From an uncultured bacterium (GTDB lineage: Bacteria; Bacillota_I; Bacilli_A; Acholeplasmatales; Anaeroplasmataceae): a stretch of 64,000 nucleotides of DNA. Below the pieces are notes generated by a model. It had not been told where the DNA came from. It saw nothing but the letters and a program-made list of their open reading frames with translations, and ran no database searches. The position numbers and the translations under genes were made by a program. Location of the stretch: contig CASETY010000001.1 of NCBI GenBank assembly GCA_949291115.1, positions 1 through 64,000 of the forward strand, in the 5' to 3' direction. Positions 1 through 64,000 of the stretch are shown here, in pieces (positions within the stretch are counted from its first letter, which is position 1; the number at the start of each line of letters is the position of its first letter).

Positions 1-1
1 T

Positions 2-136
2 TGTGGTTACACTGATTTAATTAAATATGGTGTAGATACAACTAAATTATCAGGATTCCAACGCGAATATGAAAACTTTAAAACTAAATATCTTGCTACT
101 TACCGTGCAGCATATACAACAATGATGAATAGATAA
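2..136 (+). CDS. C-terminal end of an unknown protein (possibly an ABC solute-binding protein)
   Basis: An open frame runs in from the left edge and ends at the TAA at 134-136, giving the last 44 residues of a protein. The tail is hydrophilic, rich in Tyr, Thr and Lys, ends in MMNR and has no membrane segment. It is followed after 94 bases by a membrane-protein and ABC-ATPase operon on the same strand, with a strong hairpin in the gap. Such hairpins often lie just after the gene for an abundant solute-binding protein, so that role is a guess from context. The family cannot be named from this fragment. Confidence 0.55.
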   Translation, partial: CGYTDLIKYGVDTTKLSGFQREYENFKTKYLATYRAAYTTMMNR

Positions 137-175
137 TAACAAGTAGAAAAAATTATCTTAAACTAAAATAATATT

Positions 176-211
176 ATTGATGAAGGTGAGGTGATCTCAC
201 CTCCCATCAAT
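176..211 (+). promoter_or_regulatory. Intercistronic RNA hairpin
   Basis: Bases 176-182 pair with 205-211 (7 bp) and 185-190 pair with 196-201 (6 bp, GGTGAG with CTCACC), with a small internal loop and a five-base apical loop. No T-run follows, so it is not a normal terminator. It sits between the partial first gene and the next start at 231. It may stabilise the upstream mRNA or act as a processing point in an operon whose genes are needed in unequal amounts. Confidence 0.6.
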
Positions 212-230
212 AAGGAATTGGGGGAAAATT

Positions 231-773
231 ATGCTAGTAAAAATAGCCAAGGTTCTTAATATAATATTTATTATATCTTTATTTGTTATGTTAATCGCAA
301 CCGCAACTTATATGACAAAGTATAACTATTTTGATAGCTCAAATAAAGACATTCAATTAGTATTTAATGGTACTAATGATATGTTATTATATACTCTTGT
401 AGTAATGGCTATCGCATTAGCTTTATGTAATATTGTAAGTAATGGTAGTAGAAGAAAATACCATTATAGTAATTTAGTGGTTGGTACAGCTGCCCCAGCT
501 GTTGCCATTATCTTAGGCATTGTATCTATAGTAAAAATTGGTAATTGTATGTCATTATTCGCTGAAAATTATGATGAATTAGCGGCATATGATGCACAAT
601 TCAATTTTGGTGAATATGTATACAATAATAGTGGTATGGTAACTAGTATGATACTTGTTATTATAGTATTAGTTTTCTTAGCTTGCTATATTGGTTTTGT
701 TGTGTATCGTTTCTTTGTTGATAATAGAAATAATTGTCAAAAGTTTGAAGAAGTAGGTGAAGCAAATGAGTAA
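231..773 (+). CDS. Small four-helix membrane protein of unknown function (transporter operon, member 1)
   Basis: The product is 180 residues. Hydrophobic segments lie at about 8-28, 50-70, 83-103 and 138-162. The short loop between helices 2 and 3 (around 70-82) carries SRRK, and the loop between helices 3 and 4 is longer and acidic. By the positive-inside rule both ends are cytoplasmic. The ATG at 231 follows a GGGGGA ribosome site. The gene ends inside the next one (766). I recognise no family, and there is no EAA loop as in carbohydrate ABC permeases. Its place before an MsmX-like ATPase and a GH28 enzyme suggests a role in uptake or an envelope complex, which is inference. Confidence 0.8.
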   Translation: MLVKIAKVLNIIFIISLFVMLIATATYMTKYNYFDSSNKDIQLVFNGTNDMLLYTLVVMAIALALCNIVSNGSRRKYHYSNLVVGTAAPAVAIILGIVSIVKIGNCMSLFAENYDELAAYDAQFNFGEYVYNNSGMVTSMILVIIVLVFLACYIGFVVYRFFVDNRNNCQKFEEVGEANE

Positions 774-1641
774 TATTCAATCTATCATTGAAAAAAAGTC
801 AGTTGCTATCACAGAAGTTACTAACCAAATTGTTACTACTATTTATACTAAAGACCAATCTAAATCTAAATTACGTACCGATTTTGAAGGTATCGTAGTA
901 AATTACGAGATTGCTGATGCAACTGATGATAGTTTTGTTGTTGTAGATAATAAAACTGTTCAAGTTATGAGAAAATCTGATGATGAACAAACTTGTTCAT
1001 TATTAGCTAACATTTATGATAGTGATGGTTCAACTTTACTATTAACTCATAAATGGGATTTAACTTTATTATCTAGAGAAAATTCTGAAGAAATAAAGTT
1101 AGATGAATTACGTTATAATTCAAATAAATTTTCACAAATGATGGGCTATATAGCTGTTGTATTTATTATTGCTAGTGCACTTTTAACATTAAATACAGTA
1201 GCTCCTTCATTTACACAAGCATTTGTATTTATTTTACTTACAATCTTTATGCTTTTAATTGGCTTCTTAGCTTGTGAAAAAGTTAAGGCCTATAAAAAAG
1301 AATATAGTTATGTATTAATGGTTTTAGCGCTTGTTAATTTTGCTTTAATATTCTGGTTACCTTTACAAACTATTGTTCAATATGGCAATTATAAAGCAGC
1401 TTTAGATGCAAATAATTTAGCAGAAGCGGCTGATATAGCTACAAAATATTTTGCCGCCACTATTTCAGATACTTCTGGGGCAACTAATATGATAACTCAA
1501 AATGCTGCTGTTAGAGGTGTTGTTATGTTAGTATTTAATGCCGTTGCCTGTGGTTTCTTTGCCTTAGCAGGTGTAACTGGTTACTTTAAAGCTGTTAAAC
1601 TTGAAAAACATTTAGCTTCAATTGAAGCTAAGAAAGATTAG
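766..1641 (+). CDS. Membrane protein with N-terminal Ig-like soluble domain (transporter operon, member 2)
   Basis: The ATG at 766 sits after AGGTGA (755-760) and overlaps the previous gene by 8 bases; a GTG at 757 is upstream but would bury the ribosome site. The 291-residue product begins with about 120 soluble residues, then has four hydrophobic segments near 124-143, 147-167, 178-198 and 247-270. Part of the soluble region (VQVMRKSDDE, then LLANIYD, then HKWDLTLL) resembles the strand pattern of atrophied bacterial Ig-like domains found in polysaccharide-degrading proteins. The KVKAYKKEY loop between helices 2 and 3 implies that both ends are cytoplasmic. The helix layout matches the gene at 231. 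Function is unknown. Confidence 0.8.
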   Translation: MSNIQSIIEKKSVAITEVTNQIVTTIYTKDQSKSKLRTDFEGIVVNYEIADATDDSFVVVDNKTVQVMRKSDDEQTCSLLANIYDSDGSTLLLTHKWDLTLLSRENSEEIKLDELRYNSNKFSQMMGYIAVVFIIASALLTLNTVAPSFTQAFVFILLTIFMLLIGFLACEKVKAYKKEYSYVLMVLALVNFALIFWLPLQTIVQYGNYKAALDANNLAEAADIATKYFAATISDTSGATNMITQNAAVRGVVMLVFNAVACGFFALAGVTGYFKAVKLEKHLASIEAKKD

Positions 1642-1653
1642 GGGGATTAGAAA

Positions 1654-2859
1654 ATGGCTGATTTGATTTTAAGAAATGTCAATAAAATTTACCCTAATGG
1701 TGTGCAAGCAGTTTTTGATTTTAATATTGAAATTGAACATGGTGAATTTATCGTTTTAGCTGGACCTTCTGGCTGTGGTAAATCTACAACACTTCGTATG
1801 ATTGCTGGTCTAGAAGAAATTTCTTCTGGTGACTTAATCATCAATGGTAAAAGAGTAAACGATGTAGCACCTCGTGATCGTGATATTGCCATGGTTTTCC
1901 AAAACTATGCTTTATATGCTCACATGACAGTATATCAAAACTTAGCTTTCTCATTAATGATTAGAAAAGTTGATCAAGACGAAATGCATCGTCGTGTTAT
2001 GCAAGCTGCTGAAATTTTAGGCTTAGTTCCTTACTTAAATCGTAAACCTAAACAACTTTCTGGTGGTCAACGTCAAAGAGTTGCTGTAGGTCGTGCTATC
2101 GTTAGAAACCCATTCGTATTCTTATTAGACGAACCACTTTCTAACTTAGATGCTAAGTTAAGAGGTACAATGCGTAAAGAGTTAATGCAACTTCATAATC
2201 GTTTAAATGCGACATTTGTTTATGTAACTCATGACCAAATTGAAGCTCTAACCCTTGCATCTCGAATCGTTGTAATGGCTGATGGTCGTGTACAACAAAT
2301 TGCTACACCAAAAGAAATGTTCGATAATCCACGTAACTTATTCGTTGCTGGTTTCATTGGTACACCTCCTATGAATTTCTTCAATGGTCGTGTTGATGAT
2401 GATGGATATTTCATTTTAAGTGAAGCATTTGCAGATGTTCCTGAAGACGAAGAACAAGTGGATGAACAAGTAGAAAAAGATAGAACATATGCTTTAAATA
2501 ATAAAGTTAAAATTTCTGATAAGCAATTTGCTTTATTAAAAGAAAAGAATTATTTAAATAAAGATCTTGTAATGGCTATTCGTGCTGAATACATTCATAT
2601 GGATGAAGCTGGCTTACAAGAATATAGTAAATCAACATTTGATATGGATGTTGAAAACCAAGAAATGTTAGGATCATATTATTTATTATATGGTAAATTC
2701 TTAAATACATCTTTAATTGTAAAAGCGGACTTTAGAGATGTTAAAGGTGAAATCAACCATGCTAATTTAGCATTTGAACCAAATAAAATGCATTTCTTCG
2801 ATAAGGAAACTACTTTAAGAATTACATCAGAAACACCAGTTAAGGTAGAGGAGGAGTAA
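1654..2859 (+). CDS. msmX: ABC transporter ATP-binding protein, MsmX/UgpC/MalK type
   Basis: This 401-residue ATPase powers a carbohydrate ABC importer. The Walker A motif GPSGCGKST is near residues 38-46, the Q-loop follows (VFQNYALYAHMTV), the signature LSGGQRQR is near 136, Walker B LLDEPLSNLDAKLR is near 158, and the switch His is in VTHDQIEA near 192. From about residue 240 there is a C-terminal TOBE-like regulatory half. Codon use is somewhat richer in C-ending codons, as in highly expressed genes. MsmX proteins often serve several importers, so the partner permeases may be elsewhere; none is recognisable here. The two flanking pairs of small membrane proteins could be an alternative partner, which is untested. 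The symbol is by family. Confidence 0.9.
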   Translation: MADLILRNVNKIYPNGVQAVFDFNIEIEHGEFIVLAGPSGCGKSTTLRMIAGLEEISSGDLIINGKRVNDVAPRDRDIAMVFQNYALYAHMTVYQNLAFSLMIRKVDQDEMHRRVMQAAEILGLVPYLNRKPKQLSGGQRQRVAVGRAIVRNPFVFLLDEPLSNLDAKLRGTMRKELMQLHNRLNATFVYVTHDQIEALTLASRIVVMADGRVQQIATPKEMFDNPRNLFVAGFIGTPPMNFFNGRVDDDGYFILSEAFADVPEDEEQVDEQVEKDRTYALNNKVKISDKQFALLKEKNYLNKDLVMAIRAEYIHMDEAGLQEYSKSTFDMDVENQEMLGSYYLLYGKFLNTSLIVKADFRDVKGEINHANLAFEPNKMHFFDKETTLRITSETPVKVEEE

Positions 2860-2863
2860 AATA

Positions 2864-3436
2864 ATGGCTGAAGAAAAATTAGTTCAAACACAAGATAATG
2901 TTGAAGCTGTTAATGAAACTCCAGTAAAAACTCGCGTTTCAACAGAAAATAACAAATTATCATTTAAACAAAAAGTGATATATGATTTAAAAAACATGTT
3001 CTATTATAAACCAGCTAATATCACTATGATATTATTATTAGTACCTGGTGTACTTCTTGGTTTATTCATGGGACAACATATTACATCAATGAATATTTTA
3101 CCTACAGGTTATGAAACTATTTCATTTTACCTATTCGTATTAATTTTACTTGGTTGTATTAGTATTTTTGGTGGTGTATCATTTACTGCTAAACCTAATA
3201 TGTTCCACGGTGTATTCAATGTTGTAATTTCTGTATTAATTGCTGCTATGGGTTTCTTATATATTTATCAATTTATTGATTATCAATTAGACCCAGGCCA
3301 TTCTAATAGATATTCAATTACAAATTCAGATGTTATGATTTCTGTAATTTGTGTTGGCGTATCTGTAGTATCAAGTTTAGTAGGTTCAATTTTTGGTATG
3401 TTCCATATTGACCGTACTATTGAAAAAGATTCTTAA
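2864..3436 (+). CDS. Small four-helix membrane protein (transporter operon, member 3)
   Basis: The gene starts 4 bases after the ATPase stop, with a GGAGGAG ribosome site inside the end of the ATPase gene, so it is almost surely cotranslated. The 190-residue product has a hydrophilic N-terminal tail of about 48 residues and four hydrophobic segments near 52-70, 84-104, 113-133 and 155-175. A short TAKPNMFHG loop joins helices 2 and 3, and a longer loop (YQLDPGHSNRYS) joins 3 and 4. The helix number, inferred topology and loop sizes match the genes at 231, 766 and 3448, which suggests a divergent paralogous set. I recognise no named family. Confidence 0.8.
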   Translation: MAEEKLVQTQDNVEAVNETPVKTRVSTENNKLSFKQKVIYDLKNMFYYKPANITMILLLVPGVLLGLFMGQHITSMNILPTGYETISFYLFVLILLGCISIFGGVSFTAKPNMFHGVFNVVISVLIAAMGFLYIYQFIDYQLDPGHSNRYSITNSDVMISVICVGVSVVSSLVGSIFGMFHIDRTIEKDS

Positions 3437-3447
3437 TGGTGTTTTAA

Positions 3448-4020
3448 ATGAGTAAAGAAAAAGAAGAATTACAAGATAACGATATTGAGAAGTATATTAA
3501 ACCTTCATTTTTCGCTAGGATACCCTCTTGGGTAAAAATTCTTCTGCTAAAGTATTGGGCAGCGGGAGCTGCCTTTTTCTTTTTTGGTATGGCAGCTGGT
3601 TTTATCTGGAGTCATGAAGATAGCACTTATGATACGGTTTATTTATTCTTAATGTTAACTTTAGGTTATGCTTTAATATCTGAATATATTGTTAAGCAAA
3701 TAGTAAGATTAATGAGAACGTCACGCGATGATACATATTATTATAATATTATAAATATTAAAGGTGCATTATCATTTTTTGCTTATTTAGGTTATTCAAT
3801 TTTAATTGTTTTACCGACAATGGCTTTTTTTGGTTTTTTAGCTGATAAAGGTATTAGTCTTAATTTTTGGACTTTGACTGATGGTGTTGATCCTTTCTTA
3901 TTTGCTTTAATGGCGGTATTTTTAGATTTTATATATTTATTTATTAAAAATGCTATTTGTAATTTTATTAAGAAACGTAAGTTTAAGAAGACAAATGAGT
4001 TTAAAAATAAGGAGCTTTAA
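3448..4020 (+). CDS. Small four-helix membrane protein (transporter operon, member 4)
   Basis: The 190-residue product has hydrophobic segments near 30-50, 62-80, 108-130 and 148-170. The cytoplasmic loop between helices 2 and 3 is strongly basic (KQIVRLMRTSRD), and the C-terminus is lysine-rich (KKRKFKKTN). Both ends should be cytoplasmic, as in the three other small membrane proteins of this operon. The ribosome site (GGTG) is weak. The next gene, a GH28 enzyme, starts 2 bases after the stop, linking these proteins to pectin use. Function is unknown; an accessory or channel subunit is an inference from context. Confidence 0.78.
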   Translation: MSKEKEELQDNDIEKYIKPSFFARIPSWVKILLLKYWAAGAAFFFFGMAAGFIWSHEDSTYDTVYLFLMLTLGYALISEYIVKQIVRLMRTSRDDTYYYNIINIKGALSFFAYLGYSILIVLPTMAFFGFLADKGISLNFWTLTDGVDPFLFALMAVFLDFIYLFIKNAICNFIKKRKFKKTNEFKNKEL

Positions 4021-4022
4021 TT

Positions 4023-5576
4023 ATGAAATTTGAAGTTATTTATAAAACTGCTCGTAGTTTAACAATCGAACTTGTTAATAACAATCCTTATTATTCTTTA
4101 GATAAATATGATTTATATTTAAATGAAGAAGAGGTTATTAAAGGTGGTAATTTAAATGTAGTATCTTTATTTAATTTAACACCTAATACACGTTATACTT
4201 TATCTTTAGTTTACAATAATGTTAAAGAAACATTAGTGGTACAAACTTTAGATGAAGTAGTAACTATTGACGTTACTTTAATGGGTGCTAAGGGTGATGG
4301 CAAGACTTTAAATACTAACTTTATTCAAGCGGCTATGGAAGCATGTCCTAAAAATGGTCGTGTTTATATTCCAGCTGGTGAATATGTTACTGGTCCACTT
4401 TTCTTAAAGAGTGATATTACTATTGAACTTGCTAAAGGTGCACATTTAATTGGGGCGACTGATCGTAATTTATATCCAATCTTACCTGGTATGATTTATC
4501 TAACTAATGAAGAAGATGAATATAATTTAGGTTCATGGGAAGGCAATCCATTAGATTGTTTTGCCTCTATTATAACTGGTATTAATGCGAAAAACGTTAA
4601 TATTATTGGTGAAGGTGTAATTGATGGTAATGCTCAAAATAGTGATTGGTGGATTAACCCAAGAGAAAAAAGAGGGGCATGGCGTCCTCGTGGTGTATTC
4701 TTAAATCATTGTGAAAATATTAATTTCCAAGGTGTTACAGTAACTAATACACCATCATGGAACTTACATCCATATTTTTCAAATAATATTAGATTTATTG
4801 ATTTAAAATTAATAAGTCCAAAGAATTCACCAAACACAGATGGTTGTGACCCTGAATCATGTAATAATGTTGATATTATTGGGGTATATTTTTCTGTAGG
4901 TGATGATTGTATTGCGATTAAATCTGGTAAGATTTACATGGGTCGTAAATATAAAAAACCAAGTCAAAACTTTAACATTCGTAACTGTTCAATGAACTTT
5001 GGACACGGTGCGGTTGTTTTAGGTAGTGAAATGGCTGGTGGCATTAAAAATATTGATGTTTCAAAATGTCTATTTAATCAAACTGATCGTGGCTTACGTA
5101 TTAAAACAAGACGTGGTCGTGGTAAAGATGCCGTAATTGATGGTATCATATTTGAAAACATTAAGATGACTGATGTTTTAACTCCACTTGTTATTAATAT
5201 GTTCTATTTCTGTGATCCTGATGGTAAGACGGAATATGTTTATTCTAAAGAAAAATTACCAGTTGATGATCGTACACCATATTTAGGCAAATTTACTTTT
5301 AAAGATATTGATTGTGAAAATGTAAATGTGGCGGCAGGTGCTTTTTATGGCTTGCCAGAACAACCTATAAAAGAAATTAATTTTGATAATGTTACTTTCC
5401 AATATGCTAAAGACCCAGTAGAAGGTCGTCCTGCTATGATGAGCTTCTTAGATCCGATGAAAGGTAAAGGTTTACTTTTTAATTATGTAAATCGTGTTAA
5501 CATTAAAAATGTTAAATTTATTGGTTTAAAGGATAAAGAATACGAGCTTAAAGAAGTAAATGAATTTAATAATTAG
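4023..5576 (+). CDS. GH28 polygalacturonase, predicted cytoplasmic
   Basis: The 517-residue enzyme hydrolyses alpha-1,4-galacturonan or its oligomers. All four GH28 motifs are visible: NTDG at 271-274, GDD at 293-295 (with D273, D294 and D295 as the expected catalytic acids), GHG at 327-329 and RIK at 359-361. The body shows the right-handed beta-helix repeat style. Residues 1-80 look like a fibronectin type III-like domain (NLTPNTRYTLSLVY), as in related bacterial exo-acting enzymes. There is no signal peptide, so it probably acts on imported oligogalacturonides. It is the last gene of the transporter operon; its product feeds the uxaC-uxaB-uxaA pathway encoded at 17.9-22.3 kb. Exo versus endo action and exact substrate are not provable here. 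Confidence 0.93.
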   Translation: MKFEVIYKTARSLTIELVNNNPYYSLDKYDLYLNEEEVIKGGNLNVVSLFNLTPNTRYTLSLVYNNVKETLVVQTLDEVVTIDVTLMGAKGDGKTLNTNFIQAAMEACPKNGRVYIPAGEYVTGPLFLKSDITIELAKGAHLIGATDRNLYPILPGMIYLTNEEDEYNLGSWEGNPLDCFASIITGINAKNVNIIGEGVIDGNAQNSDWWINPREKRGAWRPRGVFLNHCENINFQGVTVTNTPSWNLHPYFSNNIRFIDLKLISPKNSPNTDGCDPESCNNVDIIGVYFSVGDDCIAIKSGKIYMGRKYKKPSQNFNIRNCSMNFGHGAVVLGSEMAGGIKNIDVSKCLFNQTDRGLRIKTRRGRGKDAVIDGIIFENIKMTDVLTPLVINMFYFCDPDGKTEYVYSKEKLPVDDRTPYLGKFTFKDIDCENVNVAAGAFYGLPEQPIKEINFDNVTFQYAKDPVEGRPAMMSFLDPMKGKGLLFNYVNRVNIKNVKFIGLKDKEYELKEVNEFNN

Positions 5577-5581
5577 CTTTT

Positions 5582-5614
5582 AAAGTCTATGAGGATTCTT
5601 CATAGACTTTTATT
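5582..5614 (+). terminator. Intrinsic terminator after the GH28 gene
   Basis: Bases 5582-5592 pair perfectly with 5600-5610 (11 bp, seven-base loop), followed by a T-rich stretch. It closes the operon that starts before 231. Confidence 0.85.
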
Positions 5615-5622
5615 TATGGTTA

Positions 5623-5631
5623 TGCTATAAT
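5623..5631 (+). promoter_or_regulatory. Extended -10 promoter for rpiB-upp
   Basis: TGC directly precedes a perfect TATAAT (5626-5631). No good -35 is seen because the terminator stem occupies that position. The start codon of rpiB lies 37 bases downstream. Confidence 0.65.
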
Positions 5632-5667
5632 TAAATAACCAAAACAAAGAGACAAGGAGTGATAAAT

Positions 5668-6120
5668 ATGAAGGTTGCCGTCGCATGTGATCACGGTGCT
5701 TTAGTTTTAAAGACTCGTATTAAAGATTATTTAGAAAAAGAAGGTTATGAAGTAGTTGATTGTGGCACTTATGATAATGAAAGTTGTGACTATCCAGATT
5801 TCGCTTATAAAGCTGCCTTAGCCTTAAAAGAAGGCGTTGTGGATAGAGCGATTGTTATGTGTACAACTGGCGTGGGAATGTCAATTGTCATGAATAAAGT
5901 TAAAAATGTAAGATGTGCTTTAGTTAATGATGTAACAGTTGCGAAATTAACTCGTGAACATAATGACACTAATGCCCTTGCTTTAGGTGCCTTAACTGTA
6001 GACTGTGAAAAAGCTAAACAAATATGCAAAATTTGGTTAGAAACACCTTTTTCAAATGGCGAACGTCATGTTAGAAGATTAGAAAAAATTGCTGAAATTG
6101 AAGAAAAAGAGATGAGATAA
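5668..6120 (+). CDS. rpiB: Ribose 5-phosphate isomerase B (RpiB/LacA/LacB family)
   Basis: The product is 150 residues, the usual family length. It interconverts ribose 5-phosphate and ribulose 5-phosphate in the pentose phosphate pathway. Family features are the N-terminal ACDHGA (where the family has SDHAG), the YPDFAYKAA segment, CTTGVGMSI around the active-site Cys, and the conserved NDVTVAKLTREHNDTNALALGA block. The ATG at 5668 is chosen because AAGGAGTGAT ends 4 bases before it; the in-frame GTG at 5659 overlaps that site. It is followed with no gap by upp, so the pair supplies ribose phosphate and salvages uracil. A LacAB role in galactose 6-phosphate use cannot be excluded, but only one subunit gene is present. 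Confidence 0.9.
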   Translation: MKVAVACDHGALVLKTRIKDYLEKEGYEVVDCGTYDNESCDYPDFAYKAALALKEGVVDRAIVMCTTGVGMSIVMNKVKNVRCALVNDVTVAKLTREHNDTNALALGALTVDCEKAKQICKIWLETPFSNGERHVRRLEKIAEIEEKEMR

Positions 6121-6744
6121 ATGGCCGTTGTAATATTAAATCATGCACTTGTAAGTCATAAGATGACTAATATTAGAAAAAAAGATACAAATACTAAAGA
6201 TTTTTATCAAAATGTTAATGAAATAGCCGGTCTTATGGCTTATGAAATATCTCGCGATTTTCCTTTAAAAGATGTGCAAATTGAAACTCCTATTACTAAA
6301 ACTGTGCAAAAAGAATTAGCTTGTGATATTGTTATTGTACCAATTTTAAGAGCTGGTATGGGCATGGTAGAAGGTATTAGGAATTTAATACCAACGGCAA
6401 AAGTTGGTTTTATTGGAATGTATCGTGATGAAGAGACTTTAGAGCCTCATGAATATTTTTGTAAATTACCGGAAACTATCAAAACAGGTATTACTCTTTT
6501 AGTTGACCCGATGCTTGCAACAGGTGGTTCAGCTGTAGCGGCAGTCAATTTACTAAAACAAAAAGGAGCTACTAATATTAAATACGTAGGTTTAGTAGGC
6601 GCTCCAGAAGGCGTTAAAACTTTAGAAGATGCTCATCCTGATATTGATATTTATTTAGCTGCTTTAGACGAAAAATTGAATTCTAAAGGCTATATCGTAC
6701 CTGGTTTAGGTGATTGTGGCGATCGTTTATTTGGTACAAAATAA
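6121..6744 (+). CDS. upp: Uracil phosphoribosyltransferase
   Basis: The 207-residue enzyme makes UMP from uracil and PRPP in pyrimidine salvage. The PRPP-binding loop [13 protein letters not shown] is near residues 124-136, the early block [15 protein letters not shown] is near 77, and the C-terminus has the family's [18 protein letters not shown]. The length is typical. The start is immediately after the rpiB stop, with only a weak GAGATGAG sequence as ribosome site, so it may depend on translational coupling to rpiB. Confidence 0.96.
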
Positions 6745-6764
6745 AAAGGACGTAAGTCCTTTTT
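6743..6764. terminator. Bidirectional terminator between upp and the YigZ gene
   Basis: Bases 6743-6751 pair with 6756-6764 (AAAAAGGAC with GTCCTTTTT) around a GTAA loop. The stem has A-run and T-run flanks on opposite sides, so it can end transcripts from both converging genes. Confidence 0.85.
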
Positions 6765-6765
6765 A

Positions 6766-7377
6766 TTATGCTTTTATAAAAGTTGTCACTTGTTTAAAGT
6801 TTATATTGTCTAATTTATATTTTAAGATGTTTTCTAAATAATCTATTAATTTATTTTTATCAGTTTCTTTAATTAAAATAGTAGTTAAAACATCTGCGCT
6901 AAAAACTTCATTTATAATTGTTAAATAACTAAGATTTTTAATTTGATTGTATTCTTTATAATTAAAAGGAATAGTAGTTTCTAAAAGTGTTTCTTTTAGA
7001 TATAAATTAGCTTTTAAAATAGCTAATTTTGCTGATTCACCATAAGCTTTAATTAGACCAGAAGCTCCTAGTAAGGTACCACCAAAGTATCTAGTTACAA
7101 CTACTAAAACATTAGTAATGTTAAGTTTTTTAATCATGTCTAAGATGGGAAAACCAGCTGTTTTTTGAGGCTCACCATCATCAGATTGTTTTTGTATTTC
7201 ATAATTATCACCAATAACATAAGCATAACAGTTGTGGGTGGCATCAAAATATTTTTTTCTTAATTCTGTTAAGTTTAAGTTAGCTTCTTCAATGTTTTGA
7301 ATGGGAATAATTGTAGTTATAAATTTAGATTTATTTATAATTATTTGATTAGTTGTTATTTCATTAATATAATACAT
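6766..7377 (-). CDS. YigZ/IMPACT family protein (UPF0029)
   Basis: The 203-residue protein has the IMPACT/YigZ N-terminal domain. Its markers are DATHNCYAYVIG near residue 45, SDDGEPQKTAGFPIL near 65 and VVVTRYFGGTLLGASGLIKAYGESA near 92. A second ferredoxin-like domain (DUF1949) follows. Homologues bind nucleic acid or ribosomes, but the bacterial role is not settled. It is a single-gene unit on the minus strand, with its own promoter at 7396-7423 and a shared terminator downstream. Confidence 0.9.
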   Translation of the reverse strand: MYYINEITTNQIIINKSKFITTIIPIQNIEEANLNLTELRKKYFDATHNCYAYVIGDNYEIQKQSDDGEPQKTAGFPILDMIKKLNITNVLVVVTRYFGGTLLGASGLIKAYGESAKLAILKANLYLKETLLETTIPFNYKEYNQIKNLSYLTIINEVFSADVLTTILIKETDKNKLIDYLENILKYKLDNINFKQVTTFIKA

Positions 7378-7395
7378 TTTAAGACCTCACATATA

Positions 7396-7423
7396 ATTAT
7401 ACATAGTATAGATGATTTTTCAA
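7396..7423 (-). promoter_or_regulatory. Promoter of the YigZ gene
   Basis: On the minus strand TTGAAA (7423-7418) is followed after 16 bases by TATAAT (7401-7396). The start codon is about 19 bases further on. Confidence 0.75.
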
Positions 7424-7458
7424 CCGAAAAAAAGTTAACTATTTAGTTAAAATTTTAA

Positions 7459-7487
7459 TTGTAGTAATAGACAAGTTATATTATAAT
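7459..7487 (+). promoter_or_regulatory. Promoter of the pullulanase operon
   Basis: TTGTAG (7459-7464) and TATAAT (7482-7487) are 17 bases apart, facing away from the YigZ gene. The ribosome site GGAG (7501-7504) follows. Confidence 0.65.
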
Positions 7488-7513
7488 ATCTTTGGTTATA
7501 GGAGTTGATTAAA

Positions 7514-9586
7514 TTGATATTTTCAGCTTTTTTAGATGCTGTCGATGAAATAACAGTTTTAGTTGATAAAAGTATAATTATTGATAATGATTTTATTTTA
7601 GAATATAATGACAATTTATATAAATTAAACATTAAATATAAAGTAGAAGAATATAGCTGGTTTAAATATATCTTAATTAATCCAGTTATTTTAGATATGA
7701 CCGTTGACATTCATATTAAAAATGGTGTTAATGAAACTTTATTATATACAGGTAGTTTTGTAAGAGATCCACGTTTTGATGAATATTATAGTTATGATGG
7801 TAATTTAGGTGTCTTCTATACGAAAGAAGAAACTGTTTTTCGTATTTGGTCACCAGTAGCTAAAGAAATTTATTTAGACTTAGATACTAAAGCTGGTAAA
7901 CCATATACTATTGCTTTATCGCATAAAGGTAGAGGACTATGGATGGTTCGTTTACAAGGTGATTTTGAAGGAAGTATGTATCGTTATCGTGTTCGCATTT
8001 TTGATGAATATAAGGTGATTACAGACCCTTATGGTGTATCTTCTAATAGTAACGCTAATTATAATTATGTAATAGATCCAGCAAAAATAAGAAGCTTTAA
8101 TTATCCAAAACCAGAGTTTTCTGGTATTTATACTGATGCGATTGTTTATGAAGCATCAGTTAGAGATTTAACTAGTAAATTAGATATAGATAACAAAGGA
8201 ACTTTTAAAGCTTTAACTAATAAATTAACTACTAAAAAAGGTAAAGCAGCTGGTCTAGATTATATTGCTTCTTTAGGAATTACTCATTTACAATTAATGC
8301 CAATCTTTGATTTTTATGGTATTAGTGATAAGAATCCTCTTCGTTATTATAATTGGGGGTATAATCCGATACAATATTTTGTGCCTAAAGGAGCTTATGC
8401 AACTAATCCTGATGATCCTTATTTAAGAATTAATGAATTAATTGAGTTAATTGATAGATGCCATCAATATGGTATGCTAGTTAATATGGATGTTGTTTTT
8501 AATCATGTAAATGATATGAAAAAATTTCCTTTAGATAATTTAGTGCCGGGCTATTTTTTTAGAACGGAAAATGGTTATTGTACTAATGTGTCTGGCTGTG
8601 GAAATGATTTTGCCACTGAAAGAAAAATGGCTCAAAAGTTTGTTTTAGATAATTTGGTTTATATGACTAAGACTTATCATTTTAGTGGTTATCGTTTTGA
8701 CTTAATGGGTCTTTTAGATATAGATACCTTAAATAAGGCCGAAGCTTTACTTAAGAAAATAGATCCAAATATTATGTTATATGGTGAAGGTTGGAATATG
8801 CCAAATACTTTGCCTGATAACATGCGTCCGCATACACTAAATTATCGTTATATTCCAGCTTATGCTTTCTTTAATGATAAGTTTAGAGACTATTTAAAAG
8901 GTTCTCAATGGTCTAAAAATTTAGGCTATTTAATGACTGGTAGTAAAAATGATTATGACTTATATCATTTAGTAACAGGTTCTTTTTTAGATTATTATTA
9001 TTTTGATAATCCACTTCATAGTTTAAATTATATTGAATGTCACGATAATTATACTTTATATGATTATCTTAAGTCTTTTGATGTACGTTTTAAAGAACAA
9101 GATGTTTATGAAGCTTGTAAACTTGGCTTAAGTTTAGTAATTTTAAGTCTTGGTATTCCTTTTATCCACTGTGGCCAAGAATTTTTAAGAACTAAAAATG
9201 GTGTTGAAAATTCTTATAATAGTGGTGATGATATAAACGGCGTTGATTGGGATCGTAAAGATACTTATTTAGCTTTGGAACAAACAGTTAGAGACTTAAT
9301 TAAAATAAGAAAAGAATATAGTGTATTTAGAGAATATCGACCAGAAGTTATCATTCAAAAAGTAACTTATTTAAAAGATTTTTCTTATGGTAATAACTTT
9401 ACTTATAAATTAACAGCTGATAATTATGAATTAATTTTAGTTGTTAAGGGCAAAAAAGAACGTTTTGAAGTTAGACCAGAAGATAATGTAACTTTAATTT
9501 TTGATAGTAATAAATTATGTGATATAAAGAGTCGTAAGTTTGTTTTTAAACGTAAAGGCATTTATATCTTTAGGAGGGATTTGTAG
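7514..9586 (+). CDS. pulA: Type I pullulanase (GH13)
   Basis: The enzyme (690 residues from the TTG at 7514) cleaves alpha-1,6 branches in glycogen, pullulan or limit dextrins. The type I pullulanase signature YNWGYNP is near residue 280. The GH13 regions follow: MDVVFNH near 330, the nucleophile Asp in GYRFDLMG near 395, the acid Glu in YGEGWN near 424, and the third Asp in ECHDNY near 510. Before the barrel are an N-terminal beta domain and a CBM48-like domain (FRIWSPVAKEIYLDL). There is no signal peptide, so it acts inside the cell, probably debranching stored glycogen with glgB and glgP products at 61.6-64 kb. The TTG at 7514 fits GGAG spacing better than the TTG at 7505. The yhaM-like gene overlaps its stop by one base. 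Confidence 0.95.
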   Translation: MIFSAFLDAVDEITVLVDKSIIIDNDFILEYNDNLYKLNIKYKVEEYSWFKYILINPVILDMTVDIHIKNGVNETLLYTGSFVRDPRFDEYYSYDGNLGVFYTKEETVFRIWSPVAKEIYLDLDTKAGKPYTIALSHKGRGLWMVRLQGDFEGSMYRYRVRIFDEYKVITDPYGVSSNSNANYNYVIDPAKIRSFNYPKPEFSGIYTDAIVYEASVRDLTSKLDIDNKGTFKALTNKLTTKKGKAAGLDYIASLGITHLQLMPIFDFYGISDKNPLRYYNWGYNPIQYFVPKGAYATNPDDPYLRINELIELIDRCHQYGMLVNMDVVFNHVNDMKKFPLDNLVPGYFFRTENGYCTNVSGCGNDFATERKMAQKFVLDNLVYMTKTYHFSGYRFDLMGLLDIDTLNKAEALLKKIDPNIMLYGEGWNMPNTLPDNMRPHTLNYRYIPAYAFFNDKFRDYLKGSQWSKNLGYLMTGSKNDYDLYHLVTGSFLDYYYFDNPLHSLNYIECHDNYTLYDYLKSFDVRFKEQDVYEACKLGLSLVILSLGIPFIHCGQEFLRTKNGVENSYNSGDDINGVDWDRKDTYLALEQTVRDLIKIRKEYSVFREYRPEVIIQKVTYLKDFSYGNNFTYKLTADNYELILVVKGKKERFEVRPEDNVTLIFDSNKLCDIKSRKFVFKRKGIYIFRRDL

Positions 9587-10479
9587 TGACCATTTACGGC
9601 GTTTTAGAAACGTCAAATTCAAATGATAATTTTGTTAATTTAGTGATTAGAACTGATAATGATACATTATATAATGTTAAAACTTCAAAAGAAGTAAAAG
9701 ATACATTAAAACCTAATCATGTTTATGAATTTAATTGTGAAGTTAAAGAAGGGAAAAGAACAAGTTATCATTTGATAAGTGTATTAGATGTATCATTGAT
9801 GGAAAGCGAAAAGCGTTATGAAATTTTACAAAAATTCATGGCACATACTGATCACGATTTCTATTATTATAAAAGCAAACTATATAGTTATTTAGCCTTA
9901 ATTGATAATAAGATTATTTATGATATTACCAAAAAAATAATTGATGAAAATATCTTAGACTTCTTAACTTATCAAGGTGGCATGCGCGTTCATCATGCTT
10001 ATTTGGGTGGTTTAATTGAACATACAGTTGGTATGTTAGAATTAGCAACTGCTTTCTTAAAAATCTATGAATATTTAGATAAAAACTATGTATATGCTGG
10101 GGTAATTTTACATGATATTGGTAAAATTAAAGAATATACTGATATTCAAAACCCAGAATTTGCCCTTAAAGGTCATTTGTTAGGCCATGTAGTTATTAGT
10201 GCAATGATGGTTGATGAGGCCGCTATTAGTCTAAATTATAAAGAGGAAGAAGAAATTTTAGTATTAGAACATATTTTACTTTCTCATCATGGCCAGTTAG
10301 AATTTGGTTCACCTAAAAAACCAATGACTCCAGAAGCGATTTTAGTGTGGTATATTGATACTATTGATTCCAAATTTAGTGTTTTAAAAGACGAACTTTC
10401 AAAAATAGAAGAAGGTTCAACTACTATGCCACTTTATATTTTAGATAAACAAAGGATTTATAAGCCTCATAAGAAATAA
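9586..10479 (+). CDS. yhaM: 3'-5' exoribonuclease YhaM family (OB fold plus HD domain)
   Basis: The 297-residue protein has an N-terminal OB-like nucleic-acid-binding part (residues 1-75) and an HD domain. Metal-binding residues are visible in HHAYLGGLIEHT near 142, in LHDIGKIKEYT near 176, and in ILLSHHGQ near 233. YhaM enzymes trim RNA and DNA from the 3' end. The GTG start at 9586 overlaps the pulA stop TAG by one base, implying coupled translation. Its link to pullulanase is positional only. The gene ends in a strong terminator shared with the converging lipoprotein gene. Confidence 0.9.
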   Translation: MTIYGVLETSNSNDNFVNLVIRTDNDTLYNVKTSKEVKDTLKPNHVYEFNCEVKEGKRTSYHLISVLDVSLMESEKRYEILQKFMAHTDHDFYYYKSKLYSYLALIDNKIIYDITKKIIDENILDFLTYQGGMRVHHAYLGGLIEHTVGMLELATAFLKIYEYLDKNYVYAGVILHDIGKIKEYTDIQNPEFALKGHLLGHVVISAMMVDEAAISLNYKEEEEILVLEHILLSHHGQLEFGSPKKPMTPEAILVWYIDTIDSKFSVLKDELSKIEEGSTTMPLYILDKQRIYKPHKK

Positions 10480-10515
10480 AAAGTGCTTGCGAATTTAATC
10501 GCAAGCACTTTTTTT
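10478..10515. terminator. Bidirectional terminator between yhaM and the PrsA-like genes
   Basis: Bases 10478-10492 pair with 10499-10513 (core GTGCTTGCGA with TCGCAAGCAC) around a six-base loop, flanked by A and T runs on both sides. The 3' end of the minus-strand gene starts within it. Confidence 0.9.
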
Positions 10516-13288
10516 ATCTTTCCCAAACCCAATTTACACTGCCATCATACCAATCATTATATTGGTAGTCTGTTTCATAACTTGAAGCTTGATTTTGTAA
10601 ATATTTTAAGTAATTATCCATATTAAATTCTGTTAAATTATTAGTTTTTATTGCTGGTTTAATAATTAAACTATATAATAAGAATTTTTGGAAATCTTGA
10701 TTTTGATATTGAGAAATTACATCATCTAATAAATCACTTAAGTCATTTTGAATATAAGATGGTAAATCTGTAACTGAACCATTAGTTTTTTCTACATAGT
10801 AGATAAATACTTGGTTGATAGAAGGCTTATTATCTCTTTCGCTTTCAGCTAAAGTGTTATAAGCATTAGTAATTACATAAATATCATCATTTTCATCATC
10901 AGCATCTTTTTCATCAATAGTGATTGTTAAGTCTTTATAATCACCAGCTGAGTCGTTAGATTCAGTATAATCAAAGTCTAATGATTCAGAATCATCTGAA
11001 TAACTATTTAAACTTAACATATGGTAACCATATTGAGTATAACATAAGTCTTTTAAAGTAAAGTTAGATGCATCAACATCAGTTTCTGGGAAGAATAGTT
11101 GACCTTGATCTTCCTCATCTTCTGGAATTTCAAGTTCAATTTCAATACATTTTTCATAAATAGCTTTAATATAATCTTGGAATTCAGCTACATAACTAGT
11201 AATTGAATCTTCAGTAACATCACCTAATGATTCAGCTGTTAAAGTAAAGTTATAAGTTTTATATGTATCCCAAGATACACCATTATGATTATTTAAACCA
11301 CGGTTGAAAGCTTCAACAATGTAAGTTAATTTGTCCATTGTTTTTTGGTTTTGAATAGCTGTAACTTCATCAGCGATAGCTTTAGATAAATTTAAAACAG
11401 CTTCTTCAAATTTTACTTTTTCTTCATCTGATAATGATTCAAGGAAAATACGCATATCGTCAGGCGAACCATCTTTATCATTATCAACTGAAATTAAGAT
11501 ATGATCAACATTAACAGTGTAATGTTTAGTTTCAGCATATAAAGCTAAGGCTTTATTTAAAATATTATCTAAGAAGCTAACATTACCAATTTGATGATCA
11601 GAAGTTGCCATATTATCATATAAATAATCTTTGAAATATGATTCAGTAATACTATCAGCTATTTGACTAGCTTTTACATCATCATAATTATAATAACCAT
11701 ATTGATAGAAGTAGTAGTTTTCTAAACCATAAGCTTTATTAAGGTTGGCTTCCCCTTTTTCAAATGATTTTTTTGCATCATCTAAAGATGTTTCTAACTC
11801 TTCTAATTCATCTTCAGTTAAATAAGTATCGATGATTGTTTGATTGTTAAAATAATCATTTAAGATTAATTCAACAACTGTTGAATTAACATTATAAGTT
11901 TTTAATAAAGTATAGAAATCATCTACTTTTAAATTTAAAGCTTCATCAGTAGAAGTAACTAAATATTCGCCGCTAGCATTAGTTTCTACATATTCATAGA
12001 ATGTATAATTACCAGCAAATTGGTTTTCAATAAATGGATCCCAAATTTCAATATTTTTATCTTCTAAACGAGTTTGATAAACATTAGAAGATACAGAAGA
12101 AGCAGAATAATCAATAAAGTCAGCTTTTAAAGTTGCTTTATAAGCTGTTAATTCTTCAGCTGTCATATTATCTTTTAATTCATTATAACTTAATTTTTTG
12201 CTTGATTTAGAAGCATTATAAACCAAATCATAACGATACATTAAAACATATTTACCATTAATTGAACGTGGTGTTTCTAAACCAGTATTATCAGGACGAG
12301 TTTCACTAATAAATTCAGCTTCTAAACTACTATTAATATCAGCTAAATCAGAACCATCCTTATCAGAAACGAAAGTAGTATTTTCATTTTCGGTAATTGT
12401 TTCTCTAGTTAAGTTTTCACCTTTATAACTATAAGCATCATTATATAAATTAATATATAAATCTAAGTAATAATTAGGATCATCTACTGGTGTAGTAACT
12501 TCACTTTTAGCCTTATTTAAAGCAGCTGTAGCTTCTTTTAAGGAATTATAAGTTAAAACAACACCATGAGCAGTATAGTATTTAGCGTTATAATTTTCAT
12601 ATCTAGTTTCTAAAGTTTTTTCATCAATATAATAAGCATTTTTATGACGTTCTTCTGATTCATCACTTATAGGCTTATTATTTTCATCTAAATATTCAAC
12701 ATCACAAACTGATTCAATATAAGCTTTACCTGCTAATTTTTTAGCTAAATCTTTACCATAATAAGTAATTAATTCATCTGTTAAATTACTAAAAGAAACA
12801 GTTTTAGTATCTTTAGTAATAGTATCAAAAGTTAAATTAGCAGTAGTAACACTAATACCAGAGTTTTTCATTGTATCGATGAAGGCATTTTGTTTTTCAG
12901 TTAATTCATCTTCAGTCATAAAACGAAGAGATTCAACAGATGCAGTGCCATAACAAGCACTAGCTAAAGCTTCATCAATAGTTTCTTTAGTTTCAGCGTC
13001 TTTGTCTTTATAATTTTTAAGAACATTAGCTAATTCATCTTTATAAATAGTTTTTTCTAACCAATTAGTAAATGCAGTATAACCAACAGTATATTTTAAA
13101 CCATCATATAATTCTTGGTTAGTAATATTATAACTTGTATTATTTAAATCATAACTAATTAAGGCATCACTATTAATAGAACCATAAGGGTGGTTTTGAT
13201 TTCTAACTTCCTTATCACCACAACTTGCTAAAGTTAAGGATAATGAAAGAGCTAATAGCGATGAAAGGATTAATTTTGGTTTATTCAT
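10514..13288 (-). CDS. Giant PrsA-like lipoprotein 1 (expanded parvulin-type foldase family)
   Basis: The 924-residue product has a lipoprotein signal peptide with the lipobox LASC, so Cys23 should be lipidated and the protein held outside the membrane. Residues 40-80 resemble the SurA/PrsA N-terminal chaperone region (ITNQELYDGLKYTVGYTAF). Scattered parvulin-like segments follow: HGVVLTYNSLKEATAAL near 245, then HILI near 594, SLGDV near 690 and YTQYGYHML near 755. They are separated by long insertions, so a normal catalytic domain is not evident. A D-x-D-x-D-G-x-x-D-D motif (DNDKDGSPDD, about 602-611) resembles a calcium loop. PrsA proteins help fold secreted proteins. The ATG overlaps the stop of its paralogue by one base, after GGAGGTAAT. 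At three times the usual PrsA length, its exact role is uncertain. Confidence 0.75.
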   Translation of the reverse strand: MNKPKLILSSLLALSLSLTLASCGDKEVRNQNHPYGSINSDALISYDLNNTSYNITNQELYDGLKYTVGYTAFTNWLEKTIYKDELANVLKNYKDKDAETKETIDEALASACYGTASVESLRFMTEDELTEKQNAFIDTMKNSGISVTTANLTFDTITKDTKTVSFSNLTDELITYYGKDLAKKLAGKAYIESVCDVEYLDENNKPISDESEERHKNAYYIDEKTLETRYENYNAKYYTAHGVVLTYNSLKEATAALNKAKSEVTTPVDDPNYYLDLYINLYNDAYSYKGENLTRETITENENTTFVSDKDGSDLADINSSLEAEFISETRPDNTGLETPRSINGKYVLMYRYDLVYNASKSSKKLSYNELKDNMTAEELTAYKATLKADFIDYSASSVSSNVYQTRLEDKNIEIWDPFIENQFAGNYTFYEYVETNASGEYLVTSTDEALNLKVDDFYTLLKTYNVNSTVVELILNDYFNNQTIIDTYLTEDELEELETSLDDAKKSFEKGEANLNKAYGLENYYFYQYGYYNYDDVKASQIADSITESYFKDYLYDNMATSDHQIGNVSFLDNILNKALALYAETKHYTVNVDHILISVDNDKDGSPDDMRIFLESLSDEEKVKFEEAVLNLSKAIADEVTAIQNQKTMDKLTYIVEAFNRGLNNHNGVSWDTYKTYNFTLTAESLGDVTEDSITSYVAEFQDYIKAIYEKCIEIELEIPEDEEDQGQLFFPETDVDASNFTLKDLCYTQYGYHMLSLNSYSDDSESLDFDYTESNDSAGDYKDLTITIDEKDADDENDDIYVITNAYNTLAESERDNKPSINQVFIYYVEKTNGSVTDLPSYIQNDLSDLLDDVISQYQNQDFQKFLLYSLIIKPAIKTNNLTEFNMDNYLKYLQNQASSYETDYQYNDWYDGSVNWVWER

Positions 13289-16200
13289 TAGTTATTACCT
13301 CCATTCATTAAAGGAAGGTTTTCCCACCAACCATAGAAGTTATTGAAATCTTCTTCAGCAACACCATCATATTCTTGATAATCATCAGAAATACGTTGAT
13401 TGATTCTTCTAATTTCACTAAAGCGTTTAGCAGATTCATCGTTACTAAAGTTATAAGAACCATGTTTTACAACATAGGCAGTAATTACTTCACTTTGAGT
13501 AGCGTTATCTAAGAATCTAGTAAGAACTGGTTGAAAATAATTTTGAAGGGCAGTTGCGATATCAGTTGGAATTAAATTAGATGTTTCACTTACTAAATAT
13601 TCAAATAAGAAAGCTTTAATTTGATTTTTAGTGATAGTATCGCTATCATTATAGATATTTTCAACAGTTAAACAATCGTTGTTATACATATAATGTAAGT
13701 CTTGATATACATTATAAATATCATTATAGCTTTCATATTTAGCACTAGTTTTACCAGTCGCAGAAGTGATTACATAATAACGATAAGCGTTATCATGTTC
13801 TAAAATAGCTCCCTCATCAGTTGGATTTTCAATATATTGAGATGGATAAGTATCATAAATATTGAAATCAGGTTTATTATAGATTGTTCTAATTTTTTCT
13901 TTAACTTTGTTATCAACATCTGTGCTTGTGTTAGTTACAGTAAGTTCATTAGTAGTTAATACTAAACCTAAAGCTCTATATTTAGCAAAATCCCATTCAT
14001 CACCAATTGGGTCGTAGTTTTCATCATCGAAACGATCGCCTTCTTTTGGTAAGTGACGAGAAGAAGTATTATATTTTTCAACGATTTCTTTTAAGGCATC
14101 ACTATGTGTACTAGAAGAAGTTTCTAATAAAGAATAAATTAAATTAATTAATTCTTTAGCTTCACTTCTTAAATCAACACCTTTTTCCTCACTAACTTCA
14201 TCCCATACAGCAAAATCATCAGCTTCGCCATCTTCATTAATATCTAAATATACTTCTAATTCTAAAGCAGTAGCTGAAAAATAATTTTCATAAGCTAATT
14301 GTGTATATTCATCAAAGAAATTAATAATTTCATCACTGTTGTAATTAATAATTAATTCAGATGAAACTTGACCAACTTTAAATACATCATTAACAATTTC
14401 ATCAATATCAGATGTATGATAATATAACATCAAGAAATTATATTTACCTAAAGACGCAGGATAACCATTAGAAGAAAGGCCATCGTTAGCGAAAATTGCT
14501 AAGGTATATTCGATTGTTTGATAGAAATTATCGATATCTTCTTGAGATATATTTTTATATTCATCAGTTGTTTTAATTAATTTAGTAGAAATTAAGTTAG
14601 AAGCTGTAACTGAACCAGTACGATAATCTAATACATCGAAAATACCATCTTTTTCATCAGTAGTTAAATAAGCATAAACAGTAGTATCTTCATAAGTGAA
14701 TTCAGCTAAAATGTTGTCATTACTTGGACCACTTAATGTACGGTTATAATCATCATTATCTTTAGCATAAGTGATTTCCATTGCTTCATCATAGATTTTT
14801 ACTTTAACATCTTCTAAAACTTCATTGATTTTTTCATCAATGTAAGAAGAAGTTAAGTCTTCATCTTTTAATTTAGAAGTAATGGCTTCATATAAGCTAT
14901 TAGTGTCTTTACCTTCATCTTTATAATCAACAATAGCGTCATATAAATCATCATCAGTGATATCTTCTTCATAAATACCATCATATGCTGTTTTAGTATA
15001 GCTAATCTTATAAGCCATATAATAAGCATCATCTGCACTATGTGGAGAAGTAGTATAACGTGTATAATCGCCGTCTTCAGAAGCTTCTAATGGTGTTTCT
15101 AAAGTTTCATATACATATGTATACATAGACTCACTATATTCTTTTAAAGATTCAGCTGTTCTCTTAACATAATTATTATAATTTTCATCTTCAGCTTTTA
15201 AAGTATTAACGATTTTTTCAATTCTTTCATCATCTTTTTGAGCATTCCAATCACCATCAGCTAATAATTCATCATATTTTTGAATTAAAGCATTAGTTGT
15301 AGATCTTTGGTCAATAATTGCACTTGAAACATCTAAATCTAAGTTTTGTAAATTAGAACGATATGTATAAGTGTAATTATAAATTGCGATGTATAATTGT
15401 AATACTAAAGAGTCACCGAAAGTAGAACTTAAGTCCATATAATCAGTTGATTTAGCAAAATCAAATTCATCATAATATTTTAAATAGTCATTATAATTTG
15501 CTGGTGTATTTGTTAAATAACATAATTTAGAATCATTTACTTTAATACCAAAAGCTCTTAAAGTGTCTGAAGCTTCATCTTGAGAAGCAAATTTAATAAT
15601 GATTGATTCACTATCGCCTTGATTTAAAAAATCACTTTCATATAAAGAAGTAATTTCATCTTTAGTGAAATAACCTACATTATCTTCATCATCTGAGTCT
15701 AAAGCCTCTTCATCTTTTTCTTTAATTTCTTCAGCTAATTTATTTTTAGCGAAGTTTTCTTTCGCTAAATCTAGATAGTAATATTCATAAAGTTTACTTA
15801 AACTATCTAAATCTTCTAAGCTATCATTTTCTAAAGCTTTAACGATATCATCGATAGACATAGGAAGGTCATAAGATAAAGATAATGAATCTGCATAAGC
15901 TAAGATATCATGTTTCTTTGTTTTAGAATCAAGGTCTTGAATCTCTTCATAATGTTTTTCAATATCTAAGTTAAACTCTAGACTATAAACTTCTTCTAAT
16001 AAATAGCTTTTTAAACGAGTTTGATAATTTTTGTAATTAGCGTTATTTGGGTCAGCTAAAACATTTTTAATATCATCTAACTCAGTCTTTAATACAGCCT
16101 CAAGTTTTTTATCCGCAAACAAATTAGTTGCATTCCAACGTAATTCATCCCAAACTTCTTGATAAGAAACACTCTCATTACCAACTGTTAAGTAAGTAGA

Positions 16201-16323
16201 GTTGCCATCAAAAGAAGTTGTGTGATTTGTTTGACATGAAGCTATTGTAAAAGACATTAGCGATAGACCAGCTACCATCGCAAGTCTTTTAAAAGTCACT
16301 TTGTTAAAACTGATTTTTGACAT
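13288..16323 (-). CDS. Giant PrsA-like lipoprotein 2 (paralogue)
   Basis: The 1011-residue product has a signal peptide and lipobox IASC with Cys30. The first mature part (VGNESVSYQEVWDELRW) matches the SurA/PrsA N-terminal helix. The body is very acidic and rich in Tyr, Asp and Glu. Around residues 692-702 lies LDINEDGEADD, placed like the DNDKDGSPDD motif of the next gene and followed by a similar helix pattern (then LKEIVEKYN against LTYIVEAFN). Clear parvulin catalytic motifs are not seen. The two genes form one operon from the promoter at 16361-16389. They are probably surface chaperones or large binding proteins; paralogy is visible by eye, function is inferred. Confidence 0.72.
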   Translation of the reverse strand: MSKISFNKVTFKRLAMVAGLSLMSFTIASCQTNHTTSFDGNSTYLTVGNESVSYQEVWDELRWNATNLFADKKLEAVLKTELDDIKNVLADPNNANYKNYQTRLKSYLLEEVYSLEFNLDIEKHYEEIQDLDSKTKKHDILAYADSLSLSYDLPMSIDDIVKALENDSLEDLDSLSKLYEYYYLDLAKENFAKNKLAEEIKEKDEEALDSDDEDNVGYFTKDEITSLYESDFLNQGDSESIIIKFASQDEASDTLRAFGIKVNDSKLCYLTNTPANYNDYLKYYDEFDFAKSTDYMDLSSTFGDSLVLQLYIAIYNYTYTYRSNLQNLDLDVSSAIIDQRSTTNALIQKYDELLADGDWNAQKDDERIEKIVNTLKAEDENYNNYVKRTAESLKEYSESMYTYVYETLETPLEASEDGDYTRYTTSPHSADDAYYMAYKISYTKTAYDGIYEEDITDDDLYDAIVDYKDEGKDTNSLYEAITSKLKDEDLTSSYIDEKINEVLEDVKVKIYDEAMEITYAKDNDDYNRTLSGPSNDNILAEFTYEDTTVYAYLTTDEKDGIFDVLDYRTGSVTASNLISTKLIKTTDEYKNISQEDIDNFYQTIEYTLAIFANDGLSSNGYPASLGKYNFLMLYYHTSDIDEIVNDVFKVGQVSSELIINYNSDEIINFFDEYTQLAYENYFSATALELEVYLDINEDGEADDFAVWDEVSEEKGVDLRSEAKELINLIYSLLETSSSTHSDALKEIVEKYNTSSRHLPKEGDRFDDENYDPIGDEWDFAKYRALGLVLTTNELTVTNTSTDVDNKVKEKIRTIYNKPDFNIYDTYPSQYIENPTDEGAILEHDNAYRYYVITSATGKTSAKYESYNDIYNVYQDLHYMYNNDCLTVENIYNDSDTITKNQIKAFLFEYLVSETSNLIPTDIATALQNYFQPVLTRFLDNATQSEVITAYVVKHGSYNFSNDESAKRFSEIRRINQRISDDYQEYDGVAEEDFNNFYGWWENLPLMNGGNN

Positions 16324-16360
16324 GCAAAAAACTCCTTTTTTAAAAAATCTAGCGTTTTAT

Positions 16361-16389
16361 ATTATAGTATTTTTAATATGTAAAATCAA
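16361..16389 (-). promoter_or_regulatory. Strong promoter of the giant lipoprotein operon
   Basis: On the minus strand TTGATT (16389-16384), a 17-base spacer and a perfect TATAAT (16366-16361) lie about 38 bases before the start codon. An AAGGAG ribosome site (minus strand) precedes the ATG. Confidence 0.85.
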
Positions 16390-16493
16390 CAAAAATCGCA
16401 CAATTTAGTGTGTTTAATAAAATATCTATTAAGGTCGTTAAAAAAGTCATTTTGTTTAAAAAGATAGATAATTAAAATATTAGTTTTCTTTAA

Positions 16494-16521
16494 TTGAATA
16501 TTTTTAAAATAATGATATAAT
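16494..16521 (+). promoter_or_regulatory. Promoter of walJ-rlmH
   Basis: TTGAAT (16494-16499) and TATAAT (16516-16521) are 16 bases apart, just before the GGTGAT ribosome site of walJ. It diverges from the lipoprotein promoter. Confidence 0.8.
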
Positions 16522-16545
16522 CACTAGCAGAAAATGGTGATAATT

Positions 16546-17346
16546 ATGATGATAAAAATCTTAGCTAGTGGGTCTTCTGGCAACTCGGCATTTTTAAAAA
16601 TAGCTGATAAAAATATTTTAATTGATGTTGGAATTTCTCGCAAAAGGATTGTTGATGCTTTAGCTAAAATAAATGTATTATTAGATGATATTGATTATAT
16701 TTTTATAACCCATGAACATGTTGATCATATTGGTGGTTTATTAAATGTTTTAAAAAAAAGTAAAGCCGCTATTTTTTTAACGGAAGGCACTTATGATAAA
16801 CTAATGATGTTAAAGGATTATCATTTAGTTGATAGCAAGCGTTTCAAATTAATTCCTAAATTAAATGAAGGTTATAAACCTTTTAAATTAGCTGATTTAG
16901 AAGTTTTAGCCTTGCCATGTTACCACGACGCTTCTGAGCCTGTTGGTTATTTATTTAGCTCAAACAATAAAAAAATAACTTATTTAACAGATACTGGCTA
17001 TGTTGATGGTGATGTTTTAGAAGTAATAAAAGATAGTGATGCATATATATTTGAATGTAATCATGACCCAGAAATATTAATGGCTTCTAATAGACCATAT
17101 CCATTAAAAATGCGTATTTTAGGTGACCATGGTCACTTATCTAATGCCGATAGTTTATATGCTTTAGCTAATTTGATTGGTAGTCATACTAAATATGTGT
17201 TTTTAGCTCATATTTCTAGAGAGTGTAATTTAAAAGAGATAATTGAAATAACTAAGAAGAAAATTTTCAATAAACTTGGTGTTGATTTTAAAAATACAGA
17301 ATTTATTTATACTTATCCTTTTGATATTGATGAGGTGGAATTTTGA
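16546..17346 (+). CDS. walJ: Metallo-beta-lactamase fold protein WalJ/YycJ
   Basis: The 266-residue protein has the MBL metal motif THEHVDHIGG near residue 56. Further ligands are expected in CYHDASEP near 124, LTDTG near 146 and LGDHGHLSN near 190. GSSGNS at the N-terminus is the YycJ family start. Relatives are linked to DNA repair and to the WalRK region, which is not present here. GGTGAT at 16536-16541 places the start at the ATG at 16546, not the one at 16534. It overlaps rlmH by 4 bases; the walJ and rlmH pairing is common in Firmicutes. Confidence 0.9.
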   Translation: MMIKILASGSSGNSAFLKIADKNILIDVGISRKRIVDALAKINVLLDDIDYIFITHEHVDHIGGLLNVLKKSKAAIFLTEGTYDKLMMLKDYHLVDSKRFKLIPKLNEGYKPFKLADLEVLALPCYHDASEPVGYLFSSNNKKITYLTDTGYVDGDVLEVIKDSDAYIFECNHDPEILMASNRPYPLKMRILGDHGHLSNADSLYALANLIGSHTKYVFLAHISRECNLKEIIEITKKKIFNKLGVDFKNTEFIYTYPFDIDEVEF

Positions 17347-17807
17347 AAATAACAATTATAAGTGTTGGTAATATTAAAGAAAGTTATTTTTTGGAAGCAA
17401 TTAAAGAATATAAAAAAAGGTTAAGTAAATATGTAACTTTAAATGAAATAGTTATTGATGATTATCCTAATATTAAAGACGAAAATAAAGTTAAAGAAAA
17501 GGAAGGAGAAGCAATTTTAAAAGCTATTCCTAAAGATAGTTATGTTATATGTTTAACATTAGATGGTCTTAGTTTAGATAGTGTTGGACTTTCTAATAAA
17601 TTAAAAGAAATCTTTACATATCATAGTAGTCATCTTTGCTTTATTATTGGTGGGTCTTTAGGTCTTGATAGTAGTGTTATTAATAAAGCTTCTTTAAAAC
17701 TTTCTTTTAGTAAATTAACTTTTCCTCATAAGCTTTTTAAGGTTATTTTGTTGGAACAAATTTATCGTTCTTTTAAGATTTTAAATAATGAAACATACCA
17801 TAAATAA
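17343..17807 (+). CDS. rlmH: 23S rRNA pseudouridine-1915 N3-methyltransferase
   Basis: The 154-residue SPOUT enzyme methylates pseudouridine 1915 of 23S rRNA in assembled ribosomes. Family marks are the N-terminal ISVGNIKE, the knot segment FIIGGSLGLDSSVI near 100, and the C-terminal KLTFPHKLFKVILLEQIYRSFKILNNETYHK region with its FPH and EQIYR blocks. The start is a TTG overlapping the walJ stop, after a GAGGTGG site. The length is as usual. Confidence 0.96.
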   Translation: MKITIISVGNIKESYFLEAIKEYKKRLSKYVTLNEIVIDDYPNIKDENKVKEKEGEAILKAIPKDSYVICLTLDGLSLDSVGLSNKLKEIFTYHSSHLCFIIGGSLGLDSSVINKASLKLSFSKLTFPHKLFKVILLEQIYRSFKILNNETYHK

Positions 17808-17818
17808 TCATTTTTTGT

Positions 17819-17853
17819 AAGCCCTTTCTTAACTTTTTGTTTTGAAAGGGCTT
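17819..17853 (+). terminator. Hairpin terminator after rlmH
   Basis: AAGCCCTTTC (17819-17828) pairs perfectly with GAAAGGGCTT (17844-17853) over 10 bp, with a 15-base T-rich loop. The T-run after the stem is short, so termination may be partial. Confidence 0.65.
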
Positions 17854-17870
17854 TAAGTTATTTCGGCTTA

Positions 17871-17899
17871 TTGAAATTGACAAAAAAGAGTGTTAAAAT
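17871..17899 (+). promoter_or_regulatory. Promoter of the uxa operon
   Basis: TTGAAA (17871-17876) and TAAAAT (17894-17899) are 17 bases apart, with a TGT extension before the -10. No obvious operator palindrome is seen around it. Confidence 0.7.
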
Positions 17900-17940
17900 G
17901 GTCTTAGATTTCAGTAGATGAAGTTTTGGAGGATGAAAAA

Positions 17941-19395
17941 GTGAAAACATTAAACAAAGAAATTTGTAATAAGCCAGAACGTAAAGTTAAAGTACTTCAA
18001 TTTGGTGAAGGTAACTTCTTACGTGCCTTTGTAGACTGGATTATTCAAACAATGAACGACAAACAAGTTTTTGATGGTGGCGTTTGTGTCGTTCAGCCTA
18101 TGCCACAAGGTCGTGTAGACGCTTTAGCGGCTCAAGATGGTCTTTATACTCTTTATTTACAAGGTCTTCAAAATGGTGAAAAAGTTCGTACTCATCAAGT
18201 AATTGATGTATTACAAGATTTTGTAAATCCATTTACAGACTATGCTAAATATTTAGATTATGCTAAGAGCGAAGACTTAGAATTTGTTATTAGTAATACT
18301 ACAGAAGCCGGTATTGCTTATGACGAAACTGATACTGATTTAACAGTTACACCTCATAGCTTCCCAGGTAAATTACTTGCCTTATTAAAAGCTAGATATG
18401 AACATTTTAATGGTGATCCTAATAAGGGTTTAGAAATTATTCCTTGTGAATTAATTGATTCAAATGGTGACACTTTAAAAGAAGTATTAGTTAAATTAGC
18501 TCATCATTTAAATTTAGAACCTGCTTTCATTGATTGGATGGTTAACGCTAACCGTTATTACAATACTTTAGTAGATCGTATTGTACCAGGATATCCACGT
18601 GATAATTATGAAGAATGTTGGAATGAACTTGGCTATGTTGATAATAACATGGTTGTTGGTGAAATTTTCCATTTATGGGTAATTGATGGTCCAAAAGGTT
18701 TGGAAGATAAATTACCTGCTCCAAAAGCTGGATTAAATGTTTTATATGTTGATTCTATTAAACCATATAAAGAAAGAAAAGTTAAAATTTTAAATGGTTC
18801 TCATACATGTTTAGTACCTGTTAGTTATTTAGCTGGTATTGATACAGTAGGTGAAACAATGGCTGATCCACAAATCAGTAAATTTGTAAAAGAATATATG
18901 TATGATGAAATTATCCCTACAATTAAATTACCTCATGATGATATGGTTAACTTCGCTAATTCGGTATGTGATCGTTATGCTAACCCATTCGTTCATCATG
19001 AATTAATGAGCATTGCTTTAAATCATTTCACTAAATTTAAAACAAGAAATTTACAAGTTGTATTAGATAATTTAACTACTTTAAATCATTTCCCTACTCA
19101 TGTATTATTCAGTTTAGCTGCTTTAATTGCATTCTATCGTGGTAAACGTGGTAATGAAGATATTAAACTTCAAGATAATCCTGAATATTTAGAATTCTTC
19201 AAGAACTTATGGAAGAATACAGATGATAGTATTGAAAGTTATCGTGAAATTGTAACTAAAGTTTTAGGTTATAAAGAACATTGGGATGTTGATTTAAATA
19301 CTTTCCCATATGTAACTGATTTCGTTACTGATTCATTATATTTAATTGAAACTAAAGGTATGCGTGAAGCCTTAAAAGAAAAAGTAGGTTGCTAA
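17941..19395 (+). CDS. uxaB: Tagaturonate reductase (altronate oxidoreductase)
   Basis: The enzyme (484 residues) reduces D-tagaturonate to D-altronate with NADH in galacturonate breakdown. The N-terminal VLQFGEGNFLRAFVDWII is the nucleotide-binding start of the mannitol dehydrogenase/UxaB family. The conserved KILNGSHTCLVP block near residue 280 holds the catalytic Lys of the family, and DRIVPGYPRD near 217 fits UxaB rather than mannonate enzymes. The GTG at 17941 is chosen because GGAGGA (17928-17933) is 7 bases before it; a TTG at 17926 overlaps that site. First gene of uxaB-uxaA-uxaC. Confidence 0.93.
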   Translation: MKTLNKEICNKPERKVKVLQFGEGNFLRAFVDWIIQTMNDKQVFDGGVCVVQPMPQGRVDALAAQDGLYTLYLQGLQNGEKVRTHQVIDVLQDFVNPFTDYAKYLDYAKSEDLEFVISNTTEAGIAYDETDTDLTVTPHSFPGKLLALLKARYEHFNGDPNKGLEIIPCELIDSNGDTLKEVLVKLAHHLNLEPAFIDWMVNANRYYNTLVDRIVPGYPRDNYEECWNELGYVDNNMVVGEIFHLWVIDGPKGLEDKLPAPKAGLNVLYVDSIKPYKERKVKILNGSHTCLVPVSYLAGIDTVGETMADPQISKFVKEYMYDEIIPTIKLPHDDMVNFANSVCDRYANPFVHHELMSIALNHFTKFKTRNLQVVLDNLTTLNHFPTHVLFSLAALIAFYRGKRGNEDIKLQDNPEYLEFFKNLWKNTDDSIESYREIVTKVLGYKEHWDVDLNTFPYVTDFVTDSLYLIETKGMREALKEKVGC

Positions 19396-19396
19396 T

Positions 19397-20875
19397 ATGA
19401 ATGACTATATTATCATTAATAGTAAAGATAATGTAGCTGTTTGCCTTAGAGATTTTAAAAAAGGGGAAGAAGTTAATGGCATCTTATTATTAGAAGACAT
19501 TCCTCAAGCTCATAAAGTAGCTTTAAAAGATATTAATGAAGGTGAAGATATCATTAAATATGGTTATCCAATCGGTCATGCTACTAAAGCTATTAAAAAA
19601 GGTGAACATGTACATGTATCTAATACTAAAACAAATTTAAATGATTTATTTAATTATGAATATCATCCACAATTCAATCCAATCGAAACTATTACTAAAG
19701 ATGTAACAGTTGATGTATATGAAAGAGAAAATGGTGAATATGGTATTCGTAATGAACTTTGGATAGTTCAAACTGTAGGTTGTGTTTCTGGTATTGCTAA
19801 AGATATCATTGAAGAATTTAAACGTCGTTATGACACATCTAAAATTGATGGTGTGTATACATTTACTCATCCATTTGGTTGTTCACAAATGGGTGATGAT
19901 CATGTAATGACTAGAACACTTTTACAAGATATGGTTAAACATCCAAATGCTGGTGGTGTTTTAGTTTTAGGCTTAGGTTGTGAAAACAATCAAGTTAGTG
20001 CTTTTAAAGAAACGCTTGGCGATTATAATGAAAAACGTACACGCTTCTTAATTTGTCAAGAAGTTGAAGATGAAATTGAAGCTGGCGTTAATTTATTAAA
20101 AGAATTATATGACAATATGAAAGATGATAAGCGCGTAACTAAGCCGTTTTCTGTGTTAAGAATTGGTTTAAAATGCGGTGGATCTGATGGTATGAGCGGT
20201 ATTACAGCTAACCCACTTGTAGGAGCTTTATCTGATTATGCAATTAGTAAGGGTGCTACTACAGTTTTAGGTGAAGTTCCAGAAATGTTTGGTGCTGAAC
20301 AATTATTAATGGCTCGTGCTAAAAATGAAGAAGTTTTCCACAAAGTTGTTGATTTAATTAATAACTTCAAGAAATATTTTAAAGATCATAATCAAGTTAT
20401 CTATGAAAACCCATCTCCAGGTAATAAAAAAGGTGGTATTACAACTTTAGAGGATAAATCTTTAGGCTGTACACAAAAATCAGGTCAAGCACAAGTAGAA
20501 GATGTATTAAAAATGGGTGAAAGAATTTCTTGCCATGGTTTAAATTTAATCTCTACACCGGGTAATGATTTAGTAGCAGTAACTACTTTAGCGGCTGCTG
20601 GTTGTCAATTAGTGTTATTTACTACTGGTCGTGGAACACCATTTGGTGGTTTTGTACCTACCATTAAGATTTCAAGTAATACACGTTTATATGAACATAA
20701 ACAAAATTGGATTGATTTTAATGCTGGTGCTTTAGTTGGTCAAAAATCTATGCCAGAATTATTATCAGATTTTGTTGATTATATTGCTAGTGTTGCTTCT
20801 GGTAAAACTAAAACTAAAAATGAAATTAATGAATTTAGAGAAATCTCTATTTTCAAAGATGGCGTAATGCTATAA
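19397..20875 (+). CDS. uxaA: Altronate dehydratase
   Basis: The 492-residue enzyme dehydrates D-altronate to 2-keto-3-deoxygluconate. The N-terminal SAF domain (residues 1-75, with YPIGHATKAIKKGEHVH) and the large UxaA domain are fused as usual. The conserved segments are GYGIRNELWIVQTVGC near 115, HPFGCSQMGDDH near 158, LGLGCENNQ near 194, LKCGGSDGMSGITANPLVG near 258 and TTGRGTPFGGFVPTIKISSN near 415. Conserved Cys residues may bind iron. It starts 1 base after uxaB. Confidence 0.96.
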   Translation: MNDYIIINSKDNVAVCLRDFKKGEEVNGILLLEDIPQAHKVALKDINEGEDIIKYGYPIGHATKAIKKGEHVHVSNTKTNLNDLFNYEYHPQFNPIETITKDVTVDVYERENGEYGIRNELWIVQTVGCVSGIAKDIIEEFKRRYDTSKIDGVYTFTHPFGCSQMGDDHVMTRTLLQDMVKHPNAGGVLVLGLGCENNQVSAFKETLGDYNEKRTRFLICQEVEDEIEAGVNLLKELYDNMKDDKRVTKPFSVLRIGLKCGGSDGMSGITANPLVGALSDYAISKGATTVLGEVPEMFGAEQLLMARAKNEEVFHKVVDLINNFKKYFKDHNQVIYENPSPGNKKGGITTLEDKSLGCTQKSGQAQVEDVLKMGERISCHGLNLISTPGNDLVAVTTLAAAGCQLVLFTTGRGTPFGGFVPTIKISSNTRLYEHKQNWIDFNAGALVGQKSMPELLSDFVDYIASVASGKTKTKNEINEFREISIFKDGVML

Positions 20876-20896
20876 GAAAGAGAAGGTTAAAATTAA

Positions 20897-22309
20897 ATGA
20901 AAGATTTTTTAGATAAGGATTTCTTATTATCTACTGAAACTGCAAAAAAACTATATCATGAACATGCAGAACATATGCCAATCATTGACTATCATTGTCA
21001 CTTACAACCAAAAGAAATTTATGAAGATAAAAAATTCCGTAATTTAACTGAGGTTTGGTTAGGCGCTGGTGATCGTTATGGTGATCATTATAAATGGCGT
21101 GCCCTACGTGCTCGTGGTTATGAAGAAGATTCTATTTCTGGTCCATGGGATGATCGTAAAAAATTCGATCAGTTCGTAGAATCTATGCCATATTTTGTTG
21201 GTAATCCATTATATCATTGGAGTCATTTAGAAATGCAAAGATATTTTGATATCCATGATGTAATTACACCTAAAAATGCTGATAAAATTTGGAATGAAGC
21301 TAATAAAAAGTTAGAAACTCTAACTGCTAGACAAATGATGTATAAATTTAATGTTGATACTGTTTGTACTACTGATGACCCAGTAGATGATTTACATTAT
21401 CATAAATTAATGGCAGAAGATAAAACATTAAAAGTACACGTTCGCCCTGCTTTCCGTCCTGATAAAGCTTTAAACTGTGAATTAAGTTGGTATCGTGATT
21501 GGATTCATCAATTAGAAAAAGTTGTAGGTTTTGAATTTAAAGAAGTTAGTGATTTAACAAAAGCTTTAGCAATGCGTATTGACTATTTCCATGAAATGGG
21601 CTCTCGTTTAGCTGACCATGCTTTAGATGTTGTTCATTATAAGAAAGCTTCATATGATGAAGTAAATGCTGTATTTAAAAAAGCCATGAAAGGTGAAGAA
21701 ATTTCTTTTGAAGAACAAGATGTATATAAAGGCTATATATTAGTATTCTTAGGTAAAGAATATAATGAACATGGTTGGGTACAACAATATCATATTGGTG
21801 CTCTAAGAAACAATAGTCAAAAAATGTTAAAAGAAATAGGTCCAGATACAGGCTTTGATGCGATTGAAGATCAAGTTTATATGTCAAAATTATCACAATT
21901 ATTAGATGCACAAGATGCAACTGATGAGCTTCCTAAAACAATTTTATATTGTTTAAATCCTCGTGATAATTATGCTTTAACAGTTTTAGCTGGTTGTTTC
22001 CAAAAAGCAGGTATGAGAAGCCGTGTTCAAGTTGGTACCGCTTGGTGGTTCTTAGACCAATTAGACGGTATGCGTCAAAACTTAGAATGTGTAATGCAAG
22101 TTGCTTTAATTAGCCAAGAAGTTGGTATGCTTACTGATTCACGTTCATTCTTAGCATATCCTCGTCATGAATATTATCGTCGTTTACTTTGTGAAATGTT
22201 AGGTAACTTAGTAGAATCTGGCCAATATCCAAAATCTGAATTAGAAACTTTAGGTCAAATTGTTGAAGACGTATGCTACAACAATGCCAAGAAATTCTTT
22301 GGTTTCTAA
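20897..22309 (+). CDS. uxaC: Glucuronate/galacturonate isomerase
   Basis: The 470-residue enzyme converts D-galacturonate to D-tagaturonate (and glucuronate to fructuronate). The early DYHCHLQPKEI (near 31-41) is the family's metal-like His motif. The blocks WRALRARGYEE near 67, CTTDDPVDDL near 158, VRPAFRPDKAL near 185 and LTDSRSFLAYPRHEYYRR near 413 are diagnostic. An AGAAGG site precedes the ATG. As the last gene before a terminator it completes the operon. With the GH28 enzyme at 4 kb it takes pectin fragments to KDG; the KDG kinase and aldolase are not in this window. Confidence 0.97.
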   Translation: MKDFLDKDFLLSTETAKKLYHEHAEHMPIIDYHCHLQPKEIYEDKKFRNLTEVWLGAGDRYGDHYKWRALRARGYEEDSISGPWDDRKKFDQFVESMPYFVGNPLYHWSHLEMQRYFDIHDVITPKNADKIWNEANKKLETLTARQMMYKFNVDTVCTTDDPVDDLHYHKLMAEDKTLKVHVRPAFRPDKALNCELSWYRDWIHQLEKVVGFEFKEVSDLTKALAMRIDYFHEMGSRLADHALDVVHYKKASYDEVNAVFKKAMKGEEISFEEQDVYKGYILVFLGKEYNEHGWVQQYHIGALRNNSQKMLKEIGPDTGFDAIEDQVYMSKLSQLLDAQDATDELPKTILYCLNPRDNYALTVLAGCFQKAGMRSRVQVGTAWWFLDQLDGMRQNLECVMQVALISQEVGMLTDSRSFLAYPRHEYYRRLLCEMLGNLVESGQYPKSELETLGQIVEDVCYNNAKKFFGF

Positions 22310-22327
22310 TAAAATCTTATAATTAAG

Positions 22328-22368
22328 AAAAGATGTGTTTAGATTAGTTTCTAAGCACATCTTTTTTT
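22328..22368 (+). terminator. Intrinsic terminator of the uxa operon
   Basis: AAAAGATGTG (22328-22337) pairs with CACATCTTTT (22356-22365), with further pairing of TTTAGA and TCTAA inside, then a T-run. Confidence 0.85.
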
Positions 22369-22419
22369 ACAATCGTTTCATTCAATTTGCAACGATTAAA
22401 TCACATAATGTATTTTATT

Positions 22420-22448
22420 TTGCTAATTATGGTAATTTAAGCTATAAT
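22420..22448 (+). promoter_or_regulatory. Promoter of the hydrolase-glpK operon
   Basis: TTGCTA (22420-22425) and TATAAT (22443-22448) have a 17-base spacer. AAGAAGGTG follows before the GTG start at 22469. Confidence 0.75.
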
Positions 22449-22468
22449 ATAAAAAAGAAGGTGTTATC

Positions 22469-23377
22469 GTGTATCAAGAAAAGTTTATACCAACAGAAGT
22501 TAAAGAATTGAATATTTGTTTACGATTTTTTGAAGTAGAAAATCCTAAAGCTAATATTTTAATTGTACATGGAATGTGTGAACATCAAGGACGTTATGTT
22601 TACTTTGTAAATTATTTAAATAGCTTAGGTTATAATGTTTATACTTATGATCATCGTGGTCATGGTAAGTCTTTAAATCGTTATAAAAATTATGGCTATT
22701 TTGAAGTATTAAAAGAAGATGGTTTGGTAAATGATTTAAATAGAGTAGTAGATTATATAAAGCATAACAGTAAATTAGAATTATTCATTTTCGCTCATTC
22801 TATGGGAACTCTAGTAACTCGAATTTTCTTACAAACTCATTCTTTAAAAGTTAATAAAGTTATTTTAAGTGGTGCACCTAATTATCAAGGGATGGCTCGT
22901 TTTGGCATTTTATTAACTAAATTTATTAGTCTTTTTAAAGGAGATAAATATCAAAGTAAATTAATCACTAAATTAGCTTTAGGTTCTTTTGACAAAGGAG
23001 TAGAAGTTAAAAATAAGAATGAATGGTTATCTTATAATAAAGATAATATTAATGAATACAATAAAGATGAAAGTTGTGGTTTTACTTTTACTAATAATGG
23101 TTATTTAAGTTTATTTAGAATGGTTTTAAGACTTCATAGATTTAAGGATGTTAAAGATTTAAATTATAATTTACCAATTTATTTAATAGCTGGTAATGAT
23201 GATCCTGTTATTGGTAAGGGAAAAGGTTTTAATGATTCGATATCGTCTTTAAAGAAAATGGGCTTTAAAGATGTTAGTAGTAAATTAATCCCTAATATGC
23301 GTCATGAAATTTTAAATGAAAAAAACAAAGATGTAATTTATAAAGAGGTAAAATCTTTTTATGATAGAAGCCTTTAA
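22469..23377 (+). CDS. Alpha/beta hydrolase, monoacylglycerol lipase-like
   Basis: The 302-residue protein is a Hydrolase_4 (monoglyceride lipase/lysophospholipase) type enzyme. The oxyanion segment VHGMCEHQGRY is near residue 32 and the DHRGHGKS block near 61. The nucleophile Ser is in FAHSMGT near 108, the acid Asp in AGNDDPVIG near 245, and the His in NMRHEIL near 274. There is no signal peptide. It starts with GTG after AAGAAGGTG and overlaps the Nudix gene by 17 bases. Glycerol kinase lies two genes on, so it may release glycerol from mono- or lysolipids; the substrate is inferred from context. Confidence 0.85.
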   Translation: MYQEKFIPTEVKELNICLRFFEVENPKANILIVHGMCEHQGRYVYFVNYLNSLGYNVYTYDHRGHGKSLNRYKNYGYFEVLKEDGLVNDLNRVVDYIKHNSKLELFIFAHSMGTLVTRIFLQTHSLKVNKVILSGAPNYQGMARFGILLTKFISLFKGDKYQSKLITKLALGSFDKGVEVKNKNEWLSYNKDNINEYNKDESCGFTFTNNGYLSLFRMVLRLHRFKDVKDLNYNLPIYLIAGNDDPVIGKGKGFNDSISSLKKMGFKDVSSKLIPNMRHEILNEKNKDVIYKEVKSFYDRSL

Positions 23378-23846
23378 ATATTGTCCAAAATGTGGAAAAA
23401 AATTAACTAATAAAATTATTGAAAATAAAGAAGTTCCTTATTGTAAAGACTGTGATGAACTTTATTTTCCTAGTTATAATGTGGCTGTTAGTTTAATAGT
23501 CAATTATCTAGACAAAGTATTATTAATTAAACAATATGGTAAAGATGACTATATCTTAGTTGCTGGCTATGTTGAAAAAGGAGAAAGCATTGAAGAGGCT
23601 GCTATTAGAGAATTAAAAGAAGAGACTAATTTGGCTGGTGTATTTCTTAAAGTTTTAAAAACTAAATATTTTAGTAAAACTAATACATTAATGATTAATT
23701 GTTTAGTTGAGGTAAACAGTTTAAGTTATCATTTAAATGAAGAAGTAGATGAAGCTTGTTGGTTTAATAAAGAAGAGGCTATTAAAAAAATTAAAGCTAA
23801 TAGTTTAGCTTCTGAATTTTTAAATAATTATTATTTAAGGGGGTAG
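23361..23846 (+). CDS. Nudix hydrolase with N-terminal zinc ribbon (NudC-like)
   Basis: The 161-residue protein starts with a zinc ribbon (CPKCGKK, then CKDCDELYFPSYNVAV), as in NAD pyrophosphatase NudC. The Nudix box is GYVEKGESIEEAAIRELKEETN near residues 70-91, with all catalytic Glu positions present and the usual final Gly replaced by Asn. It is shorter than full NudC, which has an extra N-terminal domain, so substrate (NADH, capped RNA or another nucleotide) is open. The start lies inside the preceding gene after AAAGAGGTA. Confidence 0.85.
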   Translation: MIEAFKYCPKCGKKLTNKIIENKEVPYCKDCDELYFPSYNVAVSLIVNYLDKVLLIKQYGKDDYILVAGYVEKGESIEEAAIRELKEETNLAGVFLKVLKTKYFSKTNTLMINCLVEVNSLSYHLNEEVDEACWFNKEEAIKKIKANSLASEFLNNYYLRG

Positions 23847-23850
23847 TAAG

Positions 23851-25317
23851 ATGGAATATATTTTAGTAATTGATCAAGGAACAACTTCAACAAGAGCGGT
23901 TTGTTATGACAAACTAGGCGAAGTTATTTATTTTAGTCAAAAAGAATATGAACAAGTATTTCCTAAAGTTGGATATGTTGAACAAGATTTAAATGTAGTT
24001 TTAGGTTCATTAAATTTTGTTTTAAAAGATGTATTAAATAAACTTGGTGATAATATTTTAGGGATTGGTATTGCTAATCAAAGAGAAACTACAATCTTAT
24101 TTAATAAAGAAGGAAAACCTCTTTATAATGCTATTTCTTGGCAATGCAAAAGAACAAATTACTTATGTGAACAGTTAAAAAATAATGGTTATGAAGATAT
24201 GATTAAAGCTAAAACAGGATTAATTATAGATCCTTATTTTTCGGCTTCTAAAATGTACTGGTTATTACATAATGTTCCTTTTGCTTTAGATAAAGCTTTA
24301 AAAGAAGAACTTTATTTTGGAACGATGGATACTTATTTAATGTATTATTTATCAGATGGTAAAATCTTTAAAACTGATGTAACTAATGCATCTAGAACAA
24401 TGTTATACAATATTTATGAAAAACGTTGGGATGATGAATTGCTTAAGATTTTTGATATTCCTAAATATATGTTACCAGAAGTTTGTCCATCTAAACATCT
24501 ATATGGTTATACATCTAAAAATTCTATTTTCAAAAAAGAAATTCCTATATTAGGAGTTGCCGGTGATCAACAAGCTTCTTTATTTGGTCATTTATGTACA
24601 GAAGTTGGTGATACTAAGGTTACTTATGGAACAGGTTGCTTTATGCTTACTAATATAGGAAATAAGATTCCTAAAACATCTAAGTTATTAACAACTATTT
24701 CTGTTATGTATGATGATAATATCAATTATGCTGTTGAAGGCAGTGTTTTCTTTGCTGGATCTTTAGTGAAATGGTTAAGAGATAATTTAGGTTTAATTAA
24801 AACATCTAGTGAATCCGAAGATTTAGCTTTAAAAGTTGATGATACTAAAGATGTTTATATTGTCCCTGCTTTTACAGGTTTAGGGGCTCCTTACTGGGAT
24901 AAGGATGCTTTAGGGATGATTGTTAATTTAACTGAAGGTGTAAATAAAAATCATTTAGTAAGAGCGGCTTTAGAGGCTATAAATTATCAAGTATATGATG
25001 TTTTAGAATTAGTTAAAAAAGAATTAGGAATTAATATTTCTAAAATTTATGTTGATGGTGGTGCTTCTAAAAATAATTTCTTGATGCAAAATCAAGCTGA
25101 TATTTTAAAGATGCAAGTTATTAGGCCTAAAAATATTGAAAAAACAAGTTTAGGTATTTTCTATTTAGTAGCTTTAGGCTTAAATATTTATTCTAGTTTA
25201 GATCAATTAAAAGCAATTAAACGTAGTGAAAAAACATTTTATGAAAATATGCCACCTCTTAAACGAGATTTACTAATTAAAGGATGGCATGAGGCAGTTA
25301 GAAAGGCGTTAAAATGA
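23851..25317 (+). CDS. glpK: Glycerol kinase
   Basis: The 488-residue FGGY kinase makes glycerol 3-phosphate from glycerol and ATP. Visible marks are VIDQGTTSTRAVCYD at the N-terminus, ANQRETTILF near 76 and NAISWQCKRT near 92, then GVAGDQQASLFG near 233, YGTGCFML near 255 and FTGLGAPYWDKDA near 343. GGGGG precedes the ATG. It sits between the Nudix gene and the peroxiredoxin gene with tiny spacers. The His phosphorylated by PTS in many Firmicutes GlpKs cannot be located with certainty. Confidence 0.96.
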   Translation: MEYILVIDQGTTSTRAVCYDKLGEVIYFSQKEYEQVFPKVGYVEQDLNVVLGSLNFVLKDVLNKLGDNILGIGIANQRETTILFNKEGKPLYNAISWQCKRTNYLCEQLKNNGYEDMIKAKTGLIIDPYFSASKMYWLLHNVPFALDKALKEELYFGTMDTYLMYYLSDGKIFKTDVTNASRTMLYNIYEKRWDDELLKIFDIPKYMLPEVCPSKHLYGYTSKNSIFKKEIPILGVAGDQQASLFGHLCTEVGDTKVTYGTGCFMLTNIGNKIPKTSKLLTTISVMYDDNINYAVEGSVFFAGSLVKWLRDNLGLIKTSSESEDLALKVDDTKDVYIVPAFTGLGAPYWDKDALGMIVNLTEGVNKNHLVRAALEAINYQVYDVLELVKKELGINISKIYVDGGASKNNFLMQNQADILKMQVIRPKNIEKTSLGIFYLVALGLNIYSSLDQLKAIKRSEKTFYENMPPLKRDLLIKGWHEAVRKALK

Positions 25318-25775
25318 TTGAAGTTAATAATAAAATATTAGATTTAGAATTATTAATTGATGATAAAATCACTAAAATTAGTGAATTAAAATTTAAATAT
25401 TTAATTTTATATTTTTATCCTAAAGATTTAACAAGTGGCTGTTCTATAGAGGCTAAAGCTTATAATGACTTACTTCCTGAATTTAATAAATTAGATACTT
25501 TAGTTTTAGGTGTGTCTAGTAATAATAAAGGTAGTCATTCTAAATTTATTAATAAGTTAGGTCTTAATTTTAAATTAGTAGATGATGTAGACCAAAAGTT
25601 AGGTTATTATTTTGATACTTATAAAGAAAAAAGTATGTATGGTAAGAAGTATTTAGGCTATGTTAGATCTACTTTCATTATTAATCATAATTTAGAAGTT
25701 TTATATGTTAATTATAAGGCTAATAGTTCTAAAGATGCGATAACGTCTTTAGATTTTATCAAAAGCTTAAATTAG
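25314..25775 (+). CDS. bcp: Peroxiredoxin, BCP/AhpC-TSA type
   Basis: The 153-residue thiol peroxidase reduces peroxides. The active-site segment YFYPKDLTSGCSIEA keeps the family's P-x3-T-x2-C pattern, with the peroxidatic Cys near residue 42. The usual Pro after Thr is Ser here. No second Cys is found five residues later or elsewhere, so it should work as a 1-Cys enzyme. The later YGKKYLGYVRSTFIINHN block fits BCP. It overlaps glpK by 4 bases; peroxide defence next to glycerol use would make sense if a glycerol phosphate oxidase exists elsewhere. Confidence 0.9.
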   Translation: MIEVNNKILDLELLIDDKITKISELKFKYLILYFYPKDLTSGCSIEAKAYNDLLPEFNKLDTLVLGVSSNNKGSHSKFINKLGLNFKLVDDVDQKLGYYFDTYKEKSMYGKKYLGYVRSTFIINHNLEVLYVNYKANSSKDAITSLDFIKSLN

Positions 25776-25787
25776 TAAAAATAATGC

Positions 25788-25816
25788 TTGCTTTTGAGGT
25801 TTCTAAAAGTTATAAT
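25788..25816 (+). promoter_or_regulatory. Promoter of yceD-rpmF
   Basis: TTGCTT (25788-25793), a 17-base spacer and TATAAT (25811-25816) precede the GAGGTGA ribosome site of the yceD gene. Confidence 0.75.
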
Positions 25817-25838
25817 TAGAAAGCTGAGGTGAATTTAG

Positions 25839-26300
25839 ATGCGCTTTAGTCTTCAACAATTAAGAAAATTTTCTAAACCGTATAGTTTTAAAGATGATGT
25901 GTCTTTAGATGAATTAATTGGTTTTGAAGGAATTTTAAAAATTTTGAATCTTGATATTGAAGGTCTATTAAATGAAGTTGATTATAATACGTTTACAATT
26001 GATTTTCATTTAAAGTGTGATTTAGTATTAGAATGTGCAGTTTCCTTAGAAGAAGTTTTATATCCATTAGATATTAACTTTAAAGAAGTTTTTTCTTTAG
26101 AAGAAGATGATGAAACTTTTAAAATTGAGCAAAACACTTTAGATACTAAAGAAGCTATTATTACTAATATCTTAGTTAATAAACCAGTTAAGGTTTATAA
26201 AGAAGGTGTTAGTTTTACTGATGAAGACGAACATTTTCAAGATGAAGAAGAGGACGAGGGAATTAATCCTGCATTTAAATCGCTCAAGGATCTATTGTAG
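25839..26300 (+). CDS. yceD: YceD/DUF177 family protein
   Basis: The 153-residue protein belongs to the DUF177 family linked to 23S rRNA accumulation. The [24 protein letters not shown] block near residue 49 carries the family's Cys-containing C-x5-C arrangement, and an acidic C-terminus ends in [11 protein letters not shown]. It lies directly before rpmF (11-base gap), the standard yceD-rpmF pair, which is the main support for the call. Confidence 0.88.
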
Positions 26301-26311
26301 GAGGTGTAATT

Positions 26312-26509
26312 ATGGCTGTACCTTTTCGTAGAGTATCTAAGATGAAGAAAGGCATGAGACGTTCTCATCAAGCATTAAGCGTACCTGGTATGATTACTTG
26401 TCCAAACTGCGGTGAATTAACATTAGCTCACAGAGTATGTTCAAATTGTGGTTATTATAAGGGCAAACCAGTAGTTGTTAAAGCAACTAAAGAAGACGCA
26501 CAAGAATAA
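26312..26509 (+). CDS. rpmF: 50S ribosomal protein L32
   Basis: The 65-residue protein starts with [19 protein letters not shown], typical of L32, and has a four-Cys zinc ribbon ([18 protein letters not shown]). GGAGGTG precedes the ATG. Because all four Cys are present this is the zinc-binding form. Confidence 0.98.
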
Positions 26510-26529
26510 TTGCGAAATAGTCGGATAGA

Positions 26530-26555
26530 AATAGAAGCGTAAGGCTTCTATTTTC
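26530..26555 (+). terminator. Hairpin terminator after rpmF
   Basis: AATAGAAGC (26530-26538) pairs with GCTTCTATT (26544-26552) around GTAAG, followed by a short T stretch. It may be leaky toward rsmH. Confidence 0.65.
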
Positions 26556-26575
26556 TATTTATAGAGGTATTTAAG

Positions 26576-27493
26576 ATGGAATATAATCATTATAGTGTTT
26601 TAAAAAGTGAATTAGTAGATGCCTTAGCTGTAAAAGAAGATGGCATATATGTTGATGCGACAGCAGGTGGTGGTGGCCATAGTAGTTTAATTTTAAGTAA
26701 GCTAAAAAGCGGCCATTTATATGCTTTCGATCAAGATGATTATGCTTTAAAAAGAAGTGATGAAGTTTTAAGTAAGATAAGTTCTAATTATACTTTAATC
26801 AAGGCTAATTTTAAAAACATTAAAGAAAAACTAGAAGCTTTAGGCATTAATAAAATTGATGGGATCATTTATGATTTAGGCGTCTCTTCTTTTCAATTAG
26901 ACATGAAAGAAAGAGGATTTTCTTATCGTGAAGATGCCAAACTTGATATGCGAATGGATCAAAATCAAAAGCTTACGGCTTTAGAGGTTGTAAATGAATA
27001 TCCATTAGCTAAATTAATTGAAATTTTATATAAATACGGTGAAGAACCAAACGCTAAATTAATCGCCAATGCGATTGTTAAGAATAGACCAATTAACACA
27101 ACTTTAGAATTAGTCGAAGTTATAAAAAAAGCTTTACCGATGAAAGTGCTTAAGAAAAAAGGTCATCCAGCTAAACTTACTTTTCAAGCGATTAGAATAG
27201 AAGTAAATGATGAATTAAATGTATTAGAAGAAAGTCTAAGAAAAACATTAGGCATGCTTAATAGCAATTGTAGTTGTGCAGTTATTACTTTTCAACCGTT
27301 AGAAGATAAAATTGTTAAACATATTTTTAAAGAATTATCAACTGTAGATTTACCAAAAAATATTCCTTTGACTAAAGATATAATGCCAAAATATAAAATG
27401 GAAGTTAGAAAACCAATTTTACCTACTAACTTAGAATTAGAAGAAAATCATCGTTCACATAGTGCGCGGTTAAGAATTTTAACTAGAATATGA
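26576..27493 (+). CDS. rsmH: 16S rRNA (cytosine-1402 N4)-methyltransferase
   Basis: The 305-residue enzyme methylates C1402 in the ribosomal P site. The SAM-binding YVDATAGGGGHSSLIL is near residue 27, with FDQDDYAL near 52, GIIYDLGVSSFQLDMKERGFSYREDAKLDMRMD following near 97, and TFQAIRIEVNDEL near 205. In most bacteria it heads the dcw cell-division cluster after mraZ. Here it stands between rpmF and a MATE exporter gene with no ftsL or penicillin-binding protein genes, as may happen in lineages that reduced the wall cluster. Confidence 0.96.
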   Translation: MEYNHYSVLKSELVDALAVKEDGIYVDATAGGGGHSSLILSKLKSGHLYAFDQDDYALKRSDEVLSKISSNYTLIKANFKNIKEKLEALGINKIDGIIYDLGVSSFQLDMKERGFSYREDAKLDMRMDQNQKLTALEVVNEYPLAKLIEILYKYGEEPNAKLIANAIVKNRPINTTLELVEVIKKALPMKVLKKKGHPAKLTFQAIRIEVNDELNVLEESLRKTLGMLNSNCSCAVITFQPLEDKIVKHIFKELSTVDLPKNIPLTKDIMPKYKMEVRKPILPTNLELEENHRSHSARLRILTRI

Positions 27494-28869
27494 AAAGCTT
27501 TGATTTAGGTAAAGATAAACCATTTGGTTTAATCTTACGATTAGCTATTCCGGCGATGTTAGGTCAGTTAGTAAATGTTTTATATGGTATTGTTGATCGG
27601 ATATTTATTGGTCAAATTGACAATATTGGTAGTTTAGCTTTAGCAGGGGTTGGTGTATGCGCTCCGGTAACAACTTTATTAACTTCTTTTAGTTATTTAA
27701 TTGGGGTTGGTGGCGCTCCTTTGCTATCAATGTCTTTAGGAGCTAATGATAAAGACAAGGCAAAGAAAATATTAAATAATAGTTTTTTAGCAATGTTAGT
27801 TTTATCAATTTTAGTTACTATTATTACTTTAATATTACTTAATCCTTTACTTTCTTTATTTGGAGCGACAGAAACTAATTTTATTTATGCTAAAGAATAT
27901 TTATTTATCTATTTAATCGGTGCTCCTTTTGCGATAATGGCTCTTGGTTTAAATCAGTTTATTAATTGTCAGGGTTTTACATCAGTTGGAATGAAATCAA
28001 TGATAATAGGAGCTGTTTTAAACATTATTTTAGATCCAATTTTTATTTTTGTATTTAAAATGAATGTGAGCGGAGCAGCCATTGCGACAGTTATTAGTCA
28101 GTTTGTTTCGTTTTTATATACACTTGGTTTTCTTCTTAGTAAAAAGACTAATGTAAAAATTGGTTTTGGTTCTTATTCTTTTAAATTAATCTTAAAAATC
28201 ACCTTAATGGGCCTTTCACCATTTATTATTTTAGCTACTGATAGTATTGTTAATATTTGTTTAAATGGCGCCATTAAACGTTATAGTGATGATCCTGATT
28301 TATATTTAGTAGTTGCGACTATTACGACCTCTTTCTTTCAATTAGTAACGATGCCACTACTTGGTATTAGTGGTGGAACACAGGCAGCTTTAAGTTATAA
28401 TTACGGCGCATCCAATTTAGAAAGAGTAAAAGAATGTGAAAAGAAAATAGTTATGTTGGCTTTAATCTTTACAACTAGTTTCTTTATTTTATCTTTTTTC
28501 ATTAGTAAACCATTTTGTTATTTATTTACAGACGATATAAATACGATAAATATTGTTAGGAAAACAACGACCATATTTATGATTGGTATTATTCCTTTAT
28601 CTTTTCAATATTGTTTTGTCGATGGCTTAACGGCTTTAGCTTTGCCAAGAGCGGCGGCTTTAGGTTCATTATTTAGAAAAGGTTTAATTATTTTATCTAC
28701 ATTTATTTATCCTATTTTTATGGGAGTAGAGGGTTGTTTTTATGCAGAGTCTATTTCAGATATTATTGCCTCTATTTTTTCTAGTGTTTTATTTTTAATT
28801 ATTTTCCCTAAGGTTTTGAAAAGAAAAGAAACATCTTTGTTTCACTATGGTGATAAGACTGTTAGTTAA
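27490..28869 (+). CDS. MATE family multidrug/cation antiporter
   Basis: The 459-residue protein has about 12 hydrophobic helices in two homologous halves. Typical MATE sequence is seen at the start (LRLAIPAMLGQLVNVLYGIVDRIFIGQ) and in the QFINCQGFTSVGMKSM and GISGGTQAALSYNYGA regions. It exports drugs or metabolites using Na+ or H+ gradients; the substrate is unknown. The ATG overlaps the rsmH stop by 4 bases. The gene's last codons form the left arm of the terminator. Confidence 0.92.
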   Translation: MKSFDLGKDKPFGLILRLAIPAMLGQLVNVLYGIVDRIFIGQIDNIGSLALAGVGVCAPVTTLLTSFSYLIGVGGAPLLSMSLGANDKDKAKKILNNSFLAMLVLSILVTIITLILLNPLLSLFGATETNFIYAKEYLFIYLIGAPFAIMALGLNQFINCQGFTSVGMKSMIIGAVLNIILDPIFIFVFKMNVSGAAIATVISQFVSFLYTLGFLLSKKTNVKIGFGSYSFKLILKITLMGLSPFIILATDSIVNICLNGAIKRYSDDPDLYLVVATITTSFFQLVTMPLLGISGGTQAALSYNYGASNLERVKECEKKIVMLALIFTTSFFILSFFISKPFCYLFTDDINTINIVRKTTTIFMIGIIPLSFQYCFVDGLTALALPRAAALGSLFRKGLIILSTFIYPIFMGVEGCFYAESISDIIASIFSSVLFLIIFPKVLKRKETSLFHYGDKTVS

Positions 28870-28880
28870 CAGTCTTTTAT
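28855..28880 (+). terminator. Terminator overlapping the MATE gene end
   Basis: AAGACTGTT (28855-28863) pairs with AACAGTCTT (28868-28876) around AGTT, then a T-rich tail. The stop codon lies in the hairpin. Confidence 0.8.
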
Positions 28881-28917
28881 TTATTGAAAAATTGTGTAAA
28901 TATTACCTAAAATATAA

Positions 28918-28945
28918 TTGAAAAAATATAAAAAGATATTATAAT
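28918..28945 (+). promoter_or_regulatory. Candidate promoter of the ATP synthase operon
   Basis: TTGAAA (28918-28923) and TATAAT (28940-28945) are 16 bases apart. It gives a leader of about 100 bases before the TTG start of atpB. I see no clear secondary structure in that leader. Confidence 0.65.
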
Positions 28946-29050
28946 TAGAAATTGTTAAGTAAAAAAGATATTTAATATCATTGATAACGCTTTATATTTG
29001 CGAAAAAGTGGTGATGGTGATATCATATCTTTTAGAAATAAGGTGAGATT

Positions 29051-29920
29051 TTGAGTAAGAAGCAAAAGAAAATAAGTATTATTATTTATGTTTCTTTAAT
29101 AGTTATTTTGACAGTTTTAGCTTTTGTGGTGCCAGCACCAGAAAACAAAGAAACTATTCAAGATACGATGGCTGATGGGGTTTTGCATAACATCAATAAA
29201 GTTTCTTTATTTGGACTTTTAGATGTTAATCCTGGTTTAATTTCAGCCTTTATGGTAACAGGTATTATTTTATTGTTTGCCTTAATTGTCAGGATATTTG
29301 TAATTCCAAGGTTTAAAATGGTACCTTTTAAATTCCAAATATTATTAGAACAGTTGGTAGGTTTTTTTGACAATTTAGCTAGTAGTAATAGTCCAAAACA
29401 TAATAAGTTTTTGAGCCTTTATATTTTTGGAGCTGGTTGTTACATATTTGTGGGGACCATTTTTGAATTATTTGGTATTCAAGTTATAGCTACTAACGGT
29501 AATTCTATAACTTTACCAGCACCATTGGCGGATATTAACGGGGCAATTGCGATTGGTTGTCTTTCTTATTTAGTAATTATGTTTGGAGGTATAGTTGCGA
29601 ATAAGGCTAAGGGTGTTTTATTAACCTTAAAAGAATTTAGTTTACCAATTTCGATGTCTTTTAGATTATTTGGTGCGTTATTATCGGGGATGCTAGTTTC
29701 TGAACTTGTTTATTATTATGTTGGTTTGAGCTTTGTTTTACCAGTAATTGTTGGCATTTTATTTACGTTAATTCATGCGCTTGTACAAGCCTATGTATTA
29801 ACAATGTTAACGGCTTTATTTTATGGTGAAGTTAGCGAAGTTCATCCCAAAAAAGAAAAATTAAAGAAAGCCTTGAAAAGGCAAAAATTAGAAGAAGAAG
29901 TTTTAGGAGAAGCAAAATGA
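29051..29920 (+). CDS. atpB: ATP synthase F0 subunit a
   Basis: The 289-residue membrane subunit forms the ion half-channels of the F0 motor. Five or six hydrophobic helices are visible. The essential Arg lies in [14 protein letters not shown] near residue 203, matching the SLRLFGN motif of other a subunits, with SEL a few residues later. The C-terminal helix has [16 protein letters not shown]. The TTG start is supported by AGGTGAG 4 bases upstream. No atpI gene precedes it. The next gene overlaps by 4 bases. Confidence 0.92.
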
Positions 29921-30300
29921 AAAATAGAAAAATGATGAAAAAAGTTGTTTATACAAGTATTATTTCCCTTACATTAGTAATGGTTTTAGTAACAGTTTTT
30001 AAATTAAATCAAACAGATGCTAGTTTTGAAGGCGTAAAATTAGCGATGACTAAATTAGCTGATAGTGCAAGTTCTGATATTTCAGGTAAAGCAATGGGCG
30101 CTGGTATTGGTATTGGTTTAGCAGCTTTAGGTGGTACTATTGGTATGGGTATGGCTGTTGCTAAATCAGTAGATGCTATTGCCCGTCAACCAGAAGCTGA
30201 AGGTAAAGTTAGAACAACTTTAATGCTTGGTTTAGTATTTATTGAAACTGTTGTTATTTATGCATTAGTAGTAGCTATTTTACTAGTATTCGTTTTATAA
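29917..30300 (+). CDS. atpE: ATP synthase F0 subunit c with N-terminal extension
   Basis: The c subunits form the rotor ring. The conserved hairpin occupies residues 57-127: a Gly-rich first helix, the ARQPE loop (89-93), and the second helix with the ion-binding Glu110 in [13 protein letters not shown]. At 127 residues it is about 45 longer than usual. The extra part has Lys residues, a hydrophobic stretch (10-28) and TDAS, and resembles a signal peptide or third helix. Compared with sodium-type c subunits, Thr111 and Tyr115 keep similar side chains, but the first-helix Gln ligand is Met77. This makes proton coupling somewhat more likely, as an inference. Confidence 0.93.
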
Positions 30301-30318
30301 GAAAGGTGACGATTAATT

Positions 30319-30822
30319 ATGTTTCTTGCTGATATTCCTTTAAATATTGATTGGCAACAAATATTACTTCATCTTTTAAACTTTGTTATTTTAGTTGGTG
30401 GTCTTTATTTATTACTTTTTGGGCCAATTAAAAAGTTTATTTTAAAGCGTAAGGCTTATTATGAAAATTTAGATAAAGAAGCTAATACTAAATTAGAAAA
30501 TGCTTCTTTAAAGGAAAAAGAAGCTGAACAAAGAATGCTTAATTTAGAAGATGAAATTGAAACTAAAAAAGTTGAAGCAGTTAAAGAATTAAATGATTTA
30601 AAGAGTAATTATAAGAAAGATGCTGAAAAAGAAAGTGAAGAAATTATTAAAGCAGCTAATAAAGAAGCTAAGCGTGTGAAGGAACAAGCTTTAAAAGATG
30701 CAAATAAAGAAATTGAAGCATTAGCTATCGATGCTTCTAGAAAGCTTGCTTTTGCTAAGTCTTTAGATGAAGCTTATGATGCTTTTTTAAATCAAGATGA
30801 TGGTGATAATAATGGAAAATAA
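30319..30822 (+). CDS. atpF: ATP synthase F0 subunit b
   Basis: The 167-residue stalk subunit has one N-terminal helix (residues 13-35, ILLHLLNFVILVGGLYLLL) and a long charged coiled coil (about 45-145). It ties the a subunit to the F1 head as part of the stator. AAAGGTGAC precedes the ATG. Its last codons overlap the start of the fused alpha gene by 11 bases. There is no sign of fusion to delta, in contrast to mycobacterial b-delta. Confidence 0.93.
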   Translation: MFLADIPLNIDWQQILLHLLNFVILVGGLYLLLFGPIKKFILKRKAYYENLDKEANTKLENASLKEKEAEQRMLNLEDEIETKKVEAVKELNDLKSNYKKDAEKESEEIIKAANKEAKRVKEQALKDANKEIEALAIDASRKLAFAKSLDEAYDAFLNQDDGDNNGK

Positions 30823-32546
30823 GGCTTTTATTTATAGTTCTAAGGCGCCATCTAATGAACAAATGACTAAGTTTAAAGCTTTTTTAAAGAAAAAATATAA
30901 TAAGGATATTAATGTTACTTGGTTATATTCAACAGCCTTTAAAATGGGTTTTCGCTTAGTCTATCAAAATGATATTTTTGATTATAATTTATTAGATAAG
31001 TTAGCTAAATTTGAACAAGATATTAAAAGCGTGGATGTTGATGATCAAAATATTATACCTTTAATTAAAGAGAAAATAGATGGGTTTAATTATCAAGTTA
31101 AAGCTAGACAAGTTGGTAAAGTTTTATCAGTTATGGATGGTGTTGTTAAAATTGAAGGCTTAAAAGAAGCTACATATGGCGAAATCATTCATTTTGAATC
31201 TGGTGTTAAAGGTATGGTTCAATTTTTAAATCAAGATTATATATCTTGTATTTTATTTTCATCAGATAGTGAAGTTCATCAAGGTGATAAGGCTTACAGA
31301 ACTTTAAGAACAGCTGGTATTATGGTTGGTGAAGAGTTCTTAGGAAGAGTAGTTGACCCACTTGGTAATGCGATTGATGGCCTTGGTGAAATTAGAACTG
31401 ATAAATATTATGAAATAGAAAGAGAAGCACCTTCAATTATAGATAGAAGAAGTGTTTATCGTCCTTTAGAAACAGGTATTTTGACGATTGATTCAATGTT
31501 TCCAATTGGCCGTGGCCAAAGAGAATTAATCATTGGTGATAGACAAACTGGTAAAACAGCGATAGCTTTAGATGCCATTTTAAATCAAAAGGGTAAAGGT
31601 GTAATATGTATTTATGTGGCTATTGGTCAAAAGGCTTCATCAGTTGCACTATTAGTAGAAAATCTTCGCAAAAGAGGGGCTTTAGATTATACAATTGTAG
31701 TAGCCGCCTTTGCTTCTGACCCATCTTCTATTTTATATATTGCACCTTATGCCGCTACTTCTTTAGGTGAATATTTCATGGAAAATGGCAAGGATGTTTT
31801 AATTGTTTACGATGATCTATCTAAACATGCGATTGCTTATAGAACAATTAGTTTATTATTAGGAAGAGCGCCTGGTAGAGAGGCTTATCCTGGTGATGTG
31901 TTTTATCTTCATTCAAGATTATTAGAAAGATCTAGCCAATTAAATGATAAACTTGGTGGAGGATCTATGACAGCCTTACCAATTGTAGAAACGCAAGCTA
32001 GTGATGTTTCTGCTTATATACCTACTAATATAATTTCTATAACTGATGGGCAAATATTCTTAGAAAGTGATATGTTTAATTCTGGTCAAAGACCGGCTAT
32101 TAACATCGGTCTTTCAGTATCACGTGTTGGTGGGGATGCCCAAACTAAAGCGGTAAAGAAAGCTTCTGGTACTTTAAGATTAGATTTATCACAATATCGT
32201 GAAATGGAAGTATTTACTCAATTTGCCTCTGATTTAGATGATGTAACTAAGAATTTATTAGTTTATGGTAAAGGCTTAATGGAAATTTTAAAACAAGGAC
32301 AATATTGCCCTTTAAAACAATATGAAGAAGTAATTGTTTTAGTTACAGCCTTAAATCATTTATTTATTAATGTTGATATAAAACATATTAAAGATTGTGA
32401 AATGAAACTATTAGCTCATTTCAATCAAAATGAATCTTTGCTATGTGAGTCTTTAGAAAATAATAAAACTTTAGATGAGGCAACTAAAGTTAGTATTTTA
32501 CGTGTTGCTAAAGAGTTTATTCAAAATTATTTAAAAGGATTAAACG

Positions 32547-32566
<20 letters not shown>
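30812..32566 (+). CDS. atpA: ATP synthase F1 subunit alpha with fused delta C-terminal-like domain
   Basis: The 584-residue protein has alpha from about residue 81 (IIPLIKEKIDGF) to the end, with Walker A GDRQTGKT near 244 and the GRAPGREAYPGD block near 350. Before it, residues 1-72 match the C-terminal domain of the delta subunit (OSCP): an SxxEQxxKxxAxLxKK helix, a DINVTW strand, then MGFRLVYQNDIFDYNLLDKLAKF, like the GG-x-x-x-x-x-GD-x-V-x-D-x-S-x-x-x-x-L motif. No separate delta gene exists between b and alpha, where it normally lies. GGTGAT (30802-30807) sets the start at the ATG at 30812 rather than 30797. If real, delta's N-terminal domain is lost and each F1 would carry three delta C-terminal domains. 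Confidence 0.9.
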
Positions 32567-35235
<2,669 letters not shown>

Positions 35236-35237
<2 letters not shown>

Positions 35238-35261
35238 AAAGTAGCTAGCGCTACTTTTTTT
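35236..35261 (+). terminator. Terminator of the ATP synthase operon
   Basis: AAAAAGTAGC (35236-35245) pairs with GCTACTTTTT (35250-35259) around TAGC, with a continuing T-run. Confidence 0.92.
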
Positions 35262-35295
35262 ATTTAGGTATAATATAGAAGAAAGAAGGTATATT

Positions 35296-35871
35296 ATGTC
35301 GACAATAAAAATAACAGGCAAAAGTAACTTAAGTATTAAACCTAACGTTTTAGTATTTATACTTAATGTGGAAATTAAAAATAATAGTCTAAATAATTTA
35401 ATAAATGAAAGCAAAGAAGTAATTAATAATTTAAAAGAAAAATTAAATGCTTTAAATAATTTAAAAATAGTTGAAACCAACCTTTATATCAATAAAGAAT
35501 ATAAAGATGATAACTTCATAGGTTATAAATATAGTTCTAATCTAGAAGTAACAACTAGTTTAAAAACTGAAAACTATGTTAATATTTTAGAAACATTAAG
35601 TTGTTGTAAAGAAATTAAAAGTATAAATTATCAATTTAAGACTAATAATTTAAAAAGATATGAAGATTCTTTAATTACGAAAGCTTTGGAAGATGCTAGT
35701 AGAAAAGTAGAAGTTATTAAAAAATATTATAAATATGATAGCGTAGATGTTATGGAAGTTAAATATAACAACTATAATGATGCAAGACCTATTTTATTTA
35801 GAGCGGCTAATTTAGATGTTAAAGATATTAATTTAAGTTGTGAAGTTGAAGTTACATACGTTGTTAGGTAA
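35296..35871 (+). CDS. SIMPL domain protein (DUF541)
   Basis: The 191-residue protein has SIMPL features: an N-terminal IKITGKSNLSIKPN strand, a helix, paired strands (LEVTTSLKTENYVNILETL), then the region KALEDASRKVEVI near 125 and a C-terminal CEVEVTYVV strand. There is no signal peptide, unlike many SIMPL proteins, so it should be cytoplasmic. Members form ring assemblies in some bacteria; function here is unknown. A TATAAT at 35269-35274 may be its -10. The DUF2130 gene follows after 5 bases. Confidence 0.85.
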   Translation: MSTIKITGKSNLSIKPNVLVFILNVEIKNNSLNNLINESKEVINNLKEKLNALNNLKIVETNLYINKEYKDDNFIGYKYSSNLEVTTSLKTENYVNILETLSCCKEIKSINYQFKTNNLKRYEDSLITKALEDASRKVEVIKKYYKYDSVDVMEVKYNNYNDARPILFRAANLDVKDINLSCEVEVTYVVR

Positions 35872-35876
35872 TTGAA

Positions 35877-37163
35877 ATGAAAATTAAAGTAAAAGCCTTA
35901 AATCAATATGAATTAGAATTACAAACTGACGCTAAAAAAGGCGATATAATTGATTTAAAAGAAGTTAATGTAATTGATGATTCTTATATTAAAAGTATTA
36001 TTAATGAAGGTGTTAATAATGCTTATAATAAAGCTTTAAACGAAGCTATTCATAAAAAAGAATTAGAAAATAAAAATCAAATTTTAGAAATAGAAAATAA
36101 ATATAAAATTGAACTTCAAAATTTAAATAATCAAATTAAAGAATTAAAAGAAACTTTTGAACTAAATCTTAAAAATAAAGAATTGACTATTAAAGAAAAC
36201 TATAACAATGAAATTAATAATTTAAATAATAAATTAAAAGAAGCCAGTCTTAATTATACAATTGAAAAGAATAATTTAGATAGTAATTATAAACTTTTGA
36301 TTCAAGAAAAAGAAGCAAATCATCTTTTAAAATTAAATGAGCAAAAAGAATCATATCAAGAAAAAATTAATGAATTAGAAATTAAAATTGATAAATTAAT
36401 TAGAGAAAAAAGCATGTTAAATGTGAAAAATATTGGCGAAGATTTAGAAACTTGGTGTGACAATGAAGTCTTAAACTATATGCAAAATGGTTTTGTAAAT
36501 TGTACGTGGCAAAAAGATAATGAAGTAGTTAAAGGAGAAGATGAAACAAAAGGCTCTAAGGCTGATTTTATCTTTAAAATATATGCTGATGAAAAACATG
36601 ACCCTAATAGTTTACTAGCATCTATTTGTTTAGAAATGAAAGCAGAAGATCCTAATTCTAAAAACAAAAAGAAAAATCAAGATTATTATAAACAACTTGA
36701 TAAAAATAGAATTAAAAAAGATTGCAAATATGCCTTGTTAGTTTCCCAACTTGAACTTGACCAAACAAATAGAACACCTATTTATAAAGTAAGTGAATAT
36801 AAAGATATGTATGTTTGTGAACCAGCCTATTTAATGACTTTTTTAAATTTGATTGTTTCACTTACTATGCGTTTTAAAGATTTAGTTTTAGATAATGAAA
36901 ATGAGCGTTTAGTATTAAAAGATATTAATGAAATTTTAGCTGATTTTGAGAAAGTTAAAACAACTTATTTAGATAATCCTTTAGAAAGCTTAAAAAAGAA
37001 AGTAGAAAGTATTAAAACTGAAGCACGTAAGATTGAAGATGCTGCTAATAAAATAAATGAATATGTTAATAAAATAACTACTGATTATATTAATGAAATT
37101 GCCAATAAAATTGAAAGATTTAATATTAAACGGATAATTAATAAAGTTAGTAAAATTGACTAA
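35877..37163 (+). CDS. DUF2130 coiled-coil protein with nuclease-like C-terminal domain
   Basis: The 428-residue protein has a short N-terminal domain, a coiled coil (about 50-180) and the DUF2130 domain. That domain shows IGEDLETWCDNEV near 183, SKADFIF near 228 and ICLEMKAED near 249. The D...ExK spacing looks like the PD-(D/E)xK nuclease core, a suggestion from pattern only. GDIIDLKEVN at the start is also typical of this family. A second coiled coil fills 360-425. The gene forms a unit with the SIMPL gene. Function is not established. Confidence 0.85.
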   Translation: MKIKVKALNQYELELQTDAKKGDIIDLKEVNVIDDSYIKSIINEGVNNAYNKALNEAIHKKELENKNQILEIENKYKIELQNLNNQIKELKETFELNLKNKELTIKENYNNEINNLNNKLKEASLNYTIEKNNLDSNYKLLIQEKEANHLLKLNEQKESYQEKINELEIKIDKLIREKSMLNVKNIGEDLETWCDNEVLNYMQNGFVNCTWQKDNEVVKGEDETKGSKADFIFKIYADEKHDPNSLLASICLEMKAEDPNSKNKKKNQDYYKQLDKNRIKKDCKYALLVSQLELDQTNRTPIYKVSEYKDMYVCEPAYLMTFLNLIVSLTMRFKDLVLDNENERLVLKDINEILADFEKVKTTYLDNPLESLKKKVESIKTEARKIEDAANKINEYVNKITTDYINEIANKIERFNIKRIINKVSKID

Positions 37164-37189
37164 AATATGTTTTTTTAGTATAATTAGCA

Positions 37190-37235
37190 AAGAAAAAAAG
37201 ACTAGTTGTCGTCACTAGTCTTCTTTGTTTTTTTT
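37190..37235. terminator. Bidirectional terminator between the DUF2130 gene and yidD
   Basis: AAGACTAGT (37198-37206) pairs with ACTAGTCTT (37214-37222) around a seven-base loop. A-rich sequence on the left and T-rich on the right give U-tails for both directions. The yidD stop lies in the hairpin. Confidence 0.82.
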
Positions 37236-37453
37236 TCTTTAGGTAAAGGTACCGGATCATAAGCCATTTTATGAAATGGGTTACATTTTAACAATCTTTT
37301 AATTGTTAAAAAAGAAGCTTTAAAGAAATTAAAGCGCATAAAACACTCTTTTGCATATTCACTACAAGTAGGTCTAAATCTACATTTGGGAGGAGTGTTT
37401 GGTGATATTTTCTTTTGATAATAATCAATAAATTTTAAAACTAATTTTTTCAT
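37202..37453 (-). CDS. yidD: Membrane protein insertion efficiency factor YidD
   Basis: The 83-residue protein has the YidD core: FIDYYQKKISPN, then CRFRPTCSEYAKE (three conserved Cys counting CNPFH), KRLLKCNPFH and YDPVP. It helps YidC insert proteins into the membrane. The minus-strand ATG has no Shine-Dalgarno site; instead a promoter ends 6 bases before it (37460-37488), implying a leaderless mRNA. It is not next to rnpA or yidC as in many genomes. Confidence 0.95.
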   Translation of the reverse strand: MKKLVLKFIDYYQKKISPNTPPKCRFRPTCSEYAKECFMRFNFFKASFLTIKRLLKCNPFHKMAYDPVPLPKEKKTKKTSDDN

Positions 37454-37459
37454 GGTTTT

Positions 37460-37488
37460 ATTATAATTAATTATTAATTAAAAGTCAA
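37460..37488 (-). promoter_or_regulatory. Promoter of yidD, leaderless
   Basis: On the minus strand TTGACT (37488-37483), exactly 17 bases, then TATAAT (37465-37460), then AAAACC and the ATG. The expected +1 is the A of the start codon. The -10 lies in ATTATAAT, its own reverse complement, so it can also read as a -10 toward the PHP gene. Confidence 0.8.
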
Positions 37489-37501
37489 TTGAGGAGGAAA
37501 T

Positions 37502-38326
37502 ATGAAAGTAGATTTACATAATCACACAATTTATTCAGATGGTATTGATGATATAAACAGTTTAGCTCAAAAAGCTAAAGAAAATAATGTTGATATATTT
37601 GCTATAACTGATCATGATACCATTAATGGTCTTAAACATATACCAAGTGAGTTAGAAAATAAGAGTATCTTAGGTGTTGAATTATCAACTAAATACAATG
37701 GTGAACACGTTCATATTGTTGGCCTTTTTAAAAATAGAAAAATTGGTAAAGATATTATTGGTTATTCAGCTAATTTTTTACAAAAACGTGTTGATAGAGC
37801 CATTTTAATGATGAATAAAATTAAAGAAATTTATGGTTTGAAAATAGATTTAACAACTTTACTTACGAATAGCAATGGTAAATCTATTACCCGTGGTAAT
37901 ATGTTAAGAAACATTATGCAAGCAAATAATATGAGTATGGAAGAAGCAGCTTTTTATATTTCTAATGATTCAAAAGCTTATATCCCTGCTTCTAAAATGC
38001 ATCCTCAAGATGGCATTAAACTTTTACATGATAGTAATGCGATTGCTATATTGGCCCATCCGACTTTATTAAAAAAAGAAACGTTTAAAGAAGTTATTGA
38101 AATGGGTTTTGATGGCATTGAAGCTTATTATCCACTAAATAAAGAAGGTGAGGCTGATTTCTTTAAAGCAGAAGCAGCTAAAAGATGTATGTTTATTTCG
38201 GCAGGTAGTGATTGTCATGGCGATAAATCACACGCTAATATTGGAACCTCTTGTTTAAATGAAGAAGAGTTTAATAAGATAGCTGATATTTTAGGTTATG
38301 ATGTGAAGGTGATGGCATGGAAATAG
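37502..38326 (+). CDS. PHP domain phosphoesterase
   Basis: The 274-residue protein has the PHP metal motifs: DLHNHTIYSDG at residues 4-14, AITDHDTINGL near 38, the Glu in GVELST near 60, LAHPTLL near 184 and SAGSDCHGD near 234. Its layout resembles YciV/RNase AM, which removes 5' nucleotides from RNA or acts on 3',5'-bisphosphonucleotides. The exact substrate cannot be told. GAGGAGG precedes the ATG, and the end overlaps ysxC by 10 bases. Confidence 0.88.
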   Translation: MKVDLHNHTIYSDGIDDINSLAQKAKENNVDIFAITDHDTINGLKHIPSELENKSILGVELSTKYNGEHVHIVGLFKNRKIGKDIIGYSANFLQKRVDRAILMMNKIKEIYGLKIDLTTLLTNSNGKSITRGNMLRNIMQANNMSMEEAAFYISNDSKAYIPASKMHPQDGIKLLHDSNAIAILAHPTLLKKETFKEVIEMGFDGIEAYYPLNKEGEADFFKAEAAKRCMFISAGSDCHGDKSHANIGTSCLNEEEFNKIADILGYDVKVMAWK

Positions 38327-38901
38327 TTAAATCAGAATTTATAATTTCGGCAGTTAATAATAAAGGTATTAATAATGAAGGACTTAATGAATTTATGTTT
38401 TGTGGCCGTTCAAATGTCGGTAAATCTTCTTTTATTAATGCTTTATGCAATCGTAAAAATTTAGCCCGCACTAGTCAAAATCCTGGTAAAACGCAAACTT
38501 TAAATATTTATTTAATTAATGATATGTTTTATTTTGTTGATGTTCCTGGTTATGGTTATGCTAGAGTTAGTAAAAGTATGTTAGACTCTTTTGGTAAAAT
38601 GATAGAGGATTATTTAACTAAATCAGAGTTTTTAAAATGTGTGTTTTTATTAGTTGATTTTAGACACACTCCTTCTGAAGATGATTTATTAATGTATAAT
38701 TTCTTAAAATATTACAATAAAAAAGTGGTTGTAATTGCGACTAAAGCCGATAAAGTTAAAAATAAAGATCGTAAAAGTAATAAAGAAGCAATCATTAAAA
38801 AGTTAAACTTAACTAAAGAAGATACATTAATTATTACTTCTTCAGAAACTAAAGAAGGACTTTATTTAGTAAAAGAAGAATTGGCTAAATATATGAATTA
38901 A
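38317..38901 (+). CDS. ysxC: Ribosome biogenesis GTPase YsxC/EngB
   Basis: The 194-residue GTPase helps assemble the 50S subunit. The G motifs are GRSNVGKSSFINAL near residue 29, DVPGYGYARVS (G3) near 75, ATKADK (G4) near 147 and ITSSETKEG (G5) near 178. GAAGGTGATGG lies just before the ATG. The length is usual. A terminator follows. Confidence 0.96.
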   Translation: MEIVKSEFIISAVNNKGINNEGLNEFMFCGRSNVGKSSFINALCNRKNLARTSQNPGKTQTLNIYLINDMFYFVDVPGYGYARVSKSMLDSFGKMIEDYLTKSEFLKCVFLLVDFRHTPSEDDLLMYNFLKYYNKKVVVIATKADKVKNKDRKSNKEAIIKKLNLTKEDTLIITSSETKEGLYLVKEELAKYMN

Positions 38902-38916
38902 TAAGTAAATATTAAC

Positions 38917-38967
38917 AAATGGTGTTTTTAATCTTAAAATTATTAAAAAAAACACCATTTTATTTTT
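38917..38967 (+). terminator. Terminator after ysxC
   Basis: AAATGGTGTTTTTAAT (38917-38932) pairs with ATTAAAAAAAACACCATTT (38942-38960) with extra A bases, then a T-rich tail. Confidence 0.8.
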
Positions 38968-38983
38968 AATAATTAGCATTAGG

Positions 38984-39012
38984 TTGACATAAAGATTTAT
39001 TTATTTTAAAAT
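38984..39012 (+). promoter_or_regulatory. Candidate promoter of the orphan lipoprotein
   Basis: TTGACA (38984-38989) and TAAAAT (39007-39012) are 17 bases apart. It would give a leader of about 95 bases. No other structure is seen in the 38970-39113 gap. Confidence 0.6.
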
Positions 39013-39113
39013 AAAAATGGATAAATAAAGCGTTTTTATTAATTGTTGTAATTATTTAGATATTTGATGTATTACTTCCAATGTTTTTGTTAAAATGAAA
39101 GGGGTGTTGTAAA

Positions 39114-39638
39114 ATGGTAAAAAGTAATACAAAAAAACTACTTTTAATTTTAATGATGTTTCTCTTTAGTTTTTTTGGAATAAGTTGTTTAAATGATAAT
39201 AATCAAACTAGTTGTTATATACTTGATATAGATCCTCTATCTAGCATAACATTTGATCATGAAAATCCTAATTATGGTTATGCTTCGCTTGCTGCCTATA
39301 AGGGTTACGTATATAAATTTAATAGTAAAAAAATATATGCTATAATTTCAGATTTTAATGATGTTCTTTTAAATAATAGTCTTGACTATGATGAGGCAAA
39401 TGGAGTTATTGATTTATTTAACAGATGTGAACACTATATAAGTATAGAAGTTTCTTATAAATATTCTATAAGTGATGTGCCAAGCGATGACGCTATTGTT
39501 CATTTTTATATTTTAGAAGATGGAACTTTAGTTTTTGAAGATAATAGACAATTATTTTTACGATATTCAGAACCAAATGCTGTTGATTATGCAAAAATTC
39601 GAACCTTAATTATTAAAACTGGAGAAAAGCTAAAGTAA
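39114..39638 (+). CDS. Small orphan lipoprotein of unknown function
   Basis: The 174-residue product has a lysine-rich N-terminus, a hydrophobic stretch and GISC with Cys25, a slightly poor lipobox because Gly is at the -3 position. The mature part is about 150 residues, mixed alpha and beta by pattern, rich in Asp and Tyr, and matches no family I know. It is transcribed alone: ysxC's terminator lies before it and another hairpin after it. It is probably a lipid-anchored surface protein. Confidence 0.72.
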   Translation: MVKSNTKKLLLILMMFLFSFFGISCLNDNNQTSCYILDIDPLSSITFDHENPNYGYASLAAYKGYVYKFNSKKIYAIISDFNDVLLNNSLDYDEANGVIDLFNRCEHYISIEVSYKYSISDVPSDDAIVHFYILEDGTLVFEDNRQLFLRYSEPNAVDYAKIRTLIIKTGEKLK

Positions 39639-39704
39639 ATATTAAGTAGTCCAAATCAAATGCAATGTCGTAATTAAAATTAAATAGTCATTGAAATTGT
39701 TTTT

Positions 39705-39775
39705 AAAAGCATTTCTTGCTAAAGATTAAATAGATTTTAATTGTTAGTAAGTAAATGCTTTTTATTTTATTTTTT
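39705..39775 (+). terminator. Terminator after the orphan lipoprotein
   Basis: AAAAGCATTT-CTTGCTAA (39705-39722) pairs with TTAGTAAG-TAAATGCTTTT, with one bulge and one G-U pair, followed by long T-runs. The rest of the 39639-39920 gap holds only the glyS promoter. Confidence 0.72.
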
Positions 39776-39863
39776 TTAAATTTTATGATTATAGCTTAGA
39801 AGTTAAAATGTAGCTTATTTTAGCTTTATAATTAGTTTATAAAGTGGTGATAAAAATTGACTT

Positions 39864-39893
39864 TTGACAAGAAATAGTATATTATAGTAATAT
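39864..39893 (+). promoter_or_regulatory. Candidate promoter of glyS-dnaG-sigA
   Basis: TTGACA (39864-39869) is followed after 18 bases by TAATAT (39888-39893); nearby TATAGT is an alternative -10 with poor spacing. No T-box element is seen, so glyS is probably not under tRNA-sensing control. Confidence 0.5.
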
Positions 39894-39920
39894 CTTAAAT
39901 TATGCGAAAAGGTGATGTTT

Positions 39921-41297
39921 ATGGCAAAAATTACATTAGAAGAATTAACTAGTTTTCTTAAAGAACAAGGCTTTATTTTCCAAGGTAGTGAGATTTATGG
40001 TGGTCTTGCGAATGCGTGGGATTATGGACCTTTAGGTGTTGAACTTAAGAAAAATGTTAAAGATTTATGGTGGAAACGTTTCGTTTCTCATAATCCTTAT
40101 AATGTTGGTTTAGATAGTGCCATATTAATGAATAAAGAAGTTTGGGTGGCGACTGGCCACTTAGCTAATTTCTCTGACCCATTAATTGATTGTAAAGACT
40201 GTCATAGTCGTTTTAGAGCGGACAAGTTGATTGAAGAAGTAACTTCTGGTTTAGTTAATGGCGATGGTATGTCTAATGAAGAATTAATGAAATATATTGA
40301 TGATAATCATATTAATTGTCCTGTTTGTGGAAAACATAATTTTACCCCAATTAGGCAATTTAATTTAATGTTTAAAACTCATCAAGGTGTTACTGAAGAT
40401 AGTAAAAATGAAGTTTATTTAAGACCTGAAACAGCTCAAGGTATTTTCGTTAATTTTAAAAATGTTCAAAGATCAATGCGTAAGAAATTACCATTTGGTA
40501 TTGGTCAAGTTGGTAAGAGTTTTAGAAATGAAATTACTCCAGGTAACTTTATTTTTAGAACACGTGAATTTGAACAGATGGAATTAGAGTTTTTCTGTAA
40601 ACCAGGTACTGAATTAGAATGGTTTAATTATTGGCGTAAATATTGTATGGATTTCTTGGTTGAAATGGGTATTAATAAAGATGAACTAAAATATCGAGAC
40701 CATGAAAAAGAAGAATTAGCTTTCTATAGTAATGCGACAACTGATATTGAATATTTATTCCCATGGGGTTTTGATGAACTATGGGGTATTGCTTCTCGTA
40801 CTGATTATGATTTAAAAGCACATATGAATCATTCTAAAGAATCTTTAGATTATTTAGATCCAGAAACTAATCAAAAGTATATCCCTTATGTAGTTGAACC
40901 ATCTGTTGGAGTTGAACGTATGATGTTAGCTATTTTATTTAGTGCTTATGATAAGGAAGACTTAGAAAAAGATAGTAGAATAGTATTACACTTCATTCCA
41001 GCAGTTGCTCCTTATAAATGTGTTGTTTTACCTTTAATTAAGAAAAATCACAGTGAAAAAGCGAAAGAATTATTTAATTTATTTAGTAATTATTTCTCTA
41101 CAACTTATGATGAAACTGGTAATATTGGTAAAAGATATCGTCGTAGTGATGCGATTGGTACACCTTTTGCGATAACTGTTGATGATGAAACCTTAAATAA
41201 CGGGGTTGTTACTGTTCGTGATCGTGATACTATGAGCCAAATCACTTTAAAAGTGGAAGAAGTTGTTCCATATATTTTAGATAAGATTAAATTTTAA
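39921..41297 (+). CDS. glyS: Glycyl-tRNA synthetase, single-chain type
   Basis: The enzyme (458 residues) charges tRNA-Gly. It is the dimeric eukaryote-like class II type rather than the alpha2-beta2 type. It starts with the class motif region [20 protein letters not shown] and has a Cys4 zinc site made of CKDCHSRF and CPVCGKHNF. Motif 2 [21 protein letters not shown] is split near 205-225, and the motif 3 region contains [14 protein letters not shown]. The ATG at 39921 is chosen because AAAAGGTGAT is just upstream; the GTG at 39912 overlaps that site. dnaG follows after 12 bases. Confidence 0.96.
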
Positions 41298-41309
41298 GGG
41301 GATGTTCTT

Positions 41310-43073
41310 ATGCTTAGTAAGGAAGATATAAATAACTTAATAGAAAAAACCGATATGGTTAAGTTAGTTGAACCTTATACTAAGCTTAAAAAAACCGGTT
41401 CTGGTTATGTAGGACTTTGTCCCTTTCATGAAGAAAAAACACCATCTTTTAGTGTTAGTCAAGATAAACATTTAGCCTATTGTTTTTCTTGTCATAAAGG
41501 TGGTTCGCCAATTCAATTTTTAATGGACATTAAACATATTGATTTTATGGATGCTGTTAAAGAATTGGCTAAGATTAATAATGTTAATTTAAATTTATCA
41601 ACAAAGAGTGATAATTCACTCACTTATAAAAAATATTATGACATGAATGAATTAGCTTTAAAATTCTATCAAGCTAATTTGTTTAATACGAAAGATGGTA
41701 AGGTTGCTCTTAAATATTTACATGAACGGGGGCTTAATGATGATGTCATTAATGACTTTAAAATTGGCTTAGCTCCTAAAGAAGATAATAAGTTATATAG
41801 TCTTTTAAAAGATGCTGGTTATCTTGAACTTGATATGATAGATAATGGCTTAGTTAAGAGCAATTCCAACTCTTATCAAGATGTATTTATAGATAGAATA
41901 ATGTTCCCTATTTTAGATGAAGTAGGTAATGTTGTAGCCTTTTCTGGTAGAACATATAAAGAGTCTAAAATGGCTAAATATATGAACACAACTGACACTT
42001 TCATCTTTAAAAAAAGTAATGTTTTATACAATTTAAATCAAGCAATGTCATCTATTGAACAAAATAAAAGAGTTATTTTATATGAAGGTTATATGGATGT
42101 TATCGCATCTTATAGAGCTGGCTTAAAAGAAGCTATTTGTTCAATGGGTACTGAATTAACAACCAATCAAATTAAAAAAATTAAAAAATATACTAATAAT
42201 GTCATTATAGCTTATGACAATGATAAAGCTGGTTTAAACGCTACATTTAGAGCGATTAATATGTTAAGAAAAGAACATATGAATATTTTGGTTATGCGTT
42301 TAAATGGTGCTAAAGATAGTGATGAATTCTTAAAATTAAATGGGCCAGTAAAATATAAAGGTTACTTTAATAGTAATTTAAAAGAAGCCATTGATTTTAT
42401 TTATGATACTTATACTAATAATGCTAATTTAAATAGTAGTACTCAAGTTGAAGAATTAAAAAAAGATATTTATAGGGAATTAAGAACTTTTAATTCAGCT
42501 TTATTAGTTGAAAAATATTTGAAAAAATTAAGTAATTTATTAAATATTAGTTATGAAGCTTTACTTAATGACTATAATAGGACAACTCCTTATAAACCTA
42601 TTGAAGAAATTAAAATCGTCGAAAAAACTAAGTTAGAAGAAAAGACTATTTATGAATTAAGACTATTCGAATATGCAAAGATTAGTAAAGAAAAAGCTCT
42701 ATATATTGATAATTATTTAGAAAAAAATGATTGTTTATTAGCTTTTTGTGAATTAAATCAACGCTTATGGGTCTTATTAGTAAACGAATATTATAGTCAT
42801 CATCAAGAGTTTTTAGAAGATGAATTTGTTAAGCTATTAAATGAAAATAATCTATTTGATGATTATTATCAAAACACTTTGCAATTAGAAAATACTAATA
42901 TAAAGTATACCGATGAAGATTTAGATAGTTGTCTTAAAAGGATGATTCAAAAAGCAAATGAGAAAAAACAAGACCTTTTACAAGAAAACATTCAAAAAGC
43001 AACTTCAGCTGAACTTCAAAAAGAACTTGTGTTAAAAAAGTTCAAAGAAAGAAAAAATAAGAAAGGGAAATGA
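41310..43073 (+). CDS. dnaG: DNA primase
   Basis: The 587-residue primase makes RNA primers for replication. The CHC2 zinc finger is [13 protein letters not shown] with CFSC near residues 38-62. The TOPRIM core shows [15 protein letters not shown] near 259 and AYDNDKAG near 306. The C-terminal helicase-binding part (about 440-587) is divergent. It lies in the common dnaG-sigA macromolecular synthesis operon and overlaps the next gene's upstream ATG. Confidence 0.96.
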
Positions 43074-43075
43074 TT

Positions 43076-44248
43076 ATGGATTTTGAACAATCAGTAAAAG
43101 AATTATTAGAATTAGCTAAGAAAAATGATGGTTGGGTAAAAACCGAAGATGTTTTAAAATATTGTGACGCTGATTCTGAAGAATTTGATAAATTAGAAAA
43201 AGAAATCATTAATGCCGGTTATGAAATTATTCCTTCATTTGATTTAGCTCAAGAAGAAGATATGCCAGCTGATTTTGCCTTAGAAGATGTTGAGCCTATC
43301 GATGTAGAAAAATTTGATGTTTTACCACCTTCGATTAAAGTAGATGATCCCGTTAGAATGTATTTAAAGGATATTGGTAAAATTCCTTTAATTGACGCTA
43401 ATACAGAAACTATTTTAGCTAAACAAGTAGTGGCTGGTAATCAAGCTCAACGCATTTTAGATAGTGGTAAACTTGATGGTCATGATGTTGATGACTTAAT
43501 TAAGAAAGTTGAAGTGGCTAAAGAAGCTAAAAATAAATTAGTTAATGCGAACTTAAGATTAGTTGTTTCTATTGCCAAAAAATATACAGGTAGGGGTTTA
43601 CAGTTCTTAGATTTAATTCAAGAAGGTAATATGGGTTTAATTAAAGCTGTCGATAAATTTGATTATTCTAAAGGCTTTAAATTTTCTACTTACGCCACTT
43701 GGTGGATTAGACAAGCAATTACAAGAGCGGTAGCTGACCAAGCTCGTACAATTAGAATTCCTGTTCATATGGTTGAAACAATTAATAAATTAGTGAGAAT
43801 TCAACGTCAATTGGTTCAAAAATTATCAAGAGAACCAAGTCCAGAAGAAGTGGCTAAAGAAATGGGCATCGATGTTGAAAAAGTTCAACAAATTCAAAAA
43901 ATTGCCCAAGAACCAATTTCATTAGAATCACCAGTAGGCGAGGAAGAAGATTCATCACTTGGCGATTTCGTAGCTGATCCTACTGCTTTAGATCCGTATG
44001 ATTATTCAGCTAAAATGAAATTAAGAGAAGAAATTGACCACGCTTTAACGACTTTAACTGATCGTGAAGAAAGAGTATTACGTCTTCGTTTTGGCTTGGT
44101 TGATGGTAGAACTCGTACTTTAGAAGAAGTTGGTAAAGAATTCGGAGTTACTAGAGAACGTATTAGACAAATTCAATCTAAAGCGTTACGTAAATTAAAA
44201 CATCCTAGTCGTAGTCGTAAATTAAAAGATTTTATGACTCATGAGTAA
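43076..44248 (+). CDS. sigA: Primary sigma factor SigA/RpoD
   Basis: The 390-residue factor directs housekeeping transcription. A short region 1.1 precedes [15 protein letters not shown] (1.2), [30 protein letters not shown] (region 2 in two adjacent blocks), [17 protein letters not shown] (2.4), and a region 4 with [20 protein letters not shown] for the -35. The normal 2.4 and 4.2 sequences fit the TTGAAA/TATAAT promoters seen in the window. The ATG at 43076 is 8 bases after AAAGGG; an ATG at 43070 is too close. Confidence 0.97.
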
Positions 44249-44882
44249 AATAAGTAAAAGAATAAAAGTTATTGCTTCTAAATCAAAAGGCTATCATACC
44301 CTGGTTGATATCGGGGTTGACCATGGCTATACTATTTTAGAAGCTTTAACTATTTATGGTGTAAAAAAAGCTTATGCCATTGATATTAGCGAGGGTGCTT
44401 TAGCACAAGCTAAAAGAACACTTGCTAGTTTTGAAAATGTTACTTATATATTAAATAATGGCTTAGTAGGGCTAAATATTGATTTTGATTTAGCAGTAAT
44501 TAGTGGGATGGGTTCTTTATTAATGATTGATATTATTAAAGGTGGCTACGAACTTTTAAAAAATAAAGATTTAATTTTAGAACCACAAGGTAATATTGAT
44601 GAATTAAGAATATTTTTAATGAATCATAATTTTAAAATTGTTGATGAACAAATGATTTGTGATAAAGGAAAATATTATGAAATTTTAAAAGTTACGCCTG
44701 GAAAGATGCAACTTGATGAACTTGATATAATGTTTGGTCCTTTTTTAAGAAGAGAAAAGAGCGAAACTTTTATTAATTATTATAAAAAATTATTAATAAA
44801 ATTTAAAGAAGCTTATAGTTTTAGTCAAAATGAAAATTTATTAAAGAAAATTAAAGGAATAGAAAAAGTGATTGGTGAGTAA
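44241..44882 (+). CDS. trmK: tRNA (adenine-22 N1)-methyltransferase
   Basis: The 213-residue SAM enzyme shows the TrmK blocks [14 protein letters not shown] near 23, [18 protein letters not shown] near 44, the catalytic-like [13 protein letters not shown] near 88, and [16 protein letters not shown] near 110 in the middle. It methylates A22 of tRNA. It overlaps sigA by 8 bases, the usual sigA-trmK order in Firmicutes. Confidence 0.94.
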
Positions 44883-44883
44883 A

Positions 44884-45618
44884 ATGGAAAAAGTATATTA
44901 TGATGGTAAAAATTATTACACTAAATTATTTGTAGAGACCAAAAATAGTGATTTAGTTATTATTTTCCCAGGTGGTGGATATACCCATACTTCAAATCGG
45001 GAAGCGGAAGTTATTGGTGAAAAAATAAATGCGATTGGTAAAAGCGCAATTGTCTTCCATTATCGCGAAGATTTAAAAACTTATCCTGATGTATTTTTAA
45101 ATATTGCTTCAGCTTTAAAAGCATTTGATTATACTAATTTTAATAAAGTGTATGGTTTAGGTTTTAGTGCTGGTGGTCATTTGGCTTTAGAAATTGGTCT
45201 TCATTATAATTATTATGGTTTAAATAAGTGGAATGGTTTAATTTTAGGTTATCCGGTTGTAAGTAGTAGTTTAGAATGTATTCACGAAGGTTCTTTTAAA
45301 AATTTACTTGGTAGTCATGATAATGAGGAGCTAAGAAGACGTTTTTCAATGGAAAACGAAGTAACTAAAGACTCACCAAAATTATTTTTATTTGCGACTT
45401 CAACAGATGAATCAGTACCAGTTTTAAATTCTTTGAAATTGATGAATGCTTATGCTAAAAACAAAGTTAATTTTGCTAGCTTTATTTATCCGCTTGGCCA
45501 TCATGGCTTAGGACTAGCAACTAAAGAAACTGCTCGTGATGATAGAGATATTATTCCTTATGTTTCAACTTGGTTTAGTTTATTAGTTGAATGGTTTAAA
45601 AATGAAGATAATAAATAA
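44884..45618 (+). CDS. Alpha/beta hydrolase, acetyl esterase-like
   Basis: The 244-residue protein has the esterase pattern: FPGGGYTHTSNREAEVIG near 28 (oxyanion region), the nucleophile Ser in GFSAGGHLALE near 96, an acid expected in TSTDESVPV near 175, and His in YPLGHHGLGLA near 200. It has no signal peptide. Relatives remove acetyl groups from sugars or oligosaccharides, which would suit a plant-glycan user, but the substrate is unproven. The ATG at 44884 follows GGTGAG; an upstream in-frame start would bury it. Confidence 0.85.
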   Translation: MEKVYYDGKNYYTKLFVETKNSDLVIIFPGGGYTHTSNREAEVIGEKINAIGKSAIVFHYREDLKTYPDVFLNIASALKAFDYTNFNKVYGLGFSAGGHLALEIGLHYNYYGLNKWNGLILGYPVVSSSLECIHEGSFKNLLGSHDNEELRRRFSMENEVTKDSPKLFLFATSTDESVPVLNSLKLMNAYAKNKVNFASFIYPLGHHGLGLATKETARDDRDIIPYVSTWFSLLVEWFKNEDNK

Positions 45619-46408
45619 TATTTTTAGTAGTGTTTTTCTATTTTTGATTGGTTATTTCTTGTTATTTACCATTTTATATTTATTAAAAATAGATTATTAC
45701 TATTTATATAGTTTAATAAGTGGTGCTTGTTTTTTATTTGCTGGTTTACCATTTATTATTAGAACTAAACATGATGACATTTATGATAATGTAACTATTT
45801 TTAAAACTATTTTTCACTTAAATTACCATAAATTAGCTAGAAATGAATTAAAAAAGATTAAAAACTTAGTTATGATTTCTTTAATAATTGCCTTAATGTT
45901 ATTAGCCAAACTAATTCCAATTCCTTCTGGCTTTGGGACTTTAGGTTTATCATTTAGTTATTTATTTTTTGGTATTGGAGCTCTTTTATATGGTCCATAT
46001 GCTGGTATAATTATTGGCTTTTTAGTTGATAGTTTAGAATTTTTGATTTTTCCATCGGCTTATCCGTATTTTTTTGGTTATACATTAAGTTCAATGTTAA
46101 CAGGTTTTATATATGGTATTTCTTTTTATAAAACGAGGTTAACTTTTTCTAAAGTTTTTATATGTCGAATATTTGTTAATTTATTAATTAATGGTATTTT
46201 AGGTACAATTTGGTGGGGAATTATTAATAGTTTTACGACTTTTGAACAATATTTTATTTATTTTATTTCAATTTCACTAGTAAAAAATTTAGTTTATTTA
46301 ATTCCGCAAAGTGTTTTACTTTTTATATTAATTAAAGCTTTAATGCCGGTTTTTTTAAGAAGTAGGATGATTGATGAGAAAATAGCTTCACATGTAACTT
46401 TATTTTAA
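45602..46408 (+). CDS. ECF transporter S component, FolT-like
   Basis: The 268-residue membrane protein has two N-terminal helices (about 5-55), a charged stretch, then a six-helix ECF substrate-binding core (from about 95). It shows GLSFSYLFFGIGALLYGPYAGIIIGFLVDSLEF in two adjoining segments and GYTLSSMLTGFIYGISFYKTRL, typical of folate S components. ECF ATPases and EcfT are not here. The ATG at 45602 lies inside the preceding gene's end. Being just before priA and fmt, it links folate uptake with the folate-dependent formylase, an inference from order. Confidence 0.82.
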   Translation: MKIINNIFSSVFLFLIGYFLLFTILYLLKIDYYYLYSLISGACFLFAGLPFIIRTKHDDIYDNVTIFKTIFHLNYHKLARNELKKIKNLVMISLIIALMLLAKLIPIPSGFGTLGLSFSYLFFGIGALLYGPYAGIIIGFLVDSLEFLIFPSAYPYFFGYTLSSMLTGFIYGISFYKTRLTFSKVFICRIFVNLLINGILGTIWWGIINSFTTFEQYFIYFISISLVKNLVYLIPQSVLLFILIKALMPVFLRSRMIDEKIASHVTLF

Positions 46409-46419
46409 GGAGGGATATT

Positions 46420-48723
46420 TTGATAGCTAATATCATTGTAGATGTGAATAATAAGAATGTCGATCAAACTTTTAGCTATCTTATTCCTAAAAATTTAGAG
46501 ACATTTATTAAAATTGGTTCCCGAGTTAAAGTGTCTTTTGGGCCAAGACTAATTAGTGGGATTGTTATTTCAATAACAAATAGTACTAATTATGAGGGTA
46601 ATTTAAAAGAAATTATTGAACTTGTTGATTTAGAACCTTTATTATTACCTTTTCAGATTGAACTTGCCTTAAAGATGAAAGAGCTATTTTATACAAAGAC
46701 AGTTGAAAATTTAAATTTAATGATTCCGCAAGCTTTAAGACTTGACTATAAAAAAGAATATAGAATTAATGATTTAAGTAAACTTTCTTTAGAATTTAAA
46801 GATTATTTAAAAGGGAAATTAACTTTTATTTATAATGAAACTTATACTAAATTTAATAAAGAAATAAGTGAAAATATATTAAATGGTAATTTAACTTTAA
46901 ATGTAAACTTTAAGCAAAGAGGAAAGATCAAAGAAGAAGTTTATTTAAAATATAATAAAGATGTTAAAACTAGAGGTAAAGCTTTAGAATTATTAGATTA
47001 TTTAAAAGAAATTAATAAAGAAATACCTCTTAAATTAATTTTAGAAAATGGTTATTCTACAAGTAGTGTTAATACTTTAGTTTCTAAAGAAGCCATTATT
47101 AAAATTTATAAAGAAGTTAAAAGAGATTTACAAAATATTAATATTGAAGTTTCTAAAAATGAATTAAATCAAGACCAACAAAAAGTAGTTAATAGTGTAG
47201 ATTTAAATAAGTATAATACTTATTTATTAAACGGAGTTACAGCTTCTGGTAAAACTTTAGTTTATTTAAAACTAATAGAAAAATGTTTAAAATTAGGTAA
47301 AACGAGTATTTTATTAGTCCCAGAGATTAGCTTAACTCCGCAATTATATAACATTTTAGTTAATTATTTTAATAATCAAGTTATTATGATTCATTCAGGA
47401 CTTAGCATGGGTGAAAAATATGATGAGTGGCGTAAAGTTAAAGAAAAGAAAGCGAAAGTTATTGTTGGAGCTCGTTCAGCTATCTTTATGCCAACAGAAG
47501 ATTTAGGCATTATCATTATTGATGAAGAACATACAAAAGCCTATATTCAAGAAAACAGTCCTTATTATGATGTTAAAGAAGTGGCTCAGACATTAGCGAA
47601 GATGAATGATATACCTTTACTTTTGGCCTCAGCAACACCTTTAGTTGCTGATTATTATAAAGCTTTAAATAATGAATATAAATTATTAAAATTAGACAAA
47701 AGAGCGACTAATTTACCTCTTCCTAAGATTGAAATTGTTGATTTAAGAAAAGAACTTAAAGATGGCAATAAATCTATATTTTCAAGGTATTTACAAGAAC
47801 TTATTAATGATAGGTTAAATAAACATGAACAAGTTTTACTATTTTTAAATAGAAGGGGTTTTTCAACTTCGGTAATGTGTAGAAATTGTGGCGAAATCAT
47901 TAAATGTCCTAATTGTGATTTACCTTTAACTTATCATAAATATAATGATTCTTTAAAATGTCATCAGTGTAATTATGAGATGGACAATGTAAAGATTTGT
48001 CCTAAATGTCATTCTAATAAAATAAGATATGTTGGTTTAGGAACAGAAAAGATTGAACAAGAAATTAAAGCTTTATTTAAAGACGCTCGCCTTTTAAGAA
48101 TGGATAGCGACGTTATGACTAAAAAGAATAGTTATAATGAAGCTTATTTAAAAATAGTTAATCATGAATGTGATATTATTATTGGAACAGAAATTGTAAC
48201 AAAAGGTTTTGATTTTAAAGAACTTACTTTAGTTGGTATATTAAATGCTGACATGGCTTTTTTCTATCCTAGTTATGATGCAAGTGAAGTGGCTTTTACG
48301 CTTTTGGAACAAACTTCTGGTAGAGCTGGCCGTTTTAAAGAAGGGCTTGTAGTTATGCAAAGTTATAATCCTCTAAATAAAGCTTTAAAGGCTAGTTTAA
48401 ATCATGATTATGTTAGTTTTTATGAAGATGAAATTAATAAGCGTAAATTAATGAAAAATCCGCCATTTTATAATATAATAAAAGTTAGCTTTAAATCTTT
48501 AAATAAATTTAAAGCTTATAACAAGGCTTTAGAATTAAAAACAGTCTTAAATGGTGATTACATTGTTTTAGGGCCTACAGAAGATTTATATTTTAAGGTT
48601 AACAACTATTATAATTATAATTTATTCATAAAGTTAAAAGATACTTATAATATATTAGAATTAAGAAAATTTTATGAAGAATATAATGATAAAGAAGTTG
48701 AAATGAAGATAGGACGTGGTTAG
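46420..48723 (+). CDS. priA: Primosomal protein N' (replication restart helicase)
   Basis: The 767-residue helicase restarts stalled forks. The N-terminal DNA-binding part begins IIVDVNNKNVDQTFSYLIP. Walker A GVTASGKTLVYL is near 272, with the DEEH box IIDEEHTKAY near 368, and the zinc-binding cluster CRNCGEIIKCPNCDLPL to CHQCN and CPKC near 487-530. Motif V-VI is in IIGTEIVTKGFDF and LLEQTSGRAGR. The TTG start follows AAGGAGGGA. Confidence 0.96.
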   Translation: MIANIIVDVNNKNVDQTFSYLIPKNLETFIKIGSRVKVSFGPRLISGIVISITNSTNYEGNLKEIIELVDLEPLLLPFQIELALKMKELFYTKTVENLNLMIPQALRLDYKKEYRINDLSKLSLEFKDYLKGKLTFIYNETYTKFNKEISENILNGNLTLNVNFKQRGKIKEEVYLKYNKDVKTRGKALELLDYLKEINKEIPLKLILENGYSTSSVNTLVSKEAIIKIYKEVKRDLQNINIEVSKNELNQDQQKVVNSVDLNKYNTYLLNGVTASGKTLVYLKLIEKCLKLGKTSILLVPEISLTPQLYNILVNYFNNQVIMIHSGLSMGEKYDEWRKVKEKKAKVIVGARSAIFMPTEDLGIIIIDEEHTKAYIQENSPYYDVKEVAQTLAKMNDIPLLLASATPLVADYYKALNNEYKLLKLDKRATNLPLPKIEIVDLRKELKDGNKSIFSRYLQELINDRLNKHEQVLLFLNRRGFSTSVMCRNCGEIIKCPNCDLPLTYHKYNDSLKCHQCNYEMDNVKICPKCHSNKIRYVGLGTEKIEQEIKALFKDARLLRMDSDVMTKKNSYNEAYLKIVNHECDIIIGTEIVTKGFDFKELTLVGILNADMAFFYPSYDASEVAFTLLEQTSGRAGRFKEGLVVMQSYNPLNKALKASLNHDYVSFYEDEINKRKLMKNPPFYNIIKVSFKSLNKFKAYNKALELKTVLNGDYIVLGPTEDLYFKVNNYYNYNLFIKLKDTYNILELRKFYEEYNDKEVEMKIGRG

Positions 48724-49635
48724 ATGAAAATATGTTTTTTAGGCACACCAACTTTTGCGACCCCGATTTTAGAAGCTTTGAATGAAAAATATGAAATTTG
48801 TTTAGTTGTGACTAAAGTTGACCAAGTAGTTAAAAAGAAAGTCGTTTATAGTCCAGTTAAACAAAAAGCTTTAGAATTAGGGTTAAAGGTAATTACGCCA
48901 ACTAATTTAAAAGAAGTTGCTTCTGACATTATTAATTGCGGCGCTGATATTTTAATTACTGCTGCTTATGGCATGTTTATACCATCTTTAATTTTAAATA
49001 AATTTAAATATAAAATAAATGTTCATGGATCACTCTTACCAAAAAGAAGAGGGGGCGCCCCTATTCAACGTTCACTAATTGAAGGTGATGAAATAACTGG
49101 TATTACTATTATGGAAATGGCTCATAAAATGGATAGTGGTAAGATTTATGCCAAAAGAGAATATAAAATTTTAGATTCAGATAATAATACATCTTTATTT
49201 GAAAAATTAAGTTTAATTGGCAGAGATTTGTTACTAGAAACATTACCATCTATTGTTGATGGGACTATAAAAGGCACTCCTCAAAATGAAGAAGATGCGA
49301 CTTTCTCTTATAATTTAACTAAAGAAGATGAGCTAATTGATTTTAATAAAGATGCAAGAAGTGTTTTTAATCAAATTAGAGGCTTAAGTTTAGAACCTGG
49401 TGCTTATTTTAATTTTCAAAATGAAATTTTTAAAGTATATGAATCTAAAGTAGTAGAAGATAATAGTAATGCCTTACCAGGTACTATTTTAAGTACTAAC
49501 AAGAAGTTAGTTATTAAATGTGGTAAAGATGCTATAAGCATTTTAGTAATTAAAGTCCAATCTAAAAAAATGATGGATGTTAAAAGTTTCTTAAATGGTC
49601 AAAAGTACTTTAAAGAAAGTTTAATTATCAATTAG
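48724..49635 (+). CDS. fmt: Methionyl-tRNA formyltransferase
   Basis: The 303-residue enzyme formylates Met-tRNA-fMet with 10-formyl-tetrahydrofolate. The motifs are MKICFLGTPTFATPILEAL at the start, NVHGSLLPKRRGGAPIQRSL near 99-118 (holding the catalytic N-x-H pair), GITIMEMAHKMDSGKI near 130, and the C-terminal barrel. It starts directly after the priA stop; priA-fmt is a common Firmicutes order. Confidence 0.97.
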   Translation: MKICFLGTPTFATPILEALNEKYEICLVVTKVDQVVKKKVVYSPVKQKALELGLKVITPTNLKEVASDIINCGADILITAAYGMFIPSLILNKFKYKINVHGSLLPKRRGGAPIQRSLIEGDEITGITIMEMAHKMDSGKIYAKREYKILDSDNNTSLFEKLSLIGRDLLLETLPSIVDGTIKGTPQNEEDATFSYNLTKEDELIDFNKDARSVFNQIRGLSLEPGAYFNFQNEIFKVYESKVVEDNSNALPGTILSTNKKLVIKCGKDAISILVIKVQSKKMMDVKSFLNGQKYFKESLIIN

Positions 49636-49654
49636 AAGGGAAGTGACATCAACT

Positions 49655-50947
49655 TTGAATTTACATCGTTTAAAAAATACTACTTTATATAATAATATTT
49701 TTGGTTTTGAAAAAAATGTTGATGTCACTAATGACACCGCTGTTTTATGCCGTAAAAATATTGTTATTAAGAATATTATTTTTATTTCTAACTTAGTTTA
49801 TACTTTTATTTTTACAATTGTTTCTATTGGTCAACCGTCAAACTGGTTTTTAACTATTTTATTTATTCCGGTTACTTTACTTGTTAACCACACTTTAAAG
49901 AAAATGATTTATAAAGATAAAGATAATCTTTTGAAACAACAAATTGCGATGTATATGTGTTGTTTTTATATGTTCTTAACAGCTATTTTAATTTATACAA
50001 GATTAAAGACAGGACCCACTAAAGATACCTTTGGGGAAGTTGGTTATATGTTACTTTATTATAGCTTAGTTATATGCTCATTTTATCAAGATAAAAAAAT
50101 GTTAAAAACTGTTTATTTATGGGCTTTTTTAATTATTACAATTATTCATTTTAGTCTCACTTATAATATCTTATTTGGTGAAGCTAGTATTGAGGGTGAA
50201 AAGTATTTTTTGACTTTTGTTAAATCAGATGCTTTTAAAGATATTTTGCTTAGAACCTTTATTTTATTAGCTTTTATGTTAGTGTTATATGTTAGTGCTT
50301 CAATGAGTAAATATATGCAAGATGAAAGAAAGAAAGAATTAATTAAAAGAAAGGCCATTGAAGCAGAATATAAAGATGTAGTTACTAAAATCTTTAAGGT
50401 GACTTTAACACCTAAAGTTAGAACTAATGAAGAATTAAGAGAATTGGGCCTAGTGAAAGATATAGCTAAAAAATTGGCGTCTTTATTAGCTAAAGATAAT
50501 AACTTTATTAATGATTTAGTTAGTTTTTCTGATATTCATATTAATAGTAATTTTGATTTTAATGAATCCGTAAAGGATATATCATTATTATCTAAAGAAA
50601 CGAAGATGGCATCTTTAGTTTTAGAAAGAATAGAATTAGAAAGAAAAACAGAAGAAATTATTAGAGCGCATTTAGAAGGTAGTAATGATAAATCTTTTAC
50701 TGAAAATATGAAGCTAAGTATTACAGATGATAAGTCGCAAATTTTAATGCTTGCGGATATGTATGTTTCTTTACGTAGTATTAGAAGTTATAAAAGAGCT
50801 TATAATCATAAAGTAACTATGGAATATTTAAGTAATGTTTATAAAGAATATTTTAATAATAATATAATTGAACGTTTTATTGAATTTAATGAAGATTTTA
50901 AAAATATGTATGATAATTTTATGGAGGAAGAAGATTGTGAATCATAA
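49655..50947 (+). CDS. Membrane protein with degenerate HD-GYP-like domain
   Basis: The product (430 residues from the TTG at 49655) has about six hydrophobic helices in the first 210 residues and a cytoplasmic half. Its end (ILMLADMYVSLRSIRSYKRAYNHKVTMEYL near 363-392 in two adjoining parts) matches the C-terminal half of HD-GYP domains, where AR-ILAVADVYDAL-S-RPYR is usual. The expected HD dyad appears as FSDIHI near 291 and the GYP segment is missing, so it is probably inactive as a phosphodiesterase. GGAAGTGA is 8 bases before the TTG; a GTG at 49643 overlaps it. It could sense membrane or nucleotide signals. Confidence 0.68.
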   Translation: MNLHRLKNTTLYNNIFGFEKNVDVTNDTAVLCRKNIVIKNIIFISNLVYTFIFTIVSIGQPSNWFLTILFIPVTLLVNHTLKKMIYKDKDNLLKQQIAMYMCCFYMFLTAILIYTRLKTGPTKDTFGEVGYMLLYYSLVICSFYQDKKMLKTVYLWAFLIITIIHFSLTYNILFGEASIEGEKYFLTFVKSDAFKDILLRTFILLAFMLVLYVSASMSKYMQDERKKELIKRKAIEAEYKDVVTKIFKVTLTPKVRTNEELRELGLVKDIAKKLASLLAKDNNFINDLVSFSDIHINSNFDFNESVKDISLLSKETKMASLVLERIELERKTEEIIRAHLEGSNDKSFTENMKLSITDDKSQILMLADMYVSLRSIRSYKRAYNHKVTMEYLSNVYKEYFNNNIIERFIEFNEDFKNMYDNFMEEEDCES

Positions 50948-51182
50948 AACTTATATGACTAAAGGTGTTTGTGCAAGACAAATTGATTTCGATTATGAAA
51001 ATGGAAAAATTTATAATTTAGCTTTTGTAGGTGGTTGTAATGGCAATTTAAAAGCTATTTCTAAATTATGTGAAGGTAAAGACTTAATAGAAATTAAAAC
51101 TATTTTAAAAGGTAATCTTTGTGGAATGAAACAAACAAGCTGTGCTGACCAACTAGCAAAAGCGATTGAGGAGGTATTATAA
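50937..51182 (+). CDS. TSCPD domain protein (TIGR03905 type)
   Basis: The 81-residue protein matches the small TSCPD family: [40 protein letters not shown], and [19 protein letters not shown], with Ala in place of the Pro of TSCPD. Four or five Cys could bind metal. Similar domains occur in B12-dependent ribonucleotide reductases; the stand-alone role is unknown. GGAGGAAG is 6 bases before the GTG start, which lies within the preceding gene. metK overlaps its stop by one base. Confidence 0.9.
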
Positions 51183-52336
51183 TGCGTCATTTATTTACAA
51201 GTGAAGCCGTAACAGAAGGCCATCCAGATAAAATAGCCGATCAAATTAGTGATGCGATTTTAGATGATGTTTTAGCTAATGATAAAGAAGGTAGAGTTGC
51301 CTGTGAAACTTTATGTACAACGGGGATGGTTTTAGTAGCAGGCGAGATTACAACAACTCATTATGTTGATGTACAAAAGATAGTTAGACAGACAGTTACT
51401 AATATTGGTTATACAAGAGGTAAGTTTGGCTTTGATGCCGATAATTTAGCGGTATTATGTGCCATTGATCCGCAATCACCAGATATTGCGATGGGGGTTG
51501 ATGAAACTAGTGATCATGAACAAGGAGCCGGTGACCAAGGCATTATGTTTGGTTATGCGACAGATGAAACTAAAGAATATATGCCACTTGCGATTACTTT
51601 AGCACAAAAACTAGCTTATAGACTTTCGGAAGTTCGTAAAGAAAAGATTGTTAAGCATTTAAGACCAGATGGTAAGACACAAGTTACTGTTGAATATGAT
51701 GAATTTGATAATATTACAAGAATTGATACTATTTTAATTTCATCTCAACATGATCCTGATATTGATTTAGATTTATTAAAAGAAGAAGTTAGAAAAGAAG
51801 TTGTTGATAAAGTAGTACCAGCCAACTTAATTGATGATGAAACTAAATTTTATTTTAATCCAACTGGTCGTTTTGTGCTAGGTGGTCCAGCAGCCGATAG
51901 TGGTTTAACAGGTCGTAAGATTATTGTTGATACTTATGGTGGTGCTGCTAGTCATGGCGGTGGCGCTTTTAGTGGTAAAGATCCATCAAAAGTAGATCGT
52001 AGTGCTTCTTATATGGCTCGTTATATTGCGAAAAATATAGTTGCTTCTGGCATTTGTAAAAAGTGTCAAGTTCAGTTAGCTTATGGTATTGGTATTGCTA
52101 AACCTATTTCTGTTAATGTTAATACTTTTAATACTGGTAAAGTTAAAGATGAAATTATTGCTGATGCTGTTATTAACAATTTCAATTTAACACCAAAAGC
52201 TATTATTGAAACTTTAGATTTAAAACGCCCTATTTATAAGAAAACTGCTTGTTATGGCCATTTTGGTCGTGATGATAAAGATTTTACATGGGAACGTTTA
52301 GATAAAGTGGAAGTATTTAAATCACTTTTAAAATAA
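51182..52336 (+). CDS. metK: S-adenosylmethionine synthetase
   Basis: The 384-residue enzyme makes SAM from methionine and ATP. The motifs are [18 protein letters not shown] at 10-27, [12 protein letters not shown] near 118, [14 protein letters not shown] near 159, and [27 protein letters not shown] near 260, with an FGRDD-like end. It overlaps the TSCPD gene's stop. No SAM riboswitch precedes this operon position. Confidence 0.98.
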
Positions 52337-52358
52337 TATTTAATTTTTTCTTGGCTTA

Positions 52359-52367
52359 TGCTATACT
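52359..52367 (+). promoter_or_regulatory. Extended -10 promoter of lemA
   Basis: TGC precedes TATACT (52362-52367), 24 bases before the lemA start. No clear -35 is visible. Confidence 0.55.
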
Positions 52368-52391
52368 TATTATATAGAAAGGTCGGTTAAA

Positions 52392-52970
52392 ATGTTAAGT
52401 GTTAATGTTGGTTTAGTTATTGGGATAATAGTTGTAGTGGTTTTGGTGCTTGTGATTTTAACAGTTATTTTATGGATTATTAGTACTCGTAATAAATTTA
52501 TAAAAATGTTAGAAGATATTGATAATAGTTTATCTAGAATCGATGTTTATTTAACTAAACGTTATGATGAATTAACTAAATTAGTAGATGTAGTTAAGGG
52601 CTATGCTAAGCATGAAATTAATACTTTAAAAGAGGTAGTTAAATTAAGAAACCCTGGTATTAATTCTTCAATTAAAGAAAAAATGACTTTTGAAAAAGCT
52701 ATTGATGATGCTTTTAAAACATTGAATGTAGTAGTTGAAAGCTACCCTAATTTAAAAGCTGATGAACTCTTTATTAATTTACAAAAAGAAATAGCTAGTG
52801 TGGAAGAAAATTTGCAAGCTGCTCGTTCAAATTACAATCAAAATGTTAGCCGTTATAATAAAGCTATTTTAGTTTTTCCAAATAGTTTAATTGCTTCTAA
52901 TAGGTATTCTAAAAAAGAATATTATGAAGCTCCTACTTCTAAACAAGAAGATGTTAAGATTGAATTTTAG
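52392..52970 (+). CDS. lemA: LemA family protein
   Basis: The 192-residue protein has one N-terminal membrane helix (5-28) and a four-helix LemA domain: NKFIKMLEDIDNSLSRIDVYLTKRYDELTKLVDVVKGYAKHE in consecutive pieces, VVESYPNLKADELFINLQKEI near 117, and ARSNYNQNVSRYNKAIL near 144. Function of LemA is poorly known, often linked to membrane proteases. The stop codon lies in a terminator hairpin. Confidence 0.93.
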   Translation: MLSVNVGLVIGIIVVVVLVLVILTVILWIISTRNKFIKMLEDIDNSLSRIDVYLTKRYDELTKLVDVVKGYAKHEINTLKEVVKLRNPGINSSIKEKMTFEKAIDDAFKTLNVVVESYPNLKADELFINLQKEIASVEENLQAARSNYNQNVSRYNKAILVFPNSLIASNRYSKKEYYEAPTSKQEDVKIEF

Positions 52971-52994
52971 TGAGGCTTAGTCCTCACTTTTTTA
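52969..52994 (+). terminator. Terminator overlapping the lemA stop
   Basis: AGTGAGG (52969-52975) pairs with CCTCACT (52982-52988), six-base loop, then T-run. Confidence 0.82.
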
Positions 52995-53006
52995 TTAGGT
53001 GATGAG

Positions 53007-53645
53007 ATGAAAAAAAGTTATATATATTTAATAATAGCGCCTATTTTTATAATTGTTGGTTTAGTACTATGGCTTTTAATTAAAGATGATGGTTATATTT
53101 ATGCAATAATAATGTCTTTAATTGGTATTTTAATTTTAATATTAGCTTATATAAACAGTAAAGATTTGGAAGAAAAAAAAGAAGTTTTTAAATTAGATGA
53201 TGCAATTAAAGAAGTGTTTTTTACTAACTATTCTAAAGTTGAATTTAGTAATTCTAAAGAATATTTAAATAAATTTATGGTTTTAGAAGCAACTACTTAT
53301 AAATTAAAAATTATTAACAAAAATAATGTTAACAAATTTATTAATGAGTTAGCTCATAAAGGTATTTTAATTAGTTTTACAACAACTAATAAAGATAGTC
53401 TTTTTATCTTGCCATTTGAAAACAATAAACTTGAAGCTAAGAAAATAGAACAATTACCTAATTATTATTTATATGGTGAAAAAAATGATTTAATAATTAA
53501 TAAAATTATTAAACTAAATGGGGTATTTATGACTAATATATATTATGGAGAAGTTAATAACCAATGTTATATTTATATACCTTCAACTAATTTAGAAGTT
53601 AGAAAAATAGTAAATGATATAAAGGCTATATTAGAAAATGATTAG
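53007..53645 (+). CDS. Membrane-anchored protein of unknown function
   Basis: The 212-residue protein has two N-terminal helices (5-25 and 31-49) and a cytoplasmic domain of about 160 residues that seems mixed alpha and beta and is rich in Asn, Lys and Ile. I recognise no family. The helix-loop-helix start and small soluble domain recall proteins with a cytoplasmic regulatory part. It overlaps the DUF2752 gene by 8 bases, so it probably forms one operon with the next two genes. Confidence 0.75.
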   Translation: MKKSYIYLIIAPIFIIVGLVLWLLIKDDGYIYAIIMSLIGILILILAYINSKDLEEKKEVFKLDDAIKEVFFTNYSKVEFSNSKEYLNKFMVLEATTYKLKIINKNNVNKFINELAHKGILISFTTTNKDSLFILPFENNKLEAKKIEQLPNYYLYGEKNDLIINKIIKLNGVFMTNIYYGEVNNQCYIYIPSTNLEVRKIVNDIKAILEND

Positions 53646-54060
53646 ATTAATAAAGATATTTGTTAAAAGGACTTGGTTTATTATTTTACCATTTTTAGCC
53701 TATGTATTAGTATCATTATTATGGATTGATAAATATACAAATTGTCTTTTTAAGATGGTTTGTGGATTACCATGCCCGACTTGTGGAATGACAAGAGCTT
53801 TTTTAGCAATTTTAACTTTTAATTTTGAGACTAGTTTTTATTACCATCCTTTATGGATTTTAGTTATTGTTGCACTATTGGTTTTGTTTTTAGAACCAAT
53901 CAAGTTTGTTAAGAAGTGGTTTTGTAATAAATATGTGTTAATTTTGTTTTTATTAACTTTTTTTATAACTTATATAATTAGAATGATTTTATATTTTCCT
54001 AATGAACCACTTAGTTATGAAAGTAGAAATTTAATTAGTATATTATTAGAGGCTATATGA
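53638..54060 (+). CDS. DUF2752 membrane protein
   Basis: The 140-residue protein has three or four hydrophobic helices (about 12-30, 66-86 and 96-116) and the DUF2752 signature CGLPCPTCGMTRAF near residues 42-55, with three Cys after Cys36. The family's function is unknown. It overlaps both neighbours. Confidence 0.88.
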   Translation: MIRLIKIFVKRTWFIILPFLAYVLVSLLWIDKYTNCLFKMVCGLPCPTCGMTRAFLAILTFNFETSFYYHPLWILVIVALLVLFLEPIKFVKKWFCNKYVLILFLLTFFITYIIRMILYFPNEPLSYESRNLISILLEAI

Positions 54061-54422
54061 TTTGTCGTTGTTGTCATAATTTTTTTAAAGTAGAAAGAAG
54101 TTTTTTAGAACTTTTTAAAAATAAAATTGTTTATTTATGTCCTTGTTGTAAACAAAAGCATCCTTTAGAATTTAAATTTTTAGAACTACCTTTAGACAAT
54201 TTACATGTTCTAAGAGTCTATTATCTTTATGATGAAATGTTTGGTTTTGAAAGAGAAGCTTTTAGTTATGAGTATGGCTTAGTTACAACTAATTTAATAA
54301 AAAGAAAACTTAATTTTATTTTTAAAGATACTTTTAAAGAAAGTGAACTTTACTTATATAATATGCTTGCTAAGTTGTTAGATAAAGACATTTATTTATT
54401 AGTTTATAATTTAAATGGATAA
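54057..54422 (+). CDS. Truncated ComFC-like zinc-ribbon protein
   Basis: The 121-residue protein has C3-x2-C6 and C28-x2-C31, a zinc-ribbon pattern. Its start (MICRCCHNFF, then LF and VYLCPCCKQK) lines up by eye with the start of ComFC, and the VYYLYDEMFGFEREAFSYEYG region with ComFC's VYTYNDMM...FKFRGD. It stops (DIYLLVYNLNG) about where ComFC's phosphoribosyltransferase domain begins, so the PRPP-binding part is missing; ComFC also has a second zinc pair absent here. Its place just before hpf and secA, the usual site of comFC, supports this. A DNA-uptake role is unlikely for such a remnant. Confidence 0.6.
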   Translation: MICRCCHNFFKVERSFLELFKNKIVYLCPCCKQKHPLEFKFLELPLDNLHVLRVYYLYDEMFGFEREAFSYEYGLVTTNLIKRKLNFIFKDTFKESELYLYNMLAKLLDKDIYLLVYNLNG

Positions 54423-54437
54423 AATAGCCTAAAGCAA

Positions 54438-54466
54438 TTGAAAAATTATTTTACATATGCTAGAAT
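54438..54466 (+). promoter_or_regulatory. Strong promoter of hpf
   Basis: TTGAAA (54438-54443), 17 bases, TAGAAT (54461-54466) with a TGC extension before it. It gives a leader of about 115 bases before hpf. Confidence 0.82.
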
Positions 54467-54476
54467 ACAAGTAGAA

Positions 54477-54527
54477 GATACAAGCCATTTTAATAATTCT
54501 GATACTTGCCTATAAATGGCTTGTGTC
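54477..54527 (+). promoter_or_regulatory. Long hairpin in the hpf leader
   Basis: Bases 54477-54490 (GATACAAGCCATTT) pair with 54514-54527 (AAATGGCTTGTGTC), 14 bp with one G-U pair and a 23-base loop. It lies right after the expected transcription start and lacks a T-run, so it is not a terminator. It may set mRNA stability or regulate hpf. The raiA RNA motif is known near hpf genes; I cannot tell whether this is a short form. Confidence 0.65.
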
Positions 54528-54587
54528 AAATGTGTAGACTAGGAAACCCTAAATTTTACTACATGTTTTTAAAGGAGTGAATCAATT

Positions 54588-55127
54588 ATGTTAAAAGTTG
54601 AAGTAGTAGGTAAAAACGGATTTACCCCATCAAAGGCGAATGAAGATTATGCCGCTAAGAAATTAGCTAAATTAGAAAATTTCTTAGATACTAGTGATGA
54701 TATTATTGCCAGAGTTGTTTTAAAGGTATATCCAAAGTATCACAAGGTTGAAATCACCGTAAATGCAAAGGAAGCTATCTTAAGAGCGGAAGTTCAAGAA
54801 GTAGACGTTTATGCAGCAATTGATAAGGCTATTGATAAACTTTTAGGGCAAGTAAGAAAATATAAGACAAAGTTTAAAAATAAAATGGCTAAAGAAGCTG
54901 TAAAAGAAGTTGCGGCTAAATTAGAAGAAGAAACTTCTTTAGAACGTAAACTTACAAGACAAAAATCAATTGATCTTGAACCAATGAGTAAAGAAGAAGC
55001 AATTGATCAAATGGAATTATTAGGTCATGATTTCTTTATTTACTTAGATAAACAAACTCATAAAACTAATGTAATTTATTTACGTGATGATGGTGATTAC
55101 GCAGTCATCGAAACTAATAATAAATAA
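54588..55127 (+). CDS. hpf: Ribosome hibernation promoting factor, long form
   Basis: The 179-residue protein has the N-terminal ribosome-binding domain (1-100, with KLAKLENFLD, VEITVNAKEAILRAEVQEVDVYAAIDKAIDKL in two parts, and a basic KYKTKFKNK) and a C-terminal domain (LEPMSKEEAIDQMELLGHDFFIYLD, VIYLRDDGDYAVIE) that pairs two 30S subunits. It makes 100S dimers in stationary phase or stress. AAAGGAGTGA precedes the ATG. It has its own promoter and terminator. Confidence 0.96.
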   Translation: MLKVEVVGKNGFTPSKANEDYAAKKLAKLENFLDTSDDIIARVVLKVYPKYHKVEITVNAKEAILRAEVQEVDVYAAIDKAIDKLLGQVRKYKTKFKNKMAKEAVKEVAAKLEEETSLERKLTRQKSIDLEPMSKEEAIDQMELLGHDFFIYLDKQTHKTNVIYLRDDGDYAVIETNNK

Positions 55128-55130
55128 TAA

Positions 55131-55155
55131 AAGCCAGCTTCGGCTGGTTTTTTTT
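55131..55155 (+). terminator. Terminator of hpf with UUCG loop
   Basis: AAGCCAGC (55131-55138) pairs with GCTGGTTT (55143-55150) around the stable TTCG tetraloop, then eight or more T bases. Confidence 0.93.
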
Positions 55156-55173
55156 AAGAGAGAAAGGAATTTT

Positions 55174-55887
55174 ATGATTAAATATATATTTTTTGATTTA
55201 GATGGAACATTACTACCCATTGATGAAAATGAATTTACTTATCATTATTTAAAAGAAATTTCTTTATATTTAGCTAAATATGGGTTTGATAAAGAATTAG
55301 TAGTTAAAGCTTTATATAAAGGGATGGAAGCTATGTATCAAAATGATGGTACTAAAACTAATGAAGAAGTTTTCATGAATATATTTAATAAAATTCTTGA
55401 TAAGAACTTTACATCAAATGATTTTATTCCTTTTTATAATTCTACATATTTAAATTTAGAAAAAGCAATTAAAACAAGCATTCAATATGATAATTTATTT
55501 AATTTTTTAAAAGAAAGTAATATTGATGCATATTTAATGACTAATCCTATTTTCCCAAAAATCGCGGTTATTAATCGTATGGGGTTTGTTGGTTTGAAAG
55601 AGGATTATTTTAAATATATATCTAGTTATGAAAATTCACATTATACTAAAGGTAATTCTAATTATTATTTAGAAGTTATTAATAAATTTAAACTTAATAA
55701 AGATGAAGTTTTAATGGTTGGTAATAATGAATTTGAAGATTTGATGCAAATAGGTAAATTAGGTGTTAAAACCTTAATGATTGAAGATTTCTTAATTAAA
55801 GATGAAAAATGTAATATTCCTTATGAAAGTATAAAAATAGCTGATTTAGAAGCTAGGCTAAAATTACTATTAAAAAAAGGTAATTAA
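55174..55887 (+). CDS. HAD superfamily hydrolase
   Basis: The 237-residue protein has HAD motif I DLDGTLLP near residue 9, a helical cap (20-90), motif II in LMTNP near 119, and the motif III/IV region with EVLMVGNNEFEDLMQIGKLGVKTLMI near 190 in consecutive parts. The substrate is unknown; the motif and cap look like phosphoglycolate phosphatase or nucleotidase relatives. GAAAGGA precedes the ATG at 55174. Confidence 0.88.
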   Translation: MIKYIFFDLDGTLLPIDENEFTYHYLKEISLYLAKYGFDKELVVKALYKGMEAMYQNDGTKTNEEVFMNIFNKILDKNFTSNDFIPFYNSTYLNLEKAIKTSIQYDNLFNFLKESNIDAYLMTNPIFPKIAVINRMGFVGLKEDYFKYISSYENSHYTKGNSNYYLEVINKFKLNKDEVLMVGNNEFEDLMQIGKLGVKTLMIEDFLIKDEKCNIPYESIKIADLEARLKLLLKKGN

Positions 55888-55900
55888 TTAGCCTTTTTTA
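55873..55900 (+). terminator. Terminator after the HAD gene
   Basis: A run of A bases with GG pairs with CCTTTTTT across the AT-rich TAATTAATTAG centre; the HAD stop lies in the loop region. Confidence 0.7.
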
Positions 55901-55929
55901 TTGAAATAAAAGCCTTATTATTATAAAAT
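55901..55929 (+). promoter_or_regulatory. Promoter of secA
   Basis: TTGAAA (55901-55906), 17 bases, TAAAAT (55924-55929). The leader to the secA ATG would be about 155 bases. Confidence 0.68.
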
Positions 55930-55935
55930 AGAAAA

Positions 55936-56085
55936 GATTTAGATATCTTGACCCATATGACGAGTTATGTCATTAAAATTAGCCTCGGTTCGAATGGCAA
56001 ACCTTAGAAAAGAAGCTTAATAGGTAGAATATGTTAGAAAGGTTAAGGTATTCCTGCTAATGTATAAAGAAATTTAAAAAGGTGA
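55936..56085 (+). promoter_or_regulatory. Structured 5' leader of secA
   Basis: The leader is less AT-rich than other gaps and holds ATGAC-GTCAT (55957-55961 with 55969-55973) and a long-range ACCTTA-TAAGGT pair (56001-56006 with 56044-56049). Within it are GGTTCGAAT and GGCAAACC. It matches no riboswitch I know. The ribosome site AAGGTGAT ends it. Control of SecA synthesis by this RNA is an inference. Confidence 0.45.
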
Positions 56086-56090
56086 TATTG

Positions 56091-58616
56091 ATGAGCGTAT
56101 TTAAAAAAATATTTGATTCTGGTTATAAAGAACTAAAACGTTGCAATAAAATTGTTGAAAAGATTTTAGCTTTAGAACCATCAATTGAAAAATTAAGTGA
56201 TGAGGAATTAAAAGCTAAAACTCCTTATTTAAAAAACGAATTACAAAATGGTAAAACATTAGATGATATTATTGTTGAAGCTTATGCAGTTTGTAGAGAA
56301 GCTGCTTATAGAGTTACTGGTTTAAAAGCTTATCCAGTGCAATTGGCGGGGGCTGTAGCTATTCATGGTGGTAACATTGCTGAAATGAAAACTGGTGAAG
56401 GTAAAACTTTAACTGCAGTTTTTCCAGCTTATTTAAATGCTTTAACAGGTGATGGTGTTCATATTGTTACTGTAAATGAATATTTAGCACAAAGAGAAAC
56501 AAATGGTGAAATTGGGGAAATCTATCGTTTCTTAGGTTTAACTGTTGGTCTAAATTTAAGAGAAATTTCACGTGAAGAAAAGAAACAAGCTTATTTATGT
56601 GATATCTTATATTCAACTAATAGTGAACTTGGTTTTGACTATTTACGTGATCATATGGTTGCATATAAGGAACAAATGGTTCAACGTCCTTTAAATTATG
56701 CTATTATTGATGAGGTTGACTCTATTTTAATTGATGAAGCCCGTACACCACTTATTATTAGCGGTGGTGCAATGGATAAGTCTATGGCTTATATTCAAGC
56801 TGATACTTTTGCTAAACGCTTAAAAGATGAAGATTATGAATTAGATGTGGAAACAAAGACAATCGTTTTAACACCTAGTGGTATTAATAAAGCTGAACGT
56901 TTCTTCGGAGTTAATAACCTTTATGATATTAAATATGTAACTTTAGTTCATCATATAAATAATGCTTTAAAAGCCAACTATATTTTCCATAATGGTGTTG
57001 AATACGTTGTCCAAGATGGTGAAGTTTTAATCGTTGATTCTTTTACAGGCCGTATTTTAAAAGGCCGTCAATATAGCGAAGGTTTACATCAAGCTATTGA
57101 AGCTAAGGAAAATGTAGAAATTAAAAAAGAAACAATTACGGTTGCGACCATTACTTATCAAAATTATTTTAGAATGTATAAAAAGTTATCTGGTATGACT
57201 GGTACAGCTAAAACAGAAGAAGAAGAATTTAGAGATATTTATAACATGTATGTAGTAGAAGTTCCTACTAATCGTCCAGTTATAAGAGATGATAAACCAG
57301 ATTTATTATTCTATACTAAAGAAGCTAAGTTTAATGCTTTAGTAGAAGAAATTAAACGTCGTCATGAATTAGGACAGCCTATTTTAGTAGGTACAGCTGA
57401 TGTTGAAACTTCAGAATTAGTTTCTCATATGCTGCAAAAGGAACATCTGGCTCACGAAGTGCTAAACGCTAAAAACAACGCTAGAGAAGCAGAAATTGTA
57501 GCGTTAGCTGGTCAAAAAGGCCAAATTACAATTTCTACTAATATGGCTGGTCGTGGTACCGATATTAAACTTGGTGAAGGTGTAAAAGAACTAGGCGGTT
57601 TATGCGTATTAGGTACTGAACGTCATGAATCTAGACGTATTGATAATCAGCTTCGTGGTCGTAGTGGCCGTCAAGGTGACCCAGGTGTATCACAATTCTT
57701 TATTTCCGCTGAAGATAATCTATTAGTTCGTTTTGGTGGCGATACATTTAAAAATCGTTTAGCTTGGGTTATTAGATTAAATGGTTCAGGTGATATGTCA
57801 AAACCAATTGAATCTAAGATGTTTACAAAGATGGTGACTTCTGCGCAACAAAGAATCGAAGGCAATAACTATGATGCAAGAAAGAATGTCTTAAAATATG
57901 ATGATGTTATTCGTAAACAAAGAGAAACATTCTATAGCCAAAGAACTGAAGTTTTAACTGAACAATCTATTGAAGATGCGACTTTAAGAATGGCTAAAGA
58001 AGCTATTGTTTCTATTGTTGGTAGTCATTTAACACAAGTTTCACAAAATAAATATGATATTGATGATAATGCCATCGCAAATGATTTTAACACTCAATAT
58101 TTTGGGCCTAATCGTGTTAATGTTGAAGAACTTAAAACTCGTGATGAAGAACAAATTATTGAATATTTAAATGATATATTCTTAAATATTGTTAATGAAA
58201 AGAAAGAAATGTGTCCAGATAATGTCTTCCAAGAAGTGTTGAAAGCGATTGTGCTTCGTATTTTAGATCAAAATTGGACCTCACATATTGATAAAATGGA
58301 TGGTTTACGTCAAGGTATAGGTTTCAATTCTTACGCTCAACAAAACCCACTACAAATTTATCAACAACGTGGCTATCAAATGTTTGAAGAAATGATGGAT
58401 AAGATTAGAAGAGAAGTGTTAAGATATTTATGTCATGTTCAAATTAGACAAAATATTGAACGTGAAGATAACACTAAAAATATAAGCACTAATCAAAATG
58501 TTGAAGATACATTAAAAGCTAAACCAAAAGTAAATAAACCTAAGGTTGGCCGTAATGATCCATGTCCTTGCGGTTCGGGTAAGAAATATAAAAATTGTTG
58601 TGGTAAAAACGAATAA
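56091..58616 (+). CDS. secA: Preprotein translocase ATPase SecA
   Basis: The 841-residue motor drives proteins through SecYEG. Walker A EMKTGEGKTLTA is near 100 and Walker B AIIDEVDSILIDEARTPLIISG near 205 in consecutive blocks. The helicase end has TNMAGRGTDIKLG and RGRSGRQGDPG, and the C-terminus has the zinc tail GRNDPCPCGSGKKYKNCCGK, which binds SecB or lipids. The ATG at 56091 follows AAGGTGAT; a GTG at 56082 overlaps that site. It is followed by a terminator, so prfB is not simply cotranscribed. Confidence 0.98.
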   Translation: MSVFKKIFDSGYKELKRCNKIVEKILALEPSIEKLSDEELKAKTPYLKNELQNGKTLDDIIVEAYAVCREAAYRVTGLKAYPVQLAGAVAIHGGNIAEMKTGEGKTLTAVFPAYLNALTGDGVHIVTVNEYLAQRETNGEIGEIYRFLGLTVGLNLREISREEKKQAYLCDILYSTNSELGFDYLRDHMVAYKEQMVQRPLNYAIIDEVDSILIDEARTPLIISGGAMDKSMAYIQADTFAKRLKDEDYELDVETKTIVLTPSGINKAERFFGVNNLYDIKYVTLVHHINNALKANYIFHNGVEYVVQDGEVLIVDSFTGRILKGRQYSEGLHQAIEAKENVEIKKETITVATITYQNYFRMYKKLSGMTGTAKTEEEEFRDIYNMYVVEVPTNRPVIRDDKPDLLFYTKEAKFNALVEEIKRRHELGQPILVGTADVETSELVSHMLQKEHLAHEVLNAKNNAREAEIVALAGQKGQITISTNMAGRGTDIKLGEGVKELGGLCVLGTERHESRRIDNQLRGRSGRQGDPGVSQFFISAEDNLLVRFGGDTFKNRLAWVIRLNGSGDMSKPIESKMFTKMVTSAQQRIEGNNYDARKNVLKYDDVIRKQRETFYSQRTEVLTEQSIEDATLRMAKEAIVSIVGSHLTQVSQNKYDIDDNAIANDFNTQYFGPNRVNVEELKTRDEEQIIEYLNDIFLNIVNEKKEMCPDNVFQEVLKAIVLRILDQNWTSHIDKMDGLRQGIGFNSYAQQNPLQIYQQRGYQMFEEMMDKIRREVLRYLCHVQIRQNIEREDNTKNISTNQNVEDTLKAKPKVNKPKVGRNDPCPCGSGKKYKNCCGKNE

Positions 58617-58620
58617 AATA

Positions 58621-58662
58621 AAGAAATGTTGACATAGATAATATGTTGACATTCTTTTTTTA
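58621..58662 (+). terminator. Terminator of secA
   Basis: AAGAA-ATGTTGACAT pairs with ATGTTGACATTCTT through a 15-bp stem with two G-U pairs and the loop AGATAAT, then a T-run. The stem arises from a repeated ATGTTGACAT. Confidence 0.8.
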
Positions 58663-58692
58663 TAGAAAGTATTTATCAGATGTGACATTATA

Positions 58693-58718
58693 CTTATATT
58701 ATAATTTGATAATATAAG
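58693..58718. repeat. Perfect 10-bp inverted repeat
   Basis: CTTATATTAT (58693-58702) and ATAATATAAG (58709-58718) flank AATTTG. Outer TGACA and TGTCA (near 58683 and 58723) extend the symmetry. It could be an operator or RNA hairpin; no promoter is clearly tied to it. Confidence 0.6.
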
Positions 58719-58790
58719 ACGTTGTCAAAGAATTTTTATTGAATGAAAACAGCTTAGATTTATAAATAACATTTTTAATTTAAAATTACC

Positions 58791-58812
58791 AAAAAAAGGT
58801 GGAAATCCACCT
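58791..58812 (-). terminator. Orphan minus-strand terminator
   Basis: On the minus strand AGGTGG-ATTT-CCACCT is followed by seven T bases. The nearest upstream sequence on that strand is the prfB leader, so it would end an antisense or small RNA. On the plus strand the same hairpin lacks a T-run. Confidence 0.55.
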
Positions 58813-58878
58813 AAATTTTAAAAGTGATATTTTATTTGATTTTAAAAAAATATACGTGCTATCTTTATAAAAATATAG

Positions 58879-58884
58879 TATAAT
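58879..58884 (+). promoter_or_regulatory. -10 element of prfB
   Basis: A perfect TATAAT lies 55 bases before the prfB start. No good -35 is seen. Confidence 0.5.
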
Positions 58885-58939
58885 TTTAATGTTAGCGTTA
58901 GAATATATTTTAAATTTTAAATATTACAGGAGGTACTTT

Positions 58940-60040
58940 ATGGAACGTTATTTATTGAATAAATATTTAACCTCTTTTAATAATAGAATAAATGATTTGA
59001 AAATTGCTTTAAACATTTCTAATAAAGAAATTTTACTTAAAGAATTAGAAGTTAAGATTAATAAAGATGATTTTTGGTCTAATCAAGAGGAAGCGACCAA
59101 TATTATTAGTCAAGCTAATTTAATTAGAGAAGACATAAATTTATATAATGAATTAAATGATAATTATGAAGCTTTAAATGAACTTATATCTATTTCTTCA
59201 GATGAAGATTTAAATATGTTAGATGAAGATGTTTTAAAATTAGATTCTCTTTTCGAACAAGCAGAGAAAAAGGCTTTATTAAGCGATAAGTATGATTATA
59301 ATGACGCAATTTTAGAACTACATCCTGGCGCTGGTGGCACAGAGTCAATGGACTGGGCTTTAATGCTATATCGAATGTATTTAAGATATGCTGATATGAA
59401 AGGATATAAAGTTATTGTTACTGAATATTTAGCTGGTGAAGAAGCTGGTATTAAGTCAGTTTCCATTATGATTAAAGGCCCTTACGCTTATGGAATGCTC
59501 AAAAGTGAAAGGGGAGTTCATCGTTTAGTTAGAATATCACCTTTTGATAGTGGTTCACGTAGACACACTTCTTTTACATCTTGTATGGTTACTCCAGTTA
59601 TCGAACAAACCGACGACATTAAAATTAAGGATGAAGATGTGCGTATTGATGTTTATCATAGTAGTGGTGCTGGTGGCCAAAGCGTAAACACAACGGATTC
59701 AGCTGTAAGACTTACCCATTTACCTACTAATATTGTAGTTACTTGTCAAAATGAACGTAGCCAATTAAAGAATAAAGAAGTGGCTTTTAAAATTTTAAAA
59801 TCAAAATTAGTAGAATTAGAAATAGAAAAAAGAGAAAATGAGTTGTTGAAGTTACAAGGTAAGAAAAGTGGAATTGATTTTGGTTCACAAATAAGATCTT
59901 ACATTTTTTGCCCGTATACTTTAGTAAAGGATCATCGTACTAATTTTGAGACCAACAATGTAAATCAAGTTATGGATGGCAATATTGAAGGCTTTATTTT
60001 AGCTTATTTAAAATATGAAAGGAGCCTTAAAAATGAATAA
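58940..60040 (+). CDS. prfB: Peptide chain release factor 2
   Basis: The 366-residue factor ends translation at UGA and UAA. The SPF recognition triplet is in RISPFDSG near 201 and the catalytic GGQ in SSGAGGQSVNTTDSAVR near 246, with EVTYLAGEEAG-like sequence (TEYLAGEEAGIKSVS) near 165. The frame is continuous from the ATG after AGGAGGT, so the in-frame UGA and +1 frameshift found in many prfB genes are absent. Its presence shows UGA is a stop in this organism. Confidence 0.96.
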   Translation: MERYLLNKYLTSFNNRINDLKIALNISNKEILLKELEVKINKDDFWSNQEEATNIISQANLIREDINLYNELNDNYEALNELISISSDEDLNMLDEDVLKLDSLFEQAEKKALLSDKYDYNDAILELHPGAGGTESMDWALMLYRMYLRYADMKGYKVIVTEYLAGEEAGIKSVSIMIKGPYAYGMLKSERGVHRLVRISPFDSGSRRHTSFTSCMVTPVIEQTDDIKIKDEDVRIDVYHSSGAGGQSVNTTDSAVRLTHLPTNIVVTCQNERSQLKNKEVAFKILKSKLVELEIEKRENELLKLQGKKSGIDFGSQIRSYIFCPYTLVKDHRTNFETNNVNQVMDGNIEGFILAYLKYERSLKNE

Positions 60041-60938
60041 AGAAGTAGTTTTGAAAAAAATTAAGCAATTTTTATTTATTGCCTTAGGGGTCTTATTATT
60101 AGATATAGGTTATTATTTTTTCTATAGTCCCATTAATTTAGTTGCTGGTGGGGTAACTGGCATATCAATTATCTTGGGACCGTTTCTAGATAAAATCAAT
60201 ATGAGTCAATCGACTTTCTTATATATTGCAGAAGGTATATGTTTATTACTAGGTTTAATATTAATTGGTAAAGATTTCTTTTTTAAAACAATAGTTGCTT
60301 CAATTTTAGCTCCTACTTTCATCTTTATATTTGAACATTTTTTTGAACAAGATTTTATTTTAAAAACTGTGCAAAATAAAGAGTTAATAGCCTTACTAAT
60401 GGCTTCTTTATTATCTGGTTTAGGAATCGGCATTTGTTTAAAAAACAATGGCTCAACAGGTGGTTTAGATGTAATTCAAAAGAGTTTATCTAAATATTTA
60501 CATGTTCCTTATTCAATTGCCATGTATTCAACTGATTGGATTATTGTTATTATTGGTGGCTTTAATTTTGTAAATGGCGTAAGTTATAATTTTGAAATGG
60601 CTATTTATGGTATTATATCAGTTTATTTAATTGCCTATTTAATTGATGTGATAACTTTAAATGCCCGTAGTAAAAGAACTGCTTATATCATTACTTCTAA
60701 GCCTTTGGAAGTTAAAGAGTTAATCTTTAATTTAATTGGTAGAGGGGTAACAGAATGTGATGTTAGAGGTGGTTACACTAATGAAAATAAGGTTATGCTT
60801 ATTTGTGTAATGAATAAAAATGAAAGTTATCGTCTAGGAGAAGCAATTAAGAATGTTGATCACGAGGCCTTTACTTTCTATGCTTCAACAAAAGAGGTTT
60901 TTGGGGAATATGAGCGCAATCCAAAACAAAGTAGTTAA
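60033..60938 (+). CDS. YitT family membrane protein
   Basis: The 301-residue protein has five or six helices in the first 210 residues and a C-terminal DUF2179 domain. Marks are NLVAGGVTGISIILG near 35, NNGSTGGLDVIQK near 142, and the C-terminal AYIITSKPLEVKELIFNLIGRGVTECDVRGGYT in adjoining parts. Function is uncertain. AAAGGAG places the start at the ATG at 60033, which overlaps prfB by 8 bases. Confidence 0.92.
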   Translation: MNKEVVLKKIKQFLFIALGVLLLDIGYYFFYSPINLVAGGVTGISIILGPFLDKINMSQSTFLYIAEGICLLLGLILIGKDFFFKTIVASILAPTFIFIFEHFFEQDFILKTVQNKELIALLMASLLSGLGIGICLKNNGSTGGLDVIQKSLSKYLHVPYSIAMYSTDWIIVIIGGFNFVNGVSYNFEMAIYGIISVYLIAYLIDVITLNARSKRTAYIITSKPLEVKELIFNLIGRGVTECDVRGGYTNENKVMLICVMNKNESYRLGEAIKNVDHEAFTFYASTKEVFGEYERNPKQSS

Positions 60939-61485
60939 AAAATTAATACCTTTAAAAAAAGATTTATATAAAGTTACTATTAATGATGAAACATATGAAT
61001 TAAATATTGAAACAGTTTTAAAATATCGTTTAGTTGTTTCTAAAGAAGTCTTAGATTTAAATGAAATTTTAGAAGCTGATCAGATGCTTTCTGATTATTT
61101 AAAAATTAAGAATTATTTAATTAAATATCCGAAGACAATAAAAGAAGTTAAAAACAAGTATAAAGATGTTTTAAAATTAGAAGATATTATTGAAAGATTA
61201 AAAGAAGAACATTTATTAGATGATTATAGATACGCTAAAAGTTATTTAGAAAACTTAATGCATAAAAATGAAAGTAAATTAGTGATTAAATATAAATTAA
61301 AAGAAAAAGGTATTGATGAAGAAATCATTAATGAATTGTTAGCTTTATATGTAGTTGATAAAGCTAAATTAAAACAAACTATTTTAAAATATAAAGATTC
61401 TAAAAATGGTGATCTTAATAAAACAATTAGTCATTTTTTACGTAAAGGTTATGATTATAATTTAATAAAAGAACTTTTAAATTAA
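60910..61485 (+). CDS. recX: Regulatory protein RecX
   Basis: The 191-residue protein modulates RecA filaments. RecX triple-helix repeats are visible: YPKTIKEVKNKYKDVLKLEDIIERLKEEHLLDDYRYAKSYLENL in consecutive parts, then KYKLKEKGIDEEIINELLA and HFLRKGYDYNLIKELL. The ATG at 60910 after GGGGAA is preferred; it lies 29 bases inside the yitT end. recA is not in the window. Confidence 0.88.
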   Translation: MSAIQNKVVKKLIPLKKDLYKVTINDETYELNIETVLKYRLVVSKEVLDLNEILEADQMLSDYLKIKNYLIKYPKTIKEVKNKYKDVLKLEDIIERLKEEHLLDDYRYAKSYLENLMHKNESKLVIKYKLKEKGIDEEIINELLALYVVDKAKLKQTILKYKDSKNGDLNKTISHFLRKGYDYNLIKELLN

Positions 61486-61514
61486 AGTTAGGATTTTTTA
61501 TCTTAACTTTTTTT
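61484..61514 (+). terminator. Terminator after recX
   Basis: AAAGTTAGGAT (61484-61494) pairs with ATCTTAACTTT (61500-61510) with one G-U pair, five-base loop, then T bases. The recX stop overlaps its start. Confidence 0.85.
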
Positions 61515-61552
61515 ATTTTGGTTAAAAATAGCTTTTAATTTAAGCTCTTGTT

Positions 61553-61561
61553 TGCTATAAT
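61553..61561 (+). promoter_or_regulatory. Extended -10 promoter of glgB
   Basis: TGC plus TATAAT (61556-61561), with a weak TTTTAA at the -35 position, 35 bases before the glgB start. Confidence 0.65.
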
Positions 61562-61595
61562 AATGCTAGTAAAAGCGCTTTGCGGAGGTATTGCA

Positions 61596-63503
61596 ATGGT
61601 AAGAAATAAAATAGACAGTAATTTTCTTTATTATTATGGTTCAGGTTTGGCTTTAGATATGTATGAAGTAATGGGAAGCCATGTTGTGTATGACGATAAT
61701 AATAATCCTATAGGATGTGAATTTGTCGTTCACGCCCCTAATGCTAAAGAAGTATGTGTAATGGGTGAATGGAATTACTTTAATGATTATCAAGACCACA
61801 TGGAAAAGATTGATGATTGTGGTATTTTCTATCTTTATTTAGAAGGTAATTATTTAAATCAACGTTATAAATACGCAATTTATACTTATGATGGTCAAGT
61901 ATTATATAAAGTAGATCCTTATGCATTCTATTCTGGTTTAAGACCAAATAAAGATAGTGTTGTTTATGACATTGAAGGTTATAAGTGGCATGATTCTAAG
62001 TGGCGAATCAATCATAAGAAGACTTATCAAGAACCTATGAATATTTATGAATTCCATATGGGCTCTTGGAAAAGAAAAGGTGAAGGACCTAACGACTTTT
62101 ATAATTATAGAGAAATAGCGGAAATGTTAGTTCCTTATTTAAAAGAATTTAGCTATACACATTTAGAAATTATGCCGATTTATGAATTCCCATTAGATGC
62201 ATCTTGGGGATATCAAGGTACTGGTTATTATTCAGCTAACTCTCGTTATGGTACACCACATGATTTAATGTATTTAATTGATGAATTACATAAAGCTAAT
62301 ATTGGGGTAATTTTTGACTGGGTCCCTGGTCATATTTGTAAAGATGCGCATGGTCTTTATATGTTTGATGGTACGCCATTATATGAATATCCTAATGAAC
62401 AAGATCGCGAAAATTATGAATGGGGAACTGCTAACTTAGATTTAGGTAAAGGCTTAGTTCGTAGTTTCTTATACTCTAATGCTTTATTCTTTATGAAAAA
62501 ATATCATGTTGATGGCTTTAGAGTAGACGCCGTTTCTAATATTATTTATTGGTTAGGTAATAAAAACAGAGGTGTTAATGAAGGTGCTTGTGATTTCGTA
62601 AGAGGCCTATCAAACCATATTTTTAAAGAGGATGATAGAGTTTTATTAATTGCTGAAGATTCATCTGATTTTGCAAATGTTACTAAACCTACTAATATTG
62701 GCGGTTTAGGCTTCAATTATAAATGGGATATGGGTTGGATGAATGACACCTTAAAATATTTTAAGTTAGATCCTATTTATCGTAAATATCATCATAATCA
62801 AATGACTTTTAGTATGGCTTATTTCTATAATGAAGAATTCCTATTACCATTCTCACATGATGAAGTAGTACATATGAAAGGTTCTTTATTAAATAAAATG
62901 CCTGGCGATTATTGGCAAAAATTTGCGAATTTCCGTTTATTGATGGGGTATCAAATTACTCATCCTGGTAAAAAATTAACTTTCATGGGTAGCGAACTTG
63001 CACCATTCTCTGAATGGGCTTTCTATAAAGGATTAGATTGGAATTTATTAGATTATCCGCAACATCAAGGTGCTAATCTATATATTAAAGATATTAATAA
63101 AATGTATTTAAAAGAAAAAGCCTTATCAGAATTAGATTACACTTATGATGGTTTTAAATGGATAATGGTAGATAATGCTGATCAATCTATTTTCGTATAT
63201 TTACGTCTTTCTAGTGATTTTAAGGAACATTTAGTAGTAGTTTTAAACTGTACACCTAACACATATCATAATTATGATATTGGTGTACCTGGTGATTATA
63301 GTTATGTAGAACTTATAAATAGTGATGCCTTTAAATATGGTGGTTCAAATCAAATTAATGAAGGAACAATTAAACTTTATGATGGCAAGCGTCATAATTA
63401 TGATCATTATGTATCTATTACAATTCCACCTTTAGGAATGACGGTCTTAAAAATGAAAAAAAAGCCAAATCGCAAACAAAATGTTGAAAAAGAAGAAAAA
63501 TAA
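61596..63503 (+). CDS. glgB: 1,4-alpha-glucan branching enzyme
   Basis: The 635-residue GH13 enzyme adds alpha-1,6 branches to glycogen. A CBM48 domain (FVVHAPNAKEVCVMGEWNYF near 44) precedes the barrel. The regions are FDWVPGHI near 245, the nucleophile Asp in DGFRVDAVSN near 307, the acid Glu in LIAEDSSDF near 352 and the third Asp in PFSHDEVVHMKGSL near 426. GGAGG is 7 bases before the ATG at 61596. glgP follows after 46 bases; glgC and glgA are not in the window. Confidence 0.97.
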   Translation: MVRNKIDSNFLYYYGSGLALDMYEVMGSHVVYDDNNNPIGCEFVVHAPNAKEVCVMGEWNYFNDYQDHMEKIDDCGIFYLYLEGNYLNQRYKYAIYTYDGQVLYKVDPYAFYSGLRPNKDSVVYDIEGYKWHDSKWRINHKKTYQEPMNIYEFHMGSWKRKGEGPNDFYNYREIAEMLVPYLKEFSYTHLEIMPIYEFPLDASWGYQGTGYYSANSRYGTPHDLMYLIDELHKANIGVIFDWVPGHICKDAHGLYMFDGTPLYEYPNEQDRENYEWGTANLDLGKGLVRSFLYSNALFFMKKYHVDGFRVDAVSNIIYWLGNKNRGVNEGACDFVRGLSNHIFKEDDRVLLIAEDSSDFANVTKPTNIGGLGFNYKWDMGWMNDTLKYFKLDPIYRKYHHNQMTFSMAYFYNEEFLLPFSHDEVVHMKGSLLNKMPGDYWQKFANFRLLMGYQITHPGKKLTFMGSELAPFSEWAFYKGLDWNLLDYPQHQGANLYIKDINKMYLKEKALSELDYTYDGFKWIMVDNADQSIFVYLRLSSDFKEHLVVVLNCTPNTYHNYDIGVPGDYSYVELINSDAFKYGGSNQINEGTIKLYDGKRHNYDHYVSITIPPLGMTVLKMKKKPNRKQNVEKEEK

Positions 63504-63511
63504 GTTATAAT
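63484..63511 (+). promoter_or_regulatory. Candidate promoter of glgP
   Basis: TTGAAA (63484-63489) and TATAAT (63506-63511) are 16 bases apart, overlapping the glgB end. Confidence 0.55.
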
Positions 63512-63549
63512 AATAAAGGTTATTTTTTGTAAAAAGGAAGGATTAACAG

Positions 63550-64000
63550 ATGAATTATACAGGTTTTAAGGACGTTGAAACGTTTAAAAAAACTTTTATT
63601 AGTAATGTTGAAAATAAATATGCAATTGACTTTAAAGACTCTACACCTTACCAACAATTTGTTGTTTTAGGTGAAATGACAAGAATGTATGTAGCTAATG
63701 ATTGGTTACGTACACAAGAATTAATTAAAAAAGAAAAACTTAGACAAGTTTATTATTTTTCAATGGAATTTTTAATGGGTAGAATGATAACTAACAACTT
63801 AATGAATGCTGGTTTATATCCATTAGTAAAAAAAGCATTTGCAGAATTAGGTTTAGACTTAAATGAAGTAGAACATCAAGAAAGTGATGCCGGTCTAGGT
63901 AATGGTGGTTTAGGCCGTTTAGCTGCTTGTTTCATGGATTCAGTTGCCTCTTTAGCTTTACCTGTTCATGGTAATTGTATTAGATATCGTTATGGTTTCT
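63550..64000 (+). CDS. glgP: Glycogen/starch phosphorylase, N-terminal part
   Basis: The first 150 residues are present; the gene runs off the right edge. The family markers are VYYFSMEFLMGRMITNNLMN near 78, and the ESDAGLGNGGLGRLAACFMDS block near 121, followed by GNCIRYRYGF. The enzyme releases glucose 1-phosphate from glycogen using pyridoxal phosphate, whose site is beyond the window. AAGGAAGG precedes the ATG. It pairs with glgB and the distant pullulanase. Confidence 0.96.
   Translation, partial: MNYTGFKDVETFKKTFISNVENKYAIDFKDSTPYQQFVVLGEMTRMYVANDWLRTQELIKKEKLRQVYYFSMEFLMGRMITNNLMNAGLYPLVKKAFAELGLDLNEVEHQESDAGLGNGGLGRLAACFMDSVASLALPVHGNCIRYRYGF

Follow-up and report, generated by a model that had tools for sequence, protein, structure and literature searches.

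Operon organisation and the prsA position

The locus raises the question of whether two adjacent giant lipoproteins, described from the sequence alone as SurA/PrsA-like, are relatives of PrsA, and what accounts for their size. They lie in the window, the whole stretch of 64,000 nucleotides that was analysed, as two open reading frames with the coordinates and lengths given in the preliminary description. The frames form an operon, both products carry a lipobox, and the stop of the upstream gene (P2) overlaps the start of the downstream gene (P1) by 1 base.

13288..16323, minus strand: P2 gene, 1011-aa lipoprotein, predicted double PrsA-like chain, first (upstream) gene of the operon
10514..13288, minus strand: P1 gene, 924-aa lipoprotein, predicted double PrsA-like chain, second gene of the operon
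16234..16323, minus strand: P2 signal peptide with lipobox, Cys30, from sequence (Cys invariant in 49 relatives)
13220..13288, minus strand: P1 signal peptide with lipobox LASC, Cys23, from sequence (Cys invariant in 43 relatives)
16361..16389, minus strand: promoter-like TTGATT-17-TATAAT just upstream of P2 (consensus match alone, 10/12)
10478..10513, unstranded: bidirectional intrinsic-terminator-like hairpin of 15 pairs between P1 and the convergent yhaM, closing the operon
9586..10479, plus strand: yhaM-like exoribonuclease with an HD domain, a conserved neighbour anchoring the position of prsA (PMC3921577)
16534..17346, plus strand: yycJ-like metallo-beta-lactamase-fold protein, a conserved neighbour at the opposite flank of the operon

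The signal peptides and lipoboxes were judged from sequence, and the lipobox Cys, a feature of the PrsA family, is present in both P1 and P2. The promoter-like site is accompanied by the ribosome site AAAAAGGAG; its earlier ranking as one of the best promoters in the window carries little weight, because such sites are no commoner in this AT-rich region than in shuffled sequence (47 vs 59.3). In Listeria and S. aureus, prsA and yhaM adjoin each other, and in B. subtilis they lie close together (PMC3921577); this place is typical of prsA rather than universal, and the gene order yhaM, giant gene, yycJ recurs across the order and the class. Although a direct BLASTP comparison of P1 and P2 was not significant (E 0.10), the paralogy proposed for them is borne out by the alignment of profiles A1 and A2 over 862 columns and by homologues present in single copy, each similar to P1 as well as P2. 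We infer that gene duplication preceded the split of roles between P1 and P2.

Each chain comprises two PrsA-like units

Profile-profile comparison by hhalign aligned both halves of P1 with PrsA, at E 7.6e-11 for residues 6-427 and 1e-15 for residues 432-768 when the signal peptide was included, and at 3.4e-8 (unit 1) and 3.3e-17 (unit 2) without it. Unit 2 of P2 matched PrsA at E 4.2e-12 (9.6e-14 without the signal peptide), and unit 1 of P2 matched over the N-domain alone (2.3e-5 without the signal peptide). Searched against all PDB sequences, profile A1 retrieved B. subtilis PrsA (4wo7, E 6.1e-7) with pieces from both halves; the same search with A2 gave marginal unrelated matches alone, at E 1e-3 and worse. 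Supportively, the AlphaFold (AF2) models of P1 and P2 (pLDDT 88 and 86, pTM 0.81 and 0.79) agree with two PrsA units per chain, and whole PrsA structures superpose on residues 38-430 of P1 and 533-972 of P2. The VIA Z values of the structural matches, 6-9.5, lie in a range that common folds can also reach, and some rmsd values are large, which reflects domain hinging. By Foldseek alone, the best PrsA-type match had an E of 5e-3, and a Foldseek comparison with viral structures gave no meaningful match.

11999..13177, minus strand: P1 PrsA unit 1, residues ~38-430 (hhalign; 4wo7_B, 244/256 residues, Z 8.0, rmsd 9.6)
10634..11995, minus strand: P1 PrsA unit 2, residues ~432-885 (hhalign over 432-768)
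14764..16209, minus strand: P2 unit 1, residues ~39-520, with a clear PrsA N-domain and a strongly degenerate parvulin 1 (AF2 model)
13408..14727, minus strand: P2 PrsA unit 2, residues ~533-972 (hhalign; 4wo7_A, 249/257 residues, Z 6.0, rmsd 15.3)

The PrsA domain order N-parvulin-C was found by homology, through hhalign, the PDB profile match and the structures. As demonstrated by sequence together with predicted structure, each chain reads as two PrsA-like units head to tail, N1-parvulin1-C1-N2-parvulin2-C2. This is the main point that escaped the preliminary description: there are two PrsA units per chain and four in the operon. P1 and P2 are three times the length of PrsA because each chain fuses two such units in tandem, and they are therefore assigned to a family derived from PrsA and not to PrsA proper. 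The large acidic insertions to which the size had been attributed do contribute but are not its sole cause, most of it being whole-PrsA fusion. When the two halves of one family were compared directly by hhalign, the match was weak (E 2e-3 and 4e-4); the internal repeat is visible solely with PrsA as the reference, and the two units therefore diverged long ago.

The evidence for descent of P1 and P2 from PrsA is strong. If the likeness came merely from the signal peptide and the composition of acidic helical lipoproteins, with an unrelated fold beneath, the failure of family libraries to give anything directly would be expected: Pfam and NCBIfam scans of P1 and P2 recognised neither domain type, and 43 homologues (A1 members) scanned with Pfam yielded nothing usable either. 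The low hhalign identities (13-19%) would fit as well. However, this explanation is already contradicted and retains hardly any probability, since the PrsA matches survive removal of the signal peptide, column-shuffled and reversed profiles fail as controls by many orders of magnitude (E 0.14 or worse), the AF2 models align with whole PrsA structures, and two sets of intermediate proteins are matched by the plain PrsA HMM, with synteny in agreement.

Parvulin domains and the histidine pair

Parvulin-like blocks had been described as scattered along the chains. Parvulins are indeed present, but as two ordered domains per chain, one inside each PrsA unit.

12215..12592, minus strand: P1 degenerate parvulin domain 1, residues ~233-358 (Par14 3ui4, Z 8.6, rmsd 2.8, 91 aligned)
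11003..11530, minus strand: P1 parvulin domain 2, residues ~587-762, His596 and His756 kept (Pin1 structures, Z ~6, 99 aligned)
13753..14286, minus strand: P2 parvulin-fold domain 2 without the His pair, residues ~680-857 (6bhf, Z 7.5, rmsd 2.6, 94 aligned)

The His pair is mostly missing in the first parvulins, and column comparison placed no His at the first parvulin His position of P1 parvulin 1. In parvulin 2, all 29 P1 orthologues keep the pair and none of the 29 P2 orthologues does; P1 parvulin 2 also retains Phe703 and Thr/Ser751. Because the pair is kept in P1 and lost in P2, the genes look, from their sequences, like one possible isomerase (P1) and one pseudo-isomerase (P2). The active-site Asp/Cys of parvulins could not be placed, and the His pair has been argued to be structural (Bailey et al., cited in PMC2678132), so that neither "active" nor "inactive" strictly follows.

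An acidic calcium-loop-like motif in the S1-H1 loop

The shared Dx[DN]xDGxxD motif noted earlier was located in the second parvulin of each chain.

11456..11485, minus strand: P1 acidic loop DNDKDGSPDD, residues 602-611, S1-H1 loop of parvulin 2 (motif and alignment)
14215..14244, minus strand: P2 acidic loop DINEDGEADD, residues 694-703, S1-H1 loop of the second parvulin (motif and alignment)

Composition-matched shuffles produced a chance match in 0.6% (P1) and 0.75% (P2) of cases. Across 78 relatives, position 1 is D in every protein, positions 3 and 5 are nearly always D/N, positions 1, 3, 5 and 9 are kept as D/N, and position 2 and the others vary freely. The strict motif occurs in 24/29 P1, 16/29 P2 and 9/20 single-copy proteins; those lacking it mostly keep the acidic spacing and often lose the Gly. 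Thus neither of the outcomes named beforehand as speaking against the preliminary description occurred: the predicted folds do agree with PrsA, and relatives conserve the motif. Dx[DN]xDG loops, which are EF-hand-like, bind Ca2+ in strand-loop-helix contexts too (PMC3123361), and the loop of P1 and P2 shares their spacing, extracellular setting and structural context; its location in a parvulin S1-H1 loop is a setting unmentioned in PMC3123361. A new S1-H1 loop type is thereby predicted for parvulins.

Proposed function and alternative explanations

With a probability of about three in four, we read the operon as encoding two paralogous, membrane-anchored extracytoplasmic foldase or holdase lipoproteins of PrsA descent that work as follows. 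Two PrsA cradles on each tethered chain would hold newly exported polypeptides leaving the Sec pore, the double cradle giving clients a binding surface that is larger than that of a PrsA monomer, or bivalent. Parvulin 2 of P1 may still isomerise prolines, and the P2 parvulin fold would, since the duplication, have served for binding or as a scaffold, without catalysis. The acidic S1-H1 loop beside the active site, replacing the Lys-rich, hydrophobic or absent S1-H1 loops of known parvulins, probably binds one extracellular Ca2+, which would stiffen or gate the substrate groove. P1 and P2 probably share overlapping clients, possibly as a heteromer.

A chaperone function is likely. PrsA-derived proteins might nevertheless have ceased to be general foldases, the scaffold being reused in structural or adhesive surface proteins or in assembly factors dedicated to one client or complex. 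The giants are indeed very acidic (pI 4.2), enlarged and fast-evolving (45-50% identity within a genus), and degeneration has affected the first parvulin of each chain as well as the second one of P2. Such a change of role appears unlikely, however, for a family that is near-universal in the order, mostly single-copy at the prsA position and found in genomes with no other recognised parvulin, and P1 retains the His pair, Phe703 and Thr/Ser751 as expected if a folding function is kept. For the acidic loop itself, an anionic substrate-selecting role (preferring basic residues near the proline), or a solvent-facing acidic turn with no calcium site, is a possibility to be taken seriously, if not the one we favour: the charge of the S1-H1 loop decides parvulin substrate preference (PMC2678132), many members keep the acidic residues and lose the Gly, and some class members have other loops. 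The restriction of D/N to positions 1, 3, 5 and 9, with the others free, is more in keeping with metal ligation than with bulk charge.

More speculatively, the foldase reading can be extended to a calcium-gated double-PrsA system, with fused units, one live parvulin bearing an EF-hand-like Ca2+ switch in S1-H1, and a pseudo-parvulin paralogue as partner, which would have replaced classical PrsA throughout Acholeplasmatales/Anaeroplasmataceae and several related families, and of which the essential mycoplasma giants (Mpn444 type) might form one more branch that has diverged strongly; in this full form it is improbable.

Comparison with known systems

Like PrsA (B. subtilis 4wo7, S. pneumoniae 5tvl, L. 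monocytogenes 5htf), P1 and P2 are lipoproteins encoded beside or near yhaM, each of their units has an N-domain, a parvulin and a C-terminal helical segment in identical order, and a role in folding exported proteins is expected. Whereas PrsA is one unit of ~290 aa, P1 and P2 have two units in 924-1011 aa, are unseen by parvulin models, and carry a degenerate first parvulin and an acidic, calcium-like S1-H1 loop; in the window's family, moreover, the genes come as a tandem pair. E. coli SurA is likewise an extracytoplasmic chaperone with two parvulin domains, one of which can lack activity; but SurA is no lipoprotein, and its two parvulins are adjacent and share a single chaperone module, whereas each parvulin of P1 and P2 sits in its own PrsA-like unit.

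Mpn444, which we take to be a DUF3713 family member, and the other DUF3713 giants of Mycoplasmoidaceae (PDB 9gn0, PF12506) are also lipoproteins, of 1100-1300 aa and often in tandem, and were found in 58/60 sampled Mycoplasmoidaceae genomes. The structure 9gn0 resembled the window models weakly (Foldseek E 0.44, VIA Z 3.4-3.5). DUF3713 had no significant match to the PrsA profile (best E 0.12, with a larger set), matched A1 over an N-terminal stretch alone that included the signal peptide (E 2.7e-4), was found in no A1 member by Pfam scan and aligned weakly by hhalign; kinship with P1 and P2 is thus unsupported by profiles. PF03202, another mycoplasma lipoprotein family, was a wrong guess for the family of Mpn444 and led nowhere. 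The question is raised whether the essential mycoplasma giants are extracytoplasmic chaperones.

Distribution and relation to classical parvulins

The expanded family that had been suspected extends beyond one small group: of 247 genomes sampled from the class, 108 gave profile matches, some of which are weak and involve ordinary PrsA. The window proteins gave no match to Pfam Rotamase, and among relatives in the order 0/60 scored above its cut-off, with 8/14 above in the control set; the double-PrsA family and classical parvulins are largely complementary in occurrence. The double PrsA turns out to be an overlooked form that occupies the place of ordinary PrsA in a large group of gut bacteria without a cell wall, and in relatives of these. 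Small-genome Firmicutes and Mollicutes seemingly without PrsA may therefore still fold exported proteins through giant tandem-fused PrsA, invisible to domain libraries.

Another 21 proteins of the class, 814-904 aa long, match PrsA twice (E 3e-15 and 2e-17), and in 620-780-aa proteins of another family both units were found with the plain PrsA HMM; by their sequences, the latter look like intermediates. The series from single PrsA, through 620-780-aa double PrsA and 950-1050-aa double PrsA with an acidic loop, to the pair with a pseudo-isomerase lets chaperone module fusion and loss of catalysis be studied. Pairs of 600-aa proteins also occur near yhaM in other families (L144-L150), and these are PrsA-like by HMM over one unit only.

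Two large lipoproteins encoded in one operon each consist of two PrsA units

The two large minus-strand lipoprotein ORFs of the preliminary description are real and form one operon, in which the stop of the P2 gene and the start of the P1 gene share one base, and a ribosome site, AAAAAGGAG, lies 5′ of P2.

Features of the operon, in order of transcription
16389..16361, minus strand: sigma-70-like promoter site ahead of P2, 10/12 consensus matches
13288-16323, minus strand: P2 gene, 1011 aa, upstream gene of the operon, lipobox
10514-13288, minus strand: P1 gene, 924 aa, downstream gene, lipobox
10478-10513: 15-pair hairpin between P1 and the convergent yhaM, with T runs on either strand

Pfam and NCBIfam scans recognised zero domains in P1 or P2. 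Compared with all PDB sequences, profile A1, built from 43 proteins that are either P1-type or single-copy, had B. subtilis PrsA as its top match (4wo7, E 6.1e-7), followed by Listeria PrsA1, and pieces from both chain halves matched. Using hhalign against a PrsA alignment of ordinary parvulin-bearing proteins from the same class, P1 6-427 matched PrsA 2-326 (E 7.6e-11) and P1 432-768 matched PrsA 33-273 (E 1e-15), and PrsA was likewise matched by P2 12-144 (E 1.6e-8) and 510-851 (E 4e-12). With signal peptides removed, units 1 and 2 gave E 3.4e-8 and 3.3e-17 in P1 and E 2.3e-5 and 9.6e-14 in P2; the 15 column-shuffled and one reversed PrsA alignments used as controls all gave E of at least 0.14. 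Structure prediction, proposed earlier as a check, yielded confident AlphaFold2 models of P1 (mean pLDDT 88.0, pTM 0.81) and P2 (86.3, 0.79), in both of which a PrsA fold relation was seen. Through VIA-align, whole PrsA structures aligned onto P1 38-430 and P2 533-972, human Par14 onto P1 233-356 (Z 8.6, rmsd 2.8) and Pin1 onto P1 587-762 (Z ~6); these Z values, modest alone, carry weight because they agree with the profiles. Profile matches and models thus bear out the suspected SurA/PrsA relation, and P1 and P2 are each two PrsA units, every unit with its own parvulin domain.

The neighbour order yigZ-pulA-yhaM-giant(s)-yycJ-rlmH, in which giants are such double-PrsA chains, recurs throughout the order and class, with some losses and rearrangements. 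Listeria prsA2 and S. aureus prsA adjoin yhaM and B. subtilis prsA is near it (PMC3921577), as are the short PrsA proteins of several relatives. Since domain homology and genomic position concur, the giants are, on sequence evidence, the prsA of this lineage.

Origin and distribution of the giants

P1 and P2 had been called paralogous, which the profiles confirm, but their divergence is old (direct BLASTP, E 0.10). The profiles of P1 and P2 relatives matched across 862 columns with E 1e-146, a value overstated because some single-copy rows are common to both alignments. Complete relatives have ~850-1100 aa; those of P1 were present in 43 and those of P2 in 57 of 60 related genomes, while other families of the order mostly carry one gene matching both. 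In a tree of 78 proteins, P1 and P2 formed distinct groups (support 99 and 100), both limited to the window's family, so that a single duplication in the ancestor of this family would be the simplest reading; an earlier duplication followed by losses may also account for the pattern. A family f4 genome carries its own tandem giant pair (locus L061, 5549-11410), with the parvulin 2 His residues kept in both copies; these two are sisters to one another, indicating that giant duplication happened more than once.

Intermediate forms were found in family f12, whose 622-778-aa proteins contain two PrsA domain sets by plain HMM and are matched by the giant profile as well, at E values down to 5e-28. 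In further families, proteins of 814-904 aa each have two PrsA matches (E 3e-15 and 2e-17) and can be aligned to P1 and P2 across almost their full length. The giant profile was found in 108 of 247 genomes of the class, some weak matches being ordinary PrsA. The giant-rich families (f1, f3, f5, f7, f9, f16, f19, f23 and f24) are distinct from those where ordinary parvulins were found, and Rotamase exceeded its cut-off in 0/60 near relatives versus 8/14 control genomes. Two f3 genomes of 0.7-0.9 Mb (G233 and G260, genus g119) left the giant profile unmatched, which may reflect gene loss in reduced genomes. Elsewhere in the class, some families carry tandem pairs of ~600-aa lipoproteins near yhaM and suf-like genes (L144-L150); the first member has a HILI parvulin strand as well as a PrsA N-domain, and the second is unrecognised.

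Acidic loop and active site of parvulin domain 2

The acidic motif Dx[DN]xDGxxD sits in the S1-H1 loop, between strand 1 and helix 1 of parvulin domain 2 (strand 590-601 and helix from 612 by DSSP on the P1 model). Its conservation among relatives, earlier named as one point on which the idea could fail, is high: position 1 is Asp in 78/78 family members, position 3 D/N in 77/78 and position 9 Asp in 74/78, with the Gly less constant and the strict motif in 49/78. Several 814-1144-aa relatives have the motif, and 0/33 PrsA and intermediate proteins examined. The S1-H1 loop, which influences parvulin substrate preference, is Lys-rich in the Pin1 type and S. aureus PrsA, hydrophobic in SurA domain I, very short in B. 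subtilis PrsA and missing in Par14 (PMC2678132). Dx[DN]xDG binds calcium in many unrelated, mostly extracellular settings, strand-loop-helix included (PMC3123361), and the acidic loop of P1 and P2 may do so too.

The parvulin His pair (P1 H596 and H756) is present in 29/29 P1-type, 17/20 single-copy and 0/29 P2-type proteins. Phe703 of P1, which we take to align near Pin1 Phe134, is F in 29/29 P1-type and F/Y in 20/20 single-copy proteins and aliphatic in P2; the Thr751 position has a similar pattern. Most members are without a clear His at the corresponding place of parvulin domain 1, and this His pattern would leave one potential isomerase site per P1/P2 pair. Loss of the pair suggests an inactive P2 parvulin, as a hint and not as proof, because work cited in PMC2678132 has argued for a structural role of these histidines in Pin1.

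Probable function and known relatives

PrsA homology, prsA position and membrane anchoring of P1 and P2 are established or strongly supported, and their most likely role is membrane-anchored, extracytoplasmic folding help for exported proteins. The pair would act as chaperones, the double chain could hold clients bivalently, and isomerase activity and calcium gating may be added. PrsA is the parent family, but P1 and P2 lack its single-unit size and its recognition by parvulin models and are therefore classed here as a double-PrsA family derived from PrsA. SurA likewise unites two parvulins, in another order. An incomplete literature search, preprints excluded, found no paper describing double PrsA in these bacteria.

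The DUF3713 giant lipoproteins of mycoplasmas (L227-L257) resemble P1 and P2 in size and tandem arrangement, occurring in 58/60 sampled Mycoplasmoidaceae genomes, in many as tandem groups of at least two. Essential Mpn444 (PDB 9gn0), presumably one of them, turned up in the P1 fold search. The 84 N-terminal DUF3713 columns matched A1 with E 2.7e-4, signal peptide included, and such profile evidence is insufficient to relate the two families.

Other observations in the window

A polygalacturonase PglA-like protein, tagaturonate reductase and a galactarate-dehydratase-like protein (4023-5576 and 17926-20875) together suggest pectin/galacturonate use by the organism, which fits a gut or rumen habitat. 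C-terminal residues 780-843 of SecA (56082-58616) match the hypothetical protein model NF004088.
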